Under the pieces are notes generated by a model. The model was not told where the DNA came from. It saw only the letters and a list, made by a program, of their open reading frames with translations, and ran no database searches. Below are positions 1 through 64,000 of a stretch of 64,000 nt of DNA, piece by piece; within the stretch, counting starts at the first letter, position 1, and each line of letters starts with the position of its first letter. The translations under genes and the position numbers were made by a program. Source of the DNA: Synergistes jonesii (GTDB taxonomy: Bacteria > Synergistota > Synergistia > Synergistales > Synergistaceae). The stretch covers positions 124,001 to 188,000 of the forward strand of contig NZ_JMKI01000031.1 of NCBI RefSeq assembly GCF_000712295.1. The letters run 5' to 3'.

Positions 1-955
1 CGTCGGAGACCTGTTCGAGCGGTATAGTGATGATGCCGTTCTCCAGCGCGTACCCCTCGGGCGTTACCTCCGCCGGCGGCCGCGTGTCGAGATAGTGCAG
101 CACGACTACGACGAAAATCACGGCGACGCCCCAGGCGAGCAGGCTCCAGGACCAGCGGCGGCAGTTGCGCAGCCGCGCCTTTTCTTTGCGCAGCAGAGCC
201 TTGTTCGCAAACTCTCCCGTCGGCTTCTGATGCGTCATTACGACCCAGGCCAGCATGACGAGGGCCAGCGCCAGCTGTGCGAAGATGAAGGCGTTCTTGT
301 GAGAGTCGCCGAAGATCATGACCTTAAACACGAAATCCGTGAGCGGTATCGCCTTCAGCCGCTGCAGCGCCGCCACGGCGGCGACTCCGTATTCGAGGAA
401 GAATAAGAGGACGGAGCCGAACAAAAACAAAAGCCCTCCGCGGCCGTTCAGCGCGCGGTGGACCTGGAAGGAGCTCAGAGACAAAAGCAGGCACAACGCC
501 ACGCCGAGGGTGAAGCCGATGGCCCTCAGCAGCACGTTGGTGCTGACGCCGCTCTCTCCGAAATAGACGAATTCCTGCGTGAACTGAATCACCGGCGACG
601 TAAGGTACATCAGCGAGAGAGCCGCCAAAGCCGACAGGAGCAGCAGGTCGGCCGATCCCCGGCGGCGCGCCGTGCGCCGCGCGGTCAGCAGGAAGAGTGT
701 GGACAGCGCGGCGACCGCGGCTATGGCCACCACGACCCAGCGGTTGAAGCTCATAAGTATGAGGTTCATGCCTTTGGGATCCCACATCCTGACCCCGAAT
801 AGCGCGCACCCCAGAAGAAATCCGCACGCCGCCCCCGCCCAGACGATCCGCCGGCCGGCTTTTCCCTCGGCCTGTGCGGCGAAGCTGAGGATAATGCCGG
901 TCAGCAGGGCGAGCGTGGCAAGATGGTCCGTGACCGCTACAAGATACTTAAAAAT
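1..955 (-). CDS. DUF2318-containing membrane protein of the FTR1/P19 iron system (3' end outside window)
   Basis: The frame read from 955 to the left edge gives FKYLVAVTDHLATLALLTGI, then a series of hydrophobic segments (about seven), and near the edge NGIITIPLEQVSD, which is how the Fe-S-containing DUF2318 domain begins. Proteins of this build (Campylobacter Cj1660-like) sit next to FTR1 permease and P19 genes, as here, and are thought to handle electrons for iron uptake across the inner membrane. The DUF2318 domain itself is cut off. No ATG/GTG/TTG lies at a normal distance from the good ribosome site GGAGGT (963-968). The only in-frame options are TTG at 970, which overlaps that site and directly follows an in-frame TGA, or ATT at 955, seven bases past it. 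I chose ATT because it gives the usual short N-terminus of the family; this is an inference. Confidence 0.75.
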   Translation of the reverse strand, partial: MFKYLVAVTDHLATLALLTGIILSFAAQAEGKAGRRIVWAGAACGFLLGCALFGVRMWDPKGMNLILMSFNRWVVVAIAAVAALSTLFLLTARRTARRRGSADLLLLSALAALSLMYLTSPVIQFTQEFVYFGESGVSTNVLLRAIGFTLGVALCLLLSLSSFQVHRALNGRGGLLFLFGSVLLFFLEYGVAAVAALQRLKAIPLTDFVFKVMIFGDSHKNAFIFAQLALALVMLAWVVMTHQKPTGEFANKALLRKEKARLRNCRRWSWSLLAWGVAVIFVVVVLHYLDTRPPAEVTPEGYALENGIITIPLEQVSD

Positions 956-1168
956 AGGGCTGACCTCCAATCATATTCCGCAGAATCCCGTTGCGAAGCG
1001 GCGTATCCACCTGCGGGAGCCTGCGGAAAACGAAAGTTTGCGGGGCATTCTATACGCCGCCAGCCGGCTGCGCACGATGACCCCGCAGAAAAATCGCCTG
1101 GTTTTAAAAATAGCCAAGGCGCCAGTTCCGCCCTCCGCCGATACGATCGACGGAAGCAAAGCAGAGGA

Positions 1169-1209
1169 GCTGCGGCCCTACGAGGGCTTGACGCGCCCTC
1201 CTCCGCAGC
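1169..1209 (-). terminator. Stem-loop between P19 and the DUF2318 gene
   Basis: Two nested inverted repeats: outer GCTGCGG/CCGCAGC (1169-1175 with 1203-1209) and inner GAGGGC/GCCCTC (1182-1187 with 1195-1200). There is no clear T-run on the minus strand, so it may be an attenuating or mRNA-stabilising hairpin that lowers expression of the distal gene rather than a full terminator. Confidence 0.4.
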
Positions 1210-1226
1210 CCCGCTGTATCGACCGC

Positions 1227-1823
1227 CTACTTGTTCTGCAGCTGCTCGCCGGTATAGTTCCAGTTGAACTCCGCCGTGTGGGTCTTGAAGTAGTTCTTCG
1301 CGTCGCCCTTAGCTGGGACGCCGGTCTCAGGGTCGGTGTGAAGCAGGTAGTCGGTCGGGGGCTCGATGATGAAGCGCAGCTTGTATGCTCCGACCTTCAG
1401 CCCCTTAGAGATGTTGGCGCCGTAGTGGGGGCCGTCGTCGGCGTTCATAGGCATGAAGCTGCCCTCCTTGGCCACCTTGCCGCCCTTGTCGATTATCTGA
1501 TACTTCACGGTCAGGTAGGCCGGCCAGATGTTCTCGCCGGAGCCGAAGCCATAGGCGACGGCGAACTTCGGCTGCAGATGGATGTCCGCCTCAAGGTGCA
1601 TATCGGAATCCTCTTTTGAGGGGTTCTTGCCGGCGGGGTACATATCGACGGCCTGGAAATAGACGGCCGCGACGTTATACGGGCCTACCTGGATCTCTTC
1701 GCCGATGGGTATCTCGACAAATCCGCTCTCCCCCGGCTTCTCCGCCGCCGGAGCGGCGAACGACGCACCGGCCAGCATCAGCGACATAGCGATGACCAGT
1801 ACTGCAACAAATGATTTCTTCAC
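1227..1823 (-). CDS. P19/Tp34-family periplasmic iron-binding protein
   Basis: 198 residues with an N-terminal signal peptide (MKKSFVAVLVIAMSLMLAGA, cleavage after SFA). The mature part starts FVEIPIGEEIQVGPYNVAAV and carries the family's metal-site surroundings, including the Met/His-rich EDSDMHLEADIHL around residues 73-85 and later His residues. P19 proteins are periplasmic copper/iron-binding partners of FTR1-type iron permeases. The start is a GTG at 1823, seven bases after GGGAGG. It lies between the FTR1 gene (73 bases upstream) and the DUF2318 membrane protein, the usual order of this ferrous/ferric iron system, so the three are probably co-transcribed from the operator-bearing promoter at about 3463-3491. 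Confidence 0.88.
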   Translation of the reverse strand: MKKSFVAVLVIAMSLMLAGASFAAPAAEKPGESGFVEIPIGEEIQVGPYNVAAVYFQAVDMYPAGKNPSKEDSDMHLEADIHLQPKFAVAYGFGSGENIWPAYLTVKYQIIDKGGKVAKEGSFMPMNADDGPHYGANISKGLKVGAYKLRFIIEPPTDYLLHTDPETGVPAKGDAKNYFKTHTAEFNWNYTGEQLQNK

Positions 1824-1896
1824 ACAAATTCCTCCCAGTTAGAGAATTTATAAAGTCCCCGCGATTTCTGCGCCGCGGGGTTCTTTATCGAATTGA

Positions 1897-3333
1897 TTAG
1901 CGCTGCGGGGCCGGCTTCTGTCTTGTCTCCTTCTTCCTCTTGGGGAAGAGGTGGGGCAGCGTGACCCATATTGCCGCGATGACCAGCATGATCTGCGGGA
2001 TGAGCGTCTCGGCCCGGTCGTAGATGCTCAAGATTTCGATCTGGAAGCCCTTCATGAAGGGTATGACCGTCCGTCCGGTGATCACATCCGCCTCGGTCAG
2101 CTCCTGTACGCCCTTGCCCATAAAGGAGATGCACATCAGGAAGAGCAGGATGCTCGTGAAAATGAAGAAAGGCTTCAGCGGCAGCTTGACGCTGAAGTAG
2201 CGGAAACAGACCCAGACCGCCGCCAACACCAGTATGCCGGCCCCGATGCCGTAGAGGATATATTTGGGGTCAGACATGCCCGCCGTGAAGGCCGCCTGAT
2301 AGAAGAGTATCAGCTCGGCGCCTTCGCGCATGACGGCGATGAAGGCGGCAAATATCAACGTCCACTGGCTCTTCTTGTCGATCGACTGCTGTACCTTTTC
2401 GTTGATATAGCTCGTCCAGGCTATTGTATCGGCTTTGGAGAGCATCCAGTTGCTCACGTAGAAGAGCACCGCCACGGCCAGGAACATGGTCCAGCCTTCG
2501 AGGAGCTCGCGCGCCACGCCGCTCTGTTCGCCCATCGCGAACTGAAGTATCAGCGCCAGCACCATGCTGGCCAGTATGGCGGCTAAAGAGCCTCCGTAGA
2601 CGCCCTTTAGCATATGTCTGTTGCCCGTCTTGATAAGATAGGCGACGATCGCGGCTATGACGAGTATAGCTTCCAGCCCTTCGCGTACCAGCAGGCCGAA
2701 GGCCGTCAGGAAGGTTACCCACTCGCGGCTTGCGGGAGCCTTCTTCTTTGCCGTCTCCGTCGCAGGCGCGACGCTCTCCGCCGGCTTTGCTCCGGCAGTC
2801 TCGGCGCCGCTCCGCCGCGCCGCCAGCTCTGGCCTGGCCATGCCCGTGTCGGCGTAGAGGGCCTCGCCGGCGCTGTCGGGCTCCGAACTGTCGATGTCGC
2901 CGTCTAAGACCATCGCATCCTTGTAGACCTTGATCTTTAATCCTTCGACCTGCTGAAGCAGATCTTCCTTCGTGCTTTCTTCATTTCCCAGCAGGACGTG
3001 TTTGATGGCGCTGAACTGCCCCTCGATGTGGTTGACTCGTTCCGCAGCGATGGCCACCATGACGTTCTTCTCAAAGCCCTGCACCTCATAGTAGCCGAAA
3101 TAGGCGTCGTTGACGTGTTTGTAGGCGTCTTTGTAGCGGTCGGCCTGGATGTCCTTCTGGGCCTCCTCGAACTCTACGGCCATATCCGCCGCCACGCCCT
3201 TCCAGTTCTCATACCGCTTCTTCGCCGCGGCCGCCGCATCCTGCGCGGCGCAGAAGGCGACGATAAAAATCGCGGCTAAGGCAATTCCCGCCAGCGATTT
3301 TGTCAGTTTGATGAAATTCCCTTTTTTAAACAT
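1897..3333 (-). CDS. FTR1-family iron permease
   Basis: 478 residues. A signal-like hydrophobic N-terminus (residues 8-28) is followed by an extracytoplasmic helical region of about 180 residues, a Thr/Ala/Lys-rich linker, and a seven-helix permease domain. The two REGxE iron-binding motifs of FTR1 proteins are visible: REGLE in the first permease helix and REGAE further on. The start was placed at ATG 3333 (MFKKGNF), seven bases after AGGAGA, rather than at the longer upstream frame. FTR1 permeases move iron across the inner membrane; the N-terminal extracytoplasmic domain resembles that of the bacterial EfeU/FTR1 fusions. The upstream region holds a promoter overlapped by palindromes of the DtxR type, so iron (or manganese) repression is likely. 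Confidence 0.92.
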   Translation of the reverse strand: MFKKGNFIKLTKSLAGIALAAIFIVAFCAAQDAAAAAKKRYENWKGVAADMAVEFEEAQKDIQADRYKDAYKHVNDAYFGYYEVQGFEKNVMVAIAAERVNHIEGQFSAIKHVLLGNEESTKEDLLQQVEGLKIKVYKDAMVLDGDIDSSEPDSAGEALYADTGMARPELAARRSGAETAGAKPAESVAPATETAKKKAPASREWVTFLTAFGLLVREGLEAILVIAAIVAYLIKTGNRHMLKGVYGGSLAAILASMVLALILQFAMGEQSGVARELLEGWTMFLAVAVLFYVSNWMLSKADTIAWTSYINEKVQQSIDKKSQWTLIFAAFIAVMREGAELILFYQAAFTAGMSDPKYILYGIGAGILVLAAVWVCFRYFSVKLPLKPFFIFTSILLFLMCISFMGKGVQELTEADVITGRTVIPFMKGFQIEILSIYDRAETLIPQIMLVIAAIWVTLPHLFPKRKKETRQKPAPQR

Positions 3334-3432
3334 CGTTTCGTCTCCTAAGAATAAAATCCGGCCTCTCAAACGGCGGCCGTCCAAGCTCCACTGCGTATAT
3401 CCCTCTAGCTGAGCCCCGTGACGCTCAAATCA

Positions 3433-3491
3433 CCTAAGTTACCCTAAGCTAACTTCGTACATATGTTAGCCCGAGCTAACTGTTTTGTCAA
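3433..3491 (-). promoter_or_regulatory. FTR1 operon promoter with DtxR-like operators
   Basis: On the minus strand TTGACA (3491-3486) is followed after 17 bases by TAACAT (3468-3463). The palindrome GTTAGC-N4-GCTAAC (3465-3480) sits between the two boxes. A second, imperfect site reading TTAGCTTAGGGTAACTTAGG on the minus strand (3434-3453) lies just downstream and resembles the IdeR/DtxR consensus TTAGGTTAGGCTAACCTAA. Both would block transcription when bound. A DtxR-family repressor is encoded at 27189-27563. Confidence 0.7.
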
Positions 3492-3552
3492 TCATATTTC
3501 TTTTTTTGCTGCCCTGTGATTATTATGGTAAAAATATAAAAGATGAATGATT

Positions 3553-3648
3553 GTCACACGGATTTGTTCGCGGCTAACGCCGCTCACGGTAAAAAATGCG
3601 AAGGGCGTTGGCGCTGGGCAAATCCGCGTGACAAAAACATAAAAGATA
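3553..3648 (-). repeat. MITE-like repeat, copy 1
   Basis: An 80-base element bounded by inverted repeats GTCACACGGATTTG (3553-3566) and CAAATCCGCGTGAC (3619-3632), with an internal GCGGC-rich self-complementary core and a conserved flank ACATAAAAGAT on the right. A second copy in the opposite orientation lies at 53250-53357. It has no coding capacity of its own; two shadow reading frames that share FTVSGVSREQIRVT are by-products. No target-site duplication is obvious. A palindromic repeat or a non-autonomous transposable element are both possible. Confidence 0.7.
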
Positions 3649-3755
3649 AACGGGCGGGGCGCGGAAAGCTTTTGAAAAGAAGATTTTCTTAAGGATTTTT
3701 CAAAGACAAGCCTGTCTGAATGCACGGCTTTGTTCTTTTCCGCGCGCAGAGGAAA

Positions 3756-3806
3756 AGAAAAGCGCCGTCCCCCGATTTTTCCGAAGTCGGAGGGCGGCGC
3801 TTCCGC
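3756..3806 (-). terminator. Terminator of carAB
   Basis: On the minus strand, directly after the carB stop, GAAGCGCCG...CCGA pairs across a short loop with TCGG...CGGCGCTTTTC, giving a long GC-rich stem followed by TTTTCTTTTC. It is a strong intrinsic terminator. Confidence 0.8.
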
Positions 3807-3822
3807 TATTTTTTGCGGCTCC

Positions 3823-6800
3823 TCAGAGCTGTCTTTCCTCTTTGCCGAGCCCCGCGGCTACGGCCCATGCCGCCGCTATCGAGTGCAGGCAGGGTATCCC
3901 GACCGCGCAGGCGTGCTTCCTTATCGCCGAGCCGTCGGTGATGTGCCTCTCGCTTCCGCCGGGTATGTTGAGGACGAGGTCCCACCGGCCGGCGCGCAGC
4001 TGCTTCACCAGCTCGCCGCGCCCCACGGGGTCGACCTCGACGCCCCACTTTTTGAGATAGGCCGCGGTGCCCTCGGTTGCGTCTATCTCCCAGCCGAGCA
4101 TTTTATACTGCGACGCGACCGGCATCGCGTCGGCCTTTTCGCTGTCGGCGACGCTCATCAGCAGGCGCCCGGCCGCCGGCGGCGTCCAGCCGGAGCCCTT
4201 GAGCCCGTCCATTATCGCGTCCGCCAGGTTTTCGGCGATTCCCAGGCTCTCGCCGGTGGACATCATGCGCGGGCCAAGCTTAGGGTCGAGCCCAGGCAGC
4301 TTGTCGTTCGAAAAGACCGGCACCTTGACGCCGAACTGCCGCACACCGCCGTAAAGCCCGACGCCGTAGGGCATGTCGCGCAGGCGTTCTCCGAGCGCCA
4401 CGCCGACCGCCATGTCGACCACGGGCAGTTTCGAAATTTTGCTGGCTATCGGCACCGTGCGGCTCGCGCGCGGGTTCGCCTCGATGATCCAGAAGGCGCC
4501 GCCGCTGAGCACGAACTGTACGTTGAGGAGCCCGCGCACGTCCAGCTCCTTCGAGATGGCTTTCACGAAATCCAGCACGCCGTTGCGCTGCTCCTGGGTC
4601 AGCGAAAAGCTCGGGAAGACCGCTATCGAGTCGCCCGAGTGTATGCCTGAGGGGTCTATGTGTTCGAAAATCCCCGGGATGAGGACGTCCTCTCCGTCGC
4701 ATACCGCGTCGCATTCAAATTCGCGCCCCGCTATGAAGCGGTCGAGCATTACCTTCTGCCCGGGCACGGCGTCGAACGCTTCGCACAGAACCGCGGCGAG
4801 CGCCTCCTCGTTGTAGACGGCCTTCATCGCGACGCCGCCGATCACGAAGCTCGGACGCACCATCAGCGGGTAGCCGAGACGGCGGCCGACCGCGCGCGCC
4901 TCCTCGATCGACGCTACGTCTACGCCCTCGGGCTCGGGGAGCCCCATCTTCGCGAGCAGCCGCGAAAATTTTCCGCGGTCCTCCGCAGCCTCTATGACCT
5001 CCGCGTCCGGCCCGAAGAGCTTCACCCCCCTTTCAGAAAGGTCGAGGCCGAGACGCAGTGAAGTCTGTCCGCCGAAGCAGGCGAAGACGCCCCGTGCCTC
5101 CTCGCGCTCCAGCACCGGCGTTACGTCGTCGGCCGTCAGCGGTTCGAGGTAAAGCGCGTCGGATATGTCGTGGTCCGTGCTCACAGTCTCGGGATTCACG
5201 TTGATCATTATTGCACGTATGCCCCTGCGGCGCAGCGCTTCGACCGCCTTGACGCAACAGTAGTCGAATTCGACTCCCTGCGCGATGCGTATCGCTCCGG
5301 AGCCTATGACCGCTATGCCGCCGCCCTTATGCTCGTGCGGGTCGTCTCCCGTCCCGGCCGCGCCGTAATAGTAGCCGGAGCCGGAGGGGAATTCTCCGGC
5401 GCAGCCGTCGACCTCACGGTAGCCGGTCGTGCACTTTTCTTCCTCTATTATGCGCAGCGCCTCTTCCCTTGAAATGTCGGCGGCCCGCGCTATCTGGCTC
5501 ACCGTGAAGCCCTTCTTCGCGGCGCTTGCGACGTTCCCGTTCACCGCGCCGTCCTCTTCGAGATACTTTTCTGCAAGCTGTATCGCGTTGAGCTGTTCGA
5601 TAAAATATCTGCGTATATTGGTTTTCCTCGCTATCTCCTCGACCGTCGAAGAGCTGCGGCGCAGCAGCTCCGTTATCGCTTCGAGGCGCAGGTCGGTCGG
5701 CGCGTTCACCTGCTCCCACAGCCTGCGCGTCTCCCACGAGCGCATCGCCCTCTCCGGCAGCGCGTGTCCGCGGGAGAGCGAGCGGTAAGCCTTCATGATC
5801 CCCTGCGCGAAGTTCGCTCCTATCGCCAGCACCTCGCCCGTCGCCTTCATGCGCGGGCCGAGCGACGGGTCGGCCTGCGGGAAGGAGTCGAAGGGCCACG
5901 ACGGGACCTTCACCGCGACATAGTCGAGAGCCGGCTCCGAAAGGGCGCTGCCCGCGCCCGTCACGGGGTTTGGCATCTCCGTCAAATTCAGCCCCAGCGC
6001 TATCTTGGCGGCCATGCGCGCGATGGGATAGCCGGTCGCCTTGCTCGCTAAGGCGCTCGAACGGCTCGCGCGCGGGTTCACCTCTATGACGTCGTACTCC
6101 GAGCCGTCCGCCGCAAGCGCGAACTGTACGTTGCAGGCACCGCGTATGTCTAAGACGTCGACGATTTTCAGCGCCGCGCTGCGCAGCGTCTGCCACTCTT
6201 TATCCGTCAGAGTCAGCGTCGGCGAGACGACTACCGAGTCGCCGGTGTGCACGCCCATCGGGTCGATATTCTCCATGCCGCAGACGGCGAGTGCGTTGCC
6301 CTCGCCGTCGCGGACGACTTCGACCTCTATTTCGTGCCACCCCTCGAGATAGCGCTCTATCAGCGCGCGCCCGGCGGGCGACGCCGCAAGTGCGTCCTCC
6401 GTCTGGACGACGAGGCTTTCTATATTCCTTACGACGGAATTCCCCGAGCCGCCGAGCGTGAAGTCCGGACGGAGAATCAGCGGCAGCGGGTTGAGCAGCG
6501 CGAATTCCTGCGCCTCGGCGACCGACGAAATCCCGCGGCTTGCGATTATCGGCTGTCCGGCCCCGAGCATCGCGCGGCGGAAGGGCTCGCGCGCTTCGGC
6601 GCGTTCTATCGCGGCGGGCTGCGTGCCGAGCACGCGGCACTTGTGCCGCCGCCACATCCCCTGCCTCTCGCACTCCATGCAGAGGTTGAGCCCCGTCTGC
6701 CCTCCGAGCGTCGCGACGACGCCGTCGGGGCGATGCTCGCTCAGGATTTCCTCCACGACTTGCGGAAGCAGCGGGCGTATATAGACGCGGTCGGCGACGG

Positions 6801-6972
6801 AATCGTCCGTCTGTATCGTGGCCGGGTTGCTGTTGAGCAGTATGACGCGGCAGCCCTCCTCTTTCAACGCGCGGCACGCCTGGGTGCCGGCGTAGTCGAA
6901 TTCGGCCGCCTGCCCGATCTTTATCGGCCCCGAGCCGAGCACGAGGACCGTTTTTATCGCAGCGTCCCTCAT
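3823..6972 (-). CDS. carB: Carbamoyl-phosphate synthase large subunit
   Basis: 1049 residues, close to the usual 1060-1075. It has the duplicated synthetase layout: an N-terminal half beginning with TVLVLGSGPIKIGQAAEFDY and containing the ATP-grasp signature (EVNPRASRSSALASKATGYP), a central oligomerisation domain with NIRRYFIEQL, a second half with AVIGSGAIRIAQGVEFDYCC and EANPRASRTVPIASKIS, and a C-terminal methylglyoxal-synthase-like allosteric domain from about residue 925. It makes carbamoyl phosphate from ammonia, bicarbonate and ATP for pyrimidine and arginine synthesis. The start at ATG 6972 (MRDAAIK) follows AAGGTGAAGGAT; the open frame continues far upstream inside carA but that part is a shadow. 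carA ends 11 bases upstream. Confidence 0.97.
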   Translation of the reverse strand: MRDAAIKTVLVLGSGPIKIGQAAEFDYAGTQACRALKEEGCRVILLNSNPATIQTDDSVADRVYIRPLLPQVVEEILSEHRPDGVVATLGGQTGLNLCMECERQGMWRRHKCRVLGTQPAAIERAEAREPFRRAMLGAGQPIIASRGISSVAEAQEFALLNPLPLILRPDFTLGGSGNSVVRNIESLVVQTEDALAASPAGRALIERYLEGWHEIEVEVVRDGEGNALAVCGMENIDPMGVHTGDSVVVSPTLTLTDKEWQTLRSAALKIVDVLDIRGACNVQFALAADGSEYDVIEVNPRASRSSALASKATGYPIARMAAKIALGLNLTEMPNPVTGAGSALSEPALDYVAVKVPSWPFDSFPQADPSLGPRMKATGEVLAIGANFAQGIMKAYRSLSRGHALPERAMRSWETRRLWEQVNAPTDLRLEAITELLRRSSSTVEEIARKTNIRRYFIEQLNAIQLAEKYLEEDGAVNGNVASAAKKGFTVSQIARAADISREEALRIIEEEKCTTGYREVDGCAGEFPSGSGYYYGAAGTGDDPHEHKGGGIAVIGSGAIRIAQGVEFDYCCVKAVEALRRRGIRAIMINVNPETVSTDHDISDALYLEPLTADDVTPVLEREEARGVFACFGGQTSLRLGLDLSERGVKLFGPDAEVIEAAEDRGKFSRLLAKMGLPEPEGVDVASIEEARAVGRRLGYPLMVRPSFVIGGVAMKAVYNEEALAAVLCEAFDAVPGQKVMLDRFIAGREFECDAVCDGEDVLIPGIFEHIDPSGIHSGDSIAVFPSFSLTQEQRNGVLDFVKAISKELDVRGLLNVQFVLSGGAFWIIEANPRASRTVPIASKISKLPVVDMAVGVALGERLRDMPYGVGLYGGVRQFGVKVPVFSNDKLPGLDPKLGPRMMSTGESLGIAENLADAIMDGLKGSGWTPPAAGRLLMSVADSEKADAMPVASQYKMLGWEIDATEGTAAYLKKWGVEVDPVGRGELVKQLRAGRWDLVLNIPGGSERHITDGSAIRKHACAVGIPCLHSIAAAWAVAAGLGKEERQL

Positions 6973-6983
6973 ATCCTTCACCT

Positions 6984-8033
6984 TTATCCTTTCGCGGCTT
7001 TGACGCGCGCTATGAAGCCGTCGAATATATAGGCTGCGTCCTCCGGCCCCGGCGACGCCTCGGGGTGGAACTGCACGGAAGCCGCGTCGAAGCGGCGGTG
7101 GCGCAGCCCCTCCACCGTGCCGTCCCCCAGATGGCTGTAGGCGACTTCGAGCTCCGTCCCGGCGAGGGAATTTTCGTCCACGGCGTACTGGTGGTTCTGG
7201 CTGGTGACGAGCCCGCGCCCGGTCGCCCTCTCCAGCACCGGCTGATTTGCGCCGCGGTGCCCGAACGGAAGCTTTTTCGTCGCCGCGCCGCACGCGCGCG
7301 CCAGAAGCTGGTTGCCGAGGCAGACGCCGAGCAGCGGCTTCTGCCCGAGCATTTTTGAAATCTGTTCGGCCTCGAAGTTCAAAAGCGCGGGGTCCCCGGG
7401 GCCGTTTGAAAGCAATATGCCCTCCGCTCCGGAGGCCAGGACCTCCGCGGCCGGCGTGCCGTGGGGGAAGCGTATCACGCGGCAGCCGCGCCTTACAAGG
7501 CTGCGTATGATATTCTCCTTCACGCCGTAATCCATCAGCGCGATCGTCGTCTCCCCCTCCCCGTAGGAGATCGGCTCCCTGCACGACGCTTCCGAGACGA
7601 GCGTCGCGGGAAGTTCTTTCGTCTGCGGCGCGCGGGGCGCCTCGTCTATGCGCCCCATCATCGAGCCGCATTCGCGGATTTTTAAAACCAGCCCCCTGGT
7701 ATCTATATCGGAAATGACGGGGCAGCCCATCTCGGCCATCCATGAGCGCAGACCCTCGAAACGCCCCTCCTCCGTCTCGTCTAGGCAGGTCGTGAGGGCC
7801 GCGCGCGCCCAGACTCGTCGGCTCTCGAGGGCGTCCTTGTCCACGCCGTAGATTCCTATCGGCGGAAAGGCAAAGACGACGATCTGCCCGTTGTAGGAGG
7901 GGTCCGTCAGCGTCTGCGGATAACCGCAGGACGCCGTCGTGAAGACCGCCTCCCCCTCGACGGGCGAGCCGATTTCGCCGCGCCCGCTCCATACGGAGCC
8001 GTCGGCGAGAGTCAGGTAAACTTTTTTCTTCAT
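6984..8033 (-). CDS. carA: Carbamoyl-phosphate synthase small (glutaminase) subunit
   Basis: 349 residues. The N-terminal CPSase domain starts YLTLADGSVWSG and is followed by a class I glutamine amidotransferase domain: nucleophile Cys in LLGVCLGNQLLA and the His/Glu pair in VQFHPEASPG. It releases ammonia from glutamine and feeds it to CarB. The start was set to ATG 8033 (MKKKVYL), eight bases after AGGAGTG. It is first in a two-gene operon with carB; the promoter lies at 8128-8155. Confidence 0.96.
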   Translation of the reverse strand: MKKKVYLTLADGSVWSGRGEIGSPVEGEAVFTTASCGYPQTLTDPSYNGQIVVFAFPPIGIYGVDKDALESRRVWARAALTTCLDETEEGRFEGLRSWMAEMGCPVISDIDTRGLVLKIRECGSMMGRIDEAPRAPQTKELPATLVSEASCREPISYGEGETTIALMDYGVKENIIRSLVRRGCRVIRFPHGTPAAEVLASGAEGILLSNGPGDPALLNFEAEQISKMLGQKPLLGVCLGNQLLARACGAATKKLPFGHRGANQPVLERATGRGLVTSQNHQYAVDENSLAGTELEVAYSHLGDGTVEGLRHRRFDAASVQFHPEASPGPEDAAYIFDGFIARVKAAKG

Positions 8034-8127
8034 AAATGGCGCACTCCTTCGTTTTTGCTGAAAAATAAACCTGAACAATTATTTTGTTAATTTTTCAAAA
8101 TTCACCGTTCGTTCAAGCTGACGAAAT

Positions 8128-8155
8128 ATTATAGCGGCATCGTGAAATATGTCAA
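8128..8155 (-). promoter_or_regulatory. carAB promoter
   Basis: Minus strand TTGACA (8155-8150), 16 bases, then TATAAT (8133-8128): near-consensus sigma70-type promoter. The leader to carA is about 90 bases and AT-rich; I see no clear PyrR-type attenuator in it. The rest of the 8034-8424 gap holds a TATAAT (8293-8298) that could serve the glycosylase gene, and nothing else I can name. Confidence 0.75.
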
Positions 8156-8424
8156 CAGGCCAATCGGCTTTATTCGGCGTCAATGATTGTTCAATCGGTT
8201 GCATATCTCTGCCCCCTCGTCATGCTCCGCGTAAAAGAAAGGCAACGGACGGCGCTCCGCCGGCGCAAAGATGCTCCGCGCGTGGGTTTTGATATAATAG
8301 TGAAAGAGCCGCAGGCTTGAGAGGATGATTTTTTGTATTCTTTTATTACACGGCCGGCCGGCTTCGGCGGCGCGGCGCCGACGGCCGCCCTGTTCGTCGG
8401 ATACGGCCGGGAGGGCGGGAAAAG

Positions 8425-8916
8425 ATGAAATACAGCTTCGCCCCGATAATAGACGGCAGCTCGCGCGTGCTGATACTCGGCTCTCTACCCGGCGACCGCT
8501 CGCTCGCCGACGCGCGCTACTACGCCCATCCGCGCAACGCCTTCTGGCGGATACTGTACGGCTTTTGGGGGGAGACGCCGCCGGACGACTTCGGCGCGCG
8601 CTACGAATACATATTGCGCCGGAGGCTCGCGCTGTGGGACGTCGTGAAGTGCGCCGCTAGGGACGGCAGTTCCGACGGAAAAATAAAAGACGAGACGCCG
8701 AACGAAATCCCGGCGCTGCTTGAGTCGCACCCCGGCGTCTCGCTGATCCTCTTCAACGGCGGCTGCGCCTTTGCGAAATACGGCAAATATTTCGGAGCGC
8801 CGCAGCTTCCGTATCGGAAGCTGCTCTCGACGAGCCCCACCTGCGCGGGCAGGGACGAGGAACGGCGGCGGATGTGGCACGAGGCGCTGCGGCTCCGCTT
8901 CGCAGAAAATTTTTAA
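8425..8916 (+). CDS. DNA-deoxyinosine glycosylase (UDG-superfamily family 6)
   Basis: 163 residues. The N-terminal motif ILGSLPGDRSLADARYYAHPRNAFWRIL is the hallmark of hypoxanthine-DNA glycosylases of the uracil-DNA glycosylase superfamily, followed by LWDVVKCAARDGSSDGKI and a C-terminal LLSTSPTCAG loop. The enzyme excises deoxyinosine formed by adenine deamination. The ATG at 8425 follows GGGCGGGAAAAG. The next gene, a GNAT protein, begins 45 bases downstream. Confidence 0.88.
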   Translation: MKYSFAPIIDGSSRVLILGSLPGDRSLADARYYAHPRNAFWRILYGFWGETPPDDFGARYEYILRRRLALWDVVKCAARDGSSDGKIKDETPNEIPALLESHPGVSLILFNGGCAFAKYGKYFGAPQLPYRKLLSTSPTCAGRDEERRRMWHEALRLRFAENF

Positions 8917-8961
8917 AATCCGCGCGGAGGGATACTGAACAAATCACTCGGAGGGGAAGAT

Positions 8962-9468
8962 ATGATCGAAATAAAAGTGAGAAGGGCATACGACGTCGAC
9001 GTCGCGAGAATCGCGGAGATCGAAAAGGGCGCCTTTCCTCCTGAGGAAGCGCTCTCCGCGGATAGGCTGCGCTGGTGCTTCCACGCCTTCCCCGAGGGCT
9101 TCGCCGTCGCCGAAGCCGCAGGAGGAGGCGCCGTCGAAGCCGGCGAGATCGTCGCCGCGATGGTCTGCCGGCCGACCGCGCTGCGGCGGATAACGGACGA
9201 GATATATGAGACGAAAGAGCTGCCCAAGGGAGACACGTTTGCGATAATGACATTCATAGTGGAGCCAGGGCTCCAGCGGCAGAAGCTCGGCGAAAGGACG
9301 ATCTCCGCGGCGCTCGAACTATTCCGGCGGAACGGAGTGAAAAATTTTTCCCTCGCCTGCAAAGATCACTTGATAAAATTTTACGGCAGGCACGGCTTCA
9401 AGCTTGCGGGCAGATCCGAGCTGAAACTCGGCGGCGCGCTCTGGTACGACATGTACCTGGGGCGGTAA
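8962..9468 (+). CDS. GNAT-family N-acetyltransferase
   Basis: 168 residues with the N-terminal VRRAYDVDVARIAEIEKGAFP and an acetyl-CoA-binding core: FIVEPGLQRQKLGERTI in place of the usual V.P..RG.G.G, then SLACKDHLIKFYGRHGFKLAG. Proteins of this shape acylate small amines (arylalkylamine-acetyltransferase-like) but the substrate cannot be told from sequence. The start at ATG 8962 follows GGAGGGGAAGAT. Confidence 0.82.
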   Translation: MIEIKVRRAYDVDVARIAEIEKGAFPPEEALSADRLRWCFHAFPEGFAVAEAAGGGAVEAGEIVAAMVCRPTALRRITDEIYETKELPKGDTFAIMTFIVEPGLQRQKLGERTISAALELFRRNGVKNFSLACKDHLIKFYGRHGFKLAGRSELKLGGALWYDMYLGR

Positions 9469-9834
9469 CCGCTGCGTGGCACTTTTCCCATGGGCTGCAA
9501 AGCGGGTTCATACGAACCCCGTTTTCAAAGTCGGGGCTATCCCGTTTGCGGGATAGATACCGACTCCGTATACTTCGTAAACTCTTCTTTTTGCGCCTTT
9601 CAATTCCTCGGGTCACAATCAACGGTGAAGTCGCAGTAGAGTTTCCCTACATCCGGCTCCAACTATACGGCATGAAAGTTTTTCTCGTGTCCGTGCATTT
9701 TGACAAACGCCCCGATGACGGCGCGGTTGCGTCAATAGTTTTTGCCCGTTTCGGCATTTTTAACAGAACATACGATACTATTTTCCGAAATCGGCAAAAA
9801 CGCTGAGGATTTATTGATAATGCGATTCATTATA
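9469..9834. other. Gene-free, AT-richer stretch with possible decayed coding sequence
   Basis: No intact gene. Read on the minus strand, pieces such as KLYCDF and FTKYTESVSIP appear in one frame but are broken by stops, so it could be a decayed gene; I do not recognise it. A small inverted repeat CTATCCCGTTTGCGGGATAG lies at 9538-9557. Base composition is lower in GC than in the neighbours. Confidence 0.35.
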
Positions 9835-9840
9835 TATAAT
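9814..9840 (+). promoter_or_regulatory. Promoter upstream of the Fic gene
   Basis: TTGATA (9814-9819), 15 bases, TATAAT (9835-9840). A transcript from here would start just after the ATG at 9841, so it would have to use a later start for any small upstream ORF. Confidence 0.45.
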
Positions 9841-10008
9841 ATGTACAAATTGGGGGCGTCAGGAGAAGCGTGGCGTTCGCCGGCGAATAAGACGCCGCTG
9901 AGGAAGACGTCGGCGCGCCGCTCGAGCCGTCCGGCCGTATCGCTTAGGGAAGCCGCGGAGCATATAAAATCCGCGGAAAATGCTTTGCGCAAGGGGGCGT
10001 TGATATGA
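9841..10008 (+). CDS. Small basic ORF overlapping the Fic start
   Basis: 55 residues, Arg/Ser-rich in the middle with a helical end (REAAEHIKSAENALRKGALI). Its TGA overlaps the ATG of the Fic gene (ATGA), which suggests translational coupling. Fic toxins often have a small inhibitor upstream, but the inhibitory motif (S/T)xxxE(G/N) is not present, so this need not be an antitoxin. The start codon is uncertain; the frame is open from further upstream. Confidence 0.4.
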   Translation: MYKLGASGEAWRSPANKTPLRKTSARRSSRPAVSLREAAEHIKSAENALRKGALI

Positions 10009-10622
10009 TTCTTGAAAACAAACTCGGCATAAATACGGCCGCGGAACTGGCGAGGGCGGAGGAGGGGATAAGCAAGCGAAAAGCCGCCGAAATGTTTGAA
10101 AGCGGATTCCTCGACACGCTCGAAGCCGGAACATTCTCCTCGCTTGCGGCGATACATAGATACCTTTTCTGCGAAATATACGGCTTCGCCGGGAAGGTCA
10201 GAGACGTCGACCTCGCAAAGGGCGGCTTTCGCTTCGCTTCCGTGCTGTACCTTGCGGCCGCGCTCGAAAGCATAGAAAAAATGCCTCAGCGGACGTTCGA
10301 AGAGATAATCGAAAAATACGTGGAGACGAACGTCGCCCACCCCTTCAGAGAGGGAAACGGGCGCAGCGCGAGGATATGGCTCAACCTGATTTTAAAGAAA
10401 GAGCTGCGTATGGTCGTCGACTGGAGCAGGGTCGACAAAGACGGTTATCTTGCCGCGATGGAGCGCAGCCCCGTCGCGGACGCGGATGTCAAAAAGCTGC
10501 TCAGGGCGGCCCTCACCGACGAAATCGACGACCGCGGCGTCTATATGAGGGGCATAGACGCGAGTTACCATTACGAAGGGTACAACGTCTACAGGACCGA
10601 AGAGCTCAAAAGCGAAAGCTGA
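10005..10622 (+). CDS. Fic-domain protein (AMP-transferase family)
   Basis: 205 residues. The active-site loop HPFREGNGRSARIWL (about residues 112-126) matches the Fic motif HxFx(D/E)GNGRxxR, so catalysis (transfer of AMP from ATP to a target hydroxyl) is plausible. The helix VRDVDLAKGGFRFA before it is also typical. The C-terminal part (RGIDASYHYEGYN) resembles that of small stand-alone Fic proteins of the cell-filamentation type. It overlaps the preceding small ORF by four bases. Confidence 0.88.
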   Translation: MILENKLGINTAAELARAEEGISKRKAAEMFESGFLDTLEAGTFSSLAAIHRYLFCEIYGFAGKVRDVDLAKGGFRFASVLYLAAALESIEKMPQRTFEEIIEKYVETNVAHPFREGNGRSARIWLNLILKKELRMVVDWSRVDKDGYLAAMERSPVADADVKKLLRAALTDEIDDRGVYMRGIDASYHYEGYNVYRTEELKSES

Positions 10623-10830
10623 GAAAAAATAGAAAAAATATTTCGCGCGGAGGCCAAAAATTCCGGCGAAATTTTTTTGCCGAATCTTTTGAAGCGAATC
10701 TGTTCCTTGACGGGACGCGGAAGGCGGGCGAAAAACCGGCCGAAGCAGGCTGCCGTGAGGCGCCGGCGCTACGGCCCCCCTTTTACGAGCCTACGGGGTT
10801 GCGCGACCGGCGCCGCTTGGCCGCGATGTT

Positions 10831-10882
10831 TTGACAAACGGCGGCGAAGCGGTTATATTATTAGTTAGCTTAGACTAACTAA
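10831..10882 (+). promoter_or_regulatory. Promoter with DtxR-like operator for the methyltransferase gene
   Basis: TTGACA (10831-10836), 17 bases, TATATT (10854-10859). Immediately downstream is a palindrome with perfect eight-base arms TTAGTTAG (10861-10868) and CTAACTAA (10875-10882), of the same type as the sites in front of FTR1. Bound repressor would cover the transcription start. Confidence 0.72.
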
Positions 10883-10913
10883 AAGAAACGCTTTTACCGA
10901 AGGGGGTAATAAG

Positions 10914-11738
10914 ATGGAGGAAAAAACGGAACGGCCGTCGCCTGACTACGGCAATTGGGTGCCCAAGCGCCTGCTCGGCCTCTGCGCGGCGGTCTTTTTT
11001 ATCTCAGCCGCGCTGCTCGCCGCCAGCTTCCTGCCGTGCGTGCGGACGTCTGCCGCGCTACGCGCGGCGCTTTGGGCATTGCGCGCCGTTTTGGCGGCGC
11101 TCTGCTGCCTTGCGGCTATTTCTTTCAAGATTCTGTACCGAGCCCACAGGGATTTTTCTTATAGCGGCGGGCGCCTGTCGGACAAAATACTTGACTACGT
11201 GGTCGAAAACCTGCGCTGGGACGGGCGCGGCAAAATCCTGGATATCGGCTGCGGCGGCGGAGCCTTAGCGGTAAAGATCGCCAAGCGCTTCCCCGAGGCG
11301 GAGGTCACTGGGCTCGACTATTGGGGCTTGAAATGGGATTATTGTAAGGAACAGTGCGAGAAAAACGCCGCTATCGAAGGAGTCGGCGAGCGGATAAAGT
11401 TTATCCGTGGAGACGCGGCCGAACTGCCCTTCAAGGACGGAGAATTCGACGCGGCGGTCAGCAACTTCGTATTCCACGAGGTTGGAAGCCAGCCTGATAA
11501 AAAGCTGCTCGTAAAAGAGGCGCTGCGCGTCGTCAAGCCGGGCGGCGGCTTTGTCTTCCACGACCTCTTTTACCGCGCCGGCACATACGGGAGCACGTCG
11601 GCGCTGGAGGCGTATCTGCTGGAGCTGGGCGCCGCCGACATCCGTATGAAAAAGACGGCCGGCGAAATCGACATGCCGGAATACCTGCGCGGCAAAATTT
11701 TCCTTGCGACCGGCGGCATGATCTACGGGACGAAGTGA
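10914..11738 (+). CDS. Membrane-anchored class I SAM-dependent methyltransferase
   Basis: 274 residues. Two predicted transmembrane helices (about 17-38 and 43-66) precede a cytoplasmic class I methyltransferase domain: motif I ILDIGCGGGALAVKIA, motif II EVTGLDYW, then RGDAAELPFKDGEFDAAVSNFVFHEV. It ends ...GGMIYGTK. Substrate unknown. The start follows AAGGGGGTAATAAG. Its promoter carries a DtxR-type palindrome, so the gene is probably switched on when iron or manganese is short, which is unusual for a methyltransferase and links it to the FTR1 operon by regulation. Confidence 0.85.
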   Translation: MEEKTERPSPDYGNWVPKRLLGLCAAVFFISAALLAASFLPCVRTSAALRAALWALRAVLAALCCLAAISFKILYRAHRDFSYSGGRLSDKILDYVVENLRWDGRGKILDIGCGGGALAVKIAKRFPEAEVTGLDYWGLKWDYCKEQCEKNAAIEGVGERIKFIRGDAAELPFKDGEFDAAVSNFVFHEVGSQPDKKLLVKEALRVVKPGGGFVFHDLFYRAGTYGSTSALEAYLLELGAADIRMKKTAGEIDMPEYLRGKIFLATGGMIYGTK

Positions 11739-11833
11739 CCGGCGAAAGGCGGTGGTATAAAACGGCGCAATGCCGCGAAGCGGATGCCGGCCGGGCGGAA
11801 GAGCGTGCCCGCAAAGGATATATAAAAAGGGTA

Positions 11834-12493
11834 TCAATTCCAATGCGCAGGTTTGGAATACGGCGTGTCTCCTACGGTAAAAGGATCGCTGAACCGGGCG
11901 TCAGATAAGGCTTTCTGCTTTATTCTGATGTATTTGAAGCTATGTTCCTTGCAGAAATCCATAAGCGTTTTTGCTTGGGCGTTTATCGGCAGAACGACCC
12001 GTATTCTCAGAGACGGGGATATTTCCCTTGCGGTTTCAAGAGCGGGGCGCAGGTCGTTATCTCCGGAGAGAAGATAGATCGATTCATACGTCTGCATGGC
12101 TGCGGCCTTGACTATGTTGACGGCGATATTGACGTCGGTCATTTTTTCTTCGTGAGATGTAAATTTCTTCTTACAGAATTCTTCGCGCCCGCTGCGGCAG
12201 GGCTTGTTGCATTTGACCATGCTGGTACGGTCTTTTTTAAGGAATTTTCCTAAAACGACCTTGCAGCCGACGCTTTCATTCATGAGGACATAAACCTGGT
12301 GCCTCTTCTTGCGGTCGGGGTTCCAATCCGTATAGGCCGTGAAGTAGTAAACGTCGGCAAGTTCTTCATTTGGAAGGAGGATGAGTTTTGAAAAACGCCA
12401 CAGATCGAGCCATTTATATTTGCGAAAGTCTTTTCTTGTGTCAAGCGAATGATAAAGGTTGAAGCCGTCGATGAAAAAGGCCGCTTTTCTCAA
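11834..12493 (-). CDS. NYN-domain protein (PIN-like nuclease family)
   Basis: 219 residues. The N-terminus MRKAAFFIDGFNLYHSL and the later LLSGDNDLRPALE are the two acidic motifs of NYN (LabA/DUF88-like) PIN-fold domains, which act as metal-dependent RNases in several systems. A Cys cluster (KCNKPCRSGREEFCKKK, about residues 94-110) may bind a metal. It stands alone, convergent with the methyltransferase gene. Confidence 0.8.
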   Translation of the reverse strand: MRKAAFFIDGFNLYHSLDTRKDFRKYKWLDLWRFSKLILLPNEELADVYYFTAYTDWNPDRKKRHQVYVLMNESVGCKVVLGKFLKKDRTSMVKCNKPCRSGREEFCKKKFTSHEEKMTDVNIAVNIVKAAAMQTYESIYLLSGDNDLRPALETAREISPSLRIRVVLPINAQAKTLMDFCKEHSFKYIRIKQKALSDARFSDPFTVGDTPYSKPAHWN

Positions 12494-13012
12494 AGGAAAT
12501 CACTCCTAAAAAAAGACCCCGCGTCCGCACTCCAATTCGAAGCCGAGACCGACCGGGGGGCTGTGGGCTATTCGCCACAGGGCTTATTGTATGGATAAAT
12601 ATATCATGGATACTGGTATAAAACAATATTTTTAGTGTTTATTCATAATTTTCAGTAAATAAAGACTGACATAGACTGACATCGCAAAAAGAGTTCCTCA
12701 GAATTAAAGAAGGTACGCTGCCAAAATGGTGTTAAAAGACGTCGCTCTGTGTTCCAATGTGCTCGAAGAATATTATCCTGTTTCGATTTTGTAAACCAGA
12801 ATCCAGCCGGGGGCGATATGACATCCCCCCTTCCTCGCTTCGATATCGCGACGCCTTTTCCGGGCGGACTTCGACTCTTTGTTGAATTGGCTGGAGATCG
12901 AACGTCAAAAGCGCGCGTAACGGCGGTCGACGGAAAGACGATACACGGCGTCGGCGAATAAGTAGAAACAGAGCGATGGAAACCCGTTTGGTTTTTCCCG
13001 TCAAAAAAATGA
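12494..13012. other. Gene-free region between the NYN gene and the cobalamin riboswitch
   Basis: About 520 bases. A short hairpin CTGTGG/CCACAG lies at about 12559-12580. Small open frames here have no ribosome site or recognisable sequence and I reject them. Nothing else is seen. Confidence 0.5.
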
Positions 13013-13013
13013 T

Positions 13014-13042
13014 TTGACAAAGCCGTCGGCAGGTGGTAGTTT
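13014..13042 (+). promoter_or_regulatory. Promoter of the cobalamin-riboswitch transcript
   Basis: TTGACA (13014-13019), 17 bases, TAGTTT (13037-13042). The transcript would begin around 13049, just before the riboswitch. Confidence 0.65.
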
Positions 13043-13049
13043 AGCATTG

Positions 13050-13357
13050 ATGTGTAATATAGCATCTTAATAAAGACATATCCGCGGAGTTAGGGAATCC
13101 GGTGAGAAGCCGGAACGGCCCCTGCCACCGTAATCGGCAAGCGGAGAGCGCGTACGTCGCCTCCGCAGACCGAGCCGCATTCAGCCACTGTCGAAAGATG
13201 GGAAGGCGCGGCCCGGGGAACCGAGAGTCGGGAAACCTGCCGCGCGATATACGGGCTTCAAGCGCGCAGAGGGCGCAGACAGCGGCTGACCGGCGAATAA
13301 AGACTGTGTAATTCTACGCGGGAGACGGCGTTTGCACCTCTCCCGCGTAATTTTTAT
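13050..13357 (+). ncRNA. Cobalamin riboswitch with terminator
   Basis: The conserved core AGGGAATCCGGTGAGAAGCC (from 13092), then CGGCCCCTGCCACCGTAA, is the cobalamin (B12) riboswitch signature, and GCCACTGTCGAAAGATGGGAAGGC further down matches the conserved P6-side segment. The expression platform is a ten-base-pair stem ACGCGGGAGA/TCTCCCGCGT (13316-13325 with 13339-13348) followed by AATTTTTAT, an intrinsic terminator. B12 binding should stop transcription before the BtuB-like receptor gene that begins at 13377. Confidence 0.92.
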
Positions 13358-13376
13358 ATGTTCGGAGGTCGTCGCT

Positions 13377-15386
13377 TTGCAGAAGAAAATGTATCTCGTA
13401 CTTTTGCTCCTTTTATCGTTCGCCCCGCTAACGGCGCCGCCGCCCCGCATATGCGCCGCGGAGGAGCCGGTGCGGCTGCCAGAGGAGCGGGTCACGGCGG
13501 ACTCCGAAGAAGAGGACAAGCTGCTCCTCTCGCCCGGCACCGTCTCCGTCATCAAGCCCCAGGAGATGAAGGGGGAGCAGAAAAACCTTCCCGAACTTCT
13601 CAAGCAGGTCCCGGGGCTGCACGTGATAGAGCTCAAGGGGCGCGGCGCCTATACTACCGTCTCCGTGCGCGGCAGCACGCCGTCGCAGGTGGCCGTATAC
13701 GTCGACGGCGTACTGATGAACCTGGGCAGCGAGGCGGCCGTCGACCTCTCCACGATCCCCGTGGAAAACGTCGAGCGTATCGAAGTCTACCGCGGCTACA
13801 TCCCGGCGCGCTTCGGCGGCGCGTCGATGGGCGGCGTAATCAACATCATAACGAAAAAGCCCGACGACAGGGGCGGCGGCACGCTGCTTGCAGGCGGCGG
13901 CTCCTACGGCCGCTTTCTCGCAAACGCCGCCTACAGCACGAAATTGGGGGACGGCGCGCTCTTCGTCGGCGTAACGCGCGACCAGGCGAGGGGAGACTTC
14001 ACATACCTCAACACCCGTAACGAATACGACCAGAACGACGACTACGAGGTCAAACGCAAAAACAACTCCTACCAGAACAGCGACGCGCTCGTCAAATGGC
14101 AGAACGAAAACTGGACCATAGAAGGTGCGTGGAAGCGCAACGACCGCGACCTGCCTCTGCCGGTGATGGGCATAGAGAGCGACAGATACTGGGAGCCGAC
14201 CGCCGTGCAGGTCACAGACCAGTGGAACTTTGCGGCGACGCACCGCCGCAAGATAGGAGAGCTCGACCTCGGCGTCCGCCTCGAATACCTGCGTCAGGAG
14301 AAAAAATACGACGACCCTAAAGACGGCGACAACCAGTTCGGACTGCCCGGCTCGTCGTATAAACACAACAGATACGAGACTGACCGCTACGGCGTCGCGA
14401 TAGACGGCTCCCTGCCGGCGGGGGACAGCCACCTCTTGGAATTCCTCTGGAACTGGTACGACGAAACGCTCCGCACCAAGGGCGACGTCATAAACTACTT
14501 CGCCGGAATTGAAAAACATACGCGCTACGCCTGGAACGGGCAGGTACAGGACACGATAAGCATAGGCGCCAAAGATAAATTCTGGCTCACGCCGATAATA
14601 CGCTGGAACCACGCCGACGGCCGCACCGAATTTTCCGGCGGGGCGGCGCTCAACTACAAATTCGACGAACATTGGAGCGCGAAAGTTACATACGGCGGCT
14701 ACAACCGCGCGCCCAACATGTACGAACTCTACGGCGACGGCGCCTTCGTCATACCTAATCCGCGGCTCGACTGGGAGGAGGGGACGCAGTGGGACGCCGG
14801 CGTCACCTGGAAGGGAGACCTGTTCAAAGGCAGAAGCGAAGTCACCCTCACATATTTTGGCAGCCATGTGGACAACCTGATAGAATACTTCGTCGTCAAT
14901 CCGCGCTACGCACGCTATGAGAACGTGGGCAAAGCGCACATCAAGGGCCTTGAGCTGGAAGGCTCGATAAAATGGGACGACTGGGAAGTCTACGGCTCCG
15001 CCACCTGGATGGACGCGGTGAACAAAACTCCCGGAGCCTACGACGGCATGAGGATCCCCAACCGCCCCGAATACGAGGGCTTCCTGCGCGTCGCACGCAA
15101 CAACCTGCTGAAAAACAAGCGGCTCTCGGCCTTCGCCGAGGCGCGCTACATCGGCAACAACTTCTATGACCGCAACCAGGAGGTCAAACAAGACGACCTG
15201 CTCACCTTCGGCGTAGGCCTGTGCTACAGCATAAAAGACGACCTCAAACTCGTCGTCGGCGTGGACGACATATTCGACAAGGGGCCGGACGTCCTCTTCC
15301 TCGCCGAGGGCTACGGGCCGGACCGTACAATGTGGTACCCGCTGCAGGGGCGCACCTTCTACGCGTCGCTGATATGGACGTTTTAA
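13377..15386 (+). CDS. btuB: TonB-dependent receptor, BtuB-like (cobalamin/corrinoid uptake)
   Basis: 669 residues from a TTG start at 13377, eight bases after GGAGG (13364-13368); an ATG at 13389 is too far away. A signal peptide (ends ICAAEE) is followed by the plug domain (ERVTADS, then LPELLKQVPGLHVIELKGRGAYTTVSVRGS, VYVDG, ENVERIEVYRG, GGVINIITKK) and a 22-strand-type barrel ending in aromatic LIWTF. The size and the cobalamin riboswitch directly upstream argue for a corrinoid receptor of the outer membrane. No btuFCD genes lie in the window. The next gene, a Synerg-CTERM protein, begins 18 bases downstream and may share the transcript. Confidence 0.88.
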   Translation: MQKKMYLVLLLLLSFAPLTAPPPRICAAEEPVRLPEERVTADSEEEDKLLLSPGTVSVIKPQEMKGEQKNLPELLKQVPGLHVIELKGRGAYTTVSVRGSTPSQVAVYVDGVLMNLGSEAAVDLSTIPVENVERIEVYRGYIPARFGGASMGGVINIITKKPDDRGGGTLLAGGGSYGRFLANAAYSTKLGDGALFVGVTRDQARGDFTYLNTRNEYDQNDDYEVKRKNNSYQNSDALVKWQNENWTIEGAWKRNDRDLPLPVMGIESDRYWEPTAVQVTDQWNFAATHRRKIGELDLGVRLEYLRQEKKYDDPKDGDNQFGLPGSSYKHNRYETDRYGVAIDGSLPAGDSHLLEFLWNWYDETLRTKGDVINYFAGIEKHTRYAWNGQVQDTISIGAKDKFWLTPIIRWNHADGRTEFSGGAALNYKFDEHWSAKVTYGGYNRAPNMYELYGDGAFVIPNPRLDWEEGTQWDAGVTWKGDLFKGRSEVTLTYFGSHVDNLIEYFVVNPRYARYENVGKAHIKGLELEGSIKWDDWEVYGSATWMDAVNKTPGAYDGMRIPNRPEYEGFLRVARNNLLKNKRLSAFAEARYIGNNFYDRNQEVKQDDLLTFGVGLCYSIKDDLKLVVGVDDIFDKGPDVLFLAEGYGPDRTMWYPLQGRTFYASLIWTF

Positions 15387-15404
15387 AGAAAGGGGCAAAG
15401 GAAA

Positions 15405-17174
15405 ATGAAAACCCGCGCACAGAAATTTAAGATACTCTTATCGGCGCTGCTCGTAATTCTGCTCGCGGCGGCGGGCGCCTCCGCCGACCTGCTCTTCACG
15501 CGCCAGACCACCTACAGCGACCCGGTCTCGCTCGGCATCATCACGGGCTCGCAAGCCCCCTTCTCGCCGCTGCAGTCCAACATGGGCGGCAACCAGGGCA
15601 ACGGCATCCGGCCATTCCTCGACGCGGAGGGCAGACTGCGCGTAGCGCTCACATTCTACACAGGCGTCGGTGGCTCCACGCCGGACGTGGTAGACGTCTT
15701 CGACCCGGGGCCGAGAAGCGCTTGGACCGTCCCCTCCAACTGGAACAGGCCGCTCAAACAGTTCACCTGCTCGGTGAAAAACATCCGCGCGATGGCCACG
15801 ATAGGCAACTACCTCTACGCGACCGGCTACGACAAGGCCGTCATCTCGCGCGTCGTGATGACGAACGACGCCTACGCGGAAAACAAAGTATGGGCGCACC
15901 CTGAAATAAGAGGCAAACACGGCGAGGGGCTCTTCTCCTACAACGGATATCTCTACGCGATAATAACGGACACCGCCGGCGACCCGATGCAGCCCAGCGT
16001 CGCCTATGGGCCGAACCAGATATGGAAATTCGACAAAGACCTCAACGTGATAGCCAGCGCCGACATGACAGGGCGCAACATGGACGGGCAGAACGACGGC
16101 GTCTATACGCGCGTCGGCAGTAAGCTCTACGTCTGCAGCTTCGGCGGCTACCAGGTCACTGACGGCGGCTACAATGAAAAAACGACGATCGAGGTCTGCG
16201 ACCTGGAGACGCTTGAGTCGACTCTGCTTGCGCGCGGAGAAGAGACCCACGCACGCTTTCCTGAATGGTACTACATGTTCAGCGGGCTTGCTTTCATAAA
16301 CGGGCGCGTATTCCTGCACGGCACCACCTGGACGGCGCCGGAGGGAGTGCAGGGCAGCCACCAGATGGTCGTCTACGAGACGACGGAAGAAAAGCTCGCC
16401 GCCGGCGACATCGGCACGCGTATAGGCAGCTTTGCCGGCAGCTATGGCATCCAGATGGGCTTCAACTACGACCCGGATACCGGCTATCTCTGGGCGCGCG
16501 CCGGAGACGGCCTCGCGCGCTACGACGGCGGCAGCAGCTGGACCTTATTCAGCGCCGCCGACCTCAAGGGGACGCTCTCTGCGGCAGCGCCGCTTTCGGC
16601 AGTCTCCTCTTCCGGCGGCGGCACGATTATACCCGCTTCCGTCCCCGTGGAGCTCCCGGACGTCTCGGTAAGCGGCGCCGAGATGACCGTCACCGCGGTC
16701 AACGCCGACGCGCCGGAGCCCATAGCACGTGCAGTGAACGACGGCAGCTATCCTTCTATCGTGCAAAACGGCGCGTCGTTTGCCTCTCTCAAGCCGCTGA
16801 ACACCATCTCGGCGTCGATGGACGGCTCCGCTGCGGCGGCGGCCTTCACGATAAAGAACTTCGACTACGAACCGGCGGCGGGCGCGTCGCTCTGGGCGAT
16901 GGCGCGCAAAAAAGCGGGGCTTGGCGGCGGCTACGACACATTCCCCGCGAGCCTGAAAGACAAAACTCTCAGCTTTGAGATAACAGAGCCGGGCCTCTAC
17001 TTCGCGCCGGAAAACGTCGTAGTCATAGCGGAGAGCACGCCTGTAGAGATACCGGCGCCGGAAAAGCCCTGGGAGGGCGACGGAGCAGGCACCGGCGGCT
17101 GCAACTCGGGCGTTGGCGCGATGGCGCTTGCGCTGCCGGCCTTGCTGGCCGCAGCGCAGCGGAAAAGGCGCTGA
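15405..17174 (+). CDS. Synerg-CTERM surface protein with propeller-like repeats
   Basis: 589 residues: signal peptide (cleaved near ASA), a region of about 370 residues with recurring blades such as MATIGNYLYATGYDKAV, GLFSYNGYLYAIITD, YTRVGSKLYVCSFGGYQ and LAFINGRVFLHGTTW that suggests a beta-propeller, a Ser/Gly linker, a second beta-rich domain (SVSGAEMTVTAVN...), and a tail GGCNSGVGAMALALPALLAAAQRKRR type. That tail is a Synerg-CTERM sorting signal: Gly-Cys-Asn motif, hydrophobic helix, basic end. It lies 18 bases after the BtuB-like gene, so it could be an outer-surface lipoprotein-like partner in corrinoid capture; that role is inference. Confidence 0.8.
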   Translation: MKTRAQKFKILLSALLVILLAAAGASADLLFTRQTTYSDPVSLGIITGSQAPFSPLQSNMGGNQGNGIRPFLDAEGRLRVALTFYTGVGGSTPDVVDVFDPGPRSAWTVPSNWNRPLKQFTCSVKNIRAMATIGNYLYATGYDKAVISRVVMTNDAYAENKVWAHPEIRGKHGEGLFSYNGYLYAIITDTAGDPMQPSVAYGPNQIWKFDKDLNVIASADMTGRNMDGQNDGVYTRVGSKLYVCSFGGYQVTDGGYNEKTTIEVCDLETLESTLLARGEETHARFPEWYYMFSGLAFINGRVFLHGTTWTAPEGVQGSHQMVVYETTEEKLAAGDIGTRIGSFAGSYGIQMGFNYDPDTGYLWARAGDGLARYDGGSSWTLFSAADLKGTLSAAAPLSAVSSSGGGTIIPASVPVELPDVSVSGAEMTVTAVNADAPEPIARAVNDGSYPSIVQNGASFASLKPLNTISASMDGSAAAAAFTIKNFDYEPAAGASLWAMARKKAGLGGGYDTFPASLKDKTLSFEITEPGLYFAPENVVVIAESTPVEIPAPEKPWEGDGAGTGGCNSGVGAMALALPALLAAAQRKRR

Positions 17175-17277
17175 AAGGGGGGCTGGGGCGTAAAAAATAC
17201 TGCGCGTGAAATGCGCGAAACTCGGAAATTGGGACAAAAAATCAGCGTAACAAAACAGATTTGGGAGGAATCTTGAT

Positions 17278-18414
17278 ATGAAAAGAGTAAGAACAGTATC
17301 AGCACTGGCGGCAGCGCTTCTGCTCATCTTTGCGCTTGCCGCGGCGGCCGCGCCAAGAAGCGTGACCATCGAGGAATTCGAGTGCGACGGCATGAAATGC
17401 GGCGACTTTACATACTACACATACTTTGCAAAGCTGGACGAGAACGGCAGGATGAGCACGCCTTGCTGGTATCCCGGCGACCGGCAGGAGCCGGCGGCAC
17501 CGCCTACAGCCGAGCTGCTTGCGCCATTCATACCGGCGGGATACACCGGCGACGTAGTGGCCGAGACCTTTTACAGGGTGAAATTTAATGAAAAGACGGA
17601 TGCCCCCGGGCACATGCCGGCCGGCGGTTACGAGATCATGGCTTATGATATGCCTCCGGAGTGGCAGGCTGAGATGAACAGCGCCGATCTTTTCATTATC
17701 GTCGACTCCGAGGGCAAGGCAGTTTCGGCGGACCACCGTCTGGGGCAATATGCCGGCAACTACGCCGTCACCCTGGCTCAAGACTACGCGTACAGCCCTT
17801 CGATATACGCAGTGAAGTTGACGCACACACCGCTGCCGAAGTACTCGCTGACGGCGTCGGCCGGAGCAAACGGCGCGGTGACTCCGGCGGAAGCCGAAAT
17901 CGAAGAAGGTTATTCCCAGGATTTTGAAATAAAGGCAAACGAAGGATACCTGATAAAAAGCCTGACGTTAGACGGCGCCGCGGTAAAGGAAGCCATCGGC
18001 CTGGGCGCTTATGTTTTAAAGCTTGAAAACGTCACGGCGACGCACAAGATAGCGGCCGAATTCGAACCTGCGCCGCTTCCGACATTTGCAATAACAGCGT
18101 CGGCCGGCGAAAACGGCACGATCACGCCATCAGGCGAAGTGACTGTCGAGCAGGGCACAGCGCAGAAATTCGAAATAAAGGCAAGCGAAGGATATGTGAT
18201 AGACAAACTGACAGTCGACGGCAAAGAAGACGAAGAGGCCTCCGGCAAAGAGAGCTTCTCCTTCACTTTTGAAAATGTCACAGAGACCCACACGATAGCT
18301 GCCGATTTCAAACGCGCGCATTCGGGAGGCGGCGGGGGCGGCGGCTGCAACGCGGGCTTGGGCGCGCTTTCGCTGCTTGCGCTTCTCCCATTGGCGCTGC
18401 GCAGGAAAAAGTAA
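17278..18414 (+). CDS. Synerg-CTERM protein with two InlB B-like repeats
   Basis: 378 residues. A signal peptide (to about residue 24, AAAAPRS) precedes a unique domain of about 155 residues, then two tandem repeats of the bacterial InlB B-repeat/Bacterial-repeat-2 kind: SLTASAGANGAVTPAEAEIEEG...THKIAAEF and AITASAGENGTITPSGEVTVEQG...THTIAADF. The end is a Gly run, GGCNAGLGALSLLALLPLALRRKK in type. GGGAGG lies eight bases before the ATG. Function unknown; the repeats suggest an adhesive or scaffold surface protein. A GC-rich stem-loop follows at 18431-18469. Confidence 0.8.
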   Translation: MKRVRTVSALAAALLLIFALAAAAAPRSVTIEEFECDGMKCGDFTYYTYFAKLDENGRMSTPCWYPGDRQEPAAPPTAELLAPFIPAGYTGDVVAETFYRVKFNEKTDAPGHMPAGGYEIMAYDMPPEWQAEMNSADLFIIVDSEGKAVSADHRLGQYAGNYAVTLAQDYAYSPSIYAVKLTHTPLPKYSLTASAGANGAVTPAEAEIEEGYSQDFEIKANEGYLIKSLTLDGAAVKEAIGLGAYVLKLENVTATHKIAAEFEPAPLPTFAITASAGENGTITPSGEVTVEQGTAQKFEIKASEGYVIDKLTVDGKEDEEASGKESFSFTFENVTETHTIAADFKRAHSGGGGGGGCNAGLGALSLLALLPLALRRKK

Positions 18415-18430
18415 AAAAGCCATACAAAGC

Positions 18431-18469
18431 CCCGGCCGCGGCGCGCCCCGGGCGGCAGTCGCGGCCGGG
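18431..18469 (+). terminator. GC-rich stem-loop after Synerg-CTERM gene
   Basis: CCCGGCCGCG (18431-18440) pairs perfectly with CGCGGCCGGG (18460-18469). No T-run follows, so it may protect mRNA or partly terminate before the mini-ORF at 18494. Confidence 0.45.
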
Positions 18470-18493
18470 ATTCCCGAAAGGAGAGTGAAAAAT

Positions 18494-18613
18494 ATGAACG
18501 AAGCAGAACCATTCCACCATGGCGGCTCCGCCGCCGACGCAACGTCACAACAGGAAGCGACCCGCGCGGGGCGCATGGGAAATGAGATAATGAAAGGAGA
18601 ATTACAGTTATGA
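18494..18613 (+). CDS. Mini-ORF MNEAEPFHHGGSAA..., copy 1
   Basis: 39 residues starting MNEAEPFHHGGSAADATSQQ. AAAGGAGAG lies seven bases before the ATG, and its TGA overlaps the ATG of the next gene (ATGA at 18610-18613), a classic coupling arrangement. A second copy at 21902 shares codons 3-14, with base changes there almost entirely in third positions (GCA/GCC, CCA/CCG, CAC/CAT, GGC/GGT, TCC/TCA), so the peptide rather than the RNA seems conserved. No signal peptide or membrane helix. I do not recognise it; a leader peptide or small partner of the Synerg-CTERM cluster are both possible. Confidence 0.6.
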   Translation: MNEAEPFHHGGSAADATSQQEATRAGRMGNEIMKGELQL

Positions 18614-20121
18614 AAATGAGAAAGCATTTGTCGTTGATTTTGGCGGCAGCACTCTTCGCATTTAGCTTTGCGGGAACGGCGAGCGCCGTCAACGTCTGGG
18701 ACGGCACTACCGGCACGGTGCCACAGCCGGTAGGCAGCGTCATCACGATAACCACCGGCGCGCAGCTTGCGGCCTTCAGAAACGCTGTCAACAACGGTAA
18801 TGACTACGCCAATTATACTATCCGCCTGGGCGACGACATTAACTTGAACAACAATGAATGGACCCCGATCGGCCGCTTTAAAGCCTATTGGACCACTCAA
18901 TATAACAAAGCGTTCAAGGGTGTCTTCGATGGCGCGGGACACAGCATCACCGGGTTGAAGGTAAATAATACCGCAGGTAACTTCAATGATCGAGGCGAAA
19001 CGGCTGCGCTCTTCGGATATATCGACTATCCGTCAAACAGCAAAACGGCCGCGGCACGCAGCATGACGCCGGCGGATAAAGCGGCGCTTGACGCAGCAGA
19101 GCTCGGCCTCACAGGCGAGGATTATTACCGCGTGCTGGCCGAGCGCAGGGACTTCTACGAGACATTCGGCGTCAAGCCGGTACCAGCCATTGAGACGCGC
19201 AGCGTCACCCCCTCTTATGCGGCGAAGGGTGTCGTTAAGAATCTCAAGGTTTACGGCACTGTCACCAACACCAAAGGTCAGGGCGCGGCCGGCGTCGTCT
19301 GTTGGAACGACGGGCTTGTCGAAAACTGCTACTTCGAAGGTACCGCCAGCTGCAGCGGCGCCGGACGCGCCTATGTCGGCGGCATTTGTTCGCTTCTCGG
19401 CGACAACGTTGACACCACTTCGACATTCGTGGTCAACTGCGTAGCCTCTGCCGACCTGAACGCAAGCGGCGGCTCCTTCAGCTACGCCGGCGGGATTGCC
19501 GCGTTCTGCTATGAGATGAACAGCGGTTATATCGTCAACTGCTCTGTGCAACCCGGCACGATCATCTACTCGAACATGAACGCGGGCGGAGTCGTCGGAG
19601 CATTTGCCAATAAGGTCTACAACTGCAGCTCCGCGGCAGAAAGCATAACGGTCTCCCCCACGGTCATCCCCGAAAACGAAGACCAGCGCAATTACACCGG
19701 CGGCATCGTCGGCGCCTACGGCACGGTCTACAGCTGCTACTGGCTGCACGGCGGAGCCTATCAGCCTAACTACGCTATAGGCGGCGGCACAGACACGTCC
19801 GGGCGCAAGACTACTGTTGCCGCGCTGCCAAGGGCCTCCGTGCTCTTCGGGCGCAAGACTATAGCGGTGAACGGCACGGCCTACGCTCCTAAGACGACCT
19901 ACCCCACCGGAGCAGCGGCGAACACGCTGTCGTACAGCGGCTGGAACAGCTCAGCCACCTCAGTCGCCGGCGTCAATTCGTCCTCCGGCCTCGTCACCGG
20001 CTACTCCGCAGGCAAAGCCGTGATATCGGCGACTGCTGCGAGCAGCGGCAGCTGGTGGTCGACGGCGCTTGCAGGCACCGTCGGCGTAACACCCGAAAGC
20101 ACATTCACGGTAACGCAGTAA
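18610..20121 (+). CDS. Secreted GLUG-type repeat protein with Ig-like end
   Basis: 503 residues. Signal peptide (cleaved near ASAVNVWDG), then a fold built of short beta-helix segments: TITTGAQLAAFRNAVNNG, IRLGDDINLNNNEWTPIG, FKGVFDGAGHSITGLKV, and later GLUG-like units (AAGVVCWNDGLVENCYFEG, YVGGICSLLGD, AGGIAAFCYEMNSGYIVNCS, GGIVGAYGTVYSCYW). The last 90 residues look like a Big_2 Ig-like domain (SSSGLVTGYSAGKAVISATA). It lacks the Synerg-CTERM tail, so it is probably released or held by a partner. Coupled to the mini-ORF by a four-base overlap. Confidence 0.75.
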   Translation: MKMRKHLSLILAAALFAFSFAGTASAVNVWDGTTGTVPQPVGSVITITTGAQLAAFRNAVNNGNDYANYTIRLGDDINLNNNEWTPIGRFKAYWTTQYNKAFKGVFDGAGHSITGLKVNNTAGNFNDRGETAALFGYIDYPSNSKTAAARSMTPADKAALDAAELGLTGEDYYRVLAERRDFYETFGVKPVPAIETRSVTPSYAAKGVVKNLKVYGTVTNTKGQGAAGVVCWNDGLVENCYFEGTASCSGAGRAYVGGICSLLGDNVDTTSTFVVNCVASADLNASGGSFSYAGGIAAFCYEMNSGYIVNCSVQPGTIIYSNMNAGGVVGAFANKVYNCSSAAESITVSPTVIPENEDQRNYTGGIVGAYGTVYSCYWLHGGAYQPNYAIGGGTDTSGRKTTVAALPRASVLFGRKTIAVNGTAYAPKTTYPTGAAANTLSYSGWNSSATSVAGVNSSSGLVTGYSAGKAVISATAASSGSWWSTALAGTVGVTPESTFTVTQ

Positions 20122-20130
20122 CGCCTGACA

Positions 20131-20164
20131 GCGGAGAAGGGCGCGGCGCGCCCTTCTCCGCTTT
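20131..20164 (+). terminator. Strong hairpin after the GLUG gene
   Basis: GCGGAGAAGGGCGC (20131-20144) pairs perfectly over 14 bases with GCGCCCTTCTCCGC (20148-20161), followed only by TTTG. It is a likely terminator or processing site. Confidence 0.65.
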
Positions 20165-20209
20165 GCCCTGAGCCGCATTCGGCTTTTATACGCAAAAGGG
20201 GAGAAGTTT

Positions 20210-21808
20210 ATGAAGAAAATGTTATTTGCGGCTTTATGCCTCGCAGCTCTGGCGCTCTCCGCGCGTCCCATTTCCGCCGCGCCGTCGGAGATCGTCGTCG
20301 TCGACAGGAGCGAATGGGAGAGGTTCGACCAGCGCCTGGGCGTAACTATGGGCTTCAACATGGAGATAGACGACAGCAACTCTGTAACGCATTTCCCGGA
20401 GAGCGCCTCGTGGCTGGGGAGGGAGAGATGGACGGATTCATATGAAACCTGCAATAACTGTGGTAAGTCGTTCCCGGCTGATATATCACGGCTGACTAAG
20501 GAACGTCTGGCGCGCGTCATCCCCGAAAAGTGGAGCGGCGCCGTGACCGTGGAGGTGCGACACGCTATAAGCCTGCCGGCAGATAATGCCTCAGTTACCG
20601 AGATGGGAGGCAATAAAATTGATTTTCCCGACGTCGTCAAATTCGAGCATCCGCTGATGGCTCCCCCTATCGGGACCTGGGATAACGACGTAATTGAGTT
20701 CGCATGGGAGAGGAGTATCTATGACCGCGAACTTAAAAAGGATGTATACATTGTTCCCGACGAGGACTTAAGATACACGGACACGCCGGATATGATCATC
20801 GCGCTCGACGGCGCTGGAAACGTCCACGCGGCGGAGCGGATATTCGGGCGTGGCATAGTGTACGATTATATTCCACACCGCCCTCTCCATTATGGATACC
20901 AGGCAATCTATTCATTCCTCAACGGCACCGTCGTCTTTAAGAAGGAGGACTTCCCTCTTGATCTCTATTTCGTCAAGCTCTCCACCGCCCAATATGAGAT
21001 AAGCGTTTCGGCCGATGCCTCCATGGGCGCCGTGACTCCCGCAGGGCCGCTCAAGGTGAACCACGGCGAGGACGCCTCATTTACGATAACGGCAAAAGAC
21101 GGCTGCCGCATCGCCGCCGTAATAGCCGACGGCAGGCGCGAAAGCACGGCAAGCCCCTTCGTATCGGAATACGCCTTCAAAAACGTAACGTCGAATCATT
21201 CGCTCGAAGCGCTGTTCGCCGAAGCCTCCGATCTGCCGGAGGTAAGCGCCGCTCCCGGCGTCACCGCGACGGTCGCGGACTATTCCAACAGCCGCGGTAA
21301 GGAAGCGGAGGCGCTGGAAAGAGGCGGCTTTGTGAGCGGAGACGCCGCCGTGAAGATAGCAGGCGACGGCACGGAAATGAAGGAGGGAACGTTCTGCGCC
21401 GACGAGGACGGCTACGTCTGCACGGTGAAATTGTCGAAGGAATGCGCGGAAGTGGCCGAGTCCGGAGCCCTTACGCTGACGGTGAAGCCGAAGGCGGGAG
21501 AAAAATTCGCTGTCGGCAGGAGCTATTACGCGCTCGTGCTGAACGCAAAGACGAACTATTACGACCTTTTCCCTGCGAAGCTGAACGGCGCCGGCTGTCT
21601 TGAGGCGACGCTTAAGCCGGTGGGCGACTACGCCGCGCTGAGCACGCTCTTCGTTTACTCGGGCACGGCGTCACCCGGCAAAGAGCCGCCAACGCCGGAC
21701 ACGCCCGGCGGAGGCGCCGGCCCGAAGTCGAGCGGCGGCTGCAACGCGGGCCTGGGCGCTATAGCGCTGCTGGCGCTCGCGCCCCTCGCCCTGCGCAGGA
21801 AGAAGTAA
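20210..21808 (+). CDS. Synerg-CTERM protein with one InlB B-like repeat
   Basis: 532 residues. Signal peptide (to about ISAA), a unique N-terminal domain of about 250 residues with a CNNCGKS Cys pair, a single repeat (YEISVSADASMGAVTPAGPLKVNHG...NHSLEALF) like those in the gene at 17278, a domain with charged beta strands, a Pro/Gly linker, and SGGCNAGLGAIALLALAPLALRRKK-type sorting tail. AGGGGAG precedes the ATG. Function unknown. Shared repeats and tails suggest it arose from the same family as its neighbours by duplication and domain shuffling. Confidence 0.8.
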   Translation: MKKMLFAALCLAALALSARPISAAPSEIVVVDRSEWERFDQRLGVTMGFNMEIDDSNSVTHFPESASWLGRERWTDSYETCNNCGKSFPADISRLTKERLARVIPEKWSGAVTVEVRHAISLPADNASVTEMGGNKIDFPDVVKFEHPLMAPPIGTWDNDVIEFAWERSIYDRELKKDVYIVPDEDLRYTDTPDMIIALDGAGNVHAAERIFGRGIVYDYIPHRPLHYGYQAIYSFLNGTVVFKKEDFPLDLYFVKLSTAQYEISVSADASMGAVTPAGPLKVNHGEDASFTITAKDGCRIAAVIADGRRESTASPFVSEYAFKNVTSNHSLEALFAEASDLPEVSAAPGVTATVADYSNSRGKEAEALERGGFVSGDAAVKIAGDGTEMKEGTFCADEDGYVCTVKLSKECAEVAESGALTLTVKPKAGEKFAVGRSYYALVLNAKTNYYDLFPAKLNGAGCLEATLKPVGDYAALSTLFVYSGTASPGKEPPTPDTPGGGAGPKSSGGCNAGLGAIALLALAPLALRRKK

Positions 21809-21901
21809 CGTAGAACAGCGGAATGTAAGAGCGGCAATGAAGCGGGTGCGTCGTTGCGCGTAAAGAGGCGCGTCCGCCGTCAGCAAAAGGAGGCGGTAAA
21901 T

Positions 21902-21958
21902 ATGGACGAAGCCGAACCGTTCCATCATGGCGGTTCAGCCGCCGGCACAACGTTATAA
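21902..21958 (+). CDS. Mini-ORF MDEAEPFHHGGSAA, copy 2
   Basis: 18 residues, MDEAEPFHHGGSAAGTTL, with AAAAGGAGGC placed eight bases before the ATG. DNA similarity to the copy at 18494 goes on in the same frame past its TAA (gcg-ccc-cgt-gcg-tgg-cgc against gcg-acc-cgc-gcg-ggg-cgc), so this copy seems shortened by a nonsense change at codon 19. Like copy 1 it lies about 90 bases after a Synerg-CTERM gene and before a secreted-protein gene. Confidence 0.5.
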   Translation: MDEAEPFHHGGSAAGTTL

Positions 21959-22065
21959 CACGGAGCGCCCCGTGCGTGGCGCCGAATCGGTGGCGATCCC
22001 GCTGAAAACGAAAGATCGTCAAGCGTTTTCCAGGCGCTTTGCGCTATATCGTGAGGAGGATTTCT

Positions 22066-22797
22066 TTGAAAAAAATTCGTTTGCTGGATATTCTCGCCTG
22101 CGCGCTGTTATTTTGCGGCGCCGCGCAGGCGCAGGCCGCTAAGGTCGCCGTCGAGACGACGGCGAGGGTGCTGCCGTGCACCACGTATCTGATAGCGACC
22201 TACGACGAAAAGGGACGCCCCGACGCCGCCGTCATCGACCGCGCGGGCATCGCCGAGACTGCGTCCGGTAATAATATGATCTTCTACATCTCCGTCGTTC
22301 CGACGCGCCAGACCGCGAAGAATATCGAGGCCTCGGGCGCCTTCACCGTGAATGTGATGAACGCCGGCATTGTCGGGAAGGGCGACTACTGCGGAGAAGT
22401 TTCGGCCGCGTCTGACGGCGGGTATTTCGACAAGTTCGCCGTCACGGGACTGAAGATCGAGAAGAGCGAGACGGTCAACGCCCCTGTGCTGACGGAGTGC
22501 CCGGTGACGCTTGAGTGCCGGCTGCTCGGCACGCGTGATTTCGACGGCGGCCGGCACAGGATGTATCTGGGCGAAGTGCTGGGCTACCGCCTGGAAGCTA
22601 CGGCGCCGGAGGGCGACAAGACTAAAGGCGCGGAACAGTACGACCCCGTAAAGTCGAATGCTGTCGTCTACTTTGCAGGCAGCGCCGAGCACAGCGGCTA
22701 CTATAAGCTCAGCGCGCCATACGGACGTTCCGGCGCGATGTATCGGCAGAAATACCCCGACGGCGGCGGCCTTGAGCCGAAACCCTCGGGAAAGTAA
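22066..22797 (+). CDS. Exported flavin-reductase-fold protein
   Basis: 243 residues from a TTG at 22066, six bases after AGGAGG (22054-22059). Signal peptide LKKIRLLDILACALLFCGAAQA. The mature part has the FMN-binding split-barrel pattern: YDEKGRPDAAVIDRAGIAETA, FYISVVPTRQTAKNIEASGAFTVNVMNA, then NAPVLTECPVTLECRLL and GEVLGY. Cytoplasmic relatives bind FMN and reduce flavins or act as flavoredoxins; export of this fold is uncommon. The next gene is a paralogue with a surface-anchor tail, 12 bases on. Confidence 0.75.
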   Translation: MKKIRLLDILACALLFCGAAQAQAAKVAVETTARVLPCTTYLIATYDEKGRPDAAVIDRAGIAETASGNNMIFYISVVPTRQTAKNIEASGAFTVNVMNAGIVGKGDYCGEVSAASDGGYFDKFAVTGLKIEKSETVNAPVLTECPVTLECRLLGTRDFDGGRHRMYLGEVLGYRLEATAPEGDKTKGAEQYDPVKSNAVVYFAGSAEHSGYYKLSAPYGRSGAMYRQKYPDGGGLEPKPSGK

Positions 22798-22809
22798 GGA
22801 GGGAGCTCC

Positions 22810-23652
22810 ATGAAACGCACGAAAATTCGCGCCGCCGTACTGCCGGCTCTGGCCGCCCTGCTTCTCTGCGCCGCCTCCGCATCGGCGGAGACGCTGAAAT
22901 TCACAGGCTCGCCAGGTTTTCTGCTATCGCCCATAATGGTGGTCGGCGTTTACACGCCTGAGGGGAATACCAACTTCGCCACGTTCCACCGCGGCGGCGT
23001 CGTCTCCTCCGGCGCGGATGGCGGAGAGATGCGCGTCGCCTTCGGCATCAACAACTCGGAGCGGAGCTACACTTATCGGTGCCTGAAGGCCTCCGGCGCC
23101 TGCACGATCAACCTGCCCTCGGTGAAGTATATGTCCGAGGCGGCGCTCTTCGGCCACTTCTCCGGGCGCCCCCTCTCGGGGGACGCGCCGCTTCTGCCGG
23201 CGAACGGCGGCTACCAGGATAAGCTCGCGCCCACCGGCCTGACGGCCCGAAAGGGCGAGGCCGTGAACGCCCCGATGATCGAAGAGTTCCCCATCTCGCT
23301 GGAGTGCGAGCTTGAGGATGAAGTAGCCGTCTCCGGAGGACGTCCGAACCGCCTGATGATTCTAAAGGTCAAAAAGGTATGGGCCGACGAAGCCTACATC
23401 GACGCGGGGGGCAAGATAAACCCGCTTAACGACGCGACGGATTCTTCGATAGTCTTCTATTCCAATTCGACGTCCGCGAGCGGCGGATTCTACGGCTACG
23501 GAGAATTCGTCGGCAAGTCCGGCGAGGTCTCCAAGCCGTACAAGGACGATAAGCCGGGCCACGGCGGAGGAAGTTCGAGCGGCTGCAACGCCGGCGCCGG
23601 CGCATTGGCGCTGCTGGCGCTGGCGCCCTTAGCGCTGCGCAGGAAGAAGTAA
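22810..23652 (+). CDS. Synerg-CTERM flavin-reductase-fold protein
   Basis: 280 residues; GGAGGGAG lies before the ATG. Signal peptide ending ASASA, then a split-barrel domain parallel to its neighbour: SPIMVVGVYTPEGNTNFATFHRGGVVS, ACTINLPSVKYMSEAALFGHFSG, NAPMIEEFPISLECELEDE, LMILKVKKVW, and a tail SSGCNAGAGALALLALAPLALRRKK in type. The pair (22066 and 22810) probably forms an exported FMN-binding couple, one free and one anchored. Possible roles are extracellular electron transfer or cofactor handling; that is inference. Confidence 0.75.
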   Translation: MKRTKIRAAVLPALAALLLCAASASAETLKFTGSPGFLLSPIMVVGVYTPEGNTNFATFHRGGVVSSGADGGEMRVAFGINNSERSYTYRCLKASGACTINLPSVKYMSEAALFGHFSGRPLSGDAPLLPANGGYQDKLAPTGLTARKGEAVNAPMIEEFPISLECELEDEVAVSGGRPNRLMILKVKKVWADEAYIDAGGKINPLNDATDSSIVFYSNSTSASGGFYGYGEFVGKSGEVSKPYKDDKPGHGGGSSSGCNAGAGALALLALAPLALRRKK

Positions 23653-23663
23653 AGGAAAAGCGG

Positions 23664-23700
23664 CGGCGCTCTTCGCTACGGCGTGAAGCGCCGTCTTTTC
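23664..23700 (+). terminator. Terminator of the secreted-protein cluster
   Basis: CGGCGCT (23664-23670) pairs with AGCGCCG (23687-23693) and is followed by TCTTTTC. Confidence 0.65.
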
Positions 23701-23763
23701 TAACAATAGAAATATCTCTCGCCGCGGCTGCCGCCCTGCGCGTCCGTCCTCCTAAGCTGTATG

Positions 23764-23800
23764 TTGACGCCGCTCAATAGCGTACGCTATAATGTACGCA
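23764..23800 (+). promoter_or_regulatory. yefM-yoeB promoter and operator
   Basis: TTGACG (23764-23769), 18 bases, TATAAT (23788-23793). The perfect palindrome AGCGTACGCT (23779-23788) overlaps the edge of the -10 box and a related TGTACGCA follows at 23793-23800. Toxin-antitoxin operons are usually autorepressed at such palindromes. Confidence 0.7.
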
Positions 23801-23816
23801 TAAGGGGGCGAACGAT

Positions 23817-24065
23817 ATGCTGAATACCAACGTCACAAATTTCAGACGGAATATTTTCGCTCTGCTGGAACAGACCATAAAGTATAACGAGCCGGTGAAC
23901 GTCAGCACGAAAGACGGGAACGCCGTAGTCATCAGCGAGGAGGATTACAACGATCTTATAGAGACATTGTACATCTCCTCTATCCCGGGCATGAAGGAGA
24001 AGATCGTTGAAGGGCTGAATACCCCGCTGGAGGAGTGTATAGCGGAAGATAAGGTGTCATGGTAA
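23817..24065 (+). CDS. yefM: YefM/Phd-family antitoxin
   Basis: 82 residues. The N-terminal TNVTNFRRNIFALLEQTIKYNEPVNVSTKDGNAVVISEEDYNDLIETLYI is the DNA-binding Phd/YefM fold; the C-terminus (SIPGMKEKIVEGLNTPLEECIAEDKVSW) would wrap the toxin. It overlaps the toxin start by seven bases, the usual arrangement for tight coupling. Mutual placement with YoeB makes this a type II toxin-antitoxin pair. Confidence 0.92.
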   Translation: MLNTNVTNFRRNIFALLEQTIKYNEPVNVSTKDGNAVVISEEDYNDLIETLYISSIPGMKEKIVEGLNTPLEECIAEDKVSW

Positions 24066-24328
24066 GCTACTCTGTCGTCTATACGAAGAAGGCGGCCGCG
24101 GATATTCCTAATTTAAAGGCCGCAGGATTAGATAAAAAGGCGCTTGCCCTGATAGACATCATCAGAAGCGACCCATTTCGGTCGCCTCCGCCGTATGAAA
24201 AGCTCTTAGGCGATATGCAGGGAGCTTATTCCAGGCGTATCAATCTCAAACACCGCCTGGTGTACGAGGTGGACAAGGAGCGCAATACGGTAAAAATCAT
24301 CAGTATGTGCTCTCATTATGATTTTTAA
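24059..24328 (+). CDS. yoeB: YoeB/Txe-family mRNA interferase toxin
   Basis: 89 residues of RelE-superfamily fold: YSVVYTKKAAADIPNLKAAGL, then the YoeB signature PPPYEKLLGDMQGAYSRRINLKHRLVYEVDKE with Glu, Arg and His catalytic-site residues and a C-terminal SMCSHYDF ending (conserved HY). It cleaves mRNA on the ribosome when free of YefM. A hairpin CGCCCC/GGGGCG at 24348-24366 lies between it and the convergent gene remnant. Confidence 0.92.
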   Translation: MVSYSVVYTKKAAADIPNLKAAGLDKKALALIDIIRSDPFRSPPPYEKLLGDMQGAYSRRINLKHRLVYEVDKERNTVKIISMCSHYDF

Positions 24329-24384
24329 AAAGGCAAAAGACGACCGCGCCCCTTAGTCCTGGAGGGGCGTGGCAGCGGCTGTAT

Positions 24385-25020
24385 TTATCTGTCAAATAGG
24401 CCCTGTACGGCTTCCGGCGACATTTTTTCTTTCAAAGCTTTCAGATAACCTGCAATAGATTTACGACTCACGCCCATTTTATTTGCAAGCAGCGGCATTG
24501 TATATCCGGGATCTTCCATCAGGTACTGCAACACTTGGCTCTCGCGATCAGTCACCTTGTTAGTCACCCTGACGACACGATCTTCCGGCATTGGAAGATA
24601 TTCAGATTTCAAAGCATTGCATATCTTTTCTATCCCTCGCCCCCAGCTTTCAAGTATCAGCTTCTTTCTCCCTGGATTACGCTGAGCGGATTCGACTTTT
24701 TTCTGCACGAGTAATGCCAATGTAAATGTTCTGTTCTCTTCCTTGAAGGGCAGGATATTCTTTGCCCTTTTCTCCGGATCGTTAAGAGATGAAAGCGCCT
24801 TTTTTGCCACGATAGAGAACGCCGTCATAAACTGTTTCGGTGACCTCTTCCACAAGCGCCTCGATGTCTTTCAGCTTTTGTCGTCAGTTCGTCAAGTCTG
24901 GCCTCGGTTTTCTTTAATTCGGCTTTTTGAGCAGGATTTTTTAAAATTTGTCGTCCTGCGGCTTTTGCTTTTTCGTCTTGACAAAGCGCTTGGGTTATAG
25001 TACCATTCGCTTTACCGACG
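24385..25020 (-). pseudogene. Decayed regulator/recombinase remnants
   Basis: The open part (24385-24855) has LESWGRGIEKICNALKSEYLPMPEDR followed by a winged-helix segment DRESQVLQYLMEDPGYTMPLLANKMGVSRKSIAGYLKAL. ESWGRGIEKI is typical of the C-terminal ATPase part of AlbA/RecG-like ATP-binding regulators, but the N-terminal DNA-binding and ATPase bulk is missing. Upstream, in other frames, lies coiled-coil-like KNPAQKAELKKTEARLDELTTK and, after a shift, LKDIEALVEEV, reminiscent of the C-terminal coil of large serine recombinases. The pieces are joined out of frame, so I call the whole a remnant. GC content is lower than in the surroundings, pointing to acquired DNA. Confidence 0.6.
24978..25006 (+). 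promoter_or_regulatory. Promoter of the tyrosine leader transcript
   Basis: TTGACA (24978-24983), 17 bases, TACCAT (25001-25006). A start near 25013 would put the leader ORF about 45 bases into the transcript. An inverted repeat CTTTACCG/CGGTAAAG with six T (25010-25039) overlaps the start region; if a transcript came from further upstream it would act as a terminator. Confidence 0.6.
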
Positions 25021-25058
25021 AAGAGCGGTAAAGTTTTTTGTTGCGAAAGGGGGCCGAG

Positions 25059-25160
25059 ATGATGGGAAAAGCGTTCGTAGGTAGCAGCTATTATTATCGC
25101 TATTACGCTTATCCCCGCATCTATGACGCCCCGGGGCTTTTCGCCGTTTCTGTGAAGTAA
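25059..25160 (+). CDS. Tyrosine-rich leader peptide
   Basis: 33 residues with AAAGGGGG five to eight bases before two possible ATGs (25059, 25062). Seven of twelve residues between positions 11 and 22 are Tyr (the run reads YYYRYYAYPRIY). A strong intrinsic terminator follows the stop by 24 bases and a symporter operon follows that. This is the arrangement of transcription attenuation by a leader peptide: ribosomes stalled at Tyr codons when charged tRNA-Tyr is scarce would favour read-through. A GCCCCGGGGC segment (25129-25138) downstream of the Tyr codons could pair alternatively with the terminator arms. No protein role is expected. Confidence 0.75.
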   Translation: MMGKAFVGSSYYYRYYAYPRIYDAPGLFAVSVK

Positions 25161-25184
25161 GCGTTACAAGCGATGGAACTTCAG

Positions 25185-25217
25185 GAACCGCGCCCGCAGG
25201 GGCCCGGTTCTTTTTTT
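25185..25217 (+). terminator. Attenuator terminator before the symporter operon
   Basis: GAACCG-C-GCCC (25185-25195), loop GCAG, GGGC-C-CGGTTC (25200-25210), followed by seven T (25211-25217). It is a textbook intrinsic terminator placed between the Tyr-rich leader peptide and the symporter genes. Confidence 0.85.
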
Positions 25218-25255
25218 ATATTAAAAGATTATTTTTGTGAAAGGGAGCGGTAAGG

Positions 25256-25357
25256 ATGTTCGGAACGGATCTTTGGGTGGTTTGCGCGGGGGCTTCTCTT
25301 ATTTGGGGTGCGGCGTGGTCTCTCGCCTCGATAGTGATAAGGGCGGCGGCGAGGTAA
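25256..25357 (+). CDS. Small membrane accessory protein of the symporter
   Basis: 33 residues with one hydrophobic helix (LWVVCAGASLIWGAAWSLASIVI) and a basic C-terminus. AAGGGAGCGG lies before the ATG, and the stop is one base from the symporter start. Small single-helix partners are known for several sodium symporters (MetS-like subunits; 'symporter small accessory protein'), and position and size fit. Too short to be sure by sequence alone. Confidence 0.65.
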   Translation: MFGTDLWVVCAGASLIWGAAWSLASIVIRAAAR

Positions 25358-25358
25358 G

Positions 25359-26819
25359 ATGTTCGCCTTCCTCCCCCTATGGATCGGCTACGCGCTCGCG
25401 CTCGTCGCGATCGCCAAGTTTTCGCGTGGGCGCGACGCGCTGCTGCCCGGGCGCGTCGGCGTCGCGGTCCAGGCTTTCGCCTATGTCGCGACTTATGTCT
25501 CCGCCGTCGCGCTCGTCGGCTTCGGCGGGCTCTGCTATCTTTTCGGGATGCAGATGCTTCTCGTCGCGGCAGGCAACGTGTGGTTCGGAACGTGGTTCGT
25601 GTATAAGTATCTCGCGTGGCCGACGCGCCTCTGGCAGAGAAAGCTTGCGGCGCGCACGCCGGCCGAGCTGCTGGCTAAGGCTTACGGCGCCCCGATGCTA
25701 CAGACTTTCATAGGCGCCGTTTCCACGCTGCTTCTCGTCGTCTACGGCTCGGCGGTCTTCAAGGGCGCGGCGGTGATGGTCTCCGGCGTCGTCCCGCTCT
25801 CCACGAACGCGGCGCTCGCGCTTCTCGTCGTGATAGTCGGCGTTTCGGTCGTCTGGGGGGGGCTGCGCGGCGTGCTTTACACGGAGGCGCTTCAGGGGCT
25901 GGTGATGCTTATCGGGGTGGGCGCGCTGCTCCTCGCGCTGCTTAAAGCGGTCGGCGGGCCCGTGGAGGGGATCGCGGCCCTCGCGTCGCTGCCGCCGGAG
26001 AAAGGCGCGGACAGGGGCTTTTTGGCGCTTTCTTCGGGGGGCGCTGGGCTCAACGTCATTTTCCTCGCGGTGGTCACCTCCGTCGGCATCTGGGCGCAGC
26101 CTCAGCTGATTCAGCGCCACTTCGCGCTGCGCAGCCAGGAGGAGGCGCGCCGCGCGGCGCCGCTAGCGATGCTCGCGCTTTCGGTGGTGGTCGGCGGCGC
26201 GTATTTCGCAAGCGCGCTTTCGCGCGTGCTTCTCGGCGGCGGCATAACGAATCCGGATACGGTGCTGCCGATTCTCGTGAATAGGCTGCTTCCCTCTTTA
26301 GGCCGGCAGCTCTTCGCGCTGGCGATCGTCTCGGCCTCCCTTTCGACGGCCTCGGCGCTGCTCCACATAGCGAGCGGCAGCCTCGGGCGAGACGTGCTGA
26401 AGAGGGAGCTCAAAGGCAATTCCTGGCGTGCGGCCGTCATCCTCTGCACGGCGGGCAGCGGCCTCTTCGCGCTGAAGAGCGGCTCGATCATCGCGGTGAT
26501 ATGCTCGACGAGCTGGACGCTTTTGGCCTGCGCGATAATGGCGCCTTACCTAGCGCTGCTGGCGTTCGGCCCGAGGGCCGGGGGCTTCGCCGCCTCCGCG
26601 GGCTCCCTCTGCGGTTTCGCCGGCTCGATTGCGTGGTACGCTGCGGCCTACAGGCCGACGTCGCTCTCGCTGACGGGGCTCGCGGCTCCGGGCATAGCCG
26701 GCGCGATACATCCGATACTTCCGGGGATAATTTTTTCGGCGGCCGTGATGTTCCTGCTCGCGAAGAGGGAGCCGGCGAAGGCCCCCGCCGAGGCCGAAGC
26801 GCAGAGGATCGGCGGATAA
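25359..26819 (+). CDS. Sodium:solute symporter (SSS family), possible tyrosine/aromatic amino acid importer
   Basis: 486 residues, about 12-13 transmembrane helices. The SSS pattern is seen in WFVYKYLAWPTRLWQRKLAARTPAELLAKAYGAPMLQ, GGLRGVLYTEALQGLVMLIGV, SVGIWAQPQLIQRHFALRSQEEARRA and IVSASLSTASALLHIASGSLGRDVLKREL. It sits in the inner membrane. The family gives sodium-driven import of varied solutes; the Tyr-codon attenuator upstream suggests tyrosine or a precursor as substrate, an inference. Terminator follows at 26827-26869. Confidence 0.88.
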   Translation: MFAFLPLWIGYALALVAIAKFSRGRDALLPGRVGVAVQAFAYVATYVSAVALVGFGGLCYLFGMQMLLVAAGNVWFGTWFVYKYLAWPTRLWQRKLAARTPAELLAKAYGAPMLQTFIGAVSTLLLVVYGSAVFKGAAVMVSGVVPLSTNAALALLVVIVGVSVVWGGLRGVLYTEALQGLVMLIGVGALLLALLKAVGGPVEGIAALASLPPEKGADRGFLALSSGGAGLNVIFLAVVTSVGIWAQPQLIQRHFALRSQEEARRAAPLAMLALSVVVGGAYFASALSRVLLGGGITNPDTVLPILVNRLLPSLGRQLFALAIVSASLSTASALLHIASGSLGRDVLKRELKGNSWRAAVILCTAGSGLFALKSGSIIAVICSTSWTLLACAIMAPYLALLAFGPRAGGFAASAGSLCGFAGSIAWYAAAYRPTSLSLTGLAAPGIAGAIHPILPGIIFSAAVMFLLAKREPAKAPAEAEAQRIGG

Positions 26820-26826
26820 ATCAAAA

Positions 26827-26869
26827 GGGCTGCCGCGGCGCGATCAAAGCTTGGCGGTAGCCCCTTTTC
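26827..26869 (+). terminator. Terminator of the symporter operon
   Basis: GGGCTGCCGC (26827-26836) pairs with GCGGTAGCCC (26854-26863, one G-T pair), followed by CTTTTCT. Confidence 0.8.
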
Positions 26870-26875
26870 TCCGGT

Positions 26876-27121
26876 CAGTTAACGGCCGGCCCGAACGCTC
26901 AAGTTAACCCGCAAGATGACCGCCAAGAAAATGTCTTCGATAAAATTCTGGTTTTCTGTGTGGAGCCGAGGTCAAAACGGGAGATAGTGGGTCATTTGGG
27001 ATATAAGGATTTAGGAAGCGTCACCCGGTACTATATCAAGCCCCTCCTTGAAAGCGGACGATTGAGGATGGCTATCCCGGGTAAGCCGAAGAGCCGAAAT
27101 CAAAGGTATATCAAAGCATAA
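26876..27121 (+). pseudogene. C-terminal fragment of an ATP-binding winged-helix regulator
   Basis: An 81-codon open frame without a usable start reads ...VFDKILVFCVEPRSKREIVGHLGYKDLGSVTRYYIKPLLESGRLRMAIPGKPKSRNQRYIKA and stop. This is the typical C-terminal winged helix of AlbA/RecG-like ATP-binding regulators or Fic-type proteins; everything before it is gone. A related but different regulator remnant lies on the other side of the symporter operon (24385-25020), on the opposite strand. Confidence 0.7.
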
Positions 27122-27186
27122 GAAGGTCGAGGCCGCCGCAGAGCTCTGATCGCGCTTGCCGCGGCGGCCTCGGCCTTTATTTTTCC
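27122..27186 (+). terminator. Long hairpin with T-run between converging units
   Basis: GGTCGAGGCCGCCGC (about 27123-27137) pairs with GCGGCGGCCTCGGCC (about 27160-27175), then TTTATTTTT. On the minus strand the run of T is poor, so it mainly serves the plus strand but could also end the DtxR transcript. Confidence 0.7.
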
Positions 27187-27188
27187 CC

Positions 27189-27563
27189 TCACATGCCCGA
27201 GAGGGATTTTGCAAGGAATTCTTTTATCTTTTCGAAGGTCTCTTCGCTGATTATATGCTCGATGCGGCAGGCGTCGGTCTCGGCGGTCTCGGCGGAAACG
27301 CCGACCGTTTCGTGCAGGAAGGCGGTGATCAGCCTGTGTCGCTCGTAGATCGCGCCGGCGCGGGCCTTCCCCGCTTCGGTCAGGCACAATTCCCCGTTAG
27401 GCTCCATCGTTATGAAGCCGTCGTCCCTCAATATCCCCATCGCGCGGCTGACGCTCGGCTTGCTGACCGAAAGCTGCTTGGCGACGTCGATGGAGCGCAC
27501 GGAGCCGTATTTGTTCTGAAGTATGAGAATCGTTTCGAGATAATTTTCGCCGGATTCTTGCAT
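27189..27563 (-). CDS. DtxR/MntR-family metal-dependent repressor
   Basis: 124 residues. N-terminal winged helix (NYLETILILQNKYGSVRSIDVAKQLSVSKPSVSRAMGILRDDGFITM) and dimerisation/metal domain (HRLITAFLHETVGVSAETAETDACRIEHIISEETFEKI). This short form lacks the SH3-like third domain of DtxR, as MntR does. The HRLI and DACRIEH motifs supply metal ligands. It would repress iron or manganese genes when metal is replete; DtxR-like palindromes lie before the FTR1 operon (3433-3480) and a methyltransferase gene (10861-10882) in this window. Confidence 0.9.
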   Translation of the reverse strand: MQESGENYLETILILQNKYGSVRSIDVAKQLSVSKPSVSRAMGILRDDGFITMEPNGELCLTEAGKARAGAIYERHRLITAFLHETVGVSAETAETDACRIEHIISEETFEKIKEFLAKSLSGM

Positions 27564-27722
27564 CTATATCACCTTTGTCGTCATTTTGCCTCTATTTTAT
27601 AACAAAACGCGCCGCGCGTCACTTTTTCGCTTTTTTTCACGCTTTGCCCGGACTTGCAACTTTTTTCTTCATTCCATATACTTTTTAACGGCGAAAGACG
27701 CACGCCGTGCGGAGGTGTTTTC

Positions 27723-30002
27723 GTGGTGCTGGAAAATTATTTTGCAAAGAAGAAGCCGACGGTGGACGATTTGATCCGCATGATCGCGGATATGGGGGGC
27801 AGGGCGCCGGCGATAAAAAGGCTGCCGCCCCGCCAGGCCGCCTTCGGCGATTTCGGTGCGCTCGACCACCGTATCGTCAACGCGCTGAAAAAACGCGGCG
27901 TAGAGGCGCTGTATTCGCATCAGAGCGAGGCTGTGGCCTGCGCGCTCGCCGGCAAGGACTGCGTGGTCGCGACTCCCACAGCGTCGGGCAAGACGTTCTG
28001 CTATAACCTGCCGGTGCTCCACGCGGCTCTACAGGACGCTAACGCGCGCGCCCTTTACCTCTTCCCGACTAAGGCGCTCGCGCAGGACCAGCTCGTTGAG
28101 TTCGCGGAGCTCGCCGCGCTTTCGGGTGGGGACGTCCGCGGCTTCGTCTACGATGGCGACACCGACCCCGTGAAGCGCCGCCTCGCGCGCAGCGAAGGGC
28201 ACATCGTCATCACGAATCCCGATATGCTGAACTCCGGCATACTTCCTCATCACACCAAATGGTCCGACTATTTCAAAAATTTAACGTTCGTCGTCGTCGA
28301 CGAGCTTCACACTTACAGGGGCGTCTTCGGCTCGCACCTGGCGAATCTTTTCGCGCGCCTCGCGAGGATCTGTGAATTCTACGGCGCGCGCCCGACGTTC
28401 ATCTGCTGCTCCGCGACGATAGCGAACCCCGAGGAGCACGCGCGCGCGCTGATAGGGCGCGAAGTGACACTGATAACGGAGAGCGGCGCGCCGGCTTCGG
28501 AGAAGGAAGTGATAATTTACAATCCTCCTGTCGTCGACTGGAACACGGGCGTCAGGCGCTCGTCGCTCTTTGAGACGGCGAAGATAGCGGCGGCCGCGCT
28601 CGCCGGCGGCATAAGCACGATAGTCTTCACGCGCTCGCGCCTCAACGTGGAGCTGCTTCTCAAATCTATAAGGGAGCGCCTCGAAAAGGCCGGCGCCGAC
28701 CCGTCGATGATCATGGGCTACCGCGGCGGCTATCTGCCGAAGGAGCGCAGGAAGATAGAGCGCGACCTGCGCAGCGGCGAGCTGCGCGGCGTAGTGAGCA
28801 CGAACGCGCTGGAGCTCGGCATCGACGTGGGCTCGCTCGGTCTCGCGGTGCTTCACGGCTATCCGGGCAGCATCGCGTCGGCTTGGCAGCAGATAGGGCG
28901 CGCCGGGAGGCGCGGCGCCGTCTCGGCCGCCGTTATGGTGGCGTCGGCCGACCCGCTCGACCAGTTCCTCGCGCAGCGCCCCGAATGGTTCTTCAAGGCC
29001 GCTACGGAGCGCGCGCGCATCGACCCTTATAACCCCTATATACAGGTGAGCCACGTCAAATGTTCGGCGTTCGAGCTCCCCTTCCGCGGCGGCGAGAAGT
29101 TCGGCGGGCGGGAGGTGGACGAGATTCTCGATTATCTCACGGATTACGAGGTGCTCCACCGCGTCGACGAGGCCGGCGAGCGCCGCTACTATTGGCAGGC
29201 GGATTCTTACCCGGCGGCGGACCTCTCTCTGCGCAGCGCTACGGGAGAAAATTACACGATAACCGATGTCACGGTCGAAAGCAGGCCCGTCGTGATAGGG
29301 ACGATGGACCGCCGCTCCGCGCCTACTCTGATATTCCCCGACGCGATATACATGCACGGCGGGAAGTCTTACATCGTGCAGTCGCTCGACACGGAAAAGA
29401 TGCAGTGCTTCATAAAGGAGATGGCGGCGGACTATTACACGGACGGAGACGCGGCTCTGCGGATAAATATCACGGACGACTTCGAGACCCAGGGGAATTA
29501 CGGCTGGGGCGAGGTCGTAGTGACGCTGACGCCGACGATTTTCAAAAAGATAAAGCTGGCGACGCACGAGAACGCCGGCTTCGGCCAGATAAAGCTGCCG
29601 GAGGAGCAGATGCACACGACGGCCTGCTGGATCACGATGCCGGAGGAGCGGCAGGAGGACGCCGGGCTGAAGCTCGCGATGGAGGGGCTGGAGCATTTGA
29701 TACGCAACACGGCGCCGCTCTTCCTGATGTGCGACCGCGCCGACATATTGGTGACGAGCCGTCTCAAGGACCCACAGCTGCGGCGCGCCGCGCTCTACAT
29801 AATAGATAACATCCCCGGGGGCATCGGCCTCGCGGAGGGAGCCTTTGAAATAAAGAACGAGCTCGTGAAGACGGCCGTCGGCGTTATGGATTCCTGCGGC
29901 TGCAAGAACGGCTGCCCGGGCTGCGTGGGCGCGCCGGCCGGCAATTTCGAGATAAAGAAGGCGGTCAGGGAGCTGGCCGGCGAAATAATGGCCGGGCGGT
30001 AG
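27723..30002 (+). CDS. DEAD/DEAH-box helicase with DUF1998 domain (MrfA/YprA-like)
   Basis: 759 residues from GTG 27723, seven bases after GGAGG. Motifs: Walker A ATPTASGKTFCYNLP, Ia LFPTKALAQDQ, motif II VVDELHTYRGVFG (DELH), III CCSATIANP, and C-terminal helicase motifs GYLPKERRKIE, TNALELGIDVGSL, QQIGRAGRRG. The last 200 residues form a DUF1998 domain with a Cys cluster CGCKNGCPGC, a zinc site. The family includes Bacillus MrfA, a 3'-5' helicase of a mitomycin-lesion repair pathway. Partner MrfB is not seen nearby. Confidence 0.92.
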   Translation: MVLENYFAKKKPTVDDLIRMIADMGGRAPAIKRLPPRQAAFGDFGALDHRIVNALKKRGVEALYSHQSEAVACALAGKDCVVATPTASGKTFCYNLPVLHAALQDANARALYLFPTKALAQDQLVEFAELAALSGGDVRGFVYDGDTDPVKRRLARSEGHIVITNPDMLNSGILPHHTKWSDYFKNLTFVVVDELHTYRGVFGSHLANLFARLARICEFYGARPTFICCSATIANPEEHARALIGREVTLITESGAPASEKEVIIYNPPVVDWNTGVRRSSLFETAKIAAAALAGGISTIVFTRSRLNVELLLKSIRERLEKAGADPSMIMGYRGGYLPKERRKIERDLRSGELRGVVSTNALELGIDVGSLGLAVLHGYPGSIASAWQQIGRAGRRGAVSAAVMVASADPLDQFLAQRPEWFFKAATERARIDPYNPYIQVSHVKCSAFELPFRGGEKFGGREVDEILDYLTDYEVLHRVDEAGERRYYWQADSYPAADLSLRSATGENYTITDVTVESRPVVIGTMDRRSAPTLIFPDAIYMHGGKSYIVQSLDTEKMQCFIKEMAADYYTDGDAALRINITDDFETQGNYGWGEVVVTLTPTIFKKIKLATHENAGFGQIKLPEEQMHTTACWITMPEERQEDAGLKLAMEGLEHLIRNTAPLFLMCDRADILVTSRLKDPQLRRAALYIIDNIPGGIGLAEGAFEIKNELVKTAVGVMDSCGCKNGCPGCVGAPAGNFEIKKAVRELAGEIMAGR

Positions 30003-30044
30003 AAATCGGCGGGCGCAGCGGCGCTTGCAAAACGCGATCGCGCG

Positions 30045-30839
30045 CTAAAGGCTGAGCAGTGCTGCGGCGTTTCTTCCGAGGATAAGATTCTTTTCTTCCC
30101 GCGAGAGGCCGAGGCTGTCTATCAGTTCGAGCTCCATCTGCGGCAGGTGCCACGGATAGTCGCTGCCGAATAAGATTTTGTCGGCGCCGTGGCGACGGAT
30201 TATGCTGCGGAATAGATTCTTGTCGAGCCAGGGGGCGGCGGTGAAGGCGGTGTCGAAGTAGAGGTCGGCCTTTCCGGCGAGCGTTTCGTACACCTCTTTC
30301 GCCAAATGCATCCCGCCTAAGTGGGCGGCGACGACTTTAAGCCCCGGGAAGTTTCGCAGGATTTTCAGCAGCATCGCGGGCGTGCATCTTTCTTCTTCCT
30401 TGTAAGAGGGGTCCCAGCCGGCGTGGAAGAGCACGACGAGGTTCAGCGCGCGCGCCAGGTCGTAAACGGGGAATATCCTTTCGTCGTCCGCGTCGCAGCG
30501 CTGGAGCGGCGGGTGCAGCTTTATGCCCTTCAGCCCCTCGTCGGAAATTTTCCAGACGTATTCGAGCGCGCTGAGCGAATAGGGTATTACGGAGCCGAAG
30601 GAGATGAGGCGTTCGGAGTCCACTTCCTTCGCGAATTTCAGGATGTCCTCGTGCTGATGTTCCTTTGTAGCGACGTGCAGCACGACGCTTTTGTCTATCC
30701 CCGCCTTGCCCATGTTTTCTATCAGCGCGGAGGCCGTCGCCGCCGCGCGGTACTCCTCATTTTCGCTCTCCGAGAGCTTCTTCATCGCGTAGTCGGCCAT
30801 TGCGTCTGGGAAGATGTGCGTGTGAAAATCGATGATCAT
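30045..30839 (-). CDS. Amidohydrolase-family metal-dependent hydrolase
   Basis: 264 residues. MIIDFHTHIFPD gives the HxH metal motif, GIKLHPPLQ and VVAAHLGGMH supply further His ligands, and LFGSDYPW gives the catalytic Asp. This is the amidohydrolase_2 (ACMSD/decarboxylase-like) branch; the substrate is unknown. A 85-residue membrane protein gene ends six bases upstream of its start, so they may be one operon. Confidence 0.85.
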   Translation of the reverse strand: MIIDFHTHIFPDAMADYAMKKLSESENEEYRAAATASALIENMGKAGIDKSVVLHVATKEHQHEDILKFAKEVDSERLISFGSVIPYSLSALEYVWKISDEGLKGIKLHPPLQRCDADDERIFPVYDLARALNLVVLFHAGWDPSYKEEERCTPAMLLKILRNFPGLKVVAAHLGGMHLAKEVYETLAGKADLYFDTAFTAAPWLDKNLFRSIIRRHGADKILFGSDYPWHLPQMELELIDSLGLSREEKNLILGRNAAALLSL

Positions 30840-30845
30840 TCAATG

Positions 30846-31103
30846 TCACTTCTTGTCTTTATCATTTCGTTCGGCGTTTTCTTTCTCCTCTTCGGCACGC
30901 CTCTGTTCTTCCTCTATTTCGTCGAGGTAGAGCCGCCATATCTTCAGCGCTATGAGCGCGCAGACGGTGCCTCCGGAGAGCCCCGCCGCTATCGGGAGGG
31001 GCCTGGGCGCGCCCGCCGCGTAGCTCCCGAGCCCGCCGAGCGCGTAACCGTAGCATATTATAGTCGCAAAGGACAAAAAAAGAACCACCAAGCGCTTGTT
31101 CAT
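30846..31103 (-). CDS. Small two-helix membrane protein of unknown function
   Basis: 85 residues: two hydrophobic helices (about 5-24 and 36-55) joined by a Gly/Pro loop, then a highly charged coiled tail (EEEQRRAEEEKENAERNDKDKK). No family recognised. It lies six bases before the amidohydrolase gene and 129 bases after sdaAA, all on the minus strand. Confidence 0.65.
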   Translation of the reverse strand: MNKRLVVLFLSFATIICYGYALGGLGSYAAGAPRPLPIAAGLSGGTVCALIALKIWRLYLDEIEEEQRRAEEEKENAERNDKDKK

Positions 31104-31232
31104 CTTATAGCCTTAAAGCCGGCGCGCCTTTCCGCCAAGCGGCCGTTCGACGTTTCTTCGGGCGGCGCGTCGCCGCGTAAGGAGCGCCCGCCGTCCGCGA
31201 TGAGCGCGTTTTTTATTATAAGGGGCATCGTT

Positions 31233-32108
31233 TCACTCTCCGATTTTTCTTATGCCGCCGCGCATCAGCTCCGCGGCCGTTTGCGTCGCGGCCAGCCCGC
31301 CGAGCGAGGTCTCTCTCAGCGCCGGCGGCAGCATCCTGCCTATCTGTCCCATCGTGTCGATGACCTCGTCGAGTGGTATCACGGATTCTATACCGCTAAG
31401 CGCCATGTCCGCGCAGAGAATGCCGTTCGCCGTGAGTATGCCGTTGCGCTTTATGCAGGGGCATTCAACGAGCCCTCCGACCGGGTCGCAGACCAGGCCG
31501 AGGACGGATTTAAAGGTCATCGCCGCCGCGTGCGCGCTCATCTCCGGCGTACCTCCCTGTAGGAAGGCGAGCGCCGCCGAGCCCATCGCGGCCGCGGCGC
31601 CGCATTCGGCCTGGCAGCCTCCCGCGGCGCCGGAGAGCGTCGCACGGAAGGCCGTCACCTCGCCTATCGCTCCGGCCGTGATCAGCGCGTCGACGAGCAT
31701 CGCGTCAGTGTCGCGTCCGCCGCCGCAGAAGAATTCCCATGCGAAGAGCATTCCGGGGATGATGCCGCAACTGCCGGCCGTCGGCGCCGCGACGATGCGC
31801 CCCATCGCCGCGTTGTAGGCCGCGACCTCCATCGCGGTAGCGGCGGCCGTCGTGACGAATTTTCCGGACATAGCGCCGCGGCGGGCGCGCAGCGCCGGCC
31901 CCATCGGAGGCTCGAGGCGGCACGGCTCTTCGCTCGCGCAGGCTTCGCGCACGCTTCTGCGCATGTCCGCGAGGCGCTGCGCCATCTTCGCGCGTATTTC
32001 CTCCGCCGGCACGCCGGTCGCGGCGGAGTCGAGGATCAACGCCGCCTCGGGGAAGGTCGTATCGTTTTTGCGGGCCGTGAGGAGGATTTTTTGGACTGCT
32101 TTGAGCAT
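31233..32108 (-). CDS. sdaAA: L-serine dehydratase, iron-sulfur, alpha subunit
   Basis: 291 residues. Contains AAPTAGSCGIIPGMLFAWEFF and CDPVGGLVECPCIKRN, holding the Cys residues that bind the oxygen-labile [4Fe-4S] cluster of serine dehydratases. Converts L-serine to pyruvate and ammonia with SdaAB. Its start overlaps the end of sdaAB at one base. Serine fermentation to pyruvate fits an amino-acid-fermenting anaerobe. Confidence 0.95.
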   Translation of the reverse strand: MLKAVQKILLTARKNDTTFPEAALILDSAATGVPAEEIRAKMAQRLADMRRSVREACASEEPCRLEPPMGPALRARRGAMSGKFVTTAAATAMEVAAYNAAMGRIVAAPTAGSCGIIPGMLFAWEFFCGGGRDTDAMLVDALITAGAIGEVTAFRATLSGAAGGCQAECGAAAAMGSAALAFLQGGTPEMSAHAAAMTFKSVLGLVCDPVGGLVECPCIKRNGILTANGILCADMALSGIESVIPLDEVIDTMGQIGRMLPPALRETSLGGLAATQTAAELMRGGIRKIGE

Positions 32109-32770
32109 CAGCGCTCACCTTCTATCTCTATGACCCGGACTATTGCCGGGTGCAGCTCTTTTATGACTTTCGCATCGACCTTGCCGTCGGAAGCGTCCAG
32201 CTCTATGACCATCGTCGCGAGCCCGCCGCGCGCGTCGCGGTGCAGCTTCATCGTCGCGATGTTGACGCCGTGCGCCGAGAGGTAGGAGGCGACGGCGCCG
32301 ACCACGCCGCTGACGTCTTTGTTCATTATTATCATCGCCGGCAGCGAACAGGATATGTCGACCTGAAAGCCGTCGAGCCTGTGCAGGATGACCGCGCCTC
32401 CGCCTACGGAGTAGCCAACCGCTTCAAGCGTACGTCCGTCGCCGGAAATCACGGCGCGGACGGAGTTTGGATGCGCGCCGGCGGCATCTTCGGCGTAAAA
32501 GTGAAATTCCAAGCCGGCGCTCCGCGCGATCTTCAGCGCGTCCTTTATCTTCGGGTCGTCCGGCGTCATGCCCATCAGGCCGGCGATCAGCGCCTTGTCC
32601 GTGCCGTGGCCGGCCCCCGTGCCCGCGAAGCTGCCGCGCAGGTAGAGGTCGGCCCTCTTTATCTCGCCGCCCCAGCACATCCTGACGATGCGCCCTATAT
32701 GGGCGGCCCCCGCCGTGTGGCTCGACGACGGCCCGATCATCACGGGCCCGATCACATCCCAAACAGGCAT
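32108..32770 (-). CDS. sdaAB: L-serine dehydratase, iron-sulfur, beta subunit
   Basis: 220 residues starting MPVWDVIGPVMIGPSSSHTAGAAHIGR, the conserved start of beta chains; GGAGG lies seven bases before ATG 32770, so the longer frame upstream is rejected. The C-terminal part (GVVGAVASYLSAHGVNIATMKLHRDARGGLATMVIELD) is an ACT-type domain. Forms the enzyme with SdaAA. Confidence 0.95.
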   Translation of the reverse strand: MPVWDVIGPVMIGPSSSHTAGAAHIGRIVRMCWGGEIKRADLYLRGSFAGTGAGHGTDKALIAGLMGMTPDDPKIKDALKIARSAGLEFHFYAEDAAGAHPNSVRAVISGDGRTLEAVGYSVGGGAVILHRLDGFQVDISCSLPAMIIMNKDVSGVVGAVASYLSAHGVNIATMKLHRDARGGLATMVIELDASDGKVDAKVIKELHPAIVRVIEIEGER

Positions 32771-32940
32771 ATCCATTCCTCCCGCCGCTTTATCTGCCGC
32801 GCAGATAATCTTATAATATCGGATGTGAAATGACAAATGCACTTGACAGCTGACGTGCAGGCACGCAGAGTTTATTTTACGCTTTTCAAAATCGTTCCAT
32901 TTATATATAAATATTGATTTAATGTAGTATAAAATGTTAA

Positions 32941-33094
32941 CTTAGCCTGCTAAGTCGACATAGAAAGGGAAAAATGTTAAGAAAGCTATTGAAAATAAAG
33001 CGGGAATGCCCGACAGTCAGTCATAACTCGGAAGCCGTCATTGCTGATTAAGCGGCTGTCTATGTATGCCATGTAAATAGGCGGCCGTTTTTTT
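32941..33094 (+). ncRNA. Candidate leader/sRNA: palindrome, small ORF and terminator
   Basis: Within the 500-base gap before the sugar transferase gene: a palindrome CTTAGC-CT-GCTAAG (32941-32954), a possible 25-codon ORF with AAAGGG before ATG 32974 (MLRKLLKIKRECPTVSH...; stop at 33051), and right after its stop a stem CGGCTGTCTAT/ATAGGCGGCCG (33053-33063 with 33077-33087) plus seven T (33088-33094). A TATAAA lies upstream (about 32929). This could be an attenuated leader of the downstream gene or a short independent RNA. Confidence 0.5.
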
Positions 33095-33272
33095 GCCGGA
33101 ATCGATTCGGGGATGCCGCAGTGAGGTGTCGTGAACTTCGCAAAAATTTTCCCCTGGCGCGTTCGACTGCCACGACGCCGGCATAGTGCTTTTTTTATAA
33201 GCGACTGTTATAATTAATCGGTGGGAGCGTGTGGAAAGCGTCGGGATTGTTATTTTGCCGCGGTGACGGAGC

Positions 33273-34643
33273 ATGAAAAATACAGATAGATTTATTTGGC
33301 TGAAAAATTTAATAATATTCTTCGTAAGATATTTAAATATCGTCCTCGTAACGCTCTCTGCGGGGTTCGTCTGGAACAACTATTACAACGACTACCTGGG
33401 CAAGCCGTTCAGCGCAAGGGGCAACGAGGACTGGCTCCTTTTGTTGCTTTACGCCGTCTTTTTCCATATCTTCTCAAAGATATATAGCGGCTATCGGATA
33501 GGCAGCCAGCGTCTCACCGACATCGTATATTCGAATTGGCTCGCGGTCTGCATCACCAACATGCTTATATTCGTGATCCTGATACTCGTCACCGACGCCA
33601 ACAGGGGCATATCTCTGATATTCTATCTCACGTTCGCCGAGGTGCTCATCATCCTTCTGTGGGCATACTCCGCGAACAAGCTCTATTTCAGGCTCTTCGC
33701 GCCGCGCAGGGTCATCTGCTTCTACGGCGGACGCTTCCCCGAGCACGTGCTGCGGAAAATCAGGGAGAGGCCGGAAAAGTTCGAGCTCGTCGATATGTGC
33801 GCGTTCGACGGCAGAAAGAATATCGAAAGTATGCTGGAGGGCGTCGACGGCGTGGTGCTCTACAACCTTTCGGAAGAAAAATCCGCGAAGATAATGGCGC
33901 TGTGCCTCGGCAAAAAGCTGAGATATTATCTTGTGCCCACCGTGGGGGACATCCTGCTCAAAACCTCCGACTCGATGTTCCTCTTCGACACGCCCCTCTA
34001 CGTTGCGAAGAATGAGGGGCTGCGCCCGGAGCAGAGAATCGTCAAGCGCTGCGGCGATATATTTTTCTCCTTGCTGGCCATAGCCGTACTTCTGCCGTTC
34101 ATGCTCGTCATCGCGCTTTTGATAAAGCTCGGCGACGGAGGCCCGGTGCTCTATAGGCAGAAGCGTTGCACGGAAAACGACAGAGTATTCACGATGTATA
34201 AGTTCCGCAGCATGATAGTCTCGGCCGAGGAGGAAGTCGGACCGCGGCTCTCCTCGGAGAACGATCCGCGCGTGACGATAGTCGGCGCGTTCCTGCGGCG
34301 CTTCCGCCTCGACGAGCTGCCGCAGCTTTTCAACATCCTCAGGGGCGATATGTCTTTCGTCGGGCCGAGGCCGGAGCGCCCCGAGCTCGCCGCGGATTAC
34401 GTGAAGAAAGTTCCGGAGTTCGCGCTGCGCACCGCCGTGAAGAGCGGCCTCACCGGCTACGCGCAGGTCATGGGGCGCTACGATTCTTCGCCGGAAGATA
34501 AATTGAAGCTGGACCTCGTCTATATACAGACCTATTCAGTGCTCTCCGATATAAAAATAATCCTTATGACGATAAAGATAGTGCTCTTCAACTTGAACGA
34601 AAAAAAGCGCAAACCCCCACGCGCCGGCCGCTCTGAAGGATAG
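33273..34643 (+). CDS. Polyprenyl-phosphate sugar-1-phosphate transferase
   Basis: 456 residues. Four to five N-terminal transmembrane helices, a CoA-binding-like middle domain, one more helix ([23 protein letters not shown]) and a C-terminal bacterial sugar transferase domain: [87 protein letters not shown]. It starts the synthesis of an exopolysaccharide or O-antigen unit on the lipid carrier. No glycosyltransferase cluster follows, so its pathway genes are elsewhere. Confidence 0.92.
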
Positions 34644-34690
34644 CTTTTCCCGCGTTTTTACCGTGGGAATACCGGTTGCGATTATCAATT

Positions 34691-34750
34691 CTTATGTTAT
34701 CATAAGTTGTTCGTGTACTACAGCCGCGCGATATTCATGCGGCCGTAGTA
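34691..34750 (+). promoter_or_regulatory. Operator/promoter region of the GntR gene
   Basis: TTGCGA (34676-34681), 16 bases, TATCAT (34698-34703). The perfect palindrome CTTATG-TTAT-CATAAG (34691-34706) overlaps the -10 box and suits an FCD-type GntR dimer. A second inverted repeat TACTACAGCCGC/GCGGCCGTAGTA (34716-34727 with 34739-34750) follows in the leader. Confidence 0.55.
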
Positions 34751-34811
34751 AATTTATGTGGGCTCGTAAGGTCGTTGTTGTGGAAGAGAATGTTTAGGGG
34801 GATTTTTCGTA

Positions 34812-35477
34812 ATGATGCAGCATTCAAGGTTATATAACACGTCTTCGGATTACGTTTATTTCGATCTCCGCGATAAGATCGCAAGTAGAGAGCTGAAGCC
34901 GAAGCAGAGGCTCCTCGAGGTCAAGATAGCGACGGAGATGGGGGTGAGCCGCACGCCGGTGCGCGAGGCTCTGCGCAGGCTCGCCAGCGAAGGGCTGGTG
35001 AAGATCGTGCCGAACAGCGGAGCGAGGGTGGCTTCCCCGACGCCGAACGAAATGGAGAACGCCTACAGCGTGCGCGAATATCTTGAAAACCTGAGCGTCG
35101 AGCTCGCCTGCCGCAACGGGCTCGACAGCCGCGCGATAGAAAGCCTCGAGAGCGTCCTGGCCGCTGAAGAGAGCGCTTCCGAGAAGGAAGACATAGACGC
35201 CTTCCTCGAAGCGAACAACGCCTTCCACAGGCTCATCGCGGAATCGGGAAAGAATCAGGTGCTCTGCGAGCATATCGACAGCATCATGACGCGCACTAAC
35301 GTCTTTATCTTTTTTTGCGACGACTTCGACGAAGAGAAAAAAGCTTCCGTCGCGGAGCACCGCGCTATTTTGCGCGCAATAGCGAAGCGCGACAGGGAGG
35401 GCGCCCAGAGGGAGATGCGGGAGCACCTGACGCATTCGCATCGCGCCCTTGCGGCCGCGGAGGGCAAGGTCAACTGA
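34812..35477 (+). CDS. GntR-family regulator with FCD domain
   Basis: 221 residues. N-terminal winged helix (YVYFDLRDKIASRELKPKQRLLEVKIATEMGVSRTPVREALRRLASEGLVKIVPNSGARV) and all-helical FCD ligand-binding domain with the metal-ligand pattern around NNAFHRLIAES and EHRAILRAIAKRD. Likely senses a carboxylate. Begins ATGATG after AGGGGGG. The DegT aminotransferase gene begins 16 bases after it, a likely co-transcribed or controlled target; the palindrome at 34691-34706 suggests self-control. Confidence 0.9.
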   Translation: MMQHSRLYNTSSDYVYFDLRDKIASRELKPKQRLLEVKIATEMGVSRTPVREALRRLASEGLVKIVPNSGARVASPTPNEMENAYSVREYLENLSVELACRNGLDSRAIESLESVLAAEESASEKEDIDAFLEANNAFHRLIAESGKNQVLCEHIDSIMTRTNVFIFFCDDFDEEKKASVAEHRAILRAIAKRDREGAQREMREHLTHSHRALAAAEGKVN

Positions 35478-35493
35478 AACGGAGGAGTAATCT

Positions 35494-36639
35494 ATGGCAG
35501 AGATCGCAAAAATACCGTCGTTCGACCTTACGAGGAATTACGTCCGCGTAAAAGAGGAGGTAAACGTCGCCGTCCGGAGGGTGCTCGACACCCAGCACTT
35601 CATACTGGGCCCCGAGGTCGAGGCGCTGGAGAGAGAGCTCGCCTCTTATCTTGAAGTCAAAAACACGATAGGCTGCGCCTCCGGCACAGATTCCCTTATC
35701 CTCGCGATGATGACGCTGAACCTTGAGCCGGGCGACGAAGTCATCACGACTCCGTTCACCTTCTTCGCGACGGCGAGCTGCATCACGAGAAACGGCGGGA
35801 CCCCGGTCTTCGCCGACGTAGATCCCTTCACTTACAACATAAAGAGCGAAGAGGTGCTGTCGAAGCTCACGCCGCGTACGAGGGCGGTGCTGCCGGTGCA
35901 TCTCTTCGGGCAGATGTGCCCGCTCGAAGAGATAAAGGACGAGCTGAAATCGCGAGGGGTCGTCCTCATCGAAGACTGCGCGCAGTCTATCGGAGCACAC
36001 AGGATGATAGAGGGGCGCGTCGCGCGTAGCGGCTCGGTCGGGGATATGGGCTGCTTCTCTTTCTTCCCGACGAAAAATCTCGGCTGCTACGGAGACGGCG
36101 GGCTCGTCTCGGTCGCTTGCGACGAAGATCTCGCATCACGCATCAAGCGCCTGCGCGTCCACGGCGCCGGCGACACCTATTTCCACGAAGAGGTCGGCAT
36201 CAACAGCCGCCTCGACGCGCTTCAGGCCGCGATACTGCGCGTCCGCCTGCGCCATCTCGAAGGCTGGAATGAAGAGCGCAGGATCGTCGCCGAGCGTTAC
36301 GCGGAGCTCTTCGCAGAGAATGACCTTCTCGAATCCGTCACGCTTCCTGCGGAGGCGAAGGGCGGATTCCACGTCTTCCATCAGTACGTCGTCCGCGCTA
36401 AGCGCCGCGACGAGTTGCAGAAGTTCCTGGCCGCGCGCGGCGTCACGACGCGCGTCTATTATCCGCTGCCGCTGCATTTGCAGCACTGCTTCTCATACCT
36501 CGGCTATAAAAAAGGAGATTTCCCCGTCGCGGAGATGCTCGCCGACGAGGTCCTCGCGCTGCCGATGTTCCCTGAGCTTCTTCCGGAGGAGCAGCAGTGC
36601 GTCGTCTCCGAGATAGCGGATTTCTATCGCGGTGCATAA
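35494..36639 (+). CDS. DegT/DnrJ/EryC1/StrS-family sugar aminotransferase
   Basis: 381 residues, PLP fold type I. IPSFDLTRNYVRVKEEV, IGCASGTDSLILAMMTL, GDEVITTPFTFFATASCI, LIEDCAQSIGA (Asp contacting the pyridine) and SFFPTKNLGCYGDGG with the Schiff-base Lys; C-terminal VYYPLPLHLQHCF. Such enzymes transaminate nucleotide-linked keto-sugars for surface glycans. AGGAG precedes ATG 35494. Paired with the GntR gene; with the sugar transferase upstream it suggests a surface-glycan function. Confidence 0.92.
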   Translation: MAEIAKIPSFDLTRNYVRVKEEVNVAVRRVLDTQHFILGPEVEALERELASYLEVKNTIGCASGTDSLILAMMTLNLEPGDEVITTPFTFFATASCITRNGGTPVFADVDPFTYNIKSEEVLSKLTPRTRAVLPVHLFGQMCPLEEIKDELKSRGVVLIEDCAQSIGAHRMIEGRVARSGSVGDMGCFSFFPTKNLGCYGDGGLVSVACDEDLASRIKRLRVHGAGDTYFHEEVGINSRLDALQAAILRVRLRHLEGWNEERRIVAERYAELFAENDLLESVTLPAEAKGGFHVFHQYVVRAKRRDELQKFLAARGVTTRVYYPLPLHLQHCFSYLGYKKGDFPVAEMLADEVLALPMFPELLPEEQQCVVSEIADFYRGA

Positions 36640-36695
36640 ATTTTGACTAAATTAGACTATAATAGTATTGTCTAATAAAATAGGAGGTGTCGCGG

Positions 36696-37385
36696 ATGTA
36701 CTATCCGTTTTTTGATTCTACGATGATATTGCTTATACCTGCGCTGATTTTCTCCATGTGGGCGCAGTTCAAGGTCAAGAGCACCTTTGCGAAGTACAGC
36801 GAGGTCGGCGCGGAAAGCGGCGTCACGGCGCAGCGCGTCGGCCGCCTGCTGCTGGATATGCGCGGCCTTTCCGGCGTTCCGATCGAGCATATATCGGGGC
36901 AGCTTACGGATCACTACGACCCGCGCGCGAAGGTCCTGCGCCTCTCCGACAGCGTAGAGACGAGCCGCAGCATAGCGGCGATCGGTGTAGCGGCCCACGA
37001 GGTGGGGCACGCGATACAGGACCAGGAGGGCTACTCCTTCCTGCGCCTGCGCAACTCGATAGTTCCTGGCGTGCAGTTCTGCTCTACGCTGTCGATGCCG
37101 CTCTTCCTGATAGGGCTGCTGTTGGGCTCGCTGAATCTGCTGAATGCGGGGATACTTCTTTTCTGCGGCGTGCTCGTCTTCCACCTTGTAACCCTTCCGG
37201 TCGAATTCGACGCGAGCGCCCGCGCGCTCAAGCTGCTCTCTGAAACGCGCACTCTGACGCAGGAGGAGCTCTCCGGAGCGAAGTCGGTGCTCGACGCCGC
37301 GGCGCTCACCTATGTCGCGGCGCTGGTGATGACCGTTTTGCAGCTCGTGAGGCTTTTGGCTCTGCGCAATTCGCGCCGCAGCTGA
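36696..37385 (+). CDS. YugP-like zinc metallopeptidase (Zn_peptidase_2)
   Basis: 229 residues from ATG 36696, eight bases after AGGAGG. Membrane-bound: an N-terminal helix (STMILLIPALIFSMWAQ) and three later ones. The metal motif HEVGH (in AAIGVAAHEVGHAIQDQEGYS) and the later EFDASARALKLL are conserved in this family. Substrate unknown. Terminator at 37431-37459. Confidence 0.9.
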   Translation: MYYPFFDSTMILLIPALIFSMWAQFKVKSTFAKYSEVGAESGVTAQRVGRLLLDMRGLSGVPIEHISGQLTDHYDPRAKVLRLSDSVETSRSIAAIGVAAHEVGHAIQDQEGYSFLRLRNSIVPGVQFCSTLSMPLFLIGLLLGSLNLLNAGILLFCGVLVFHLVTLPVEFDASARALKLLSETRTLTQEELSGAKSVLDAAALTYVAALVMTVLQLVRLLALRNSRRS

Positions 37386-37430
37386 GGCGCCGTCGCGCTC
37401 CGGCGTGTCTCCGCCGGATAGTGTAAAATA

Positions 37431-37459
37431 AAAGAGGCAGGCCGTTTTGCCTCTTTTTT
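37431..37459 (+). terminator. Terminator between yugP-like gene and rsmB
   Basis: AAAGAGGCA (37431-37439), eight-base loop, TGCCTCTTT (37448-37456) running into TTT. Strong intrinsic terminator only 18 bases before the rsmB start, so rsmB must be reached by read-through or by a promoter that overlaps it. Confidence 0.8.
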
Positions 37460-37476
37460 CGTAAGGGGTTGATTCG

Positions 37477-38796
37477 ATGAGGGGATTGGAAGCCGCTCTT
37501 TCGATATACGGCGAGGTGCAGAAGGGCGGATTCGCGTCCGAAGCGCTGCGCAAAATTTACAGCGATATAGCTCCCGGCGACCGCAAGCTCGTCGGCACGC
37601 TGGTCTACTGCACGCTGCGCCGCCAGACTCTGTGGAAGGCCGTGCTGCTCAAATACTGCAGGCGTCAGCCGCGTGCGTTGCCGCAGACGACTGCGAACGC
37701 GCTTATGATAGGCATCGCCGGGATCGCTGAGCTCAGGCACTTCGTGCTTCCCGTCCTCGTGAACGGCCTCGTGCAGGCGATAAAAAACAGCGGCGACGTC
37801 AGGGATATAGGGCTGGTGAACGCCGTGCTGCATACCGTCGCCGACGAATCTGCGGGCTTCCTCGAAAGCCTGAAGAGGAGCAGCGCGCTGCGCGACCAGG
37901 CCCTTTACTGGGGGGTCCCGGGATGGGCCGCGGCGCAGTGGTCGAAGGAGCTTTCGATAGCGGAGGCGAAAAAGCTCGTCCGCGCCGTCGGCATGAAGAC
38001 GTATCTGTCGCTGCGCCTATCGCGCGGCGTGGAGAGGGAGGAGTATATAAAGCGCTATAACGCGTCGGGGCGCAGAGGATGGGCGTCCCCCTTCCTCGAA
38101 TTCTCCGTCCGCACCGCGGCAAACCCGTATCCCGTAGACCTACCGGGCTTCGGCGAAGGGATGGTCATGCCGCAGAGCGAATCCTCGATGCTCGCCGCGG
38201 ATCTGCTCGCGGGCTATGCGAAGGGCGGAAGGATTCTCGACATGTGCTGCGGGCGCGGCGTAAAGACCGGGCAGCTCGCCGACACGATGCCCGGCGCGCG
38301 CATCGAGGCGTGGGACCTCTCTGAGAAAAAGATAAACGCAGCGCGCTTTGAAGTAGTTAGAATGAAAGCGGAGAGCCGCGTCGAGTTCAAGAGCGGCGAC
38401 GCGCTCGAACTCGTCCCGGACGAAGAGCCCGACGCGATACTGCTCGACGCTCCCTGCTCCGGAAGCGGGACCTGGGGACGTCATCCCGAAAGCAAATGGC
38501 GCATGTCGCCCGAACAGATACAGAAGAACGGCGATCTGCAAAGAAAGCTGCTCGAACGCGCCGCGTCTCTGCTGAAGCCCGGGGGCTTCCTGCTTTACAG
38601 TACTTGCAGCCTCTTCCGCGAAGAGAACGAAAAGGTCGTCGCGGACGTGATGGGGCGCCATCCGGAGCTGCTTGAGATGCCGCACCTGAGAAACGCCGCG
38701 TTCATGAACAAGGGCAAGCCGTACGGCACCGTCATTTTCCCGGCGCTGCCGTGGGTGGACGGTTTTTATACGGCGCTTCTCACGAAGAGAAAATAG
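37477..38796 (+). CDS. rsmB: 16S rRNA (cytosine-C5) methyltransferase, RsmB/NOP2 family
   Basis: 439 residues: NusB-like helical N-terminal domain (about 1-135) and a methyltransferase domain with motif I ILDMCCGRGVKTGQLADTMPG, motif IV LLDAPCSGSGTWGRHPESKWRM (catalytic Cys in DAPCSGSG) and motif VI LLYSTCSLFREENEKVV (second Cys). Methylates C967-type position of 16S rRNA. AAGGGG precedes ATG. First of a compact set rsmB-PASTA-rpe-rodZ. Confidence 0.92.
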   Translation: MRGLEAALSIYGEVQKGGFASEALRKIYSDIAPGDRKLVGTLVYCTLRRQTLWKAVLLKYCRRQPRALPQTTANALMIGIAGIAELRHFVLPVLVNGLVQAIKNSGDVRDIGLVNAVLHTVADESAGFLESLKRSSALRDQALYWGVPGWAAAQWSKELSIAEAKKLVRAVGMKTYLSLRLSRGVEREEYIKRYNASGRRGWASPFLEFSVRTAANPYPVDLPGFGEGMVMPQSESSMLAADLLAGYAKGGRILDMCCGRGVKTGQLADTMPGARIEAWDLSEKKINAARFEVVRMKAESRVEFKSGDALELVPDEEPDAILLDAPCSGSGTWGRHPESKWRMSPEQIQKNGDLQRKLLERAASLLKPGGFLLYSTCSLFREENEKVVADVMGRHPELLEMPHLRNAAFMNKGKPYGTVIFPALPWVDGFYTALLTKRK

Positions 38797-38807
38797 GAGG
38801 CAGGCTA

Positions 38808-40010
38808 ATGGGAAAGTTCCACCGTTGGGGAATGATATTTGCGTTTCTTGTGATTATCGGCTGCGCTTACATCGGCATAAGGATGGTCTTCGTGGAGGAT
38901 AAGGACTCCGAGGTGCCGTCGGTTACGGGAATGCAGATCGTAGACGCGGTCGACGCGCTTCAGGAGAAGGGGCTGCTCGCCAAGGTCGATAAGGTGGACT
39001 CGGCGCTGCCGGCCGATACCGTCGTTTCGCAGAACCTGCAGGCGGGAGAAAAGGTTTCGCGCGGAAAGGTCGTCCTCCTGCGCGTCAGCAAGGGAGGCGC
39101 GATACTGCCTATACCCGACGTGCGCGGGATGAAGTTTGAAGATGGGGTCAAAAAGCTCAGCGAATCCGGCTTCAAGGTCGATAAGATAAAGCGCGTCACG
39201 GACAAGCTGAAGCCCTCCGGGACGATAATAGCCCAGAACCCGTCGTCGCCGCAGAAGGTAGCGGCGAGCTGCATGGTCAGCCTGCTCGTAAGCAGCGGAG
39301 TGAACGGGGAAAGCCCCTTCGTCGTGATACCGGAGCTTCGCGGGAACGACAGAAACACCGCCGTCGATATGATAGAACAGCTTGGGCTCCGCCTCGGACA
39401 GACGGCCGAGGCCCCGTCGTCGTCGGTGCCCGCCGGGAGCGTGCTCGCCTCGCGCCCGAAGAGCGGCACGAAGGTGCCGGCCGGCTCCGCGGTGAACCTG
39501 ACCTTCGCGAGGACCCCGATCGCCTCCGAGCTCGCCGACGACGTTCCGCCTCAGCAGGACAATGATAAAGAACGCGCCGAAGCGGTGCGCCGCGTCGTGA
39601 TAAAGGAGACGGAACCGACGACGATACCGTCGAAGCTCCCGGAGGTGAAGGAGCAGGAGACGAAGGTCGCGGGGGCGGAGAGAAGAGGCGAGACGAAGGA
39701 AGAAAAGAATGAGGAGCCCGTAAAGGAGACGGTGAAGGCCGAAGCTCCAAAGGAAGCGCCGCGGGCCCAGAAGCCGGCGCAGCCGCCCGCTTCTGCGGCG
39801 AAGCTCGCGAAGGTGCGCTATCAGGTCCCGCCGCTCACGAGGCCCCTTTCGCTTAAAATCGAGATGACCGACGAGATGGGGACGCGCGTGCTTAAGGACG
39901 GCACAGCGAAGAGCGGCGAATATATTTCGATGAACGTTCCTTACAGCGGAGAAGCGCGCATAACGATATTCCTGGGCGGTGACTTCGTATGGCAGGATCG
40001 CTACAATTGA
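38808..40010 (+). CDS. Membrane-anchored PASTA-domain protein without kinase
   Basis: 400 residues from ATG 38808, seven bases after AGGAGG. One transmembrane helix (about 7-27), then three PASTA-type domains outside the membrane: VPSVTGMQIVDAVDALQEKGLLAK..., IPDVRGMKFEDGVKKLSESGFKV... and IPELRGNDRNTAVDMIEQLGLRL..., then a long charged and Pro/Ala-rich linker (about 265-345) and a beta-rich C-terminal domain. PASTA domains bind peptidoglycan fragments in PrkC kinases and PBPs. There is no kinase domain here. In Firmicutes the order rsmB-prpC-prkC-rsgA-rpe is common; here only rsmB-PASTA-rpe remains. It overlaps rpe by 22 bases. Confidence 0.88.
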   Translation: MGKFHRWGMIFAFLVIIGCAYIGIRMVFVEDKDSEVPSVTGMQIVDAVDALQEKGLLAKVDKVDSALPADTVVSQNLQAGEKVSRGKVVLLRVSKGGAILPIPDVRGMKFEDGVKKLSESGFKVDKIKRVTDKLKPSGTIIAQNPSSPQKVAASCMVSLLVSSGVNGESPFVVIPELRGNDRNTAVDMIEQLGLRLGQTAEAPSSSVPAGSVLASRPKSGTKVPAGSAVNLTFARTPIASELADDVPPQQDNDKERAEAVRRVVIKETEPTTIPSKLPEVKEQETKVAGAERRGETKEEKNEEPVKETVKAEAPKEAPRAQKPAQPPASAAKLAKVRYQVPPLTRPLSLKIEMTDEMGTRVLKDGTAKSGEYISMNVPYSGEARITIFLGGDFVWQDRYN

Positions 40011-40681
40011 AGAAGAGCGGCGGGATTTTGATCGCCCCGTCGCTCCTTTCGGCGGACATACTCAACATGGAGCGGCACATAGAGGCGCTCGAGGGCGAGG
40101 CCGACTGGCTGCACGTGGATATAATGGACGGGCATTTCGTGCCGAACCTTTCCTACGGGCCGGCGCTCGTCAAGGCGCTGCGCAGAAAATATCCCGGCGC
40201 GTTCCTCGACGTGCATATAATGGTCGAGCCGGCGGAGGATTTCCTCGATATGTTCATCTCGGCCGGAGCGTCGCTGATAGCGCTCCATATCGAAGCGGCG
40301 AAGCACATCTACCGCGCGCTGCAGAAGATCAAGGACGCCGGGCTCTACGCCGGCGTCGCGCTGGATCCGGGGACGTCGGAGGAGCTGCTCGCGCCCGTTA
40401 TGCATATGACGGACCTCATCCTTGTGATGTCGGTCAACCCGGGCTATGGCGGGCAGTCCTTCATCGCCGAGACGCTGAATAAGACGCGCGCGCTGTCGGA
40501 GTTGCGCCGCGAACGCGGATTTAACTATCTTATCGAAATGGACGGCGGAGCCGGGCCAAAAAATATCGCGCAGATCGCCGAAGCCGGCTGCGACGTCGTC
40601 GTCGCCGGCAGCGCCGTTTTCGGACATCCGTCGCCGGCGTCTGTGATAAGGGAGATGCGCAGACTCGCCCGAAGGAGGTAA
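39989..40681 (+). CDS. rpe: Ribulose-phosphate 3-epimerase
   Basis: 230 residues, TIM barrel. IAPSLLSADILNM, WLHVDIMDGHFVPNLSYGP, LDVHIMVEP, HIEAAKHIYRAL, ALDPGTS, VMSVNPGYGGQSFI and IEMDGGAGPKNIAQIAEAGCDVVVAGSAVFG are all family motifs with the His/Asp metal and acid-base residues. Interconverts ribulose 5-phosphate and xylulose 5-phosphate. It starts inside the 3' end of the PASTA gene. Confidence 0.96.
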   Translation: MAGSLQLKKSGGILIAPSLLSADILNMERHIEALEGEADWLHVDIMDGHFVPNLSYGPALVKALRRKYPGAFLDVHIMVEPAEDFLDMFISAGASLIALHIEAAKHIYRALQKIKDAGLYAGVALDPGTSEELLAPVMHMTDLILVMSVNPGYGGQSFIAETLNKTRALSELRRERGFNYLIEMDGGAGPKNIAQIAEAGCDVVVAGSAVFGHPSPASVIREMRRLARRR

Positions 40682-40686
40682 TGTTC

Positions 40687-41628
40687 ATGGCGGCTGAGGT
40701 CAAGACCTCGCAGAAGGAAGATCACGAAACGAATATAAAAGAAACGGCCAAAGAGCTCGGAGGCAAGCTTCGCGAACTGAGAGAAGCGCAGGGATTGACG
40801 TTTGAAGACGTCCGCGCCGCGATAAAGATACAGAAAAAATATATCGAAGCGATAGAAGAGGGAAATAGCGACATCATACCGAGGGGGCCTTTCTGCCGCA
40901 GCTTTATGAAGCAGTACTGCGAATACCTCAGAGCGGAAGACCTGTGGGCGCGCTACGGACCCCTCCTTAAAAATATAAACAGCGCCGCGAACGCGCGCCC
41001 CGGCGATAGGAGCGTGCGGGCCGGCATCGCAGCCAAGGAGCCCTACAGGCGTCCTTCCGCGCTCAAGATATGCATCCCGATAGCGATGGCGCTTTCGATA
41101 GTCGCCGCCGCGTGGATAACGTGGCAGTACCGCGGCGAGATAACCAACGAGGCCACTACGCCGCTGCAAGGCGGGACGGCGGCAGTCACGGAGGAAAGCT
41201 CGCAGGACGCCGCCGCGCCGGCAGCGCTTTCGCAGGATGCGGCGCCGGCCTCCGCCGAGCCGTCGATAGACCTCGGCTGGATGGACGGCAAGGCGCAGCC
41301 TCGGCCCGCGCAAGCCCCGGCGCCGGCCGGCGCAGAGGCGAAGGCGAGCGTGCCCGTGAACGCGGCGCCGACGCTCGTAGTGAAGGCCAAGGGCGTCGTA
41401 TGGGTAAAATTTTCCATCGGCGGCAGGGTGCTCTTCGAGGGGTTGATGAAGCGGGGGGAGAGCCGCGCCTTCTCTCCCGCGGGAGACGAGCCGCTGCGCG
41501 TGAGGTACGGCAACCCGGCCAAGACCGCGATATCCTGGGCCGGCGGAGAAGAAACCCCGGCCGGGCCGGACGCCAGGCCCTTCACGAGATATTACCGCTC
41601 GGACGGCGGCGTATCGGACGAGAGATAA
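40687..41628 (+). CDS. RodZ-like helix-turn-helix membrane protein
   Basis: 313 residues from ATG 40687, eight bases after GGAGG, which lies in the end of rpe. Cytoplasmic HTH_25 domain (LGGKLRELREAQGLTFEDVRAAIKIQKKYIEAIEEGNSDIIPRGPFCRSFMKQYCEYL), one transmembrane helix (ALKICIPIAMALSIVAAAWITW), an Ala/Pro-rich periplasmic linker and a C-terminal DUF4115 domain (LVVKAKGVVWVKFSIGGRVLFEGLMKRGESRAFS). RodZ links MreB to the cell-wall elongation complex. Here it is next to a PASTA protein, which may bind the wall from the same side; that link is inference. Confidence 0.88.
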   Translation: MAAEVKTSQKEDHETNIKETAKELGGKLRELREAQGLTFEDVRAAIKIQKKYIEAIEEGNSDIIPRGPFCRSFMKQYCEYLRAEDLWARYGPLLKNINSAANARPGDRSVRAGIAAKEPYRRPSALKICIPIAMALSIVAAAWITWQYRGEITNEATTPLQGGTAAVTEESSQDAAAPAALSQDAAPASAEPSIDLGWMDGKAQPRPAQAPAPAGAEAKASVPVNAAPTLVVKAKGVVWVKFSIGGRVLFEGLMKRGESRAFSPAGDEPLRVRYGNPAKTAISWAGGEETPAGPDARPFTRYYRSDGGVSDER

Positions 41629-41695
41629 TTCGGCGCAAGGCGCGCCTGGATGATTCTGTTATAATAACGAGACTAAAACGCATGGAGGTTTAACG

Positions 41696-42058
41696 ATGAA
41701 AAAATTCACGGCGGCTCTGCTTATCATTCTGTGCTTTGCGTCGGCGTCGTTCGCGGCCTTCAGCAAAAGGGGATACGTGCCGGACGGCGATCCGATCCGC
41801 TACGCGGGGCTCAAGGTCACGTCGGAGGGCGTGAGCGTCACTCTGCTGAACAAGGGGGAGAGGCCGGTCGTCTTCAACGCCGCCATCGTCTTCATCGGCG
41901 AGAAGCGCAGGGAGGTCGGCGACGTCTACATCGAGAAGACGACGATCGAGCCCGGCGGCGAGGCGGTCTTTCGCAATCTCTTCCTGAAGGGCGACTACAA
42001 GGAGTGCCGGAAAGCCGAATCTCTGCGCTGGACGATATATTCGCTTGAGACCATGTAG
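41696..42058 (+). CDS. Small exported protein of unknown function
   Basis: 120 residues: signal peptide MKKFTAALLIILCFASASFA, then a single beta-rich domain (GLKVTSEGVSVTLLNKGERPVVFNAAIVFIGEKRREVGDVYIEKTTIEPGGEAVF) resembling an Ig-like or FxLYD fold. Not recognised as a named family. GGAGG precedes the ATG and a TATAAT lies at 41659-41664, so it has its own promoter. A strong terminator follows. Confidence 0.75.
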   Translation: MKKFTAALLIILCFASASFAAFSKRGYVPDGDPIRYAGLKVTSEGVSVTLLNKGERPVVFNAAIVFIGEKRREVGDVYIEKTTIEPGGEAVFRNLFLKGDYKECRKAESLRWTIYSLETM

Positions 42059-42075
42059 CGGCGCGGAAAGAAAAA

Positions 42076-42126
42076 ATTTGCGGCGCGGCCGGACGGGGCG
42101 GAACCGTTCGGCCGCGCTTTTCTTAT
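42076..42126 (+). terminator. Terminator after the small exported protein gene
   Basis: GCGCGGCCG (about 42083-42091) pairs with CGGCCGCGC (about 42109-42117), followed by TTTTCTTAT. Strong intrinsic terminator. Confidence 0.8.
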
Positions 42127-42189
42127 CGCCGCCTGCTTCCACGCTCCGCCGGCGTAAATGATTCCCCCCCTGTGAGGACCGTCAAAAAA

Positions 42190-42218
42190 TTTGACAAAAG
42201 GAAACTTTTGGTGTAGCC
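42190..42218 (+). promoter_or_regulatory. Promoter of the kdsB-kdnB-kdnA set
   Basis: TTGACA (about 42191-42196), 17 bases, TAGCCT. The -10 box is weak. The leader to kdsB is about 90 bases and ends in AAGGAGGGTTAGAGGG before the ATG. Confidence 0.5.
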
Positions 42219-42305
42219 TCTGCATCTAACCAAAAATCGGCAGCCGATAAAGCCGCGCACGCGGCCATACACTGCATAGGCCGCCGTGCAAGGAGGGTTA
42301 GAGGG

Positions 42306-43031
42306 ATGAAGACCCTTGCAGTGATTCCAGCAAGATATTCCAGCACAAGGCTGCCCGGCAAGCCGCTTGTAGAAATTGCCGGCGTTCCTCTCGTTCTGCG
42401 CGTCCTGAACAACGTCCGCTCCTGTCCCTCTGTCGACCGCGTCATAGTCGCGACCGACGACGAACGAATCGCGGAGGTCGTCGCGCGCGGCGGCGGCGAG
42501 GCGCTGATGACGCCGTCCGAGCTTCCGAGCGGCGGCGACCGCGTCGCCTATGCCGCTAAGAGGATCGAAGCGGATTACGTTTTGAACGTCCAGGTGGACG
42601 ATCCGCTCGTCGGCGCGGATATGATAGACTCCCTCGTGGCGGCGCTCGACGCGGACCGCTCGGTAATGCTCGCCCTCCTGGTGAAGAGGATCGAAAATTC
42701 CGAAGAGGTCGCCGCGCCGAACGTGGTCAAGGCCGTTTTCGACGGCGGCGGGCGCGCGATGTATTTCAGCCGCTCGCCTATACCTTATCCGCGGAACGAG
42801 GGCGGCGTATGGTACAAGCATATCGGCCCCTACGGCTGGCGGCGCGATTTCCTCTTGGAATTCGCCGCTATGGAACAGACGCCGCTCGAAAAGGCGGAGA
42901 GCCTCGAAATGCTCCGCGTCATAGAGCGCGGGCGCTCGATAAAGTGCGTCGAGGCCGCGCGCGATACCATCGAGATAGACACGCCCGAGGATCTGACGAG
43001 AATCGAAAAATATTTTCGCCGCGGATTTTGA
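42306..43031 (+). CDS. kdsB: CMP-Kdo/Kdo8N cytidylyltransferase
   Basis: 241 residues. IPARYSSTRLPGKPL is the nucleotide-binding motif of 3-deoxy-manno-octulosonate cytidylyltransferases; VDRVIVATDDERI, LPSGGDRVAYAAKRI, NVQVDDPLVGADMI, YFSRSPIPYPR, YKHIGPYGWRRDFLLEF and GRSIKCVEAARDTIEIDTPEDL follow. It activates Kdo with CTP for lipid A-core synthesis. The two genes downstream, an alcohol dehydrogenase-like oxidase and an aminotransferase, match the order of the Shewanella kdnA/kdnB/kdsB locus, so the true substrate may be the 8-amino form. Confidence 0.93.
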   Translation: MKTLAVIPARYSSTRLPGKPLVEIAGVPLVLRVLNNVRSCPSVDRVIVATDDERIAEVVARGGGEALMTPSELPSGGDRVAYAAKRIEADYVLNVQVDDPLVGADMIDSLVAALDADRSVMLALLVKRIENSEEVAAPNVVKAVFDGGGRAMYFSRSPIPYPRNEGGVWYKHIGPYGWRRDFLLEFAAMEQTPLEKAESLEMLRVIERGRSIKCVEAARDTIEIDTPEDLTRIEKYFRRGF

Positions 43032-43096
43032 TTCGCGGCCGTCCGAGCTGCGGACGCGCCGCTCTGCGGCGGCTTTAAAGAAATGGGGAAATTTTT

Positions 43097-44215
43097 ATGA
43101 TCAGGATAGCCGAAGATATAAAAAGTTTTACAGAAATGCAGCCCTTCTGGCGCGTCGAGCTGCCGACGGAGGTGGTTTTTTCCGGCGACGGAGTGCGTGA
43201 GCTCCTTGCGAAGCTTAGGGAGCGCGGGAGGCGCGCCTTCTTCGTCGTCGACTCCGCGCTGAAGGAGCAGCCGCGTTTCGCGCCGCTCTTCGCGCAGAAA
43301 AACCTTTTCGAGTTCGACGCGACCTCCTCCGAGCCGCGCACCTCCGACGTCGATTCTCTGCGCGCGGAGATTCGGGAGCTGGCGGAGCAGCCGGACACGC
43401 TCGTCGGAGTGGGGGGCGGCGCGGCGATGGACCTCGCGAAGGCGACGGCCGTTTGTCTCGCAAACCCACGTCCGGCGCAGTGCTATCAGGGCTTCGACAT
43501 GGAGATGAACAAGGGCGCGGACGTCTGGACGATGCCGGCGCTCATCGGCACCGGCGCGGAGGTCACGCCTATCGCCGTGCTGCGCGGGCCGGAGAGGAAG
43601 CTCGGCATAAACAACCGCTACGTGCAGGCGGAGCTCGCGGTGATCGACCCGGAGCTGTCGAGGGACGCGCCGCATTTCAACAGGTTTTTCACGATGCTCG
43701 ACAGCTATTTCCACCACTGCGAGATATTGGCGAGCAAGACGAGCGCGGCGGACGCCAAGGCCGATTCGCAGGAGGGCGTAGAGCTCGCGCGCCACGTCCT
43801 TTCGCACGACCTGAGCCGCTACAGCGCGGAGCTCGCGATTAAGTCCGCGGCGGCCTCCCTGCTCGGCGGGAGCAGCTCCGTCACGGGACGAGTCGGCGCG
43901 GCTCACGCTATCTCCTACGGCCTCAGCAACTGCGCGCCGCGTCTGCCGCACAGCGTCGCGGTGACGATCTCGATGTGCGCGCTCGAAGACGTTTACCCTG
44001 CGGGCTGCGCGGAGACGAAGGGCTTTCTCGCCGCGAACGGCTTTCCCGTGCCGCGCGCGTCGAACTACGGCGTCACGCGCTTGGATATAGAGAAGATGAC
44101 GCGCAGCGTGCTCGGCATGGGAAAGCTGTGGCGCAGCTGCTTTGGAGAAAATTGGCGCGCTGCGGCCGCGCGCGGCTGGATAGAAGATGTTTACAAAAGA
44201 ATAGTCAAGGGGTGA
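43097..44215 (+). CDS. kdnB: KdnB-like Kdo 8-oxidase (iron-containing alcohol dehydrogenase family)
   Basis: 372 residues. N-terminal Rossmann part (FWRVELPTEVVFSGDGVREL, VGVGGGAAMDLAKATAV) and a helical metal domain with ALIGTGAEVTPIAVLRGPERKLGINN, a D-x3-H pair in MLDSYFHHCE, and two His in GRVGAAHAISYGLSNCAPRLPHSVAV. In Shewanella KdnB oxidises the C8 hydroxyl of Kdo to an aldehyde for transamination. The identity rests on the position between kdsB and a KdnA-like gene and on the family; the sequence alone only shows the Fe-ADH fold. The metal-site spacing should be checked by alignment. Confidence 0.82.
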   Translation: MIRIAEDIKSFTEMQPFWRVELPTEVVFSGDGVRELLAKLRERGRRAFFVVDSALKEQPRFAPLFAQKNLFEFDATSSEPRTSDVDSLRAEIRELAEQPDTLVGVGGGAAMDLAKATAVCLANPRPAQCYQGFDMEMNKGADVWTMPALIGTGAEVTPIAVLRGPERKLGINNRYVQAELAVIDPELSRDAPHFNRFFTMLDSYFHHCEILASKTSAADAKADSQEGVELARHVLSHDLSRYSAELAIKSAAASLLGGSSSVTGRVGAAHAISYGLSNCAPRLPHSVAVTISMCALEDVYPAGCAETKGFLAANGFPVPRASNYGVTRLDIEKMTRSVLGMGKLWRSCFGENWRAAAARGWIEDVYKRIVKG

Positions 44216-44221
44216 CGCAGA

Positions 44222-45400
44222 ATGGCAGGCACGGAAATTTTTGACGACGACGAGATAAGGGCGGCGGCCGACGTAATAAGACGCAGGATGATACACCGCT
44301 ACGGCTCGCACGAGCAGCGCGGGGGAGTCTACCGCGCCGAGGAGTTCGAGGCCGCGGCGAAGAAGATAACGGGCTCGCGCTACGCGCTCGCGCTGTCGAG
44401 CGGCACGGCGGCGCTGATCACGGCGCTGAAGGGGGTCGGAGTGAAGCCGGGCGACGAGGTGATCACCTCCCCCTTCACCTTTATCGCGACTGTCGAAGCG
44501 ATAGTCGCCTGCGACGCAGTGCCGCTATTCGGAGAGATAGACGAGACGCTTTCGCTCTCGGCCGCGTCGGCGGAAAAGCTGATCACGCCGCGCACGAGGG
44601 CGCTGATGCCGGTGCACATGTTCGGCGCGGCGGCGGATATGGATTCCTTCACGGCGCTCGGCAGAAAATACAAGCTCCCCGTCGTCGAGGACGCCTGCGA
44701 GGTCGTCGGGGGCACTTATAAGGGGCGCGCGCTCGGCGGGATAGGCGACTGCGGCGCCTGGAGCTTCGATCCGAACAAGACCCTCACCGTCGGCGAGGGG
44801 GGTATGCTCTTCACGGACGACCGCGACGTCTGGTTCGCGATGGACTGCTATCACGACCACGGGCACATACACAGCAAGGAACATGACCGCGGCGCTGAAG
44901 GGAAGTTCGGCTTCGGCGTGAACTTCCGCATAAGCGAGCTGCAGGGCGCGCTCGGCGTCGTCGCCTTATCGAAGCTGCCGGCGGCGCTGGCCTCGCTGCG
45001 CGCCGAGAAAAAGAAGATAATGGACGCGGGAAGGGCGGCGGGGCTCGCGCCGCGCCCGTCGCACGACGAAGCGGGAGACAGCGCGACTCACGCGATATTC
45101 ATGCTGCCGACCGCCTCCGCCGCGAAAAAATTCCAGGCCGCCGCGAAAGAGGCCGGCGCCGGCTGCGCGATAATCGGAGAGAACACATGGCACTACGCGA
45201 AGCACTGGGAAGCGCTCGCCGCTATCGGCGAAAAAGAATATTTCGGGAACAAAACCCCCTCCTACGCGCCGGAGAGCTTCGCCCAGGCCGACGAAAAGCT
45301 CTCGCGCGCGACGGCCTTCACGCTGAACGTCAAAATGGGCGAAGAGGAGATAAATAAAATCGTCAGGGCCGTGGAGGCGGGAGCGAAAGCGGCGCTGTAG
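44222..45400 (+). CDS. kdnA: KdnA-like 8-amino-Kdo transaminase
   Basis: 392 residues, DegT-family PLP enzyme. EIFDDDEIRAAADVI...HRYG, ALALSSGTAALITALKG, PGDEVITSPFTFIATVEAIVACDAVPLFGEIDETLSLS, MPVHMFGAAADMD, VVEDACEVVGGTYKGRALGGIGDCGAWSFDPNKTLTVGEGG (Schiff-base Lys in NKTLT) and DHGHIHSKEHDRGAE...GVNFRISELQGALG. The DHGH and DRGAE stretch is particular to KdnA-type enzymes. It would transfer an amino group from glutamate to the C8 aldehyde of oxidised Kdo, giving 8-amino-3,8-dideoxy-octulosonate. It starts six bases after kdnB. Confidence 0.87.
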   Translation: MAGTEIFDDDEIRAAADVIRRRMIHRYGSHEQRGGVYRAEEFEAAAKKITGSRYALALSSGTAALITALKGVGVKPGDEVITSPFTFIATVEAIVACDAVPLFGEIDETLSLSAASAEKLITPRTRALMPVHMFGAAADMDSFTALGRKYKLPVVEDACEVVGGTYKGRALGGIGDCGAWSFDPNKTLTVGEGGMLFTDDRDVWFAMDCYHDHGHIHSKEHDRGAEGKFGFGVNFRISELQGALGVVALSKLPAALASLRAEKKKIMDAGRAAGLAPRPSHDEAGDSATHAIFMLPTASAAKKFQAAAKEAGAGCAIIGENTWHYAKHWEALAAIGEKEYFGNKTPSYAPESFAQADEKLSRATAFTLNVKMGEEEINKIVRAVEAGAKAAL

Positions 45401-45522
45401 CGCGCCGTAGGCCGGCGGAGATTCAAAAGCGGCGGCGAAGTTTGCGCGCTTTTCGCGCCAAAGCCGCCCGGCTGGTATAAAATGTAATTGAAGGATATCT
45501 AATATAGAACGAGGTGCCGGCA

Positions 45523-46746
45523 ATGAAAAAAGAACTTTTCGCAAAGCTCGAATCCCTTGAGTCCGAGATGACGAAGACCCTGGCGGAAATGATAGCGTTC
45601 CCCGCGATAAACCCGATCGACGGGGGAAGCGGGGAATTCCGCAAGGCGCAGTATATTTTGAAAAAAATCAAAGAGCTCGGCTTCGGAGAGGCCGAGGTAT
45701 ACGCGCCGGCCGACCCGGCCGCGGAGGGAGGGGAGCGCCCGAACGTCGTGCTGCGCTTTCCCGGAAGGACGAAGCGCCGCCTCTGGATAGCGGCCCATAT
45801 GGACGTCGTGCCGGCGGGAGAGCTCTCGCTGTGGGAAACCGACCCTTTCAGCGCCGTCGTGAAGGACGGGCGCATTTATGGCCGCGGCGTCAACGACAAC
45901 GGGCAGGAAATAGTCTCGTCGCTCTACGCGCTTTACGCGCTGAAGGAGCTGGGCCTGACGCCGGAGTTCGAGGTCTGTCTCGCCTTCGTCGCGAACGAAG
46001 AGGTCGGCAGCGATTACGGAATCAAATATCTGATCAAGGAGGGCCTTTTCGATAAGGAGGACCTCGTCGTCGTGCCGGACATGGGTACGAAGGAGGGCGA
46101 TTTCATCGAGGTCGCCGAAAAGAGCATCTGCTGGATAGAATTCACCGCCGAAGGAAAGCAGACGCACGCGAGCACCCCGGAACAGGGAATCAACGCCTGC
46201 CGCGCGGCGAACGCCTTTTCTGTGTCGCTCGACGAAGCGCTGCACGCGGCCTTCCCCGAGGAGGACGAGCGCTTCGATCCTCCCCGCTCGACATTCGAGC
46301 CGACGCGCCGCTGCGCCAACGTCGACAACGTGAATACGGTGCCAGGCGTCGAACGCTTCTGCTTCGACTGCCGCGTGCTGCCCTCCGTCCCCCTCGCCGA
46401 GGTGAAGAAGGTCGTAGAAGCCGAGGTCAAGAAAGCGCAGGAAAAATACCGCGTGAAGATCGGCTATACCTTCCCGCAGTACACGGAGGCCGCGGAGCCG
46501 ACGGAAGCCGGCGCGCCCGTCGTGAAGGTCCTTAGCTCCGCGATAGCCGGCGTGTTCCCCGGCTTGAATGTGCGGGTCGGCGGCGTCGGAGGCGGGACCT
46601 GCGCCGCCTATTACAGGGAGGCGGGCATACCGGCGGCGGTGTGGGGGCAGCAGAGCGGCTGCCCGCATATGCCGAACGAATACACGGAGATCGCCTATAT
46701 GCTCAACGAGGCGAAGGTGTTCGCGCTGACGATGCTCGGAGAATAA
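45523..46746 (+). CDS. M20-family metallopeptidase/deacylase
   Basis: 407 residues from ATG 45523 (GAGGTG six bases before; a GTG at 45514 is the alternative). AAHMDVVPAGELSLWETDPFSAVVKDGRIYGRGVNDNGQ carries the first metal ligands and catalytic Asp; VANEEVGSDYG has the catalytic Glu; QTHASTPEQGINA is the dimer-domain His; GQQSGCPHMPNEY supplies the last His. ArgE/DapE/succinyl-diaminopimelate desuccinylase-like; the exact substrate is open. Terminator at 46771-46802. Confidence 0.9.
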   Translation: MKKELFAKLESLESEMTKTLAEMIAFPAINPIDGGSGEFRKAQYILKKIKELGFGEAEVYAPADPAAEGGERPNVVLRFPGRTKRRLWIAAHMDVVPAGELSLWETDPFSAVVKDGRIYGRGVNDNGQEIVSSLYALYALKELGLTPEFEVCLAFVANEEVGSDYGIKYLIKEGLFDKEDLVVVPDMGTKEGDFIEVAEKSICWIEFTAEGKQTHASTPEQGINACRAANAFSVSLDEALHAAFPEEDERFDPPRSTFEPTRRCANVDNVNTVPGVERFCFDCRVLPSVPLAEVKKVVEAEVKKAQEKYRVKIGYTFPQYTEAAEPTEAGAPVVKVLSSAIAGVFPGLNVRVGGVGGGTCAAYYREAGIPAAVWGQQSGCPHMPNEYTEIAYMLNEAKVFALTMLGE

Positions 46747-46770
46747 AATCCGCGGCGCCTTTCGCTGTCG

Positions 46771-46802
46771 AAATTGGGCCGCTTTTACGGCTCAATTTTT
46801 TT
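46771..46802 (+). terminator. Terminator after the M20 gene
   Basis: AAATTGGGCCG (46771-46781) pairs around CTTTTA with CGGCTCAATTT (one mismatch), running into TTTTT. Two near-direct copies of TTTTTTTGCAATAAA follow (46794-46826). Confidence 0.75.
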
Positions 46803-46925
46803 GCAATAAATTTTTTTTGCAATAAAATGTATAAGAGAAGCCGCGTTTACGCGGCGGAACTTTCGAACGCGCGCAGCGAGATTGAAAAATTTTTATTGTA
46901 CCGGCGCTTTGCGGGAGGGAAAGCC

Positions 46926-47822
46926 ATGAGAGTATCAGAAAAATATCTCGAATATGAAACGGCCGCGAAGGAAAAAATAACGATACCGGTGATTGAAATG
47001 GCGGGCGCGGAGGACGGCCCCCGCGTCGCGATCACCGCGGGGGCGCTCGGCTGCGAATATTCCGCGATAGCCGCGGCCATCGGGCTGAAGAGGTTCCTCA
47101 GGAACAAGAGGCTGCTGGGGACGCTGACGATAGCGGCGGCGGCCGACGTGGCCGCTTTCGAGGCGCGCCGCTCGTTCGCCGCGCGGCTCGGCGAAAAAAA
47201 TACCCGCGGAGATTATTCCGAAGCCCTCGCGTATCATCTGCTGAACGACGTCGTCGCGAAGGCGGATTATCATATCGCCCTCGGCGGATGCGACGCGACG
47301 GCGGAGCTGGAGCCCTTCGCGATTTATTGCAGCTGCTCGGGGGAAAAAATAACGGAGGGTTCTCGGCTGCTCGCCGAAGCCTTCGCTCCGCCGAACGTCG
47401 TTGAAGTGACGCGCGGCTCGCCCTTCGTCCTCGGCGGCGAGTGCGAGGCGGCCGCGGAGGCGGGGGTGCCGTCGGCGCTTTTCGCTGCGGGAGGCGCGTC
47501 GTCTGATGCGGGAACGTATTTCAGGGGAATCGTCGGCGCTTTGAAATTCGCCGGAGCGCTCGGCGGAGAGGCGCTTTCGCCCCTGCCGCCGCGCCGCTTC
47601 AAAGCTTTGATCGCGCTGCGCGCCTCGAAAAAAGGGTTTTACCGCGGCGAGGCCTCCGTCGGCGACGAGCTGTTGAAGGGCGACGGCGTCGGCGTGCTGA
47701 CCGATTATTTCGGCAACGCGGTCGAAGAGGTCGTGACGCCGGCGGCCGGTCGGCTGCTCATAGCCGCGGCCTCCCCGGCGATGCCGGAAGGCGGCTTCGC
47801 CGCGGCGGTCGCGCTGAGGTAG
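46926..47822 (+). CDS. Succinylglutamate desuccinylase/aspartoacylase-family protein
   Basis: 298 residues from ATG 46926, after GGGAGGGAAAGCC; the frame is open further upstream but that part is shadow. IPVIEMAGAEDGPRVAITAGALGCEYSAIAAAIGLKRFL is laid out like the start of AstE/AspA enzymes, but the metal motif HGxE is replaced by GALGCEYS, with GCE keeping only Glu. ADYHIALGGCDAT stands where the usual IDLHTG would be. The loss of His ligands suggests altered or lost metal binding. C-terminal GFYRGEASVGDELLKGDGVGVLTDYFGNAVEEVV is typical. Confidence 0.78.
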   Translation: MRVSEKYLEYETAAKEKITIPVIEMAGAEDGPRVAITAGALGCEYSAIAAAIGLKRFLRNKRLLGTLTIAAAADVAAFEARRSFAARLGEKNTRGDYSEALAYHLLNDVVAKADYHIALGGCDATAELEPFAIYCSCSGEKITEGSRLLAEAFAPPNVVEVTRGSPFVLGGECEAAAEAGVPSALFAAGGASSDAGTYFRGIVGALKFAGALGGEALSPLPPRRFKALIALRASKKGFYRGEASVGDELLKGDGVGVLTDYFGNAVEEVVTPAAGRLLIAAASPAMPEGGFAAAVALR

Positions 47823-47834
47823 AATCGATCAGCG

Positions 47835-47866
47835 GAGCCGCACGCAAAAAAGCGCGGCTCTTCTCT
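47835..47866 (+). terminator. Terminator after the aspartoacylase-like gene
   Basis: GAGCCGC...GCG/CGC..GCGGCTC hairpin around AAAAAA, followed by TTCTCTT. Moderate intrinsic terminator between converging genes. Confidence 0.6.
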
Positions 47867-47881
47867 TGGTTCATGGGGAGA

Positions 47882-48178
47882 TCAGTTCTTCGGCGCGCGT
47901 TTGGGGTTTTTAGGAAACCACCCCTTCTCGACGCGTTTGGCCTGCTGCTTCAGTTCGTGTATGCTCCACAGCAGCGTGAAACCCACGACTCCCAGGACGG
48001 CGGAGAGCAGGAGATGCTCCGCGAACAAAGACGCGGCGCAAAAGGCGAGCCCTCCTGCCAGGAAAAGCGGCCATATCCTTTCGGAAAAGTAATATTCGCA
48101 TTTGATGACAACTGGATGAAAGAGGCCGATGACGACGAAAGAGGTCGGCCCGATGAGGATGCCGAAGCAGTTGGGCAC
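47882..48178 (-). CDS. DUF4491-family membrane protein
   Basis: 98 residues, three hydrophobic helices. GILIGPTSFVVIGLFHPVVIKCEYYFSERIWPLFL, LLWSIHELKQQAKRVEKGWFPKNPKR are the conserved parts of DUF4491 (HPxVIKxEYYF and RVxKGWFPxNPKR). Function unknown. It follows a DUF4405 gene by 18 bases on the same strand, a pair probably made together. Confidence 0.85.
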   Translation of the reverse strand: MPNCFGILIGPTSFVVIGLFHPVVIKCEYYFSERIWPLFLAGGLAFCAASLFAEHLLLSAVLGVVGFTLLWSIHELKQQAKRVEKGWFPKNPKRAPKN

Positions 48179-48196
48179 AATAGATCTCCTTTCTCT

Positions 48197-48937
48197 CTAC
48201 CAAGAGCTCCCGGAGGAGCCGCCGAAAATCATGAACAGCAGTGCGGAAAAACCGCCCGCGGCCCCGAGCGTCAGGGCCGGATGCAACAGGCTCAGCCAAC
48301 GTTTCGAGACAAGCCCTGCGAGCGCTTTGTATCCCTGGTGCGCCAGCAGAACCCAGAACGACATCATCGCAAGGTTCTCGGCCAGCACGAAGGGCGCCGC
48401 CTTATCGTAATCCAAAAAGGCGAACTGTGTGGTGAGGAAGAGATAGGACGGTATATCCATCGTGAGGAATAGGTAAAGCCCATAACCGGCCGCCAGAACG
48501 GCGAGGATGTTCAAGCTCGCGCCCCTCCGGCCGGCCGGCAGGCGTCCGACCGCCATTCCCCAATGCAGCCCCAGATGAACGCTCATCAGGATGAAGCTCC
48601 AGTAGGCCCCCGCAAGATGCGCCGATCTGGCCCAGTATATCCCCGGCCAAACGTCCGCAGAAAAGAGGATATGTCGGGACATCGCCATTCCGCTCGCGGC
48701 CGTGATGAGGAAGGCTCCCAGCAGCAGCATGTTCACCGCAGTCCATATGGTTCTGAGAAGCCCGTAACGTCCTTTGAACAGGGCACGGTACCATTGGCGA
48801 TTGAGCCATTGGTGCAGCAGAAACAGGGCGAACATCGCCATCCCCAGCCGCTCGTGCGCTTCTTCTCCCGTCACCTGAAACGCCATCAGAAGCAGCAGCA
48901 GAAGCGTCATCAGCAGATCCACGATTCTCTTCGTCAG
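48197..48937 (-). CDS. DUF4405-family membrane protein
   Basis: About 246 residues, six helices. LLMAFQVTGEEAHERLGMAMFALFLLHQWLNRQWYRALFKGRYGLLRT and SAHLAGAYWSFILMSVHLGLHWGMA contain paired His residues in the membrane, like cytochrome b-type heme ligands. The first ordinary start is GTG 48922 (MDLLMT), but the family normally begins with M-x-K-R-I-V before DLLMT, and here the in-frame LTKRIVDLLMT can only begin at CTG 48937 or 48940, 9-12 bases after GGAGG (48950-48954). I set the start at CTG 48937 on this basis; GTG 48922 is the conservative choice. Confidence 0.75.
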   Translation of the reverse strand: MTKRIVDLLMTLLLLLLMAFQVTGEEAHERLGMAMFALFLLHQWLNRQWYRALFKGRYGLLRTIWTAVNMLLLGAFLITAASGMAMSRHILFSADVWPGIYWARSAHLAGAYWSFILMSVHLGLHWGMAVGRLPAGRRGASLNILAVLAAGYGLYLFLTMDIPSYLFLTTQFAFLDYDKAAPFVLAENLAMMSFWVLLAHQGYKALAGLVSKRWLSLLHPALTLGAAGGFSALLFMIFGGSSGSSW

Positions 48938-49167
48938 CAGCGTAGTTCACCTCCTATGAATAATGTTCCGGACGTCCGATCAAAGCAGAATTTCTAAATA
49001 CTCAGCCGTATTCTATGGCCTTTAGCCGACTCCAAGTCAAGATAAAATGACAGATAAAAACAGGCTCCAATTCGAATTAGGAATCTGTTAGCGACACCGG
49101 CGACCAGAGCTGCCGCGCTGAAGTAAAAGGGGCGCTTGATATGCGCCTCAACGGTCCGTTCATATTT

Positions 49168-50520
49168 TTATCTGGCGTTGATGGGGACAACGTTCGCGAT
49201 ACTTTCTATCACGCGGCTGCCGTCCTTTCTCGTCATCTCCATATCAGTCACCGCGACGCAGTTTATCGTCCTCCTGCCCTCCGCTCCGCCCGAGCCGGAA
49301 GGGCCGAGGGCGTAGACGGAGTGGATGGCGTACGGCCTGCCTTTGACAGTGCCGAGCAGCAACATTACGTGCCCCGGCATCTGCAATATCGTTCCGGCCG
49401 GCGCCGACGCTAACAGCTTTTCCTTCTCCGCGGCGCTCATCTTCGACACGTCGATATGGGCGGGAACCCTCGCCTGAGCCGACGAGTTGCGCGGCAGCTC
49501 CACGCCGAAGGTGAGGTAGAGGTCGCGGACGAAGGCGCTGCAGTCGCGCGAAGAGAAGCTCCCGCCCCAGCCGTAGCGCTCGCCGAGCGTCTTGAAGGCC
49601 TGCCTTATCACGTTCACCTGGGTGCACGGCGGGAAGCCGCGCGAAAGGCCGGCGGAGAGCGGCAGCCGCTCCGTCGTAATCTTCAGAGAGCCGTCTTCGC
49701 TGCGCTGCGGCACGAGGAAGCAGCGGCTGAAGAGCGACGATACGCCGTCCTCCTCGTCGGTGTTGGCGGCCGGCAGCCTCGTCCCCATAAGAAATTCGCG
49801 GCGCCCCTTCTCGGGCTCCGAGCTCCTTATGTCGGAAAAGGCGCGACTCGCCGTTACAACGTAAAAGCCGCCGGAGAATATTTCGCGCAACGTCCTCTTG
49901 TCGGTCAACGCTACGTCATCTTTGCTTATCCAGCCCGAGCAGCTGGGCGTTTCAACGAAATAATATTTCCCATCCTTAGATTCGTGAAGCGCGGCGAGCG
50001 GCTCCCATATCTTGACCGTGCTCTCTGCGTTCATGTCGAAGAGGAGGTCGCCGGCGCTGCCGTAAAGGGGCCCCCCACAGGGATAGGCCTTTATCTCAGC
50101 GTTCCGCGCCGCTGTCGCGAAGCGGACGATAGTCGTTTCCTCGACGCTTTCGGCGTCGGCGTTCTTTTCGACGCGCCGCCAGAAGTCTTCTCCTGCCGGC
50201 TCGGAGCCGATGAAACGCGGCGAGTCCGGGCGCTTTGAGAAAGGCGCCATCTTCTTCAGCACGGCTTCGCGCGGCAGCATCTCGGCGTACTCCAGTATAT
50301 CCGTACAATATGTGCCAGGCGTTTTTCTGATTTCCGCGCTAAGCCGCGCCGTCCCGTCCGCGTCGAGAAGCACGGCGCCCGCGTTCTTCGCGCGCTTTAT
50401 CCAGTATTCGGCGTTCAGCATCTCTTCCGTCGTGCCGCAGAAATTTTTCGCGCCTTCGGCAAAGCAGCGCGGCGCCTGAAGCGTAGCGGCGAGCAGCAGC
50501 GCCGCGATAAATTTTTTCAT
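49168..50520 (-). CDS. Exported SH3/NlpC-P60 cell-wall hydrolase
   Basis: 450 residues. Signal peptide MKKFIAALLLAATLQAPRCFA, a helical N-terminal region, an SH3b-type domain around residues 150-215 (EIKAYPCGGPLYG...YYFVETPSCSGWISKDDVAL), and a C-terminal NlpC/P60 domain: catalytic Cys in FSSRDCSAFVRDLYLTFGVELPRNSSAQA, His in MPGHVMLLLG and a third polar His in AIHSVYALG. Such proteins cut peptide bonds in peptidoglycan stems in the periplasm. Stands alone. Confidence 0.88.
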   Translation of the reverse strand: MKKFIAALLLAATLQAPRCFAEGAKNFCGTTEEMLNAEYWIKRAKNAGAVLLDADGTARLSAEIRKTPGTYCTDILEYAEMLPREAVLKKMAPFSKRPDSPRFIGSEPAGEDFWRRVEKNADAESVEETTIVRFATAARNAEIKAYPCGGPLYGSAGDLLFDMNAESTVKIWEPLAALHESKDGKYYFVETPSCSGWISKDDVALTDKRTLREIFSGGFYVVTASRAFSDIRSSEPEKGRREFLMGTRLPAANTDEEDGVSSLFSRCFLVPQRSEDGSLKITTERLPLSAGLSRGFPPCTQVNVIRQAFKTLGERYGWGGSFSSRDCSAFVRDLYLTFGVELPRNSSAQARVPAHIDVSKMSAAEKEKLLASAPAGTILQMPGHVMLLLGTVKGRPYAIHSVYALGPSGSGGAEGRRTINCVAVTDMEMTRKDGSRVIESIANVVPINAR

Positions 50521-50659
50521 TTAGCAAGCCCCCGCAGCGCGCGGCGCGTGCCGGCCGCGCAAATATATCTGATAGAATATCATAAAAGCTTATAATGGAG
50601 TAGAATAACGGCTGTGCGGGCGTGGCGCCCGCTAAAGAGCGTGAAAGGGGCTGGACGCC

Positions 50660-51532
50660 GTGCGGAACAACGACAACTATTGGTGGTATATAACGATAAA
50701 GGCCGACTCGTCGCAGGAGGACAACCTCTTCTCGATAGCGGACATTTCCGGAAGCATCGGCACCGAGATGCAGGAGCTGCCGGACGGCGCTTTGCGCCTT
50801 CGCGTCTACTACAGGAGCAGCGAGGAGATAGGCGCCTGGCGCGAGAGGCTGCTTGCCGTGATGAAGGTTTTCCCAGGCGTGGAAGTCGAGGACTGGGGAA
50901 AGATAGAGAATCAGCCTTGGAACGTCGCGGTCGAAGAGGCTTTCCCGCCTCTGCCGGTCGGCGGGCGCCTCGTCGTGCTCGCTCCGTGGCACAAGGGCTC
51001 CGAGCCGGCAGGCCGCGTCGCTCTTTACGTCAATCCGGGGAGCGCGTTCGGCACCGGCTATCACGAGAGCACTCAGATCGCCCTCGAACTGCTCGAAAAA
51101 TATATCAGAGAGGGCTGCGTCACGGCCGACATAGGCACGGGCTCCGGCATCCTGACGATCGGCGCGTTGAAGATGGGCGCTAAGTTCGCCTACGCGCGCG
51201 ATATAGACCCGACGGTCATCGAAGAGGCGCGCAAAAATTTCGAGCTGAATGAGCTCGACCCGCAGCAGATCGACCTCAAGACTGGCGATCTGCTGAAGGA
51301 TTTCGGCCACAGAGCCGACATCCTGACGGCCAACATACTGCTCGACCCGCTGACTACGATGTTGGCGGACGTTCCCGCGGCTATCGGCGGAGAAGGAGTC
51401 GCGATATTCTCGGGGATGCTGGAAAGGGAAAAGCCCGTATTTCTCTCCGCGCTCGCGGAGGCGGGCATGAGACCCATCGAAGAGCTCGCAAAAGGAGGGT
51501 GGTGGGGTGTCGCTGCCAAGGCTCAGGCTTGA
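50660..51532 (+). CDS. prmA: Ribosomal protein L11 methyltransferase
   Basis: 290 residues from GTG 50660 after AAAGGGG. N-terminal substrate domain (WWYITIKADSSQEDNLFSIAD) and methyltransferase domain with PGSAFGTGYHESTQIALELLE, VTADIGTGSGILTIGALKMGA and ADILTANILLDPL (NxLL in place of NPPY). Trimethylates ribosomal protein L11. rsmE starts within its last 26 bases, so translation is probably coupled. Confidence 0.93.
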   Translation: MRNNDNYWWYITIKADSSQEDNLFSIADISGSIGTEMQELPDGALRLRVYYRSSEEIGAWRERLLAVMKVFPGVEVEDWGKIENQPWNVAVEEAFPPLPVGGRLVVLAPWHKGSEPAGRVALYVNPGSAFGTGYHESTQIALELLEKYIREGCVTADIGTGSGILTIGALKMGAKFAYARDIDPTVIEEARKNFELNELDPQQIDLKTGDLLKDFGHRADILTANILLDPLTTMLADVPAAIGGEGVAIFSGMLEREKPVFLSALAEAGMRPIEELAKGGWWGVAAKAQA

Positions 51533-52232
51533 GGGGTGCCTCTTCGACGGCGAAGTCTGGCACGTCGGAGCGGAGGAAGCCCACCATCTGATTCGTGTGC
51601 GCAGATGCTACACCGGCTCGCTCGTCGAAGGGCTGCTGCGCGGCGAAAAGATAGAGCTGCGCCTCGAATGCGGCGGCGGCGAAGTGACGGCGCGCGAGCT
51701 GTCGAGGTGCGGTGAGGAAAAAATAATCCCGCGCGTCGAGCTGCTGCTGGGGCTTCTGAAAAACGACCAGCTCGACGACGCGCTGCGCTTCTGCGCCGAG
51801 ACCTGCGCCGCCGAGATACATCTGCTCGTGTGCGAGAGGAGCGTTCCGCGCTACGAAGGTGCGCGGCTCGCCGAGAAGATGACGCGCTGGCGCAGGATAC
51901 TCGACGAGGCTACGAAGCAGGCGGGCGCTGCGGCGCCGCCTCTTCTGCGCGAGCCTCGCGATTTTGAAAAATTCGATTTCGGCGCTCTGCCGAAGCAGCG
52001 CCTCGCCGCGATGCTTTCGCCGGATTCTAAGCCTCTGCGCCTTATAGAGATAGAAGAAAGCACCGTGCTTGCGATAGGCCCCGAAGGGGACTGGTCGCCG
52101 CGGGAGGGCGCGGAACTGATAGGAAACGGCTTCGTGCCGGTGACGCTCGGAAAAAGGATAATGCGCGCCAGCACCGCCGTCGCCGCCGGTTGCGCGGCGA
52201 TGCAGATGCTTCATGGACAGAGGAGACGATGA
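51507..52232 (+). CDS. rsmE: 16S rRNA (uracil-1498-N3) methyltransferase
   Basis: 241 residues from GTG 51507, seven bases after GGAGGG. N-terminal PUA-like domain (EEAHHLIRVRRCYTGSLVEGLLRGEKIELRLE) and a SPOUT fold with ATKQAGAAAPPLL (for EAxxQSxR), LAIGPEGDWSPREGAEL and VTLGKRIMRASTAVAAGCAA that form the knot binding SAM. The prmA-rsmE order is common in bacteria. Confidence 0.93.
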   Translation: MSLPRLRLEGCLFDGEVWHVGAEEAHHLIRVRRCYTGSLVEGLLRGEKIELRLECGGGEVTARELSRCGEEKIIPRVELLLGLLKNDQLDDALRFCAETCAAEIHLLVCERSVPRYEGARLAEKMTRWRRILDEATKQAGAAAPPLLREPRDFEKFDFGALPKQRLAAMLSPDSKPLRLIEIEESTVLAIGPEGDWSPREGAELIGNGFVPVTLGKRIMRASTAVAAGCAAMQMLHGQRRR

Positions 52233-52298
52233 CGTTATCGCGCCGCAGTAATTGCCGTCTTACTTTCTATCCGCTATCTGTTTTATTCGGCGGCTGAA

Positions 52299-53238
52299 AT
52301 GTTTATCAGCGCAAGCAGAAGAACCGACATATTACTCCGAATGGTTTTTCAACAGACTGAAAGCCGGCTTCGCTTTGGTGCGGAATCCAATGAACGCGAA
52401 GCAGATCAGCGAAATCAGCTTGACGCCCGACGTCGTCGACGGGTTTGTGTTTTGGACGAAAAACCCCGTGCCTATGTTGGACAAGCTTAAGCAGCTGGGA
52501 AACTACGGCTATCAAGATAGCTACTACTTTCAATTCACAGTGAATTCTTACGGCAAAGAAATCGAAAGAGGCGTGCCGTCAAAGAAAAACCGCGTAATTC
52601 CGGCATTCGCAGCCCTTTCTGATATGATAGGTCCGGAGAGGGTGATTTGGCGCTATGACCCGATTTTTGTAAACAAGACCTACAACGTCGAATACCATGT
52701 TAAATATTTTGAGGAACTTGCAAAGCGTTTATCGAAATATACTAAAAAGTGCACCTTCAGCTTTTTGGATTTTTACAGAAATACCGAGAGAAATATCTCG
52801 GGACTTGATATCGAGCCGTTCACGCCGGAGATTCAAGAAAATATCGCTGCAAGATTGGCCGAAATCGCGCGCCGATACAATTTGGCGATCGACGCCTGCG
52901 CTGAAGCCGTTGATTTAGAAAAATACGGCATTCAGCGCGCAAGATGCATCGACGACAGATTATTCGGCAAGCTGCTCAACCGCAGGCTGAACGTCAAAAA
53001 AGATGAAAACCGGCGCGCCTATTGCGGGTGCGCCGAGAGCGTCGATATAGGGGCCTACAACGGCTGTAAAAACGGATGCCTCTATTGTTACGCGAATTTT
53101 TCATCGAAGAGCGCGGCGAAAAATTTTTGCAGGCACGACCCCAATTCCCCGCTACTTTTCGGAGAGCTTGGAGAGGGCGAAATGCCTAAGAAGCGAAAGA
53201 TGGAAAAACACTCCGCCGGACAGACGACGATCTTTTGA
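52299..53238 (+). pseudogene. DUF1848 radical-SAM-like gene with a frameshift near the start
   Basis: The first frame from ATG 52299 reads MFISASRRTDI, the family's usual start, and then leaves frame. The rest continues from YYSEWFFNRLKAGFALVRNPMNAKQIS in the +1 register to the stop at 53238. Compared with the usual ...RRTDIPAYYSEW, eight bases seem missing around 52334, where CATA-type direct repeats would favour slippage. The remaining 300 residues are intact, with CKNGCLYC (CxxxCxxC) near the C-terminus fitting a 4Fe-4S site. No good ribosome site precedes ATG 52299. Either a recent mutation or a base-calling error. Confidence 0.8.
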
Positions 53239-53249
53239 ATGCGCCGCGC

Positions 53250-53357
53250 GGCGCCTCATTTATCTTTTATGTTTTTATCACACGGATTTGCTCAGTGCTG
53301 ACGCCCTTCGCTTTTTTTACTGTGAGCGGCGTCAGCCGCGAACAGATCCGCGTGACG
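53250..53357 (+). repeat. MITE-like repeat, copy 2 (inverted)
   Basis: Reverse complement of the element at 3553-3648: ends ATCACACGGATTTG (53277-53290) and CAGATCCGCGTGAC (53342-53355), with the flank ATCTTTTATGTTTTT at 53262-53276 shared with copy 1. Core differs at several positions. It lies between the end of the DUF1848 gene and the end of the FAD dehydrogenase gene. Confidence 0.7.
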
Positions 53358-53365
53358 TTTTATCT

Positions 53366-54790
53366 TTATTGCAGCTTGAAGAACATCTTTCCGGGATTTA
53401 AAATGTTCTGCGGGTCGAAGGCTTTTTTTATCCCCCTCATTATCTCGAGCTCCGCGGGCGTTTTGTTTTCGGTCAACACCTTCTGCTTGACGTGGCCGAC
53501 GCCGTGCTCTCCGCTGCCGACGCCGCCGAGCGATATCGCCTCGTTTATCAGCGCGCTGAAAAATTCCTCGGCGTAGGAGGCCCAGCGCTCCGGCGTCATA
53601 CCCTCCGGCTTCAGAGGGATCGGGTGCAGGTTGCCGTCTCCGATGTGCGAGATGATGCCTATCTCGACGTTCCACTCGCCGCTTATCCTTTTGATGCGGC
53701 GCAGCATCTCGGGCACCGCCGAAAGGGGCACCATCAGGTCGCCGGAGGCGCAGGCGTAGGGGTCGCGCGCGCGCATCCCCTCGAGGCCGTTCTGCCTCAC
53801 GTTCCACATCGCCGCGGAATCCGTGCGGCTCTCGGCGACGAAGACTTCGAAGGCGCCGCCCTCAAGGCAGATTTTACCGACGGTCTCGTAGCCCTCTTCG
53901 AGCTGCTCGTCCGTGTCGCCCTCTACCTGTATCAGAAGATAGCCCTCGCTGCGTTCCTGCTCGGGCAGCGCGCAGCCGAGATATTCGGTCGTGTATTTCA
54001 CGAGGTTCCTGTCCATGAATTCGCAGGAGATTATGCGGCGTCCGGAGCCTATCACCTTCGCGACGCTCTCGACGAGCTTTTCGACGTCTGGGTAACAGGC
54101 TAAGAGGTTCACGACCTTGCCGGGCTTCGGTTCGAGGTTGACGATGAGCTTCGTGGCGATCGCAAGAGTTCCCTCGCTTCCTGCGAGCAGGTTCAAAAGG
54201 CTGTAGCCCCACGTGTCCTTGCGGAAGCGCCCGCCGAGATGCAAAATTTCGCCCGACGCGAGCACGACCTCCGCGCCGAGGACGTGGCGGCGCGTGCTGC
54301 CGTAGCGTATGACCTTGCCGCCGCCGGCGTTCGTCGCGAAGTTTCCGCCGATGAAGCTCGTCTCCGTGCTCATCGGATAGCCCGCGTACAAAAAACCTTC
54401 GGCCGCGGCGGCGCGGCAGAGGTCGTTCGTCACGACTCCCGGCTCGACGACTGCGACGCGGTTGATTTTATCTATCTCGAGGATTTTGTTCATTCGTTCG
54501 AGCGAGAGGACGACGCCGCCCGCGAGCGGCACGGCCCCGCCGTTCAGCCCGCTGCCCGCGCCGCGCGGCGTCACGGGTATGCGGTATTTGCTCGCGATCT
54601 TCATGACGGAGGAGACCTGCTCCGTGTTCCGCGGCCTGACGACGGCCTCGGGCATATGCCCCCATACGCGCCCCGCCTGGTCGTAAGCGTAGTTTTCCAG
54701 CGCGTCTGCGTCTATAATGGCGGCGGCGCGCCCGACCGCGGAGGCGAGCTCTTCGAAAATTTCTTTTGTCAGCGAGCCGTAGCCCATCAC
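53366..54790 (-). CDS. FAD-binding 2-hydroxyacid dehydrogenase (GlcD/LctD-like)
   Basis: 474 residues. FAD-binding type 4 domain: VVRPRNTEQVSSVMKIASKYRIPVTPRGAGSGLNGGAVPLAGGVVLSLERMNKI and TNAGGGKVIRYGSTRRHVLGAEVVLASGEI, then the FAD-oxidase C-terminal domain with ISHIGDGNLHPIP and GGVGSGEHGVGHVKQKVL. Such enzymes oxidise D-lactate or glycolate-type hydroxyacids. Its gene follows etfB and etfA with a four-base overlap; the same order (lctB-lctC-lctD) encodes the electron-confurcating lactate dehydrogenase/Etf complex of Acetobacterium, so electrons probably pass to EtfAB. Confidence 0.9.
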   Translation of the reverse strand: MMGYGSLTKEIFEELASAVGRAAAIIDADALENYAYDQAGRVWGHMPEAVVRPRNTEQVSSVMKIASKYRIPVTPRGAGSGLNGGAVPLAGGVVLSLERMNKILEIDKINRVAVVEPGVVTNDLCRAAAAEGFLYAGYPMSTETSFIGGNFATNAGGGKVIRYGSTRRHVLGAEVVLASGEILHLGGRFRKDTWGYSLLNLLAGSEGTLAIATKLIVNLEPKPGKVVNLLACYPDVEKLVESVAKVIGSGRRIISCEFMDRNLVKYTTEYLGCALPEQERSEGYLLIQVEGDTDEQLEEGYETVGKICLEGGAFEVFVAESRTDSAAMWNVRQNGLEGMRARDPYACASGDLMVPLSAVPEMLRRIKRISGEWNVEIGIISHIGDGNLHPIPLKPEGMTPERWASYAEEFFSALINEAISLGGVGSGEHGVGHVKQKVLTENKTPAELEIMRGIKKAFDPQNILNPGKMFFKLQ

Positions 54791-55785
54791 CGAAGGCCTT
54801 TGTATTTTTTCACGGCCTCGATGAGCCCGCCCAGCATCTCCATCGCGTCGCCCTGCACCGCCAGGTCCGCGACGCGGAAGATCGGCGCTTCGGGGTCCTG
54901 GTTCACCGCGACGATCGTCTCGGCCCCGCTCATTCCGGCGATGTGCTGCACGGCGCCGGAGATGCCGAACGCGAGGTAAAGGCGCGGCGTGACGGATTTG
55001 CCGGAGAGCCCGACCTGCGCGGAGTAGGGGGCCCAGCCGAGGTCGACCGCCATGCGCGACGCTCCGACGCTGCCGCCGAGCAGGCGAGCGAGCTCTTCGA
55101 GGCGCGCGAAGTTTTTCGCGTTCTTCATCCCCTTGCCGCCGGAGACGATGATCTCGGCTTCCTGCAGCGGCAGCCCGACGCTCTTTTCCGCTTCGAACTT
55201 TATGAATTTGACGAGGGATTCGAGCAGCTCTTTCTTCGGCGCAAATTCAATCGTTTCGCATTCGCGCGACGCGTCGGGCGAAAGGGGGCGCTTCGACTTC
55301 GGGCGCACCGTGCACATCTGCGGGTCGCGCCCCTTAGTCTTGATGTCCGCCATCACGTTGCCGCCTATCGCCGGGCGCGTCTGTATCAGCCGCTTCGATT
55401 CTCTGTCGATCGCCAGCTCCGTGCAGTCGGCGGTGAGGCCGCAGCCTATGCGCGAGCTGAGCATCGGCATGACGGTACGCCCCTGCGTCGTGGCGGAGGC
55501 GATGAGAATCGAAGGCTTGTATTTTTCTATCATCTCCGCGAGCGTCGCGGACGTTATGTCGGCTTTGAAATTTTCAAACTCCGGAGCGTCGGCGACGTAG
55601 ACCTTGTCGGCCCCGTAAGCGGCGAGCGACGCCGACTGCTCCTTTATCCCGCTGCCGACGACCACGCTCGCGAGCGGCGCGCCGAGCGCGTCGGCAAGCT
55701 CTTTGCCCCACGCGAGGAGTTCGCGCGACACGGGATGTATCTTTCCTCCGCGGACTTCCGCGAGAGTCCAGACCTCGGCGCTCAT
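54787..55785 (-). CDS. etfA: Electron transfer flavoprotein alpha subunit
   Basis: 332 residues from ATG 55785 (MSAEVWTLAEV), nine bases after GGAGG that sits in the end of etfB. C-terminal FAD site: LLGGSVGASRMAVDLGWAPYSAQVGLSGKSVTPRLYLAFGISGAVQHIAGMSGAETIVAVNQDPEAPIF is the ETF-alpha signature. It lacks the extra ferredoxin-like N-terminal domain of the Acetobacterium LctC subunit. Works with EtfB and the FAD dehydrogenase. Confidence 0.93.
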   Translation of the reverse strand: MSAEVWTLAEVRGGKIHPVSRELLAWGKELADALGAPLASVVVGSGIKEQSASLAAYGADKVYVADAPEFENFKADITSATLAEMIEKYKPSILIASATTQGRTVMPMLSSRIGCGLTADCTELAIDRESKRLIQTRPAIGGNVMADIKTKGRDPQMCTVRPKSKRPLSPDASRECETIEFAPKKELLESLVKFIKFEAEKSVGLPLQEAEIIVSGGKGMKNAKNFARLEELARLLGGSVGASRMAVDLGWAPYSAQVGLSGKSVTPRLYLAFGISGAVQHIAGMSGAETIVAVNQDPEAPIFRVADLAVQGDAMEMLGGLIEAVKKYKGLR

Positions 55786-55786
55786 T

Positions 55787-56599
55787 TCACACCGCCTCCG
55801 CTTTTTCAAGGCAGTTTTTATCTTCGAATATTTTCATTATCTCGCCTATCGCCGCGTCTATGCCGTCGGCCGCGGCTATTCTGCGGCCGCAGCGCGTCAC
55901 CTTCGGGTAGGTGACGTTTACGACCTGGGTCGCCGAGCCTGTGAGCCCCGTCTCCTCGGCCGCCATCGAAATGTCGTCCGCCGTCAGAATCTCGACGTCC
56001 GCCTTCTTAGCGCGAAGCTTGCCGGAGAGCGTGCAGAGACGCGGGACGTTCATCTCCTTGACCGGGATGACCATCGCCGGGAGCTTAGCCTCGACGGTCT
56101 CGTGCCCGCCCTCCACCGCGCGGACGACGCGGACCTTTTCGCCGCTCAGCTCTTCGATCGCGCTCACGTAGGAGAGCACGCTCGCCCCGAGCAGTTCGGC
56201 GCAGGCCGGGCCTACCTGCCCTGTCTCCCCGTCCGTAGCGCGTTCGCCTGCGAGCAGCAGGTCGAAGGGGCCGGCCTTTTTTATCGCGCGCGCGAGCGTT
56301 CGCGCCGTCGCGAGGGTGTCGGCTCCGCCGAACTTTCTGTCCGATAGCAGCAGGCCGTCGTCCGCTCCCATCGCTATCGCATAGCGCACGGCCTTTTGAG
56401 CGGTCATCGGCCCCATGCTGATCGCGGTGATCGACGCATCTTGGCGCGCCTCTTTGATTCTCACCGCCGCCTCGACGGCGTGCAGGTCGAGCGGATTGAG
56501 CTCGGCATCTACGCCATCGCGTATCATAGTGCCCGTCTTTTCATCTATTTTGACGGTGTCCACGGCAGGCACCTGTTTCACAAGCACAGCAATTTTCAA
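55787..56599 (-). CDS. etfB: Electron transfer flavoprotein beta subunit
   Basis: 270 residues from TTG 56599 (read LKIAVLVKQVPAVDTVKID), eight bases after GGAGG; the longer upstream frame is shadow. ELNPLDLHAVEAAVRIKEA, AMGADDGLLLSDRKFGGADTLATARTLARAIK, LLLAGERATDGETGQVGPACAELLG and the later AKLPAMVIPVKEMNVPR are ETF-beta motifs; the DGETGQVGP stretch binds the second cofactor (FAD in bifurcating ETFs, AMP in others). First gene of the etfB-etfA-dehydrogenase operon. Confidence 0.93.
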   Translation of the reverse strand: MKIAVLVKQVPAVDTVKIDEKTGTMIRDGVDAELNPLDLHAVEAAVRIKEARQDASITAISMGPMTAQKAVRYAIAMGADDGLLLSDRKFGGADTLATARTLARAIKKAGPFDLLLAGERATDGETGQVGPACAELLGASVLSYVSAIEELSGEKVRVVRAVEGGHETVEAKLPAMVIPVKEMNVPRLCTLSGKLRAKKADVEILTADDISMAAEETGLTGSATQVVNVTYPKVTRCGRRIAAADGIDAAIGEIMKIFEDKNCLEKAEAV

Positions 56600-56774
56600 A
56601 GTTCCTTCCTCCTTTTGAGGAAAATAAATACTTGCAGAAAGTAACGATATACTAAAGCGTGCCGCTGCGTCAAGTTTTTCGGGCATATTTTGCGGCGGCG
56701 GGACGGCGCGGGATGCGCGCGTTAATAAAAATATTTTTAAAAATGTTGGAAAAACTTCCCCGAGGGCTTCACAC

Positions 56775-56797
56775 AACACTATATATAGTGTTATAAT
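56775..56797 (+). promoter_or_regulatory. NrdR box and -10 element of the nrdRDG operon
   Basis: AACACTATATATAGTGTT (56775-56792) is a perfect palindrome that matches the NrdR-box consensus ACACTATATATAGTGT. TATAAT (56792-56797) overlaps its end. Only one box is clear, while many NrdR promoters have two about 30 bases apart. The repressor gene itself follows at 56838, so the operon is self-controlled. Confidence 0.88.
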
Positions 56798-56837
56798 TTT
56801 TTTAGCACGGTACACGTAGCGGCTGGAGGAAACTGAG

Positions 56838-57314
56838 ATGAAATGCCCCATTTGCGGCGCAGCTGAAACGAGAGTGATAGAGACACGCAGCTCTGACGAA
56901 GGGCGTGTCAACCGCCGGAGGCGCGAATGTCCCGAATGCTCCGCGCGTTTTACCACTTACGAGCGCCTGGAGGAAAAAGGCTATCTCTGGGTGGTCAAAA
57001 AGGACGGAAGGCGCGAGGCTTTCGACCGCGCGAAGATCATCAGGGGGCTCCAGCACGCCTGCGAGAAGCTTCCCGTGGCGCTTGAAACGCTCGAGGAAGC
57101 CGCCGACCGCATCGAGGAGCGCGTGCGCAGCACCGGACAGGGAGAAATCCCTACTGCTATGATAGGAGAGATGGCGGCTGAGGAACTGCGAGGAATCAAT
57201 AAAGTCGCCTATGTGAGATTTGCGTCGGTCTACAAGGAGTTTACCGACATATCGAGCTTCACGCATGAAATAGCGCGGCTGTTGGATGACAAGGAGGCAC
57301 ACCGCAATGGTTGA
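56838..57314 (+). CDS. nrdR: Transcriptional repressor NrdR
   Basis: 158 residues. Zinc ribbon MKCPICGAAETRVIETRSSDEGRVNRRRRECPECSARFTTYERLE (four Cys, in CPIC and CPEC) and ATP-cone (WVVKKDGRREAFDRAKIIRGLQHACEKLPV). It senses nucleotide state through ATP/dATP and represses ribonucleotide reductase genes. GGAGG is six bases before ATG. Overlaps nrdD by eight bases. Confidence 0.96.
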   Translation: MKCPICGAAETRVIETRSSDEGRVNRRRRECPECSARFTTYERLEEKGYLWVVKKDGRREAFDRAKIIRGLQHACEKLPVALETLEEAADRIEERVRSTGQGEIPTAMIGEMAAEELRGINKVAYVRFASVYKEFTDISSFTHEIARLLDDKEAHRNG

Positions 57315-59430
57315 GGATTTGAATACCCGCTTCGGAAAGCAGAAGCAATTATTTGAGAGCGGCGGCGAGTCTACGGATCTCGCGCTGATGGTCGACGCGC
57401 TCGCCCAAGAGGAGCGCTCGCCGTGGGACGCGGGGAGGATCCGCGACGCGCTCATCGTAGAAGCGGGGGTCGATCCCGCGACCGCCGAGAGCATCGCCAT
57501 CGAGGTCGAGGAGGATCTGATGAAGTACGGGCGCAGCAAGGTCACGACTTCGATAATACGCGAAATGGTGAACGTAAAGCTGTTCCAGCGCGGTCTTGAT
57601 TCGAAGCTGAAGGACCATTCGCGCATAGGCCTTCCGATTCACGACCTTGAGACGATGATGTTCAATAAAAACAAAGAGAACAGCAACACGAGCCACAACC
57701 CGGAGTCGATAAACCTATCGATCGCCGAGATGGTGCTGAAGGAGTACGCTTTGACGAAGGTCTTCTCAAAGGACGTCGCGGACGCCCACCTGAGCGGCGA
57801 CATACACCTCCACGACCTCGGCATGGTGAACCGCCCCTACTGCTCCGGGCAGAGCGTCGCCTACGTCGCGCGCTACGGCCTGAACATCCCGTCGATCACG
57901 AGCGTTTCCAATCCCGCGAAGCACGCCGACGTGCTGCTCGCCCATATGCTGAAGATGACGTCGGTGCTTCAGAACCACTTCGCCGGCGCTATCGGCTGGG
58001 ATGCGGTGAATATGTTCTTCGCCCCTTACACGGTCGGCTGGGATTACGGCCAGTATCTGCAGCTGGCCCAGCAGCTTATCTTTGAGTTCAACCAGCTCGC
58101 CGGAGGGCGCGGCGGGCAGGTCGCCTTCACAGACGTGAACCTCTACTACGAAATTCCGAATCACTTCCGCGAAGTCCCGGCGATCGGGCCTGGCGGGAAG
58201 TTCACCGGCAAGACCTACGCGGATTACGCGAAAGAAGCGAAGATGTTCCTGCGCGCGCTCTTCGACGTCTACATGAAGGGCGACAGCCGGGGGCAGCCCT
58301 TCTTCTTCCCGAAGCCGCTGCTCCACATCACCGATTACTTCTTCAAAGAAGAGGGCTGGGAGGAGTGCCTCGATCAGGCGTGCCGCCTCTCCTCGGAAAA
58401 GGGCAACACCTATTACGTCTTCGACCGCGGCGGGGTCGCCAAGCTCTCCGAATGCTGCCGCCTCTCCTTCGAGCTCACGCCGGAAGACCTCGACGAGGCG
58501 AAACACCCGTGGAAGATGCGCTACTGCGCGCTGCAGAACATCACGCTGAACCTGCCGCGCGCGGCTTACCGCGCGGGCGGCGACGACGAACTGCTCTTCG
58601 ACATAATAGACGAGGAGATGGAGCTTGCCGCGAAGGCGCACCTGCAGAAGCGCGAGTTCATAAAGAACATATTGGAGCTCGGCGGGAAGGGGCCCCTTGC
58701 GGCGCTCTGCGTTTCGCACGACGACGAGCCGTACCTCAGGATGCGCAAGGCGAGCCACCTGATCGGCATACTCGGCCTGAACGAGATGGTGCAGGCGATG
58801 ACGGGCTCTCAGCTCCACGAGAGCGACGAGGCCGCGGCGCTCGGCCGCGCGGCGGTACAGTACATGGACCTGAAATGCCAGCAGCTTTCCGAACGCTTAG
58901 GGCTGAAGTTCGTGCTCGAACAGACGCCAGCGGAGAGCACGGCGCTGCGCTTCGCGAAGCTCGACCTCCGCGCGTGGCCCGACGTCGCGAAAAAGTACGT
59001 CAAGGGCGATTTGACGACGGGCGAGATATACTACACGAACAGCACTCATCTGAATTACGGCCTTGCGCAGGACCCGATCGACAAGGTCATGCGCGAAGGC
59101 GAGCTGCACCCGATGATAAAGGCCGGCGCTATCACGCACGTATGGATGGGCGAACACAAGCCGGAGCCGAGTGCGCTTGCGTCGTTCGTCGTCAAGACCT
59201 TCAAATATTCGCAGAACGCGCAGGTGGCCTTCAGCCCCGAATTTACCATCTGCAACGAGTGCAGCCATATAGAGCGCGGCCTTTCCGGCCGCTGCGCGCT
59301 CTGCGGCTCGGAGGACGTCGACGGGATCACGCGCGTCACCGGCTACTTCACGCGCACGTCGTCGTGGAACGCCGGAAAGCGCGGAGAGCTGAAGGATCGC
59401 GCGCGCCGTCCCGTTACGATGGCGAAATAG
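57307..59430 (+). CDS. nrdD: Anaerobic ribonucleoside-triphosphate reductase
   Basis: 707 residues from ATG 57307, nine bases after AAGGAGG. N-terminal ATP-cone-like helices, then NSNTSHNPESINLSIAEMV, GDIHLHDLGMVNRPYCSGQS, ... and C-terminal zinc site CNECSHIERGLSGRCALCG followed by the glycyl-radical segment RVTGYFTRTSSWNAGKRGE (Gly of RVTGY). It makes deoxynucleotides without oxygen. Its activase NrdG follows by two bases. Confidence 0.96.
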   Translation: MVEDLNTRFGKQKQLFESGGESTDLALMVDALAQEERSPWDAGRIRDALIVEAGVDPATAESIAIEVEEDLMKYGRSKVTTSIIREMVNVKLFQRGLDSKLKDHSRIGLPIHDLETMMFNKNKENSNTSHNPESINLSIAEMVLKEYALTKVFSKDVADAHLSGDIHLHDLGMVNRPYCSGQSVAYVARYGLNIPSITSVSNPAKHADVLLAHMLKMTSVLQNHFAGAIGWDAVNMFFAPYTVGWDYGQYLQLAQQLIFEFNQLAGGRGGQVAFTDVNLYYEIPNHFREVPAIGPGGKFTGKTYADYAKEAKMFLRALFDVYMKGDSRGQPFFFPKPLLHITDYFFKEEGWEECLDQACRLSSEKGNTYYVFDRGGVAKLSECCRLSFELTPEDLDEAKHPWKMRYCALQNITLNLPRAAYRAGGDDELLFDIIDEEMELAAKAHLQKREFIKNILELGGKGPLAALCVSHDDEPYLRMRKASHLIGILGLNEMVQAMTGSQLHESDEAAALGRAAVQYMDLKCQQLSERLGLKFVLEQTPAESTALRFAKLDLRAWPDVAKKYVKGDLTTGEIYYTNSTHLNYGLAQDPIDKVMREGELHPMIKAGAITHVWMGEHKPEPSALASFVVKTFKYSQNAQVAFSPEFTICNECSHIERGLSGRCALCGSEDVDGITRVTGYFTRTSSWNAGKRGELKDRARRPVTMAK

Positions 59431-59432
59431 GA

Positions 59433-60119
59433 ATGGCCGGTTTAAGCGGAATAAAGGCGGGAGGCTATCTTCCCGCCTCTTTTTTGGACTGGGACGGCAA
59501 GGTCTCCGCGGTGATATTCTGCTGCGGGTGCAACTTCCGCTGCCCTTGGTGCCACAACGGGGAGCTCGTTAAATCCGAGCCGTCGCTCGATCTGGGGGAA
59601 ATTTTTTCGGACATCGCGCGCCGAGCTAAATTTCTCGACGGAGTGGTGATAAGCGGCGGCGAGCCGTCGCTATGGAGCGGGCTCCTCCCGCTGCTTGAGA
59701 AGTTAAAAGAAGCCGGCCTGCCGGCGAAGATCGACACCAACGGAACGACGCCCTCGCTGTTGCGCGCGGTGACGAAGAAAAATCTCGCGCAGCATATCGC
59801 GATGGACGTCAAAGCGCCGCTCGACGCCGCTTCCTATTCGCGCTTAGCGGGCGTGCCGGTCGATATGGAAAAAATAATCGAATCGATAAAGCTGATAAAA
59901 TCTTCGGCGCCCTCCTACGAATTTCGTACTACCTACGTTCCAGCGCTTCACTCGGACGGCGATCTGCTGAAGATGCGCGGGGAGCTTTCCGACGACGCGC
60001 ACTGGGTCGTTCAGTGCTTCAAGCCGAACGGCTGCCTCGACGAAAAATTCCTCGGCGAGGAGCCCGCGAGCGCGGAGAAGCTTAAGGAGCTGCTGCCCGG
60101 CATAAAAATTCGCGGATAG
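59433..60119 (+). CDS. nrdG: NrdD-activating radical SAM enzyme
   Basis: 228 residues from ATG 59433. CGCNFRCPWCHN holds the CxxxCxxC cluster site; VVISGGEPSLWSGL is the GGE SAM motif; AMDVKAPLDAASYSRLAGV follows. It generates the glycyl radical on NrdD. The length and layout are of the short pyruvate-formate-lyase-activase-like type. Ends 69 bases before a terminator-like hairpin (60188-60206). Confidence 0.93.
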   Translation: MAGLSGIKAGGYLPASFLDWDGKVSAVIFCCGCNFRCPWCHNGELVKSEPSLDLGEIFSDIARRAKFLDGVVISGGEPSLWSGLLPLLEKLKEAGLPAKIDTNGTTPSLLRAVTKKNLAQHIAMDVKAPLDAASYSRLAGVPVDMEKIIESIKLIKSSAPSYEFRTTYVPALHSDGDLLKMRGELSDDAHWVVQCFKPNGCLDEKFLGEEPASAEKLKELLPGIKIRG

Positions 60120-60187
60120 CACGAAGGGCCGAGTTCCGCCCTCCGTCCGGCCGCGGCGCGGGACAAATAGGCGGATGCGCCGCTCGG

Positions 60188-60207
60188 AGCGCCGCCCGGC
60201 GCTTTTC
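60188..60207 (+). terminator. Terminator of nrdRDG
   Basis: AGCGCC (60188-60193), loop GCCC, GGCGCT (60198-60203), then TTTC. Confidence 0.6.
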
Positions 60208-60212
60208 AGGGC

Positions 60213-60240
60213 TTGTCAAAACAGTGATGCGTGGTATAAT
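60213..60240 (+). promoter_or_regulatory. tRNA-Asn promoter
   Basis: TTGTCA (60213-60218), 16 bases, TATAAT (60235-60240), then the tRNA 28 bases later. Confidence 0.75.
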
Positions 60241-60268
60241 ATCCTTTGTTGAGCGATTCAACGGTTAT

Positions 60269-60344
60269 TCCTCGATGGCGCAATCGGCAGCGCGGGTGGC
60301 TGTTAACCACTAGGTTCGAGGTTCGAGTCCTCGTCGGGGAGCCA
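60269..60344 (+). tRNA. tRNA-Asn (anticodon GTT)
   Basis: 76 bases with encoded CCA (60342-60344). Acceptor TCCTCGA/TCGGGGA, D-arm region GGCGCAATCGGCAGCGC, anticodon loop CTGTTAA with GTT at 60302-60304, and T-arm GAGGTTCGAGTCCTC. All four arms close well. Confidence 0.96.
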
Positions 60345-60419
60345 GCCAGTTTGCGGCATCGTGTGCGTTATGCGTGCGATGCCGCTTTTGTCCATATAGA
60401 AATCAAAGGAGACGAAGAA

Positions 60420-61250
60420 ATGGAAATCAAACTCGAAACGCTTCCCGAACTGCTTCGGAGCGTGACGCTCGCGTCGCTGCTTCCGGCGCTTATCTACCTC
60501 GTAGCCGGGCTTATTATCGTGAAGATGGTGATGAGGGCCGTTGCCCGCCTACTTGAAAGGAGCTCCGTCGATAAGACGCTGCACAAATTTATCTTGACGC
60601 TTGCGAAGCTCGTCCTCTATTTCGTACTCTTCATGACGGTGGCGGGCGCGCTCGGCATACAGATAACTTCCTTCGTGGCCCTGCTCAGCGTCGCCGGCCT
60701 GGCCCTTTCGCTGTCGCTGCAGGGCGTCCTTTCGAACCTGGCCAGCGGAGTGATTTTGCTCTCCGTCAAGCCGTTCAAAGTCGGCGACTATATCGTCGCC
60801 GGCGGCGAAGACGGCATCGTCAGCGAGGTCGCCTTTATGTATACGAAGATGACGACCTTCGACAACAGGGTCATCTACATTCCGAACAGCCAGATATCTT
60901 CGTCGACGATAGAAAATTACAACGGCGAGGAGAAGCGCCGCGTCGACCTAACTTTCAACGTCGCGTACGGCTGCCGGCCGGCCGACGTGAAGGCCGCCGT
61001 CTCGGAAGCCGTTGCGCAGATCCCGAAGACGCTCGCGGATCCCGAACCCTTCGTGCGCATCTCGGCCTATAAGGAGTGCTGCGTAGAGTACACGCTGCGC
61101 GTCTGGTGCATGACCGCGGATTACTGGGACGTCTACTTCGACGCGCTGGAAATGATTCCGCAGAACTTTGCGAAGCACGGCGTCGAGGTCACGTACCCGC
61201 ATTTGAACGTTCATCTGATGGGGAAGCCGGAGGCTTCTTCGGAAAAATAG
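60420..61250 (+). CDS. MscS-type small-conductance mechanosensitive channel
   Basis: 276 residues from ATG 60420, seven bases after AAAGGAGACG; the upstream open frame runs through the tRNA and is rejected. Three transmembrane helices; the pore helix LLSVAGLALSLSLQGVLSNLASGVILLSVKPFKVGDYI carries the Ala/Gly pattern of MscS, then the beta domain (GIVSEVAFMYTKMTTFDNRVIYIPNSQISSSTIENYN). It opens on membrane tension to release solutes in osmotic downshock. Confidence 0.94.
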   Translation: MEIKLETLPELLRSVTLASLLPALIYLVAGLIIVKMVMRAVARLLERSSVDKTLHKFILTLAKLVLYFVLFMTVAGALGIQITSFVALLSVAGLALSLSLQGVLSNLASGVILLSVKPFKVGDYIVAGGEDGIVSEVAFMYTKMTTFDNRVIYIPNSQISSSTIENYNGEEKRRVDLTFNVAYGCRPADVKAAVSEAVAQIPKTLADPEPFVRISAYKECCVEYTLRVWCMTADYWDVYFDALEMIPQNFAKHGVEVTYPHLNVHLMGKPEASSEK

Positions 61251-61277
61251 CGCGCTTGCGCAGGGAGGTTTGACGCG

Positions 61278-62192
61278 ATGGCTGACAAAAAAATTCTCGG
61301 TTTTGTGGGCACCGGAGTGATGGGCTCGTCTATGGCGGGGCATCTGCTGGACGCTGGTAACGAAGTGCATGTATACAACAGGAGCCGCGAGAAGGCGGAA
61401 GCCCTTATCGCCAAAGGGGCGATGTGGGAGGAGAGCCCAGCGGAACTCGCGCGGAAGTGCGACGTCGTCTTCACGATGGTCGGCTTCCCCGCCGACGTCG
61501 AAGAGATATATTTAGGGAGGGACGGCCTGCTGGCTGTTGCGAAAGAGGGGGAGCTCTTCGTCGATATGACGACGTCGAGCCCCAAGTTGGCGAAAAAGCT
61601 GTACACGATAGCGAAGGAGCGCAGGGCCGGTATGCTCGACGCGCCGGTCACGGGCGGCGACAGAGGGGCGCGGGAGGCGACGCTGACGATCTTCGTCGGA
61701 GGCGATAAAGTGGATTTCCAAACGGCTCTGCCTTACTTTCAAATAATGGGGCGCGTCGTCAAGCACATGGGCGGCGCCGGAAACGGGCAGAACGCGAAGC
61801 TCGCCAATCAGATCGTGATAACCGGTACCATGACCGGCATGTGCGAGGCGCTCGCCTTCGCCAAATCCTGCGGCCTCGACCTGGACGAATTCATCGAAGC
61901 CGCAGCCGGCGGCTCGGCCTCTACGTGGAGCCTCAAAAATTACGGGCCGCGAATCCTTAAGGGAGATTTTGCGCCGGGCTTCTTCATCAAGCACTTCATA
62001 AAGGATATGAAGCTCGCAGAAGAAGCGGCCGACGAAATGGGGCTCGACCTGCCGGCCCTTTCCGTGACGCGCGGGCTTTACGAGGAAGTCGCCGGCGGCG
62101 GCTACGCCGACAGCGGGACGCAGGCGCTCTACTGCCTCTACGATCCGCAGGAGGATCGGGCTCCACATAATCCACACAAATCTGCTGTATAA
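61278..62192 (+). CDS. 3-hydroxyisobutyrate/2-hydroxy-3-oxopropionate dehydrogenase family
   Basis: 304 residues. N-terminal Rossmann site GFVGTGVMGSSMAGHLLDAGNEVHVYNRS, substrate motif DAPVTGGDRGAREATLTIFVGG, catalytic Lys in GNGQNAKLANQIVI (Lys of the AKxxNN-type motif). NAD(P)-dependent beta-hydroxyacid dehydrogenase; substrate unknown. AGGGAGG lies before ATG. The next gene is a small exported protein. Confidence 0.92.
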   Translation: MADKKILGFVGTGVMGSSMAGHLLDAGNEVHVYNRSREKAEALIAKGAMWEESPAELARKCDVVFTMVGFPADVEEIYLGRDGLLAVAKEGELFVDMTTSSPKLAKKLYTIAKERRAGMLDAPVTGGDRGAREATLTIFVGGDKVDFQTALPYFQIMGRVVKHMGGAGNGQNAKLANQIVITGTMTGMCEALAFAKSCGLDLDEFIEAAAGGSASTWSLKNYGPRILKGDFAPGFFIKHFIKDMKLAEEAADEMGLDLPALSVTRGLYEEVAGGGYADSGTQALYCLYDPQEDRAPHNPHKSAV

Positions 62193-62227
62193 TAGCTTCA
62201 GTTGGGAAGACGAAAGGGGCGTTGCAG

Positions 62228-62581
62228 ATGAAACTCGGTAAGACGGCTATCGCAATTTTCTCAGCGCTTGCGCTGCTGGCGGCTGGCGCCGCTTTCGCGC
62301 AGCCGCCGACGGACGTAAATCTCGCCTGGGACGCCGCGTCGAGCACGCTTTCCGTAACGGCGAAGCATCCCGTGAACGACGGGACGAAGCATTACATCAT
62401 GGCGATGTACGTAAGCGGCGGCGGCAAGCAGCTTCTGGCGAAGGAGTACGGCTCGCAGCAATCGGCCGAAACTTTTTCGGACAGCGTGAAGCTGGACGGC
62501 GCGGCCCCCGGCATGAAGATCAAGGTGGAGCTCGTATGCAACATCATGGGCAACGCTGAAAAGGAGATAACGCTGAAATAG
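62228..62581 (+). CDS. Small exported protein, desulfoferrodoxin-like pattern
   Basis: 117 residues from ATG 62228, seven bases after AAAGGGGC (TTG 62222 is the alternative). Signal peptide MKLGKTAIAIFSALALLAAGAAFA. The mature domain reads VNLAWDAASSTLSVTAKHPVNDGTKHYIMAMYVSGGGK...KIKVELVCNIMG, and the KHP-x-KHYI pattern with two His resembles the Ig-like superoxide reductase/desulfoferrodoxin domain, where His residues and one Cys bind iron. Here CNIMG supplies a Cys. Whether it binds iron is inference. Confidence 0.65.
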   Translation: MKLGKTAIAIFSALALLAAGAAFAQPPTDVNLAWDAASSTLSVTAKHPVNDGTKHYIMAMYVSGGGKQLLAKEYGSQQSAETFSDSVKLDGAAPGMKIKVELVCNIMGNAEKEITLK

Positions 62582-62595
62582 CGCGATAGTTTCGC

Positions 62596-62640
62596 ATAAA
62601 AAGCGCCGCGGCCGGATTAACATGGCAGCGGCGCTTTTCG
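62596..62640. terminator. Bidirectional terminator between converging genes
   Basis: AAAAGCGCCGC (about 62599-62609) pairs with GCGGCGCTTTT (about 62629-62639) around a 19-base loop, with T-runs on both strands. Confidence 0.75.
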
Positions 62641-62643
62641 TCA

Positions 62644-63210
62644 TTATTTTTTTACGCTTTCTTCAAGCAGCTCGTAATCCTTAGAGTTTATCGCAGCGGC
62701 GTCCGCCGAATGTTCGATGAGCAGCGCGATTATCTCGTCCACCTCATGCGTCATCGCTTTTTTGTGTATTTTTTTGAGCAGAGACGCGGGGGCGCGCTCC
62801 GCTATCTCGCACGACGCTTCGCCGGTCTTCGAGTGCCATTTCGTGTAAATTTCGACGAGCCACGCGCCTTCTGGCGATATGTCGCGGAAGCGCGCCATCC
62901 CCGACCTGTCGCCGGGGACGCTATCTATCTCGACGCCGTTCCGCGTGCATTCGACCATGAAGTCGCGGAATACCTCGTCCTCTTTGAGTTGGAAGAGCGT
63001 CTCGGCCCTGTCGAGCGCGAAGGCGAAGCGGCTCTCCATGAAGGCCTGCGCGAAGCTCCAGATGTCGAGGCGCCGGCGGCAGGCGTAGGTGAAGACCGTC
63101 GTCAGGTATTCGCGGCGGATCTGCTCCATGCTCTTTTTTGCAAGCTCAGTTTCGAGCTTCTTCGCCTCGGCGTCGTAGTCCGCGTAAATTTTCAGCGTGG
63201 ATTTCAGCAT
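62644..63210 (-). CDS. Uncharacterised protein downstream of the AAA+ gene
   Basis: 188 residues, no signal peptide or membrane helix, rich in charged helices (ETELAKKSMEQIRREYLTTVFTYACRRRLDIWSFAQAFMESRFAFALD). No family recognised. It starts at the base next to the AAA+ gene's stop, so the two are translated as a unit and it may be its partner or adaptor. Confidence 0.75.
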   Translation of the reverse strand: MLKSTLKIYADYDAEAKKLETELAKKSMEQIRREYLTTVFTYACRRRLDIWSFAQAFMESRFAFALDRAETLFQLKEDEVFRDFMVECTRNGVEIDSVPGDRSGMARFRDISPEGAWLVEIYTKWHSKTGEASCEIAERAPASLLKKIHKKAMTHEVDEIIALLIEHSADAAAINSKDYELLEESVKK

Positions 63211-64000
63211 TTACCCCGCGCCCCTTTCGCTCATCTTAAGCGCCGCCGCGGCGCGCGCGTCGGCCGCCGTTATCTCCTTCGCGTGCTCCTGCGGCGGCAG
63301 CTCTATCTGGGCCGCCGATATTTCGTAGTGCAGCAGCTCGAGCGAACGGGCCGGCTCGGCCCGTTCGGGGGAACAGAGCGCCGCGAGGCGCGCCGTCTCC
63401 TCTATCGCCTCTTTCGTGAAGAGCGTCTCGGGGTAGCGCACGCGGGCCACGTGTTCGAGTATCTCAAGCAGCCGCGCGCGACCCGGCTCCTTCAGCTCTA
63501 TCGACTGGAAGCGCCTTTCCATCGCGCGGTCGCGCGCGATGTAGGCGCGGAATTCTTCAGAGGTGGTGGATATCAGCATGCTGATACCGCCGCTCGTTAT
63601 ATACGGCTTCAGCGTGTTCATCAGATTCGAAGGGCCGCCGCTTTCGCTGAGCCGGTGCGCCTCGTCGAGGTAGATTATTATGCTGTGGCGCTCGGCCTCG
63701 TCGAGTATGTGCTTGAAGCGCAGGTCGCGCTTCCTGCGGTCCTGGCTTATGAGGTCTAAGTTCAGCTCGACGACGCGCCGCCCGGAGAGGCGCCTGTAGC
63801 GCCCCTCTTCTATCAGGGCGGCCAGCTTCCTGACCGCCGCCGTCTTGCCGCAGCCCGCCGCGCCAGTCAGCGCGACGTTGTTCTGCTCCTCTGAGGCCAA
63901 GGCGACGGCGATTCTCTCAAGCGCGGAAGCGTCTTCCAATATCTGTTCGACGCCCCCGCTCCTGCCGTTCAGAAGGCGCCCATATTTTGCGCAGAGGGGC
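63211..64000 (-). CDS. AAA+ ATPase, ClpA/B-like (5' end outside window)
   Basis: At least 263 residues; the frame stays open to the window edge (PLCAKYGRLLNGRSGGVEQIL... before the first start-like codon), so the N-terminus is missing. NNVALTGAAGCGKTAAVRKLAALIEEG is Walker A in the ClpA/ClpB style, HSIIIYLDEAHRL is Walker B, then MLISTTSEEFRAYIARDRAMERRFQSIEL with the sensor/arginine-finger region. Only one AAA domain is seen before the stop. It could be a small disaggregase-type or a MoxR-like ATPase with the downstream protein as partner. Confidence 0.8.
   Translation of the reverse strand, partial: PLCAKYGRLLNGRSGGVEQILEDASALERIAVALASEEQNNVALTGAAGCGKTAAVRKLAALIEEGRYRRLSGRRVVELNLDLISQDRRKRDLRFKHILDEAERHSIIIYLDEAHRLSESGGPSNLMNTLKPYITSGGISMLISTTSEEFRAYIARDRAMERRFQSIELKEPGRARLLEILEHVARVRYPETLFTKEAIEETARLAALCSPERAEPARSLELLHYEISAAQIELPPQEHAKEITAADARAAAALKMSERGAG

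Follow-up and report, generated by a model that had tools for sequence, protein, structure and literature searches.

A putative tyrosine-codon attenuator upstream of a predicted Na+-coupled tyrosine importer in Synergistes jonesii and other Synergistota

The operon at positions 24978-26819 of the window (the whole stretch of 64,000 nucleotides of the Synergistes jonesii contig NZ_JMKI01000031.1 that was analysed) very probably carries a ribosome-mediated transcription attenuator which senses charged tRNA-Tyr and controls a predicted Na+-coupled tyrosine importer. All the parts lie on the forward strand. Classical ribosome-mediated attenuation is very likely the mechanism and the charging of tRNA-Tyr is very likely the sensed signal; tyrosine is the likely substrate of the symporter. 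According to the proposed mechanism, the leader would be transcribed by RNA polymerase as a ribosome translates a Tyr-rich ORF. With ample charged tRNA-Tyr, translation would proceed beyond the Tyr codons, hairpins 1:2 and 3:4 would form and transcription would stop near 25217. When charged tRNA-Tyr is scarce the ribosome would stall at these codons and cover segment 1, segment 2 would then pair with segment 3 so that the terminator is not formed, and a one-helix protein and an SSS symporter would be made. At the sequence level the support comes from the parts and their conservation, from exclusive and covarying pairings, from a segment 2 kept independently of the reading frame, from a swap of transporters behind the same leader and from the agreement between codons and targets in sister leaders; from these we infer the ribosome stalling, the read-through and the substrate.

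A consensus scan gave a sigma-70-type, promoter-like sequence (TTGACA-17-TACCAT, 24978-25006) which is kept in the orthologues: where DNA upstream of an orthologous leader is available the exact TTGACA is nearly always found, the spacing is mostly 17 nt and the start codon is placed mostly 34-66 nt 3' of the -10. Directly 3' of the -10 of the window there is also an inverted repeat (CTTTACC-N10-GGTAAAG, 25010-25033), retained with changes in close orthologues only, which may be a 5' hairpin or operator candidate. The leader ORF (25059-25160) starts with ATGATG, has AAAGGGGG upstream and encodes the 33-residue peptide MMGKAFVGSSYYYRYYAYPRIYDAPGLFAVSVK. It thus combines a ribosome-binding site with a run of one codon type, and its seven Tyr fall, as the first-pass annotation had noticed, within residues 11-22 (codons 11, 12, 13, 15, 16, 18 and 22; control codons at 25089-25112 and 25122-25124).

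Orthologues of the window-type symporter were found in 26 of the 188 Synergistota genomes compared, the named contigs including Synergistaceae, Thermovirga and Synergistes. The first-pass annotation had listed a promoter, a Tyr-rich leader ORF, a terminator and the genes for a one-helix protein of 33 residues and for an SSS symporter, and had seen in them the layout of leader-peptide attenuation. Each of these parts was confirmed, some with refined coordinates, and the layout gained support since the parts follow the same order in each of the 22 orthologues whose leader DNA is complete and the hairpins are exclusive and covarying; a partial 23rd leader (L032), whose contig begins within it, is consistent with this order. 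The annotation had named the lack of a Tyr-rich ORF before the orthologues as evidence against itself and the opposite was found, such an ORF preceding all 22. In these leaders Tyr accounts for 108 of the 264 positions in the stretch of 12 codons that leads up to the hairpin, versus 10 of 500 elsewhere. Moreover TAT and TAC interchange in the control region (78:30), which indicates selection on the amino acid and not on the bases. Towards the orthologues that are more remote, with 57-64% identity in the symporter, hardly anything of the leader peptide but its Tyr can be aligned, and the distant leaders L036, L040 and L041 have 2-4 control Tyr only.

The pairing regions can be placed immediately after, and partly within, these codons. 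The protector hairpin 1:2 (25113-25136) pairs CCCCG at 25113-25117 with CGGGG at 25132-25136 and overlaps the last control codons. The antiterminator 2:3 (25142-25192) has its arms at 25142-25158 and 25178-25192. The intrinsic terminator 3:4 (25183-25217), located between the leader ORF and the first gene, has its stem at 25183-25212, a T7 at 25211-25217 and an energy of about -20 kcal/mol; the terminator with T7 previously annotated is real and ends at 25217 as proposed, its start being moved from 25185 to 25183. Positions 25183-25192 are common to both, the antiterminator occupying the 5' strand of the terminator stem. The mutually exclusive hairpins that the annotation had suggested looking for by folding are thus present: in the predicted pairings the protector excludes the antiterminator and the antiterminator excludes the terminator, and folding recovers all three in nearly every orthologous leader, L026 being a weak case with no convincing antiterminator.

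In the alignment the terminator is paired in 91.9% of the cells with two-sided changes in 26 of them, and the antiterminator shows such changes in 17 cells; neither was reached by any of 500 shuffles, and in both the pairing drops strongly when the arms are slid. The protector is paired in 82.7% of the cells, with two-sided changes in three of its five pairs (4 cells), and was reached by 17 of 500 shuffles; its support is weaker because a one-column slide still pairs 72.7% of the cells. As the sequences are related, all these counts of two-sided changes are not to be read as probabilities. The possibility that the ORF regulates nothing and arose by chance beside an ordinary terminator is negligible. 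It would agree with the simple consensus scans for promoters and terminators, which in this region were near chance level, missed the terminator and for these reasons were set aside as evidence, and with the antiterminator by itself, whose fold from one sequence is not unusual (z 0.87). Nevertheless it is refuted by the conservation in 22 of 22 orthologues, together with the compensatory changes and the retention of the leader when the transporter differs.

In two orthologues (L028 and L033) the RNA segment around GGTGTTTTC..CGAA, which is the antiterminator strand, is conserved as DNA with the reading frame shifted, and this strand is therefore conserved at the RNA level, the Tyr run at the codon level. 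This bears on a different way of using a leader peptide, known from TnaC, in which arrest of the peptide senses tryptophan in the exit tunnel. A nascent peptide that similarly senses free tyrosine or another ligand would fit the short conserved leader and its Y-x-Y-x-P-like core. However, the residues outside the Tyr run are scarcely conserved, the number and position of the Tyr vary, the downstream part is in another frame in the two orthologues mentioned and in the sister leaders Tyr gives way to Phe, Trp or Pro according to the gene that is controlled, which makes peptide arrest quite improbable.

The two genes after the attenuator most likely encode a Na+-coupled tyrosine importer and its single-helix partner. 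The symporter gene (25359-26819) belongs to the SSS family (TC 2.A.21), as its product matches PF00474 (3e-27) and has an SSS-type fold: the AlphaFold model is all-helical (pLDDT 85.6) and its nearest solved folds are CHT1, SiaT, SGLT and NIS. A sequence search of the PDB gave no match. Assignment as a PutP or PanF equivalog was rejected, the scores being below the NCBIfam cut-offs (90.4 of 328 for panF and 59.5 of 515.5 for PutP). The 33-residue single-helix membrane protein (25256-25357) is present in all orthologous operons with the consensus MFGTDLWV..SGASLLWS..WS, and none of its 22 members has a credible Pfam or NCBIfam match. Several of the SGLT fold matches are complexes with the small protein MAP17. 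These human SGLT1 and SGLT2 complexes, which rank among the best matches to the fold of the symporter, also join an SSS transporter to a small partner, and by this likeness, one of architecture, a subunit role for the 33-residue protein is plausible.

A covariance model of the part of the leader after the Tyr codons, searched across the phylum, also found the leader in two genomes of the same genus which have no window-type symporter (G171 and G172). There it precedes an SSS protein of 521-527 aa with 25% identity to the window symporter, PutP-like by profile scores yet under every equivalog cut-off, and no small protein was found between this leader and the SSS gene. The DNA homology with the window covers 25047-25216 (81-82% over 170 nt), ends at the terminator and resumes from 27208 at the DtxR and helicase genes (73-77%); the transporter segment between leader and flank has no DNA homology to the window. 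Relatives of this PutP-type protein occur in 50 of the 188 genomes and the window type in 26, with no co-occurrence, and the leader is absent from the PutP-type genes at the loci of genus g38 that were read. The simplest reading of these two genomes is a non-orthologous replacement of the transporter with conservation of its presumed role and of the putative sensor.

The same model revealed leaders with other control codons. In G137 and G138 a homologous leader, with FYFYWFFTFPRSF replacing YYYYFYAYPRTY, lies upstream of aroE, which is accompanied by genes for TctC or TRAP transporters; these leaders (L070 and L069, respectively) have Phe, Tyr and Trp control codons (MGKALLNKNFYFYWFFTFPRSF...) before aroE and are a natural codon swap on the RNA scaffold of the Tyr leader. 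Leaders rich in W, F and Y (NVWFSFYYYFYFTWPAKLRERL) and with terminators were found in G001, G002 and G004 (L082, L083, L086 and L090), their targets being aroE, a type I 3-dehydroquinase (aroD-type) gene and TctC, or a DctP gene, which suggests regulated uptake of shikimate or quinate. In G122 a leader with a Phe run (L099, VSFFFSFFFSCGSPPG) precedes genes for a solute-binding-type protein, a DAHP synthase and an aroA-like protein (by sequence); this locus adjoins a TyrA gene. Repeats of Pro and Cys codons (NPCVPP, NPCPCP, LPCSPRP) mark a further set of leaders, also with terminators, in G009, G010, G124, G179, G182, G183, G184 and G187 (L071-L074, L078, L079, L084 and also L080). Their target was confirmed as proC for L072 and L073 and is alike by its N-terminus in four more; the gene downstream of L080 was not counted as proC. 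Many weak matches to the model, for example L075-L077, L081, L085, L087-L089, L091-L097 and L101-L105, resemble ordinary terminators or unrelated sequences and were left aside. The control codons read in the sister leaders agree with the target pathway wherever that pathway is known and, the leader of the window being Tyr-only, this points to tyrosine itself.

The different SSS protein behind the same leader and the match of sister codons to their targets strengthen the case for tyrosine as substrate. Nevertheless the leader shows the amino acid that is sensed and not necessarily the compound that is transported, and a Tyr-containing peptide or a precursor would fit as well. An attenuator that senses Tyr and governs the uptake of such a compound, or of another nutrient needed in tyrosine shortage, is an unlikely alternative. 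In its favour, SSS proteins carry many kinds of substrate, those with the nearest solved folds transport choline, sialic acid, sugar and iodide, the panF and PutP models score far under their cut-offs, and the aromatic sister leaders on aroE and aroD-type genes with TctC probably serve precursor uptake. Against it, the sister leaders of the common pathway mix Phe, Tyr and Trp whereas that of the window has only Tyr, as would suit tyrosine itself. In addition neither a prephenate dehydrogenase domain (PF02153; TyrA) nor a chorismate synthase (PF01264) could be detected in the host genome (G000, completeness 99.85%), so shikimate-type precursors would be of no help to it and import of tyrosine, the substrate we favour, would be essential. 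Both domains are likewise absent from the two genomes of the same genus (G171 and G172). Chorismate synthase is kept in 13 of the 26 carriers of the window-type symporter and the importer would therefore also serve apparent prototrophs, not being simply an auxotrophy gene; auxotrophy as the reason for this symporter was rejected on the same count (Fisher P 0.53). For the PutP type the association in this comparison is negative (P 4e-8) and confounded by one large genus.

Ribosome-mediated attenuators of the E. coli type control the amino acid operons trp, his, pheA, thr, ilv and leu. The present system resembles them in its promoter, its leader ORF with codons for the sensed amino acid, its set of protector, antiterminator and terminator and the predicted termination of transcription, and differs in the control codon (Tyr), in the target (an SSS transporter with a single-helix protein) and in the phylum. 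Tyr-specific T-box leaders of Firmicutes (tyrS, yheL) also sense the charging of tRNA-Tyr and some of them control tyrosine transporters; unlike the leader proposed here they bind the tRNA directly with no translation. A T-box leader was rejected for the window as no T-box covariance model matched, and there was no match to this or any other Rfam family at the gathering threshold in the operon, nor at E up to 5 in 24900-25360. A survey of 2005 (PMC1262725) lists tyrosine as a T-box-regulated pathway and histidine, threonine and phenylalanine as attenuator-regulated. According to the summary of Neshat et al. 2014 in PMC11802643, the AroR leader of the aroF operon of Corynebacterium glutamicum contains Phe-Tyr-Phe and responds to Phe limitation, Tyr availability being without effect; in that account it shares with the present leader a peptide with aromatic codons including Tyr and differs in controlling a DAHP synthase and not a transporter. 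The histidine leaders of the Bacillus cereus group, Peptostreptococcaceae and Erysipelotrichales (PMC9413887) are likewise leader-peptide attenuators outside Proteobacteria predicted by comparative genomics, with histidine codons and his operons instead. In the open-access papers of PMC that were searched, no description was found of a Tyr-specific leader peptide or of an SSS gene as the target of one. The mechanism is thus classical, and the Tyr specificity and the SSS target are apparently undescribed.

It seems somewhat probable that Synergistota use one attenuator scaffold with interchangeable codons and genes, that the Tyr form represents the first Tyr-specific ribosome-mediated attenuator and that the SSS and one-helix proteins form a new type of tyrosine importer. 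The scaffold would then carry Tyr codons where the target is a tyrosine importer, the leader being retained when one transporter takes the place of another; homologous leaders with Phe/Tyr/Trp codons would control genes of the shikimate pathway together with TctC or TRAP transporters, and Pro leaders of similar build would control proC. The proposed attenuator of the window would add an amino acid specificity apparently absent from the classical list of leader-peptide attenuators and place the mechanism in Synergistota, in many lineages of which the synthesis of aromatic amino acids appears to be missing. From the regulation, substrates can also be predicted for two SSS subfamilies that are distant relatives, and for TctC and TRAP transporters linked to the shikimate pathway. 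Moreover the codon exchanges found in nature on a single RNA scaffold open the rule of codon specificity to a direct test.

Other features of the window can be mentioned. A toxin-antitoxin pair of the Phd/YefM-YoeB type (23817-24328) lies upstream of the symporter operon, and two secreted proteins with a Synergist-CTERM sorting domain (TIGR04564) are encoded at 20210-21808 and 22810-23652. Downstream, between the symporter and DtxR genes, a 53-codon ORF (26960-27121) matches the C-terminal domain of Fic-like proteins only (PF21247, 2.9e-9) and may be what is left of a gene. A cobalamin riboswitch (RF00174, 67.6 bits) is located at 13017-13258.

Follow-up and report, generated by a model that had tools for sequence, protein, structure and literature searches.

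Kdo is the anchor sugar of outer-membrane lipopolysaccharide (LPS), and the locus described here raises the question of whether a member of the Synergistota makes an amino-modified form of it. In the route known from Shewanella, KdnB oxidizes Kdo at C8 and KdnA transaminates the product, which is then activated with CTP and transferred by WaaA. This KdnA-KdnB-KdsB pathway to 8-amino-3,8-dideoxy-octulosonate (Kdo8N) was reportedly described in Shewanella oneidensis by Gattis et al. (2013, J Biol Chem 288:9216). KdnB is a Kdo 8-oxidase (PMC5125639), and Kdo8N, a structural component of Shewanella LPS (PMC6357163, PMC3210612, PMC4052302), has been called a hallmark of that genus (PMC6357163) and made its LPS unlike every other LPS structure then known (PMC3210612). 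On Synergistota LPS or Kdo, our literature search returned nothing on point. We analyzed a 64,000-nucleotide stretch of the Synergistes jonesii genome (the window), in which the original prediction had placed a cytidylyltransferase, an iron-type alcohol dehydrogenase (ADH) and a DegT aminotransferase in tandem. We propose, with a probability of roughly 0.8, that this trio forms a branch from Kdo to CMP-Kdo8N, which WaaA would use on the lipid A precursor. The case would be one of a known pathway in a phylum for which we found no prior report, with a two-synthetase arrangement and good genomic context.

The tandem was confirmed as three intact open reading frames in the order kdsB-kdnB-kdnA, all on the + strand within 42306-45400 and preceded by a terminator-like element:

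42082..42118, + strand: terminator-like stem of 15 pairs, 12 of them G-C, followed by TTTCTT; 3' of the upstream gene
42306..43031, + strand: kdsB2, intact open reading frame, 241 aa
43097..44215, + strand: kdnB, intact open reading frame, 372 aa, iron-type ADH
44222..45400, + strand: kdnA, intact open reading frame, 392 aa, DegT fold

Gaps of 65 and 6 bases separate kdsB2 from kdnB and kdnB from kdnA, respectively. A ribosome-binding site, AAGGAGGG, lies immediately 5' of kdsB2, and AAGGGG, which overlaps the 3' end of kdnB, provides a good one for kdnA. The stem at 42082-42118, found in a consensus-only scan that returned eight terminator-like sites in the region against 5.4 expected, suggests that the three genes are transcribed as a unit of their own. 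A candidate promoter with a TTGACA-like site at 42191 was rejected, as its second hexamer is poor and it was absent from the promoter scan output.

The kdnA product matches the DegT aminotransferase family (PF01041) and that of kdnB the iron-type ADH family (PF00465). Both families are large, and the NCBIfam and Pfam matches carry general names alone, with no model naming KdnA or KdnB; both proteins were therefore assigned from solved structures, phylogeny and gene context. In a search against all solved structures, S. oneidensis KdnA (5k8b) matched the window KdnA over nearly its full length with 268 bits, compared with 169 for the next structure. The predicted models of KdnB and KdnA (mean pLDDT 94.0 and 85.8) were compared by fold, and 5k8b again ranked first for KdnA, with a Z score of 48.9 versus 42.8 for the next DegT structure. 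Such a lead would not be expected if the trio held an ordinary nucleotide-sugar aminotransferase (ArnB, PseC or WecE type) and an alcohol dehydrogenase unrelated to it, a reading for which the size of the two families and their general names leave room. Moreover, the three corresponding models scored far under their cut-offs (145.8 against 631, 168.4 against 423.5 and 137.7 against 375, respectively) and the kdsB-kdnB-kdnA trio recurs across Synergistota, so that we regard this explanation as scarcely credible.

The window KdnA is ~40% identical to the characterized enzyme and forms a clade with Shewanella KdnA (support 100/99) against three DegT outgroups, in a tree where, as in that of KdnB, the program warned that the placement of the long outgroup branches is unsure. 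Within this clade, the subclade it falls into is sister to the characterized one, and we know of no characterized protein among its members. Residues R26, D183, H215, H217, R223, N321, W323 and W329 are kept in 28 of 28 KdnA-like rows of the alignment and are missing from outgroup DegT proteins wherever these can be aligned. Among six full-length DegT proteins of the genome, the window KdnA alone carries the DHGH.H and N.WHY motifs. Of the three motifs that the original prediction had called KdnA-specific, DHGH (residues 212-215) and DRGAE (222-226) are indeed present, although in the latter R223, and not the whole motif, is invariant. The third, NKTLT, we discarded as a KdnA mark because it is just the general motif of the PLP lysine, here K186, for which S. 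oneidensis has VKTIT. Together, these features point to a PLP-dependent 8-oxo-Kdo aminotransferase as the likely product of kdnA. A second DegT aminotransferase gene lies in the window at 35494-36639, ~6 kb upstream of the trio; its product resembles PseC and WecE, with scores under the cut-offs, and is without the KdnA signature.

For KdnB, the highest sequence scores among solved structures went to 3rf7 of Shewanella denitrificans, with 153 bits, and to 5k8c of S. oneidensis, with 147; the family ranked after them reached 59 bits. By fold, too, Shewanella KdnB came first, with Z scores of 46.8 and 44.6 versus 42.4 for the next structure. The best matches of both proteins, by sequence and by fold, are thus the Shewanella structures 5k8b, 5k8c and 3rf7 rather than other amino-sugar enzymes. 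The original prediction had singled out the metal ligands of KdnB as a point to be checked, and the expected Asp/His/His/His set is complete: D202, H206, H270 and H285 are invariant in alignments with the S. oneidensis sequence. The protein also carries a signature of YQG at 130-132 together with N172. Although only ~31% identical to the characterized enzyme, it forms a clade with Shewanella KdnB (100/100) that is separate from the four other iron-ADHs of the genome. Judging from these residues and the clade, kdnB probably encodes a Kdo 8-oxidase that would be metal-dependent and NAD(P)-linked.

The kdsB2 product exceeded the cut-offs of the CMP-Kdo synthetase models TIGR00466 (180.6 bits versus 155.2) and PRK13368 (261.6 versus 255). 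Like the synthetase of the ordinary KdsD-KdsA-KdsC-KdsB-WaaA pathway it is thus a member of this family, but it falls into a separate Synergistota clade (100/100), and its gene has those of an oxidase and a transaminase as neighbors. The ordinary synthetase, which we call KdsB1, is encoded elsewhere in the genome, was overlooked by the original prediction, and is 42% identical to KdsB2, each lying in its own clade with support of 100. Where ordinary KdsB has HLGIYAF and EQLR, KdsB2 has HIGPYGW and EMLR; among its relatives HIGPY and EMLR are kept, whereas ordinary enzymes combine EQLR with other residues in HxGxY. These substitutions are suggestive only, as PMC3149649 does not tie the substrate-pocket residues of KdsB to C8. 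Based on its clade and its gene partners, KdsB2 is probably a CMP-Kdo8N synthetase. A single monophyletic group of Kdo8N-linked KdsB enzymes that would include the Shewanella one was considered and rejected, as the tree places the KdsB2 clade apart from the Kdn-linked KdsB of Shewanella.

The original prediction had equated the trio with the Shewanella gene set. This holds for the enzyme families, which are clustered in both and share the metal ligands of KdnB and the PLP lysine and signature residues of KdnA. It does not hold for the gene order, which is kdnA-kdnB-kdsB in Shewanella (locus L134). In addition, the proteins are only 31-40% identical, the KdsB is of a different clade, and the window genome has an extra, ordinary KdsB.

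KdsB1 belongs to an ordinary Kdo/lipid A cluster (G000:C31, 53-64 kb) that encodes LpxB, an MsbA-like ABC transporter, LpxK, KdsA, KdsD, WaaA and KdsB1, and KdsC, encoded on another contig (C37), completes the Kdo pathway. One WaaA-type protein was found in the genome, and its gene is 110 kb away from the trio. A complete ordinary pathway with a second synthetase near WaaA implies that both CMP-Kdo and CMP-Kdo8N are probably made, and any replacement of Kdo may be partial here. The simplest reading is that the two activated sugars compete for, or alternate on, one transferase.

We propose the following sequence of events. Free Kdo, supplied by KdsD, KdsA and KdsC, would be oxidized at C8 by KdnB, and KdnA would transaminate the resulting aldehyde to Kdo8N, probably with glutamate as the amino donor. 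KdsB2 and CTP would then activate Kdo8N to CMP-Kdo8N, from which the single WaaA would move the sugar onto the lipid A precursor, which would add a positive charge to the inner core. As an ordinary KdsB is retained near waaA, the LPS probably holds Kdo and Kdo8N together, or the two under regulation.

The same arrangement could be read differently, with CMP-Kdo8N being made for a capsule, an O-chain or another surface glycan and the inner core keeping the Kdo activated by KdsB1. This possibility fits the presence of KdsB1 in a separate, complete Kdo/lipid A cluster and the position of the trio away from that cluster, and E. coli has separate CMP-Kdo synthetases for LPS and capsule (PMC3149649). 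However, no capsule genes were recognized beside the trio among the part of the flanking genes that was scanned, and related loci place kdn genes within lipid A metabolism. We compared 40 neighborhoods in Synergistota, which fell into three layouts. Type 1, that of the window, has kdsB-kdnB-kdnA in this order or the three genes near each other. Type 2 has a KdnA ~46-54% identical to that of the window, with a different iron-ADH gene before kdnA. In type 3, kdsB is found with a KdnA that is nearer to the Shewanella enzyme (51-54%), the gene for a window-type KdnB being either adjacent or elsewhere. In seven type-2 loci (L039, L040, L042, L043, L045, L046 and L047, from genomes G011, G017, G022, G124, G174, G176 and G182), an LpxK/LpxB-related gene, kdsB, kdsA, kdsD, waaA, the iron-ADH gene and kdnA follow each other on one strand, so that the latter two lie directly 3' of waaA. 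Each of these genomes encodes a single KdsB at E<=1e-20; as this sole enzyme is of the kdn type, it must supply WaaA there. The KdnA-less genomes inspected (L161-L163) have KdsB1 alone, and one of them shows the gene order lpxK-kdsA-kdsD-waaA-X-kdsB1. These rows and the KdnA-less genomes together indicate that the kdn genes belong to Kdo/lipid A metabolism in Synergistota, and we consider a destination outside the inner core unlikely. By extension from these relatives, we infer that Kdo8N is also incorporated next to lipid A in S. jonesii.

Type-2 loci share with the window the KdsB clade, the KdnA subclade and an iron-ADH with YQG and N172, but their genes stand in the kdsA-kdsD-waaA row instead of a free trio, and their iron-ADH falls outside the KdnB clade with moderate support. 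D52, D86, N123, Y130, Q131, G132 and N172 are common to this enzyme and KdnB, and the combination is missing from the other iron-ADHs of the genome. The type-2 iron-ADH may be a distant sister of KdnB or a replacement for it. In one type-2 genome, G124, a lone KdnB gene is found alongside the type-2 locus (L044:6474-7697, - strand); its product is 46% identical to Shewanella's and was possibly acquired horizontally.

Partners are exchanged among the layouts, window-type KdnB occurring with both KdnA subclades and the window KdnA subclade with either KdnB or the type-2 iron-ADH, as would be expected if all share one intermediate. This exchange bears on whether the Synergistota KdnA subclade might lead to a different amino-ulosonate, aminated at another carbon or later N-acylated. 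The separation of the subclade from the Shewanella enzyme and the substitutions specific to KdsB2 are compatible with such a product, as is an acyltransferase gene (Acyl_transf_3) directly 3' of kdnA in one type-2 locus (L042:4855-6177, - strand), whose product could acylate the sugar or be unrelated to it. Yet both subclades pair with the same type of KdnB, and the invariant KdnA residues listed above, from R26 to W329, are common to both, which makes a different sugar quite improbable and favors Kdo8N.

To estimate how common the pathway is, we examined 188 Synergistota genomes. Window-type KdnB is encoded in 51 of them, representing 23 of 63 genera, and KdnA homologues (E<=1e-70) in 92. A kdn-type KdsB, defined by >=50% identity to the window KdsB2 with a score gap beneath, is present in 96. 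Kdn-type KdsB and KdnA occur together in 87 genomes and are both absent from another 87, while nine have the KdsB alone and five KdnA alone (Fisher p = 3e-36, with genomes counted as independent despite shared ancestry). The window genome and many of the relatives found belong to one family of Synergistota.

Scanning a single genome for each species, we obtained at least 558 stretches that code for KdnB relatives, the best 80 of which include members of Desulfobacterota, Bacteroidota, Verrucomicrobiota, Cloacimonadota, Sulfurivirga and Shewanella. In the fetched flanks of these best 80 loci, KdnA was found in 30, KdsB in 39 and both in 14. The order kdnA-kdnB-kdsB is seen in Shewanella, Sulfurivirga, several Desulfobacterota and Cloacimonadota, and in Bacteroidota kdsB lies close to kdnB with KdnA not adjacent. 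All 12 genomes tested nevertheless encode a KdnA homologue, which in 11 is full-length and well above other DegT matches and in a Verrucomicrobia genome (G196) is partial and weaker. In Zobellia, Maribacter and Kordia (L130:4448-7002, L096, L116 and L145), kdsB is near kdnB, and in Zobellia a gene for a HAD-type hydrolase lies between them. Since every genome tested encodes a KdnA homologue at another site, Kdo8N may be widespread among marine Flavobacteriia.

With kdn genes common in Synergistota and present in several other phyla, the pathway is unexpectedly widespread. We see an even chance that Kdo8N is ancient and frequent in the inner cores of at least six phyla and that, in the lineage studied here, synthetases for Kdo and Kdo8N feed a single WaaA, which would let the cell adjust its inner-core charge. 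If the proposal is true, many Synergistota anaerobes of gut, mouth and sediment, and probably many Desulfobacterota and Bacteroidota likewise, would carry amino-modified Kdo next to lipid A. Their surface charge would be altered, and the binding of antimicrobial peptides and of lipid A receptors could change; the effect on antimicrobial-peptide resistance suggested originally is plausible in this light. Standard Kdo assays might misread the LPS of these bacteria. Species with two KdsB enzymes would offer a natural pair for studying how a CMP-Kdo synthetase discriminates between Kdo and Kdo8N.

Finally, the Kdo cluster at L065 encodes, between waaA and kdsB1, a 406-aa protein (9495-10712, - strand) that has no Pfam match at 1e-8. 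It was not found in type-2 loci, and proteins 64-89% identical to it are encoded at the corresponding position of four further Kdo clusters in Synergistota.
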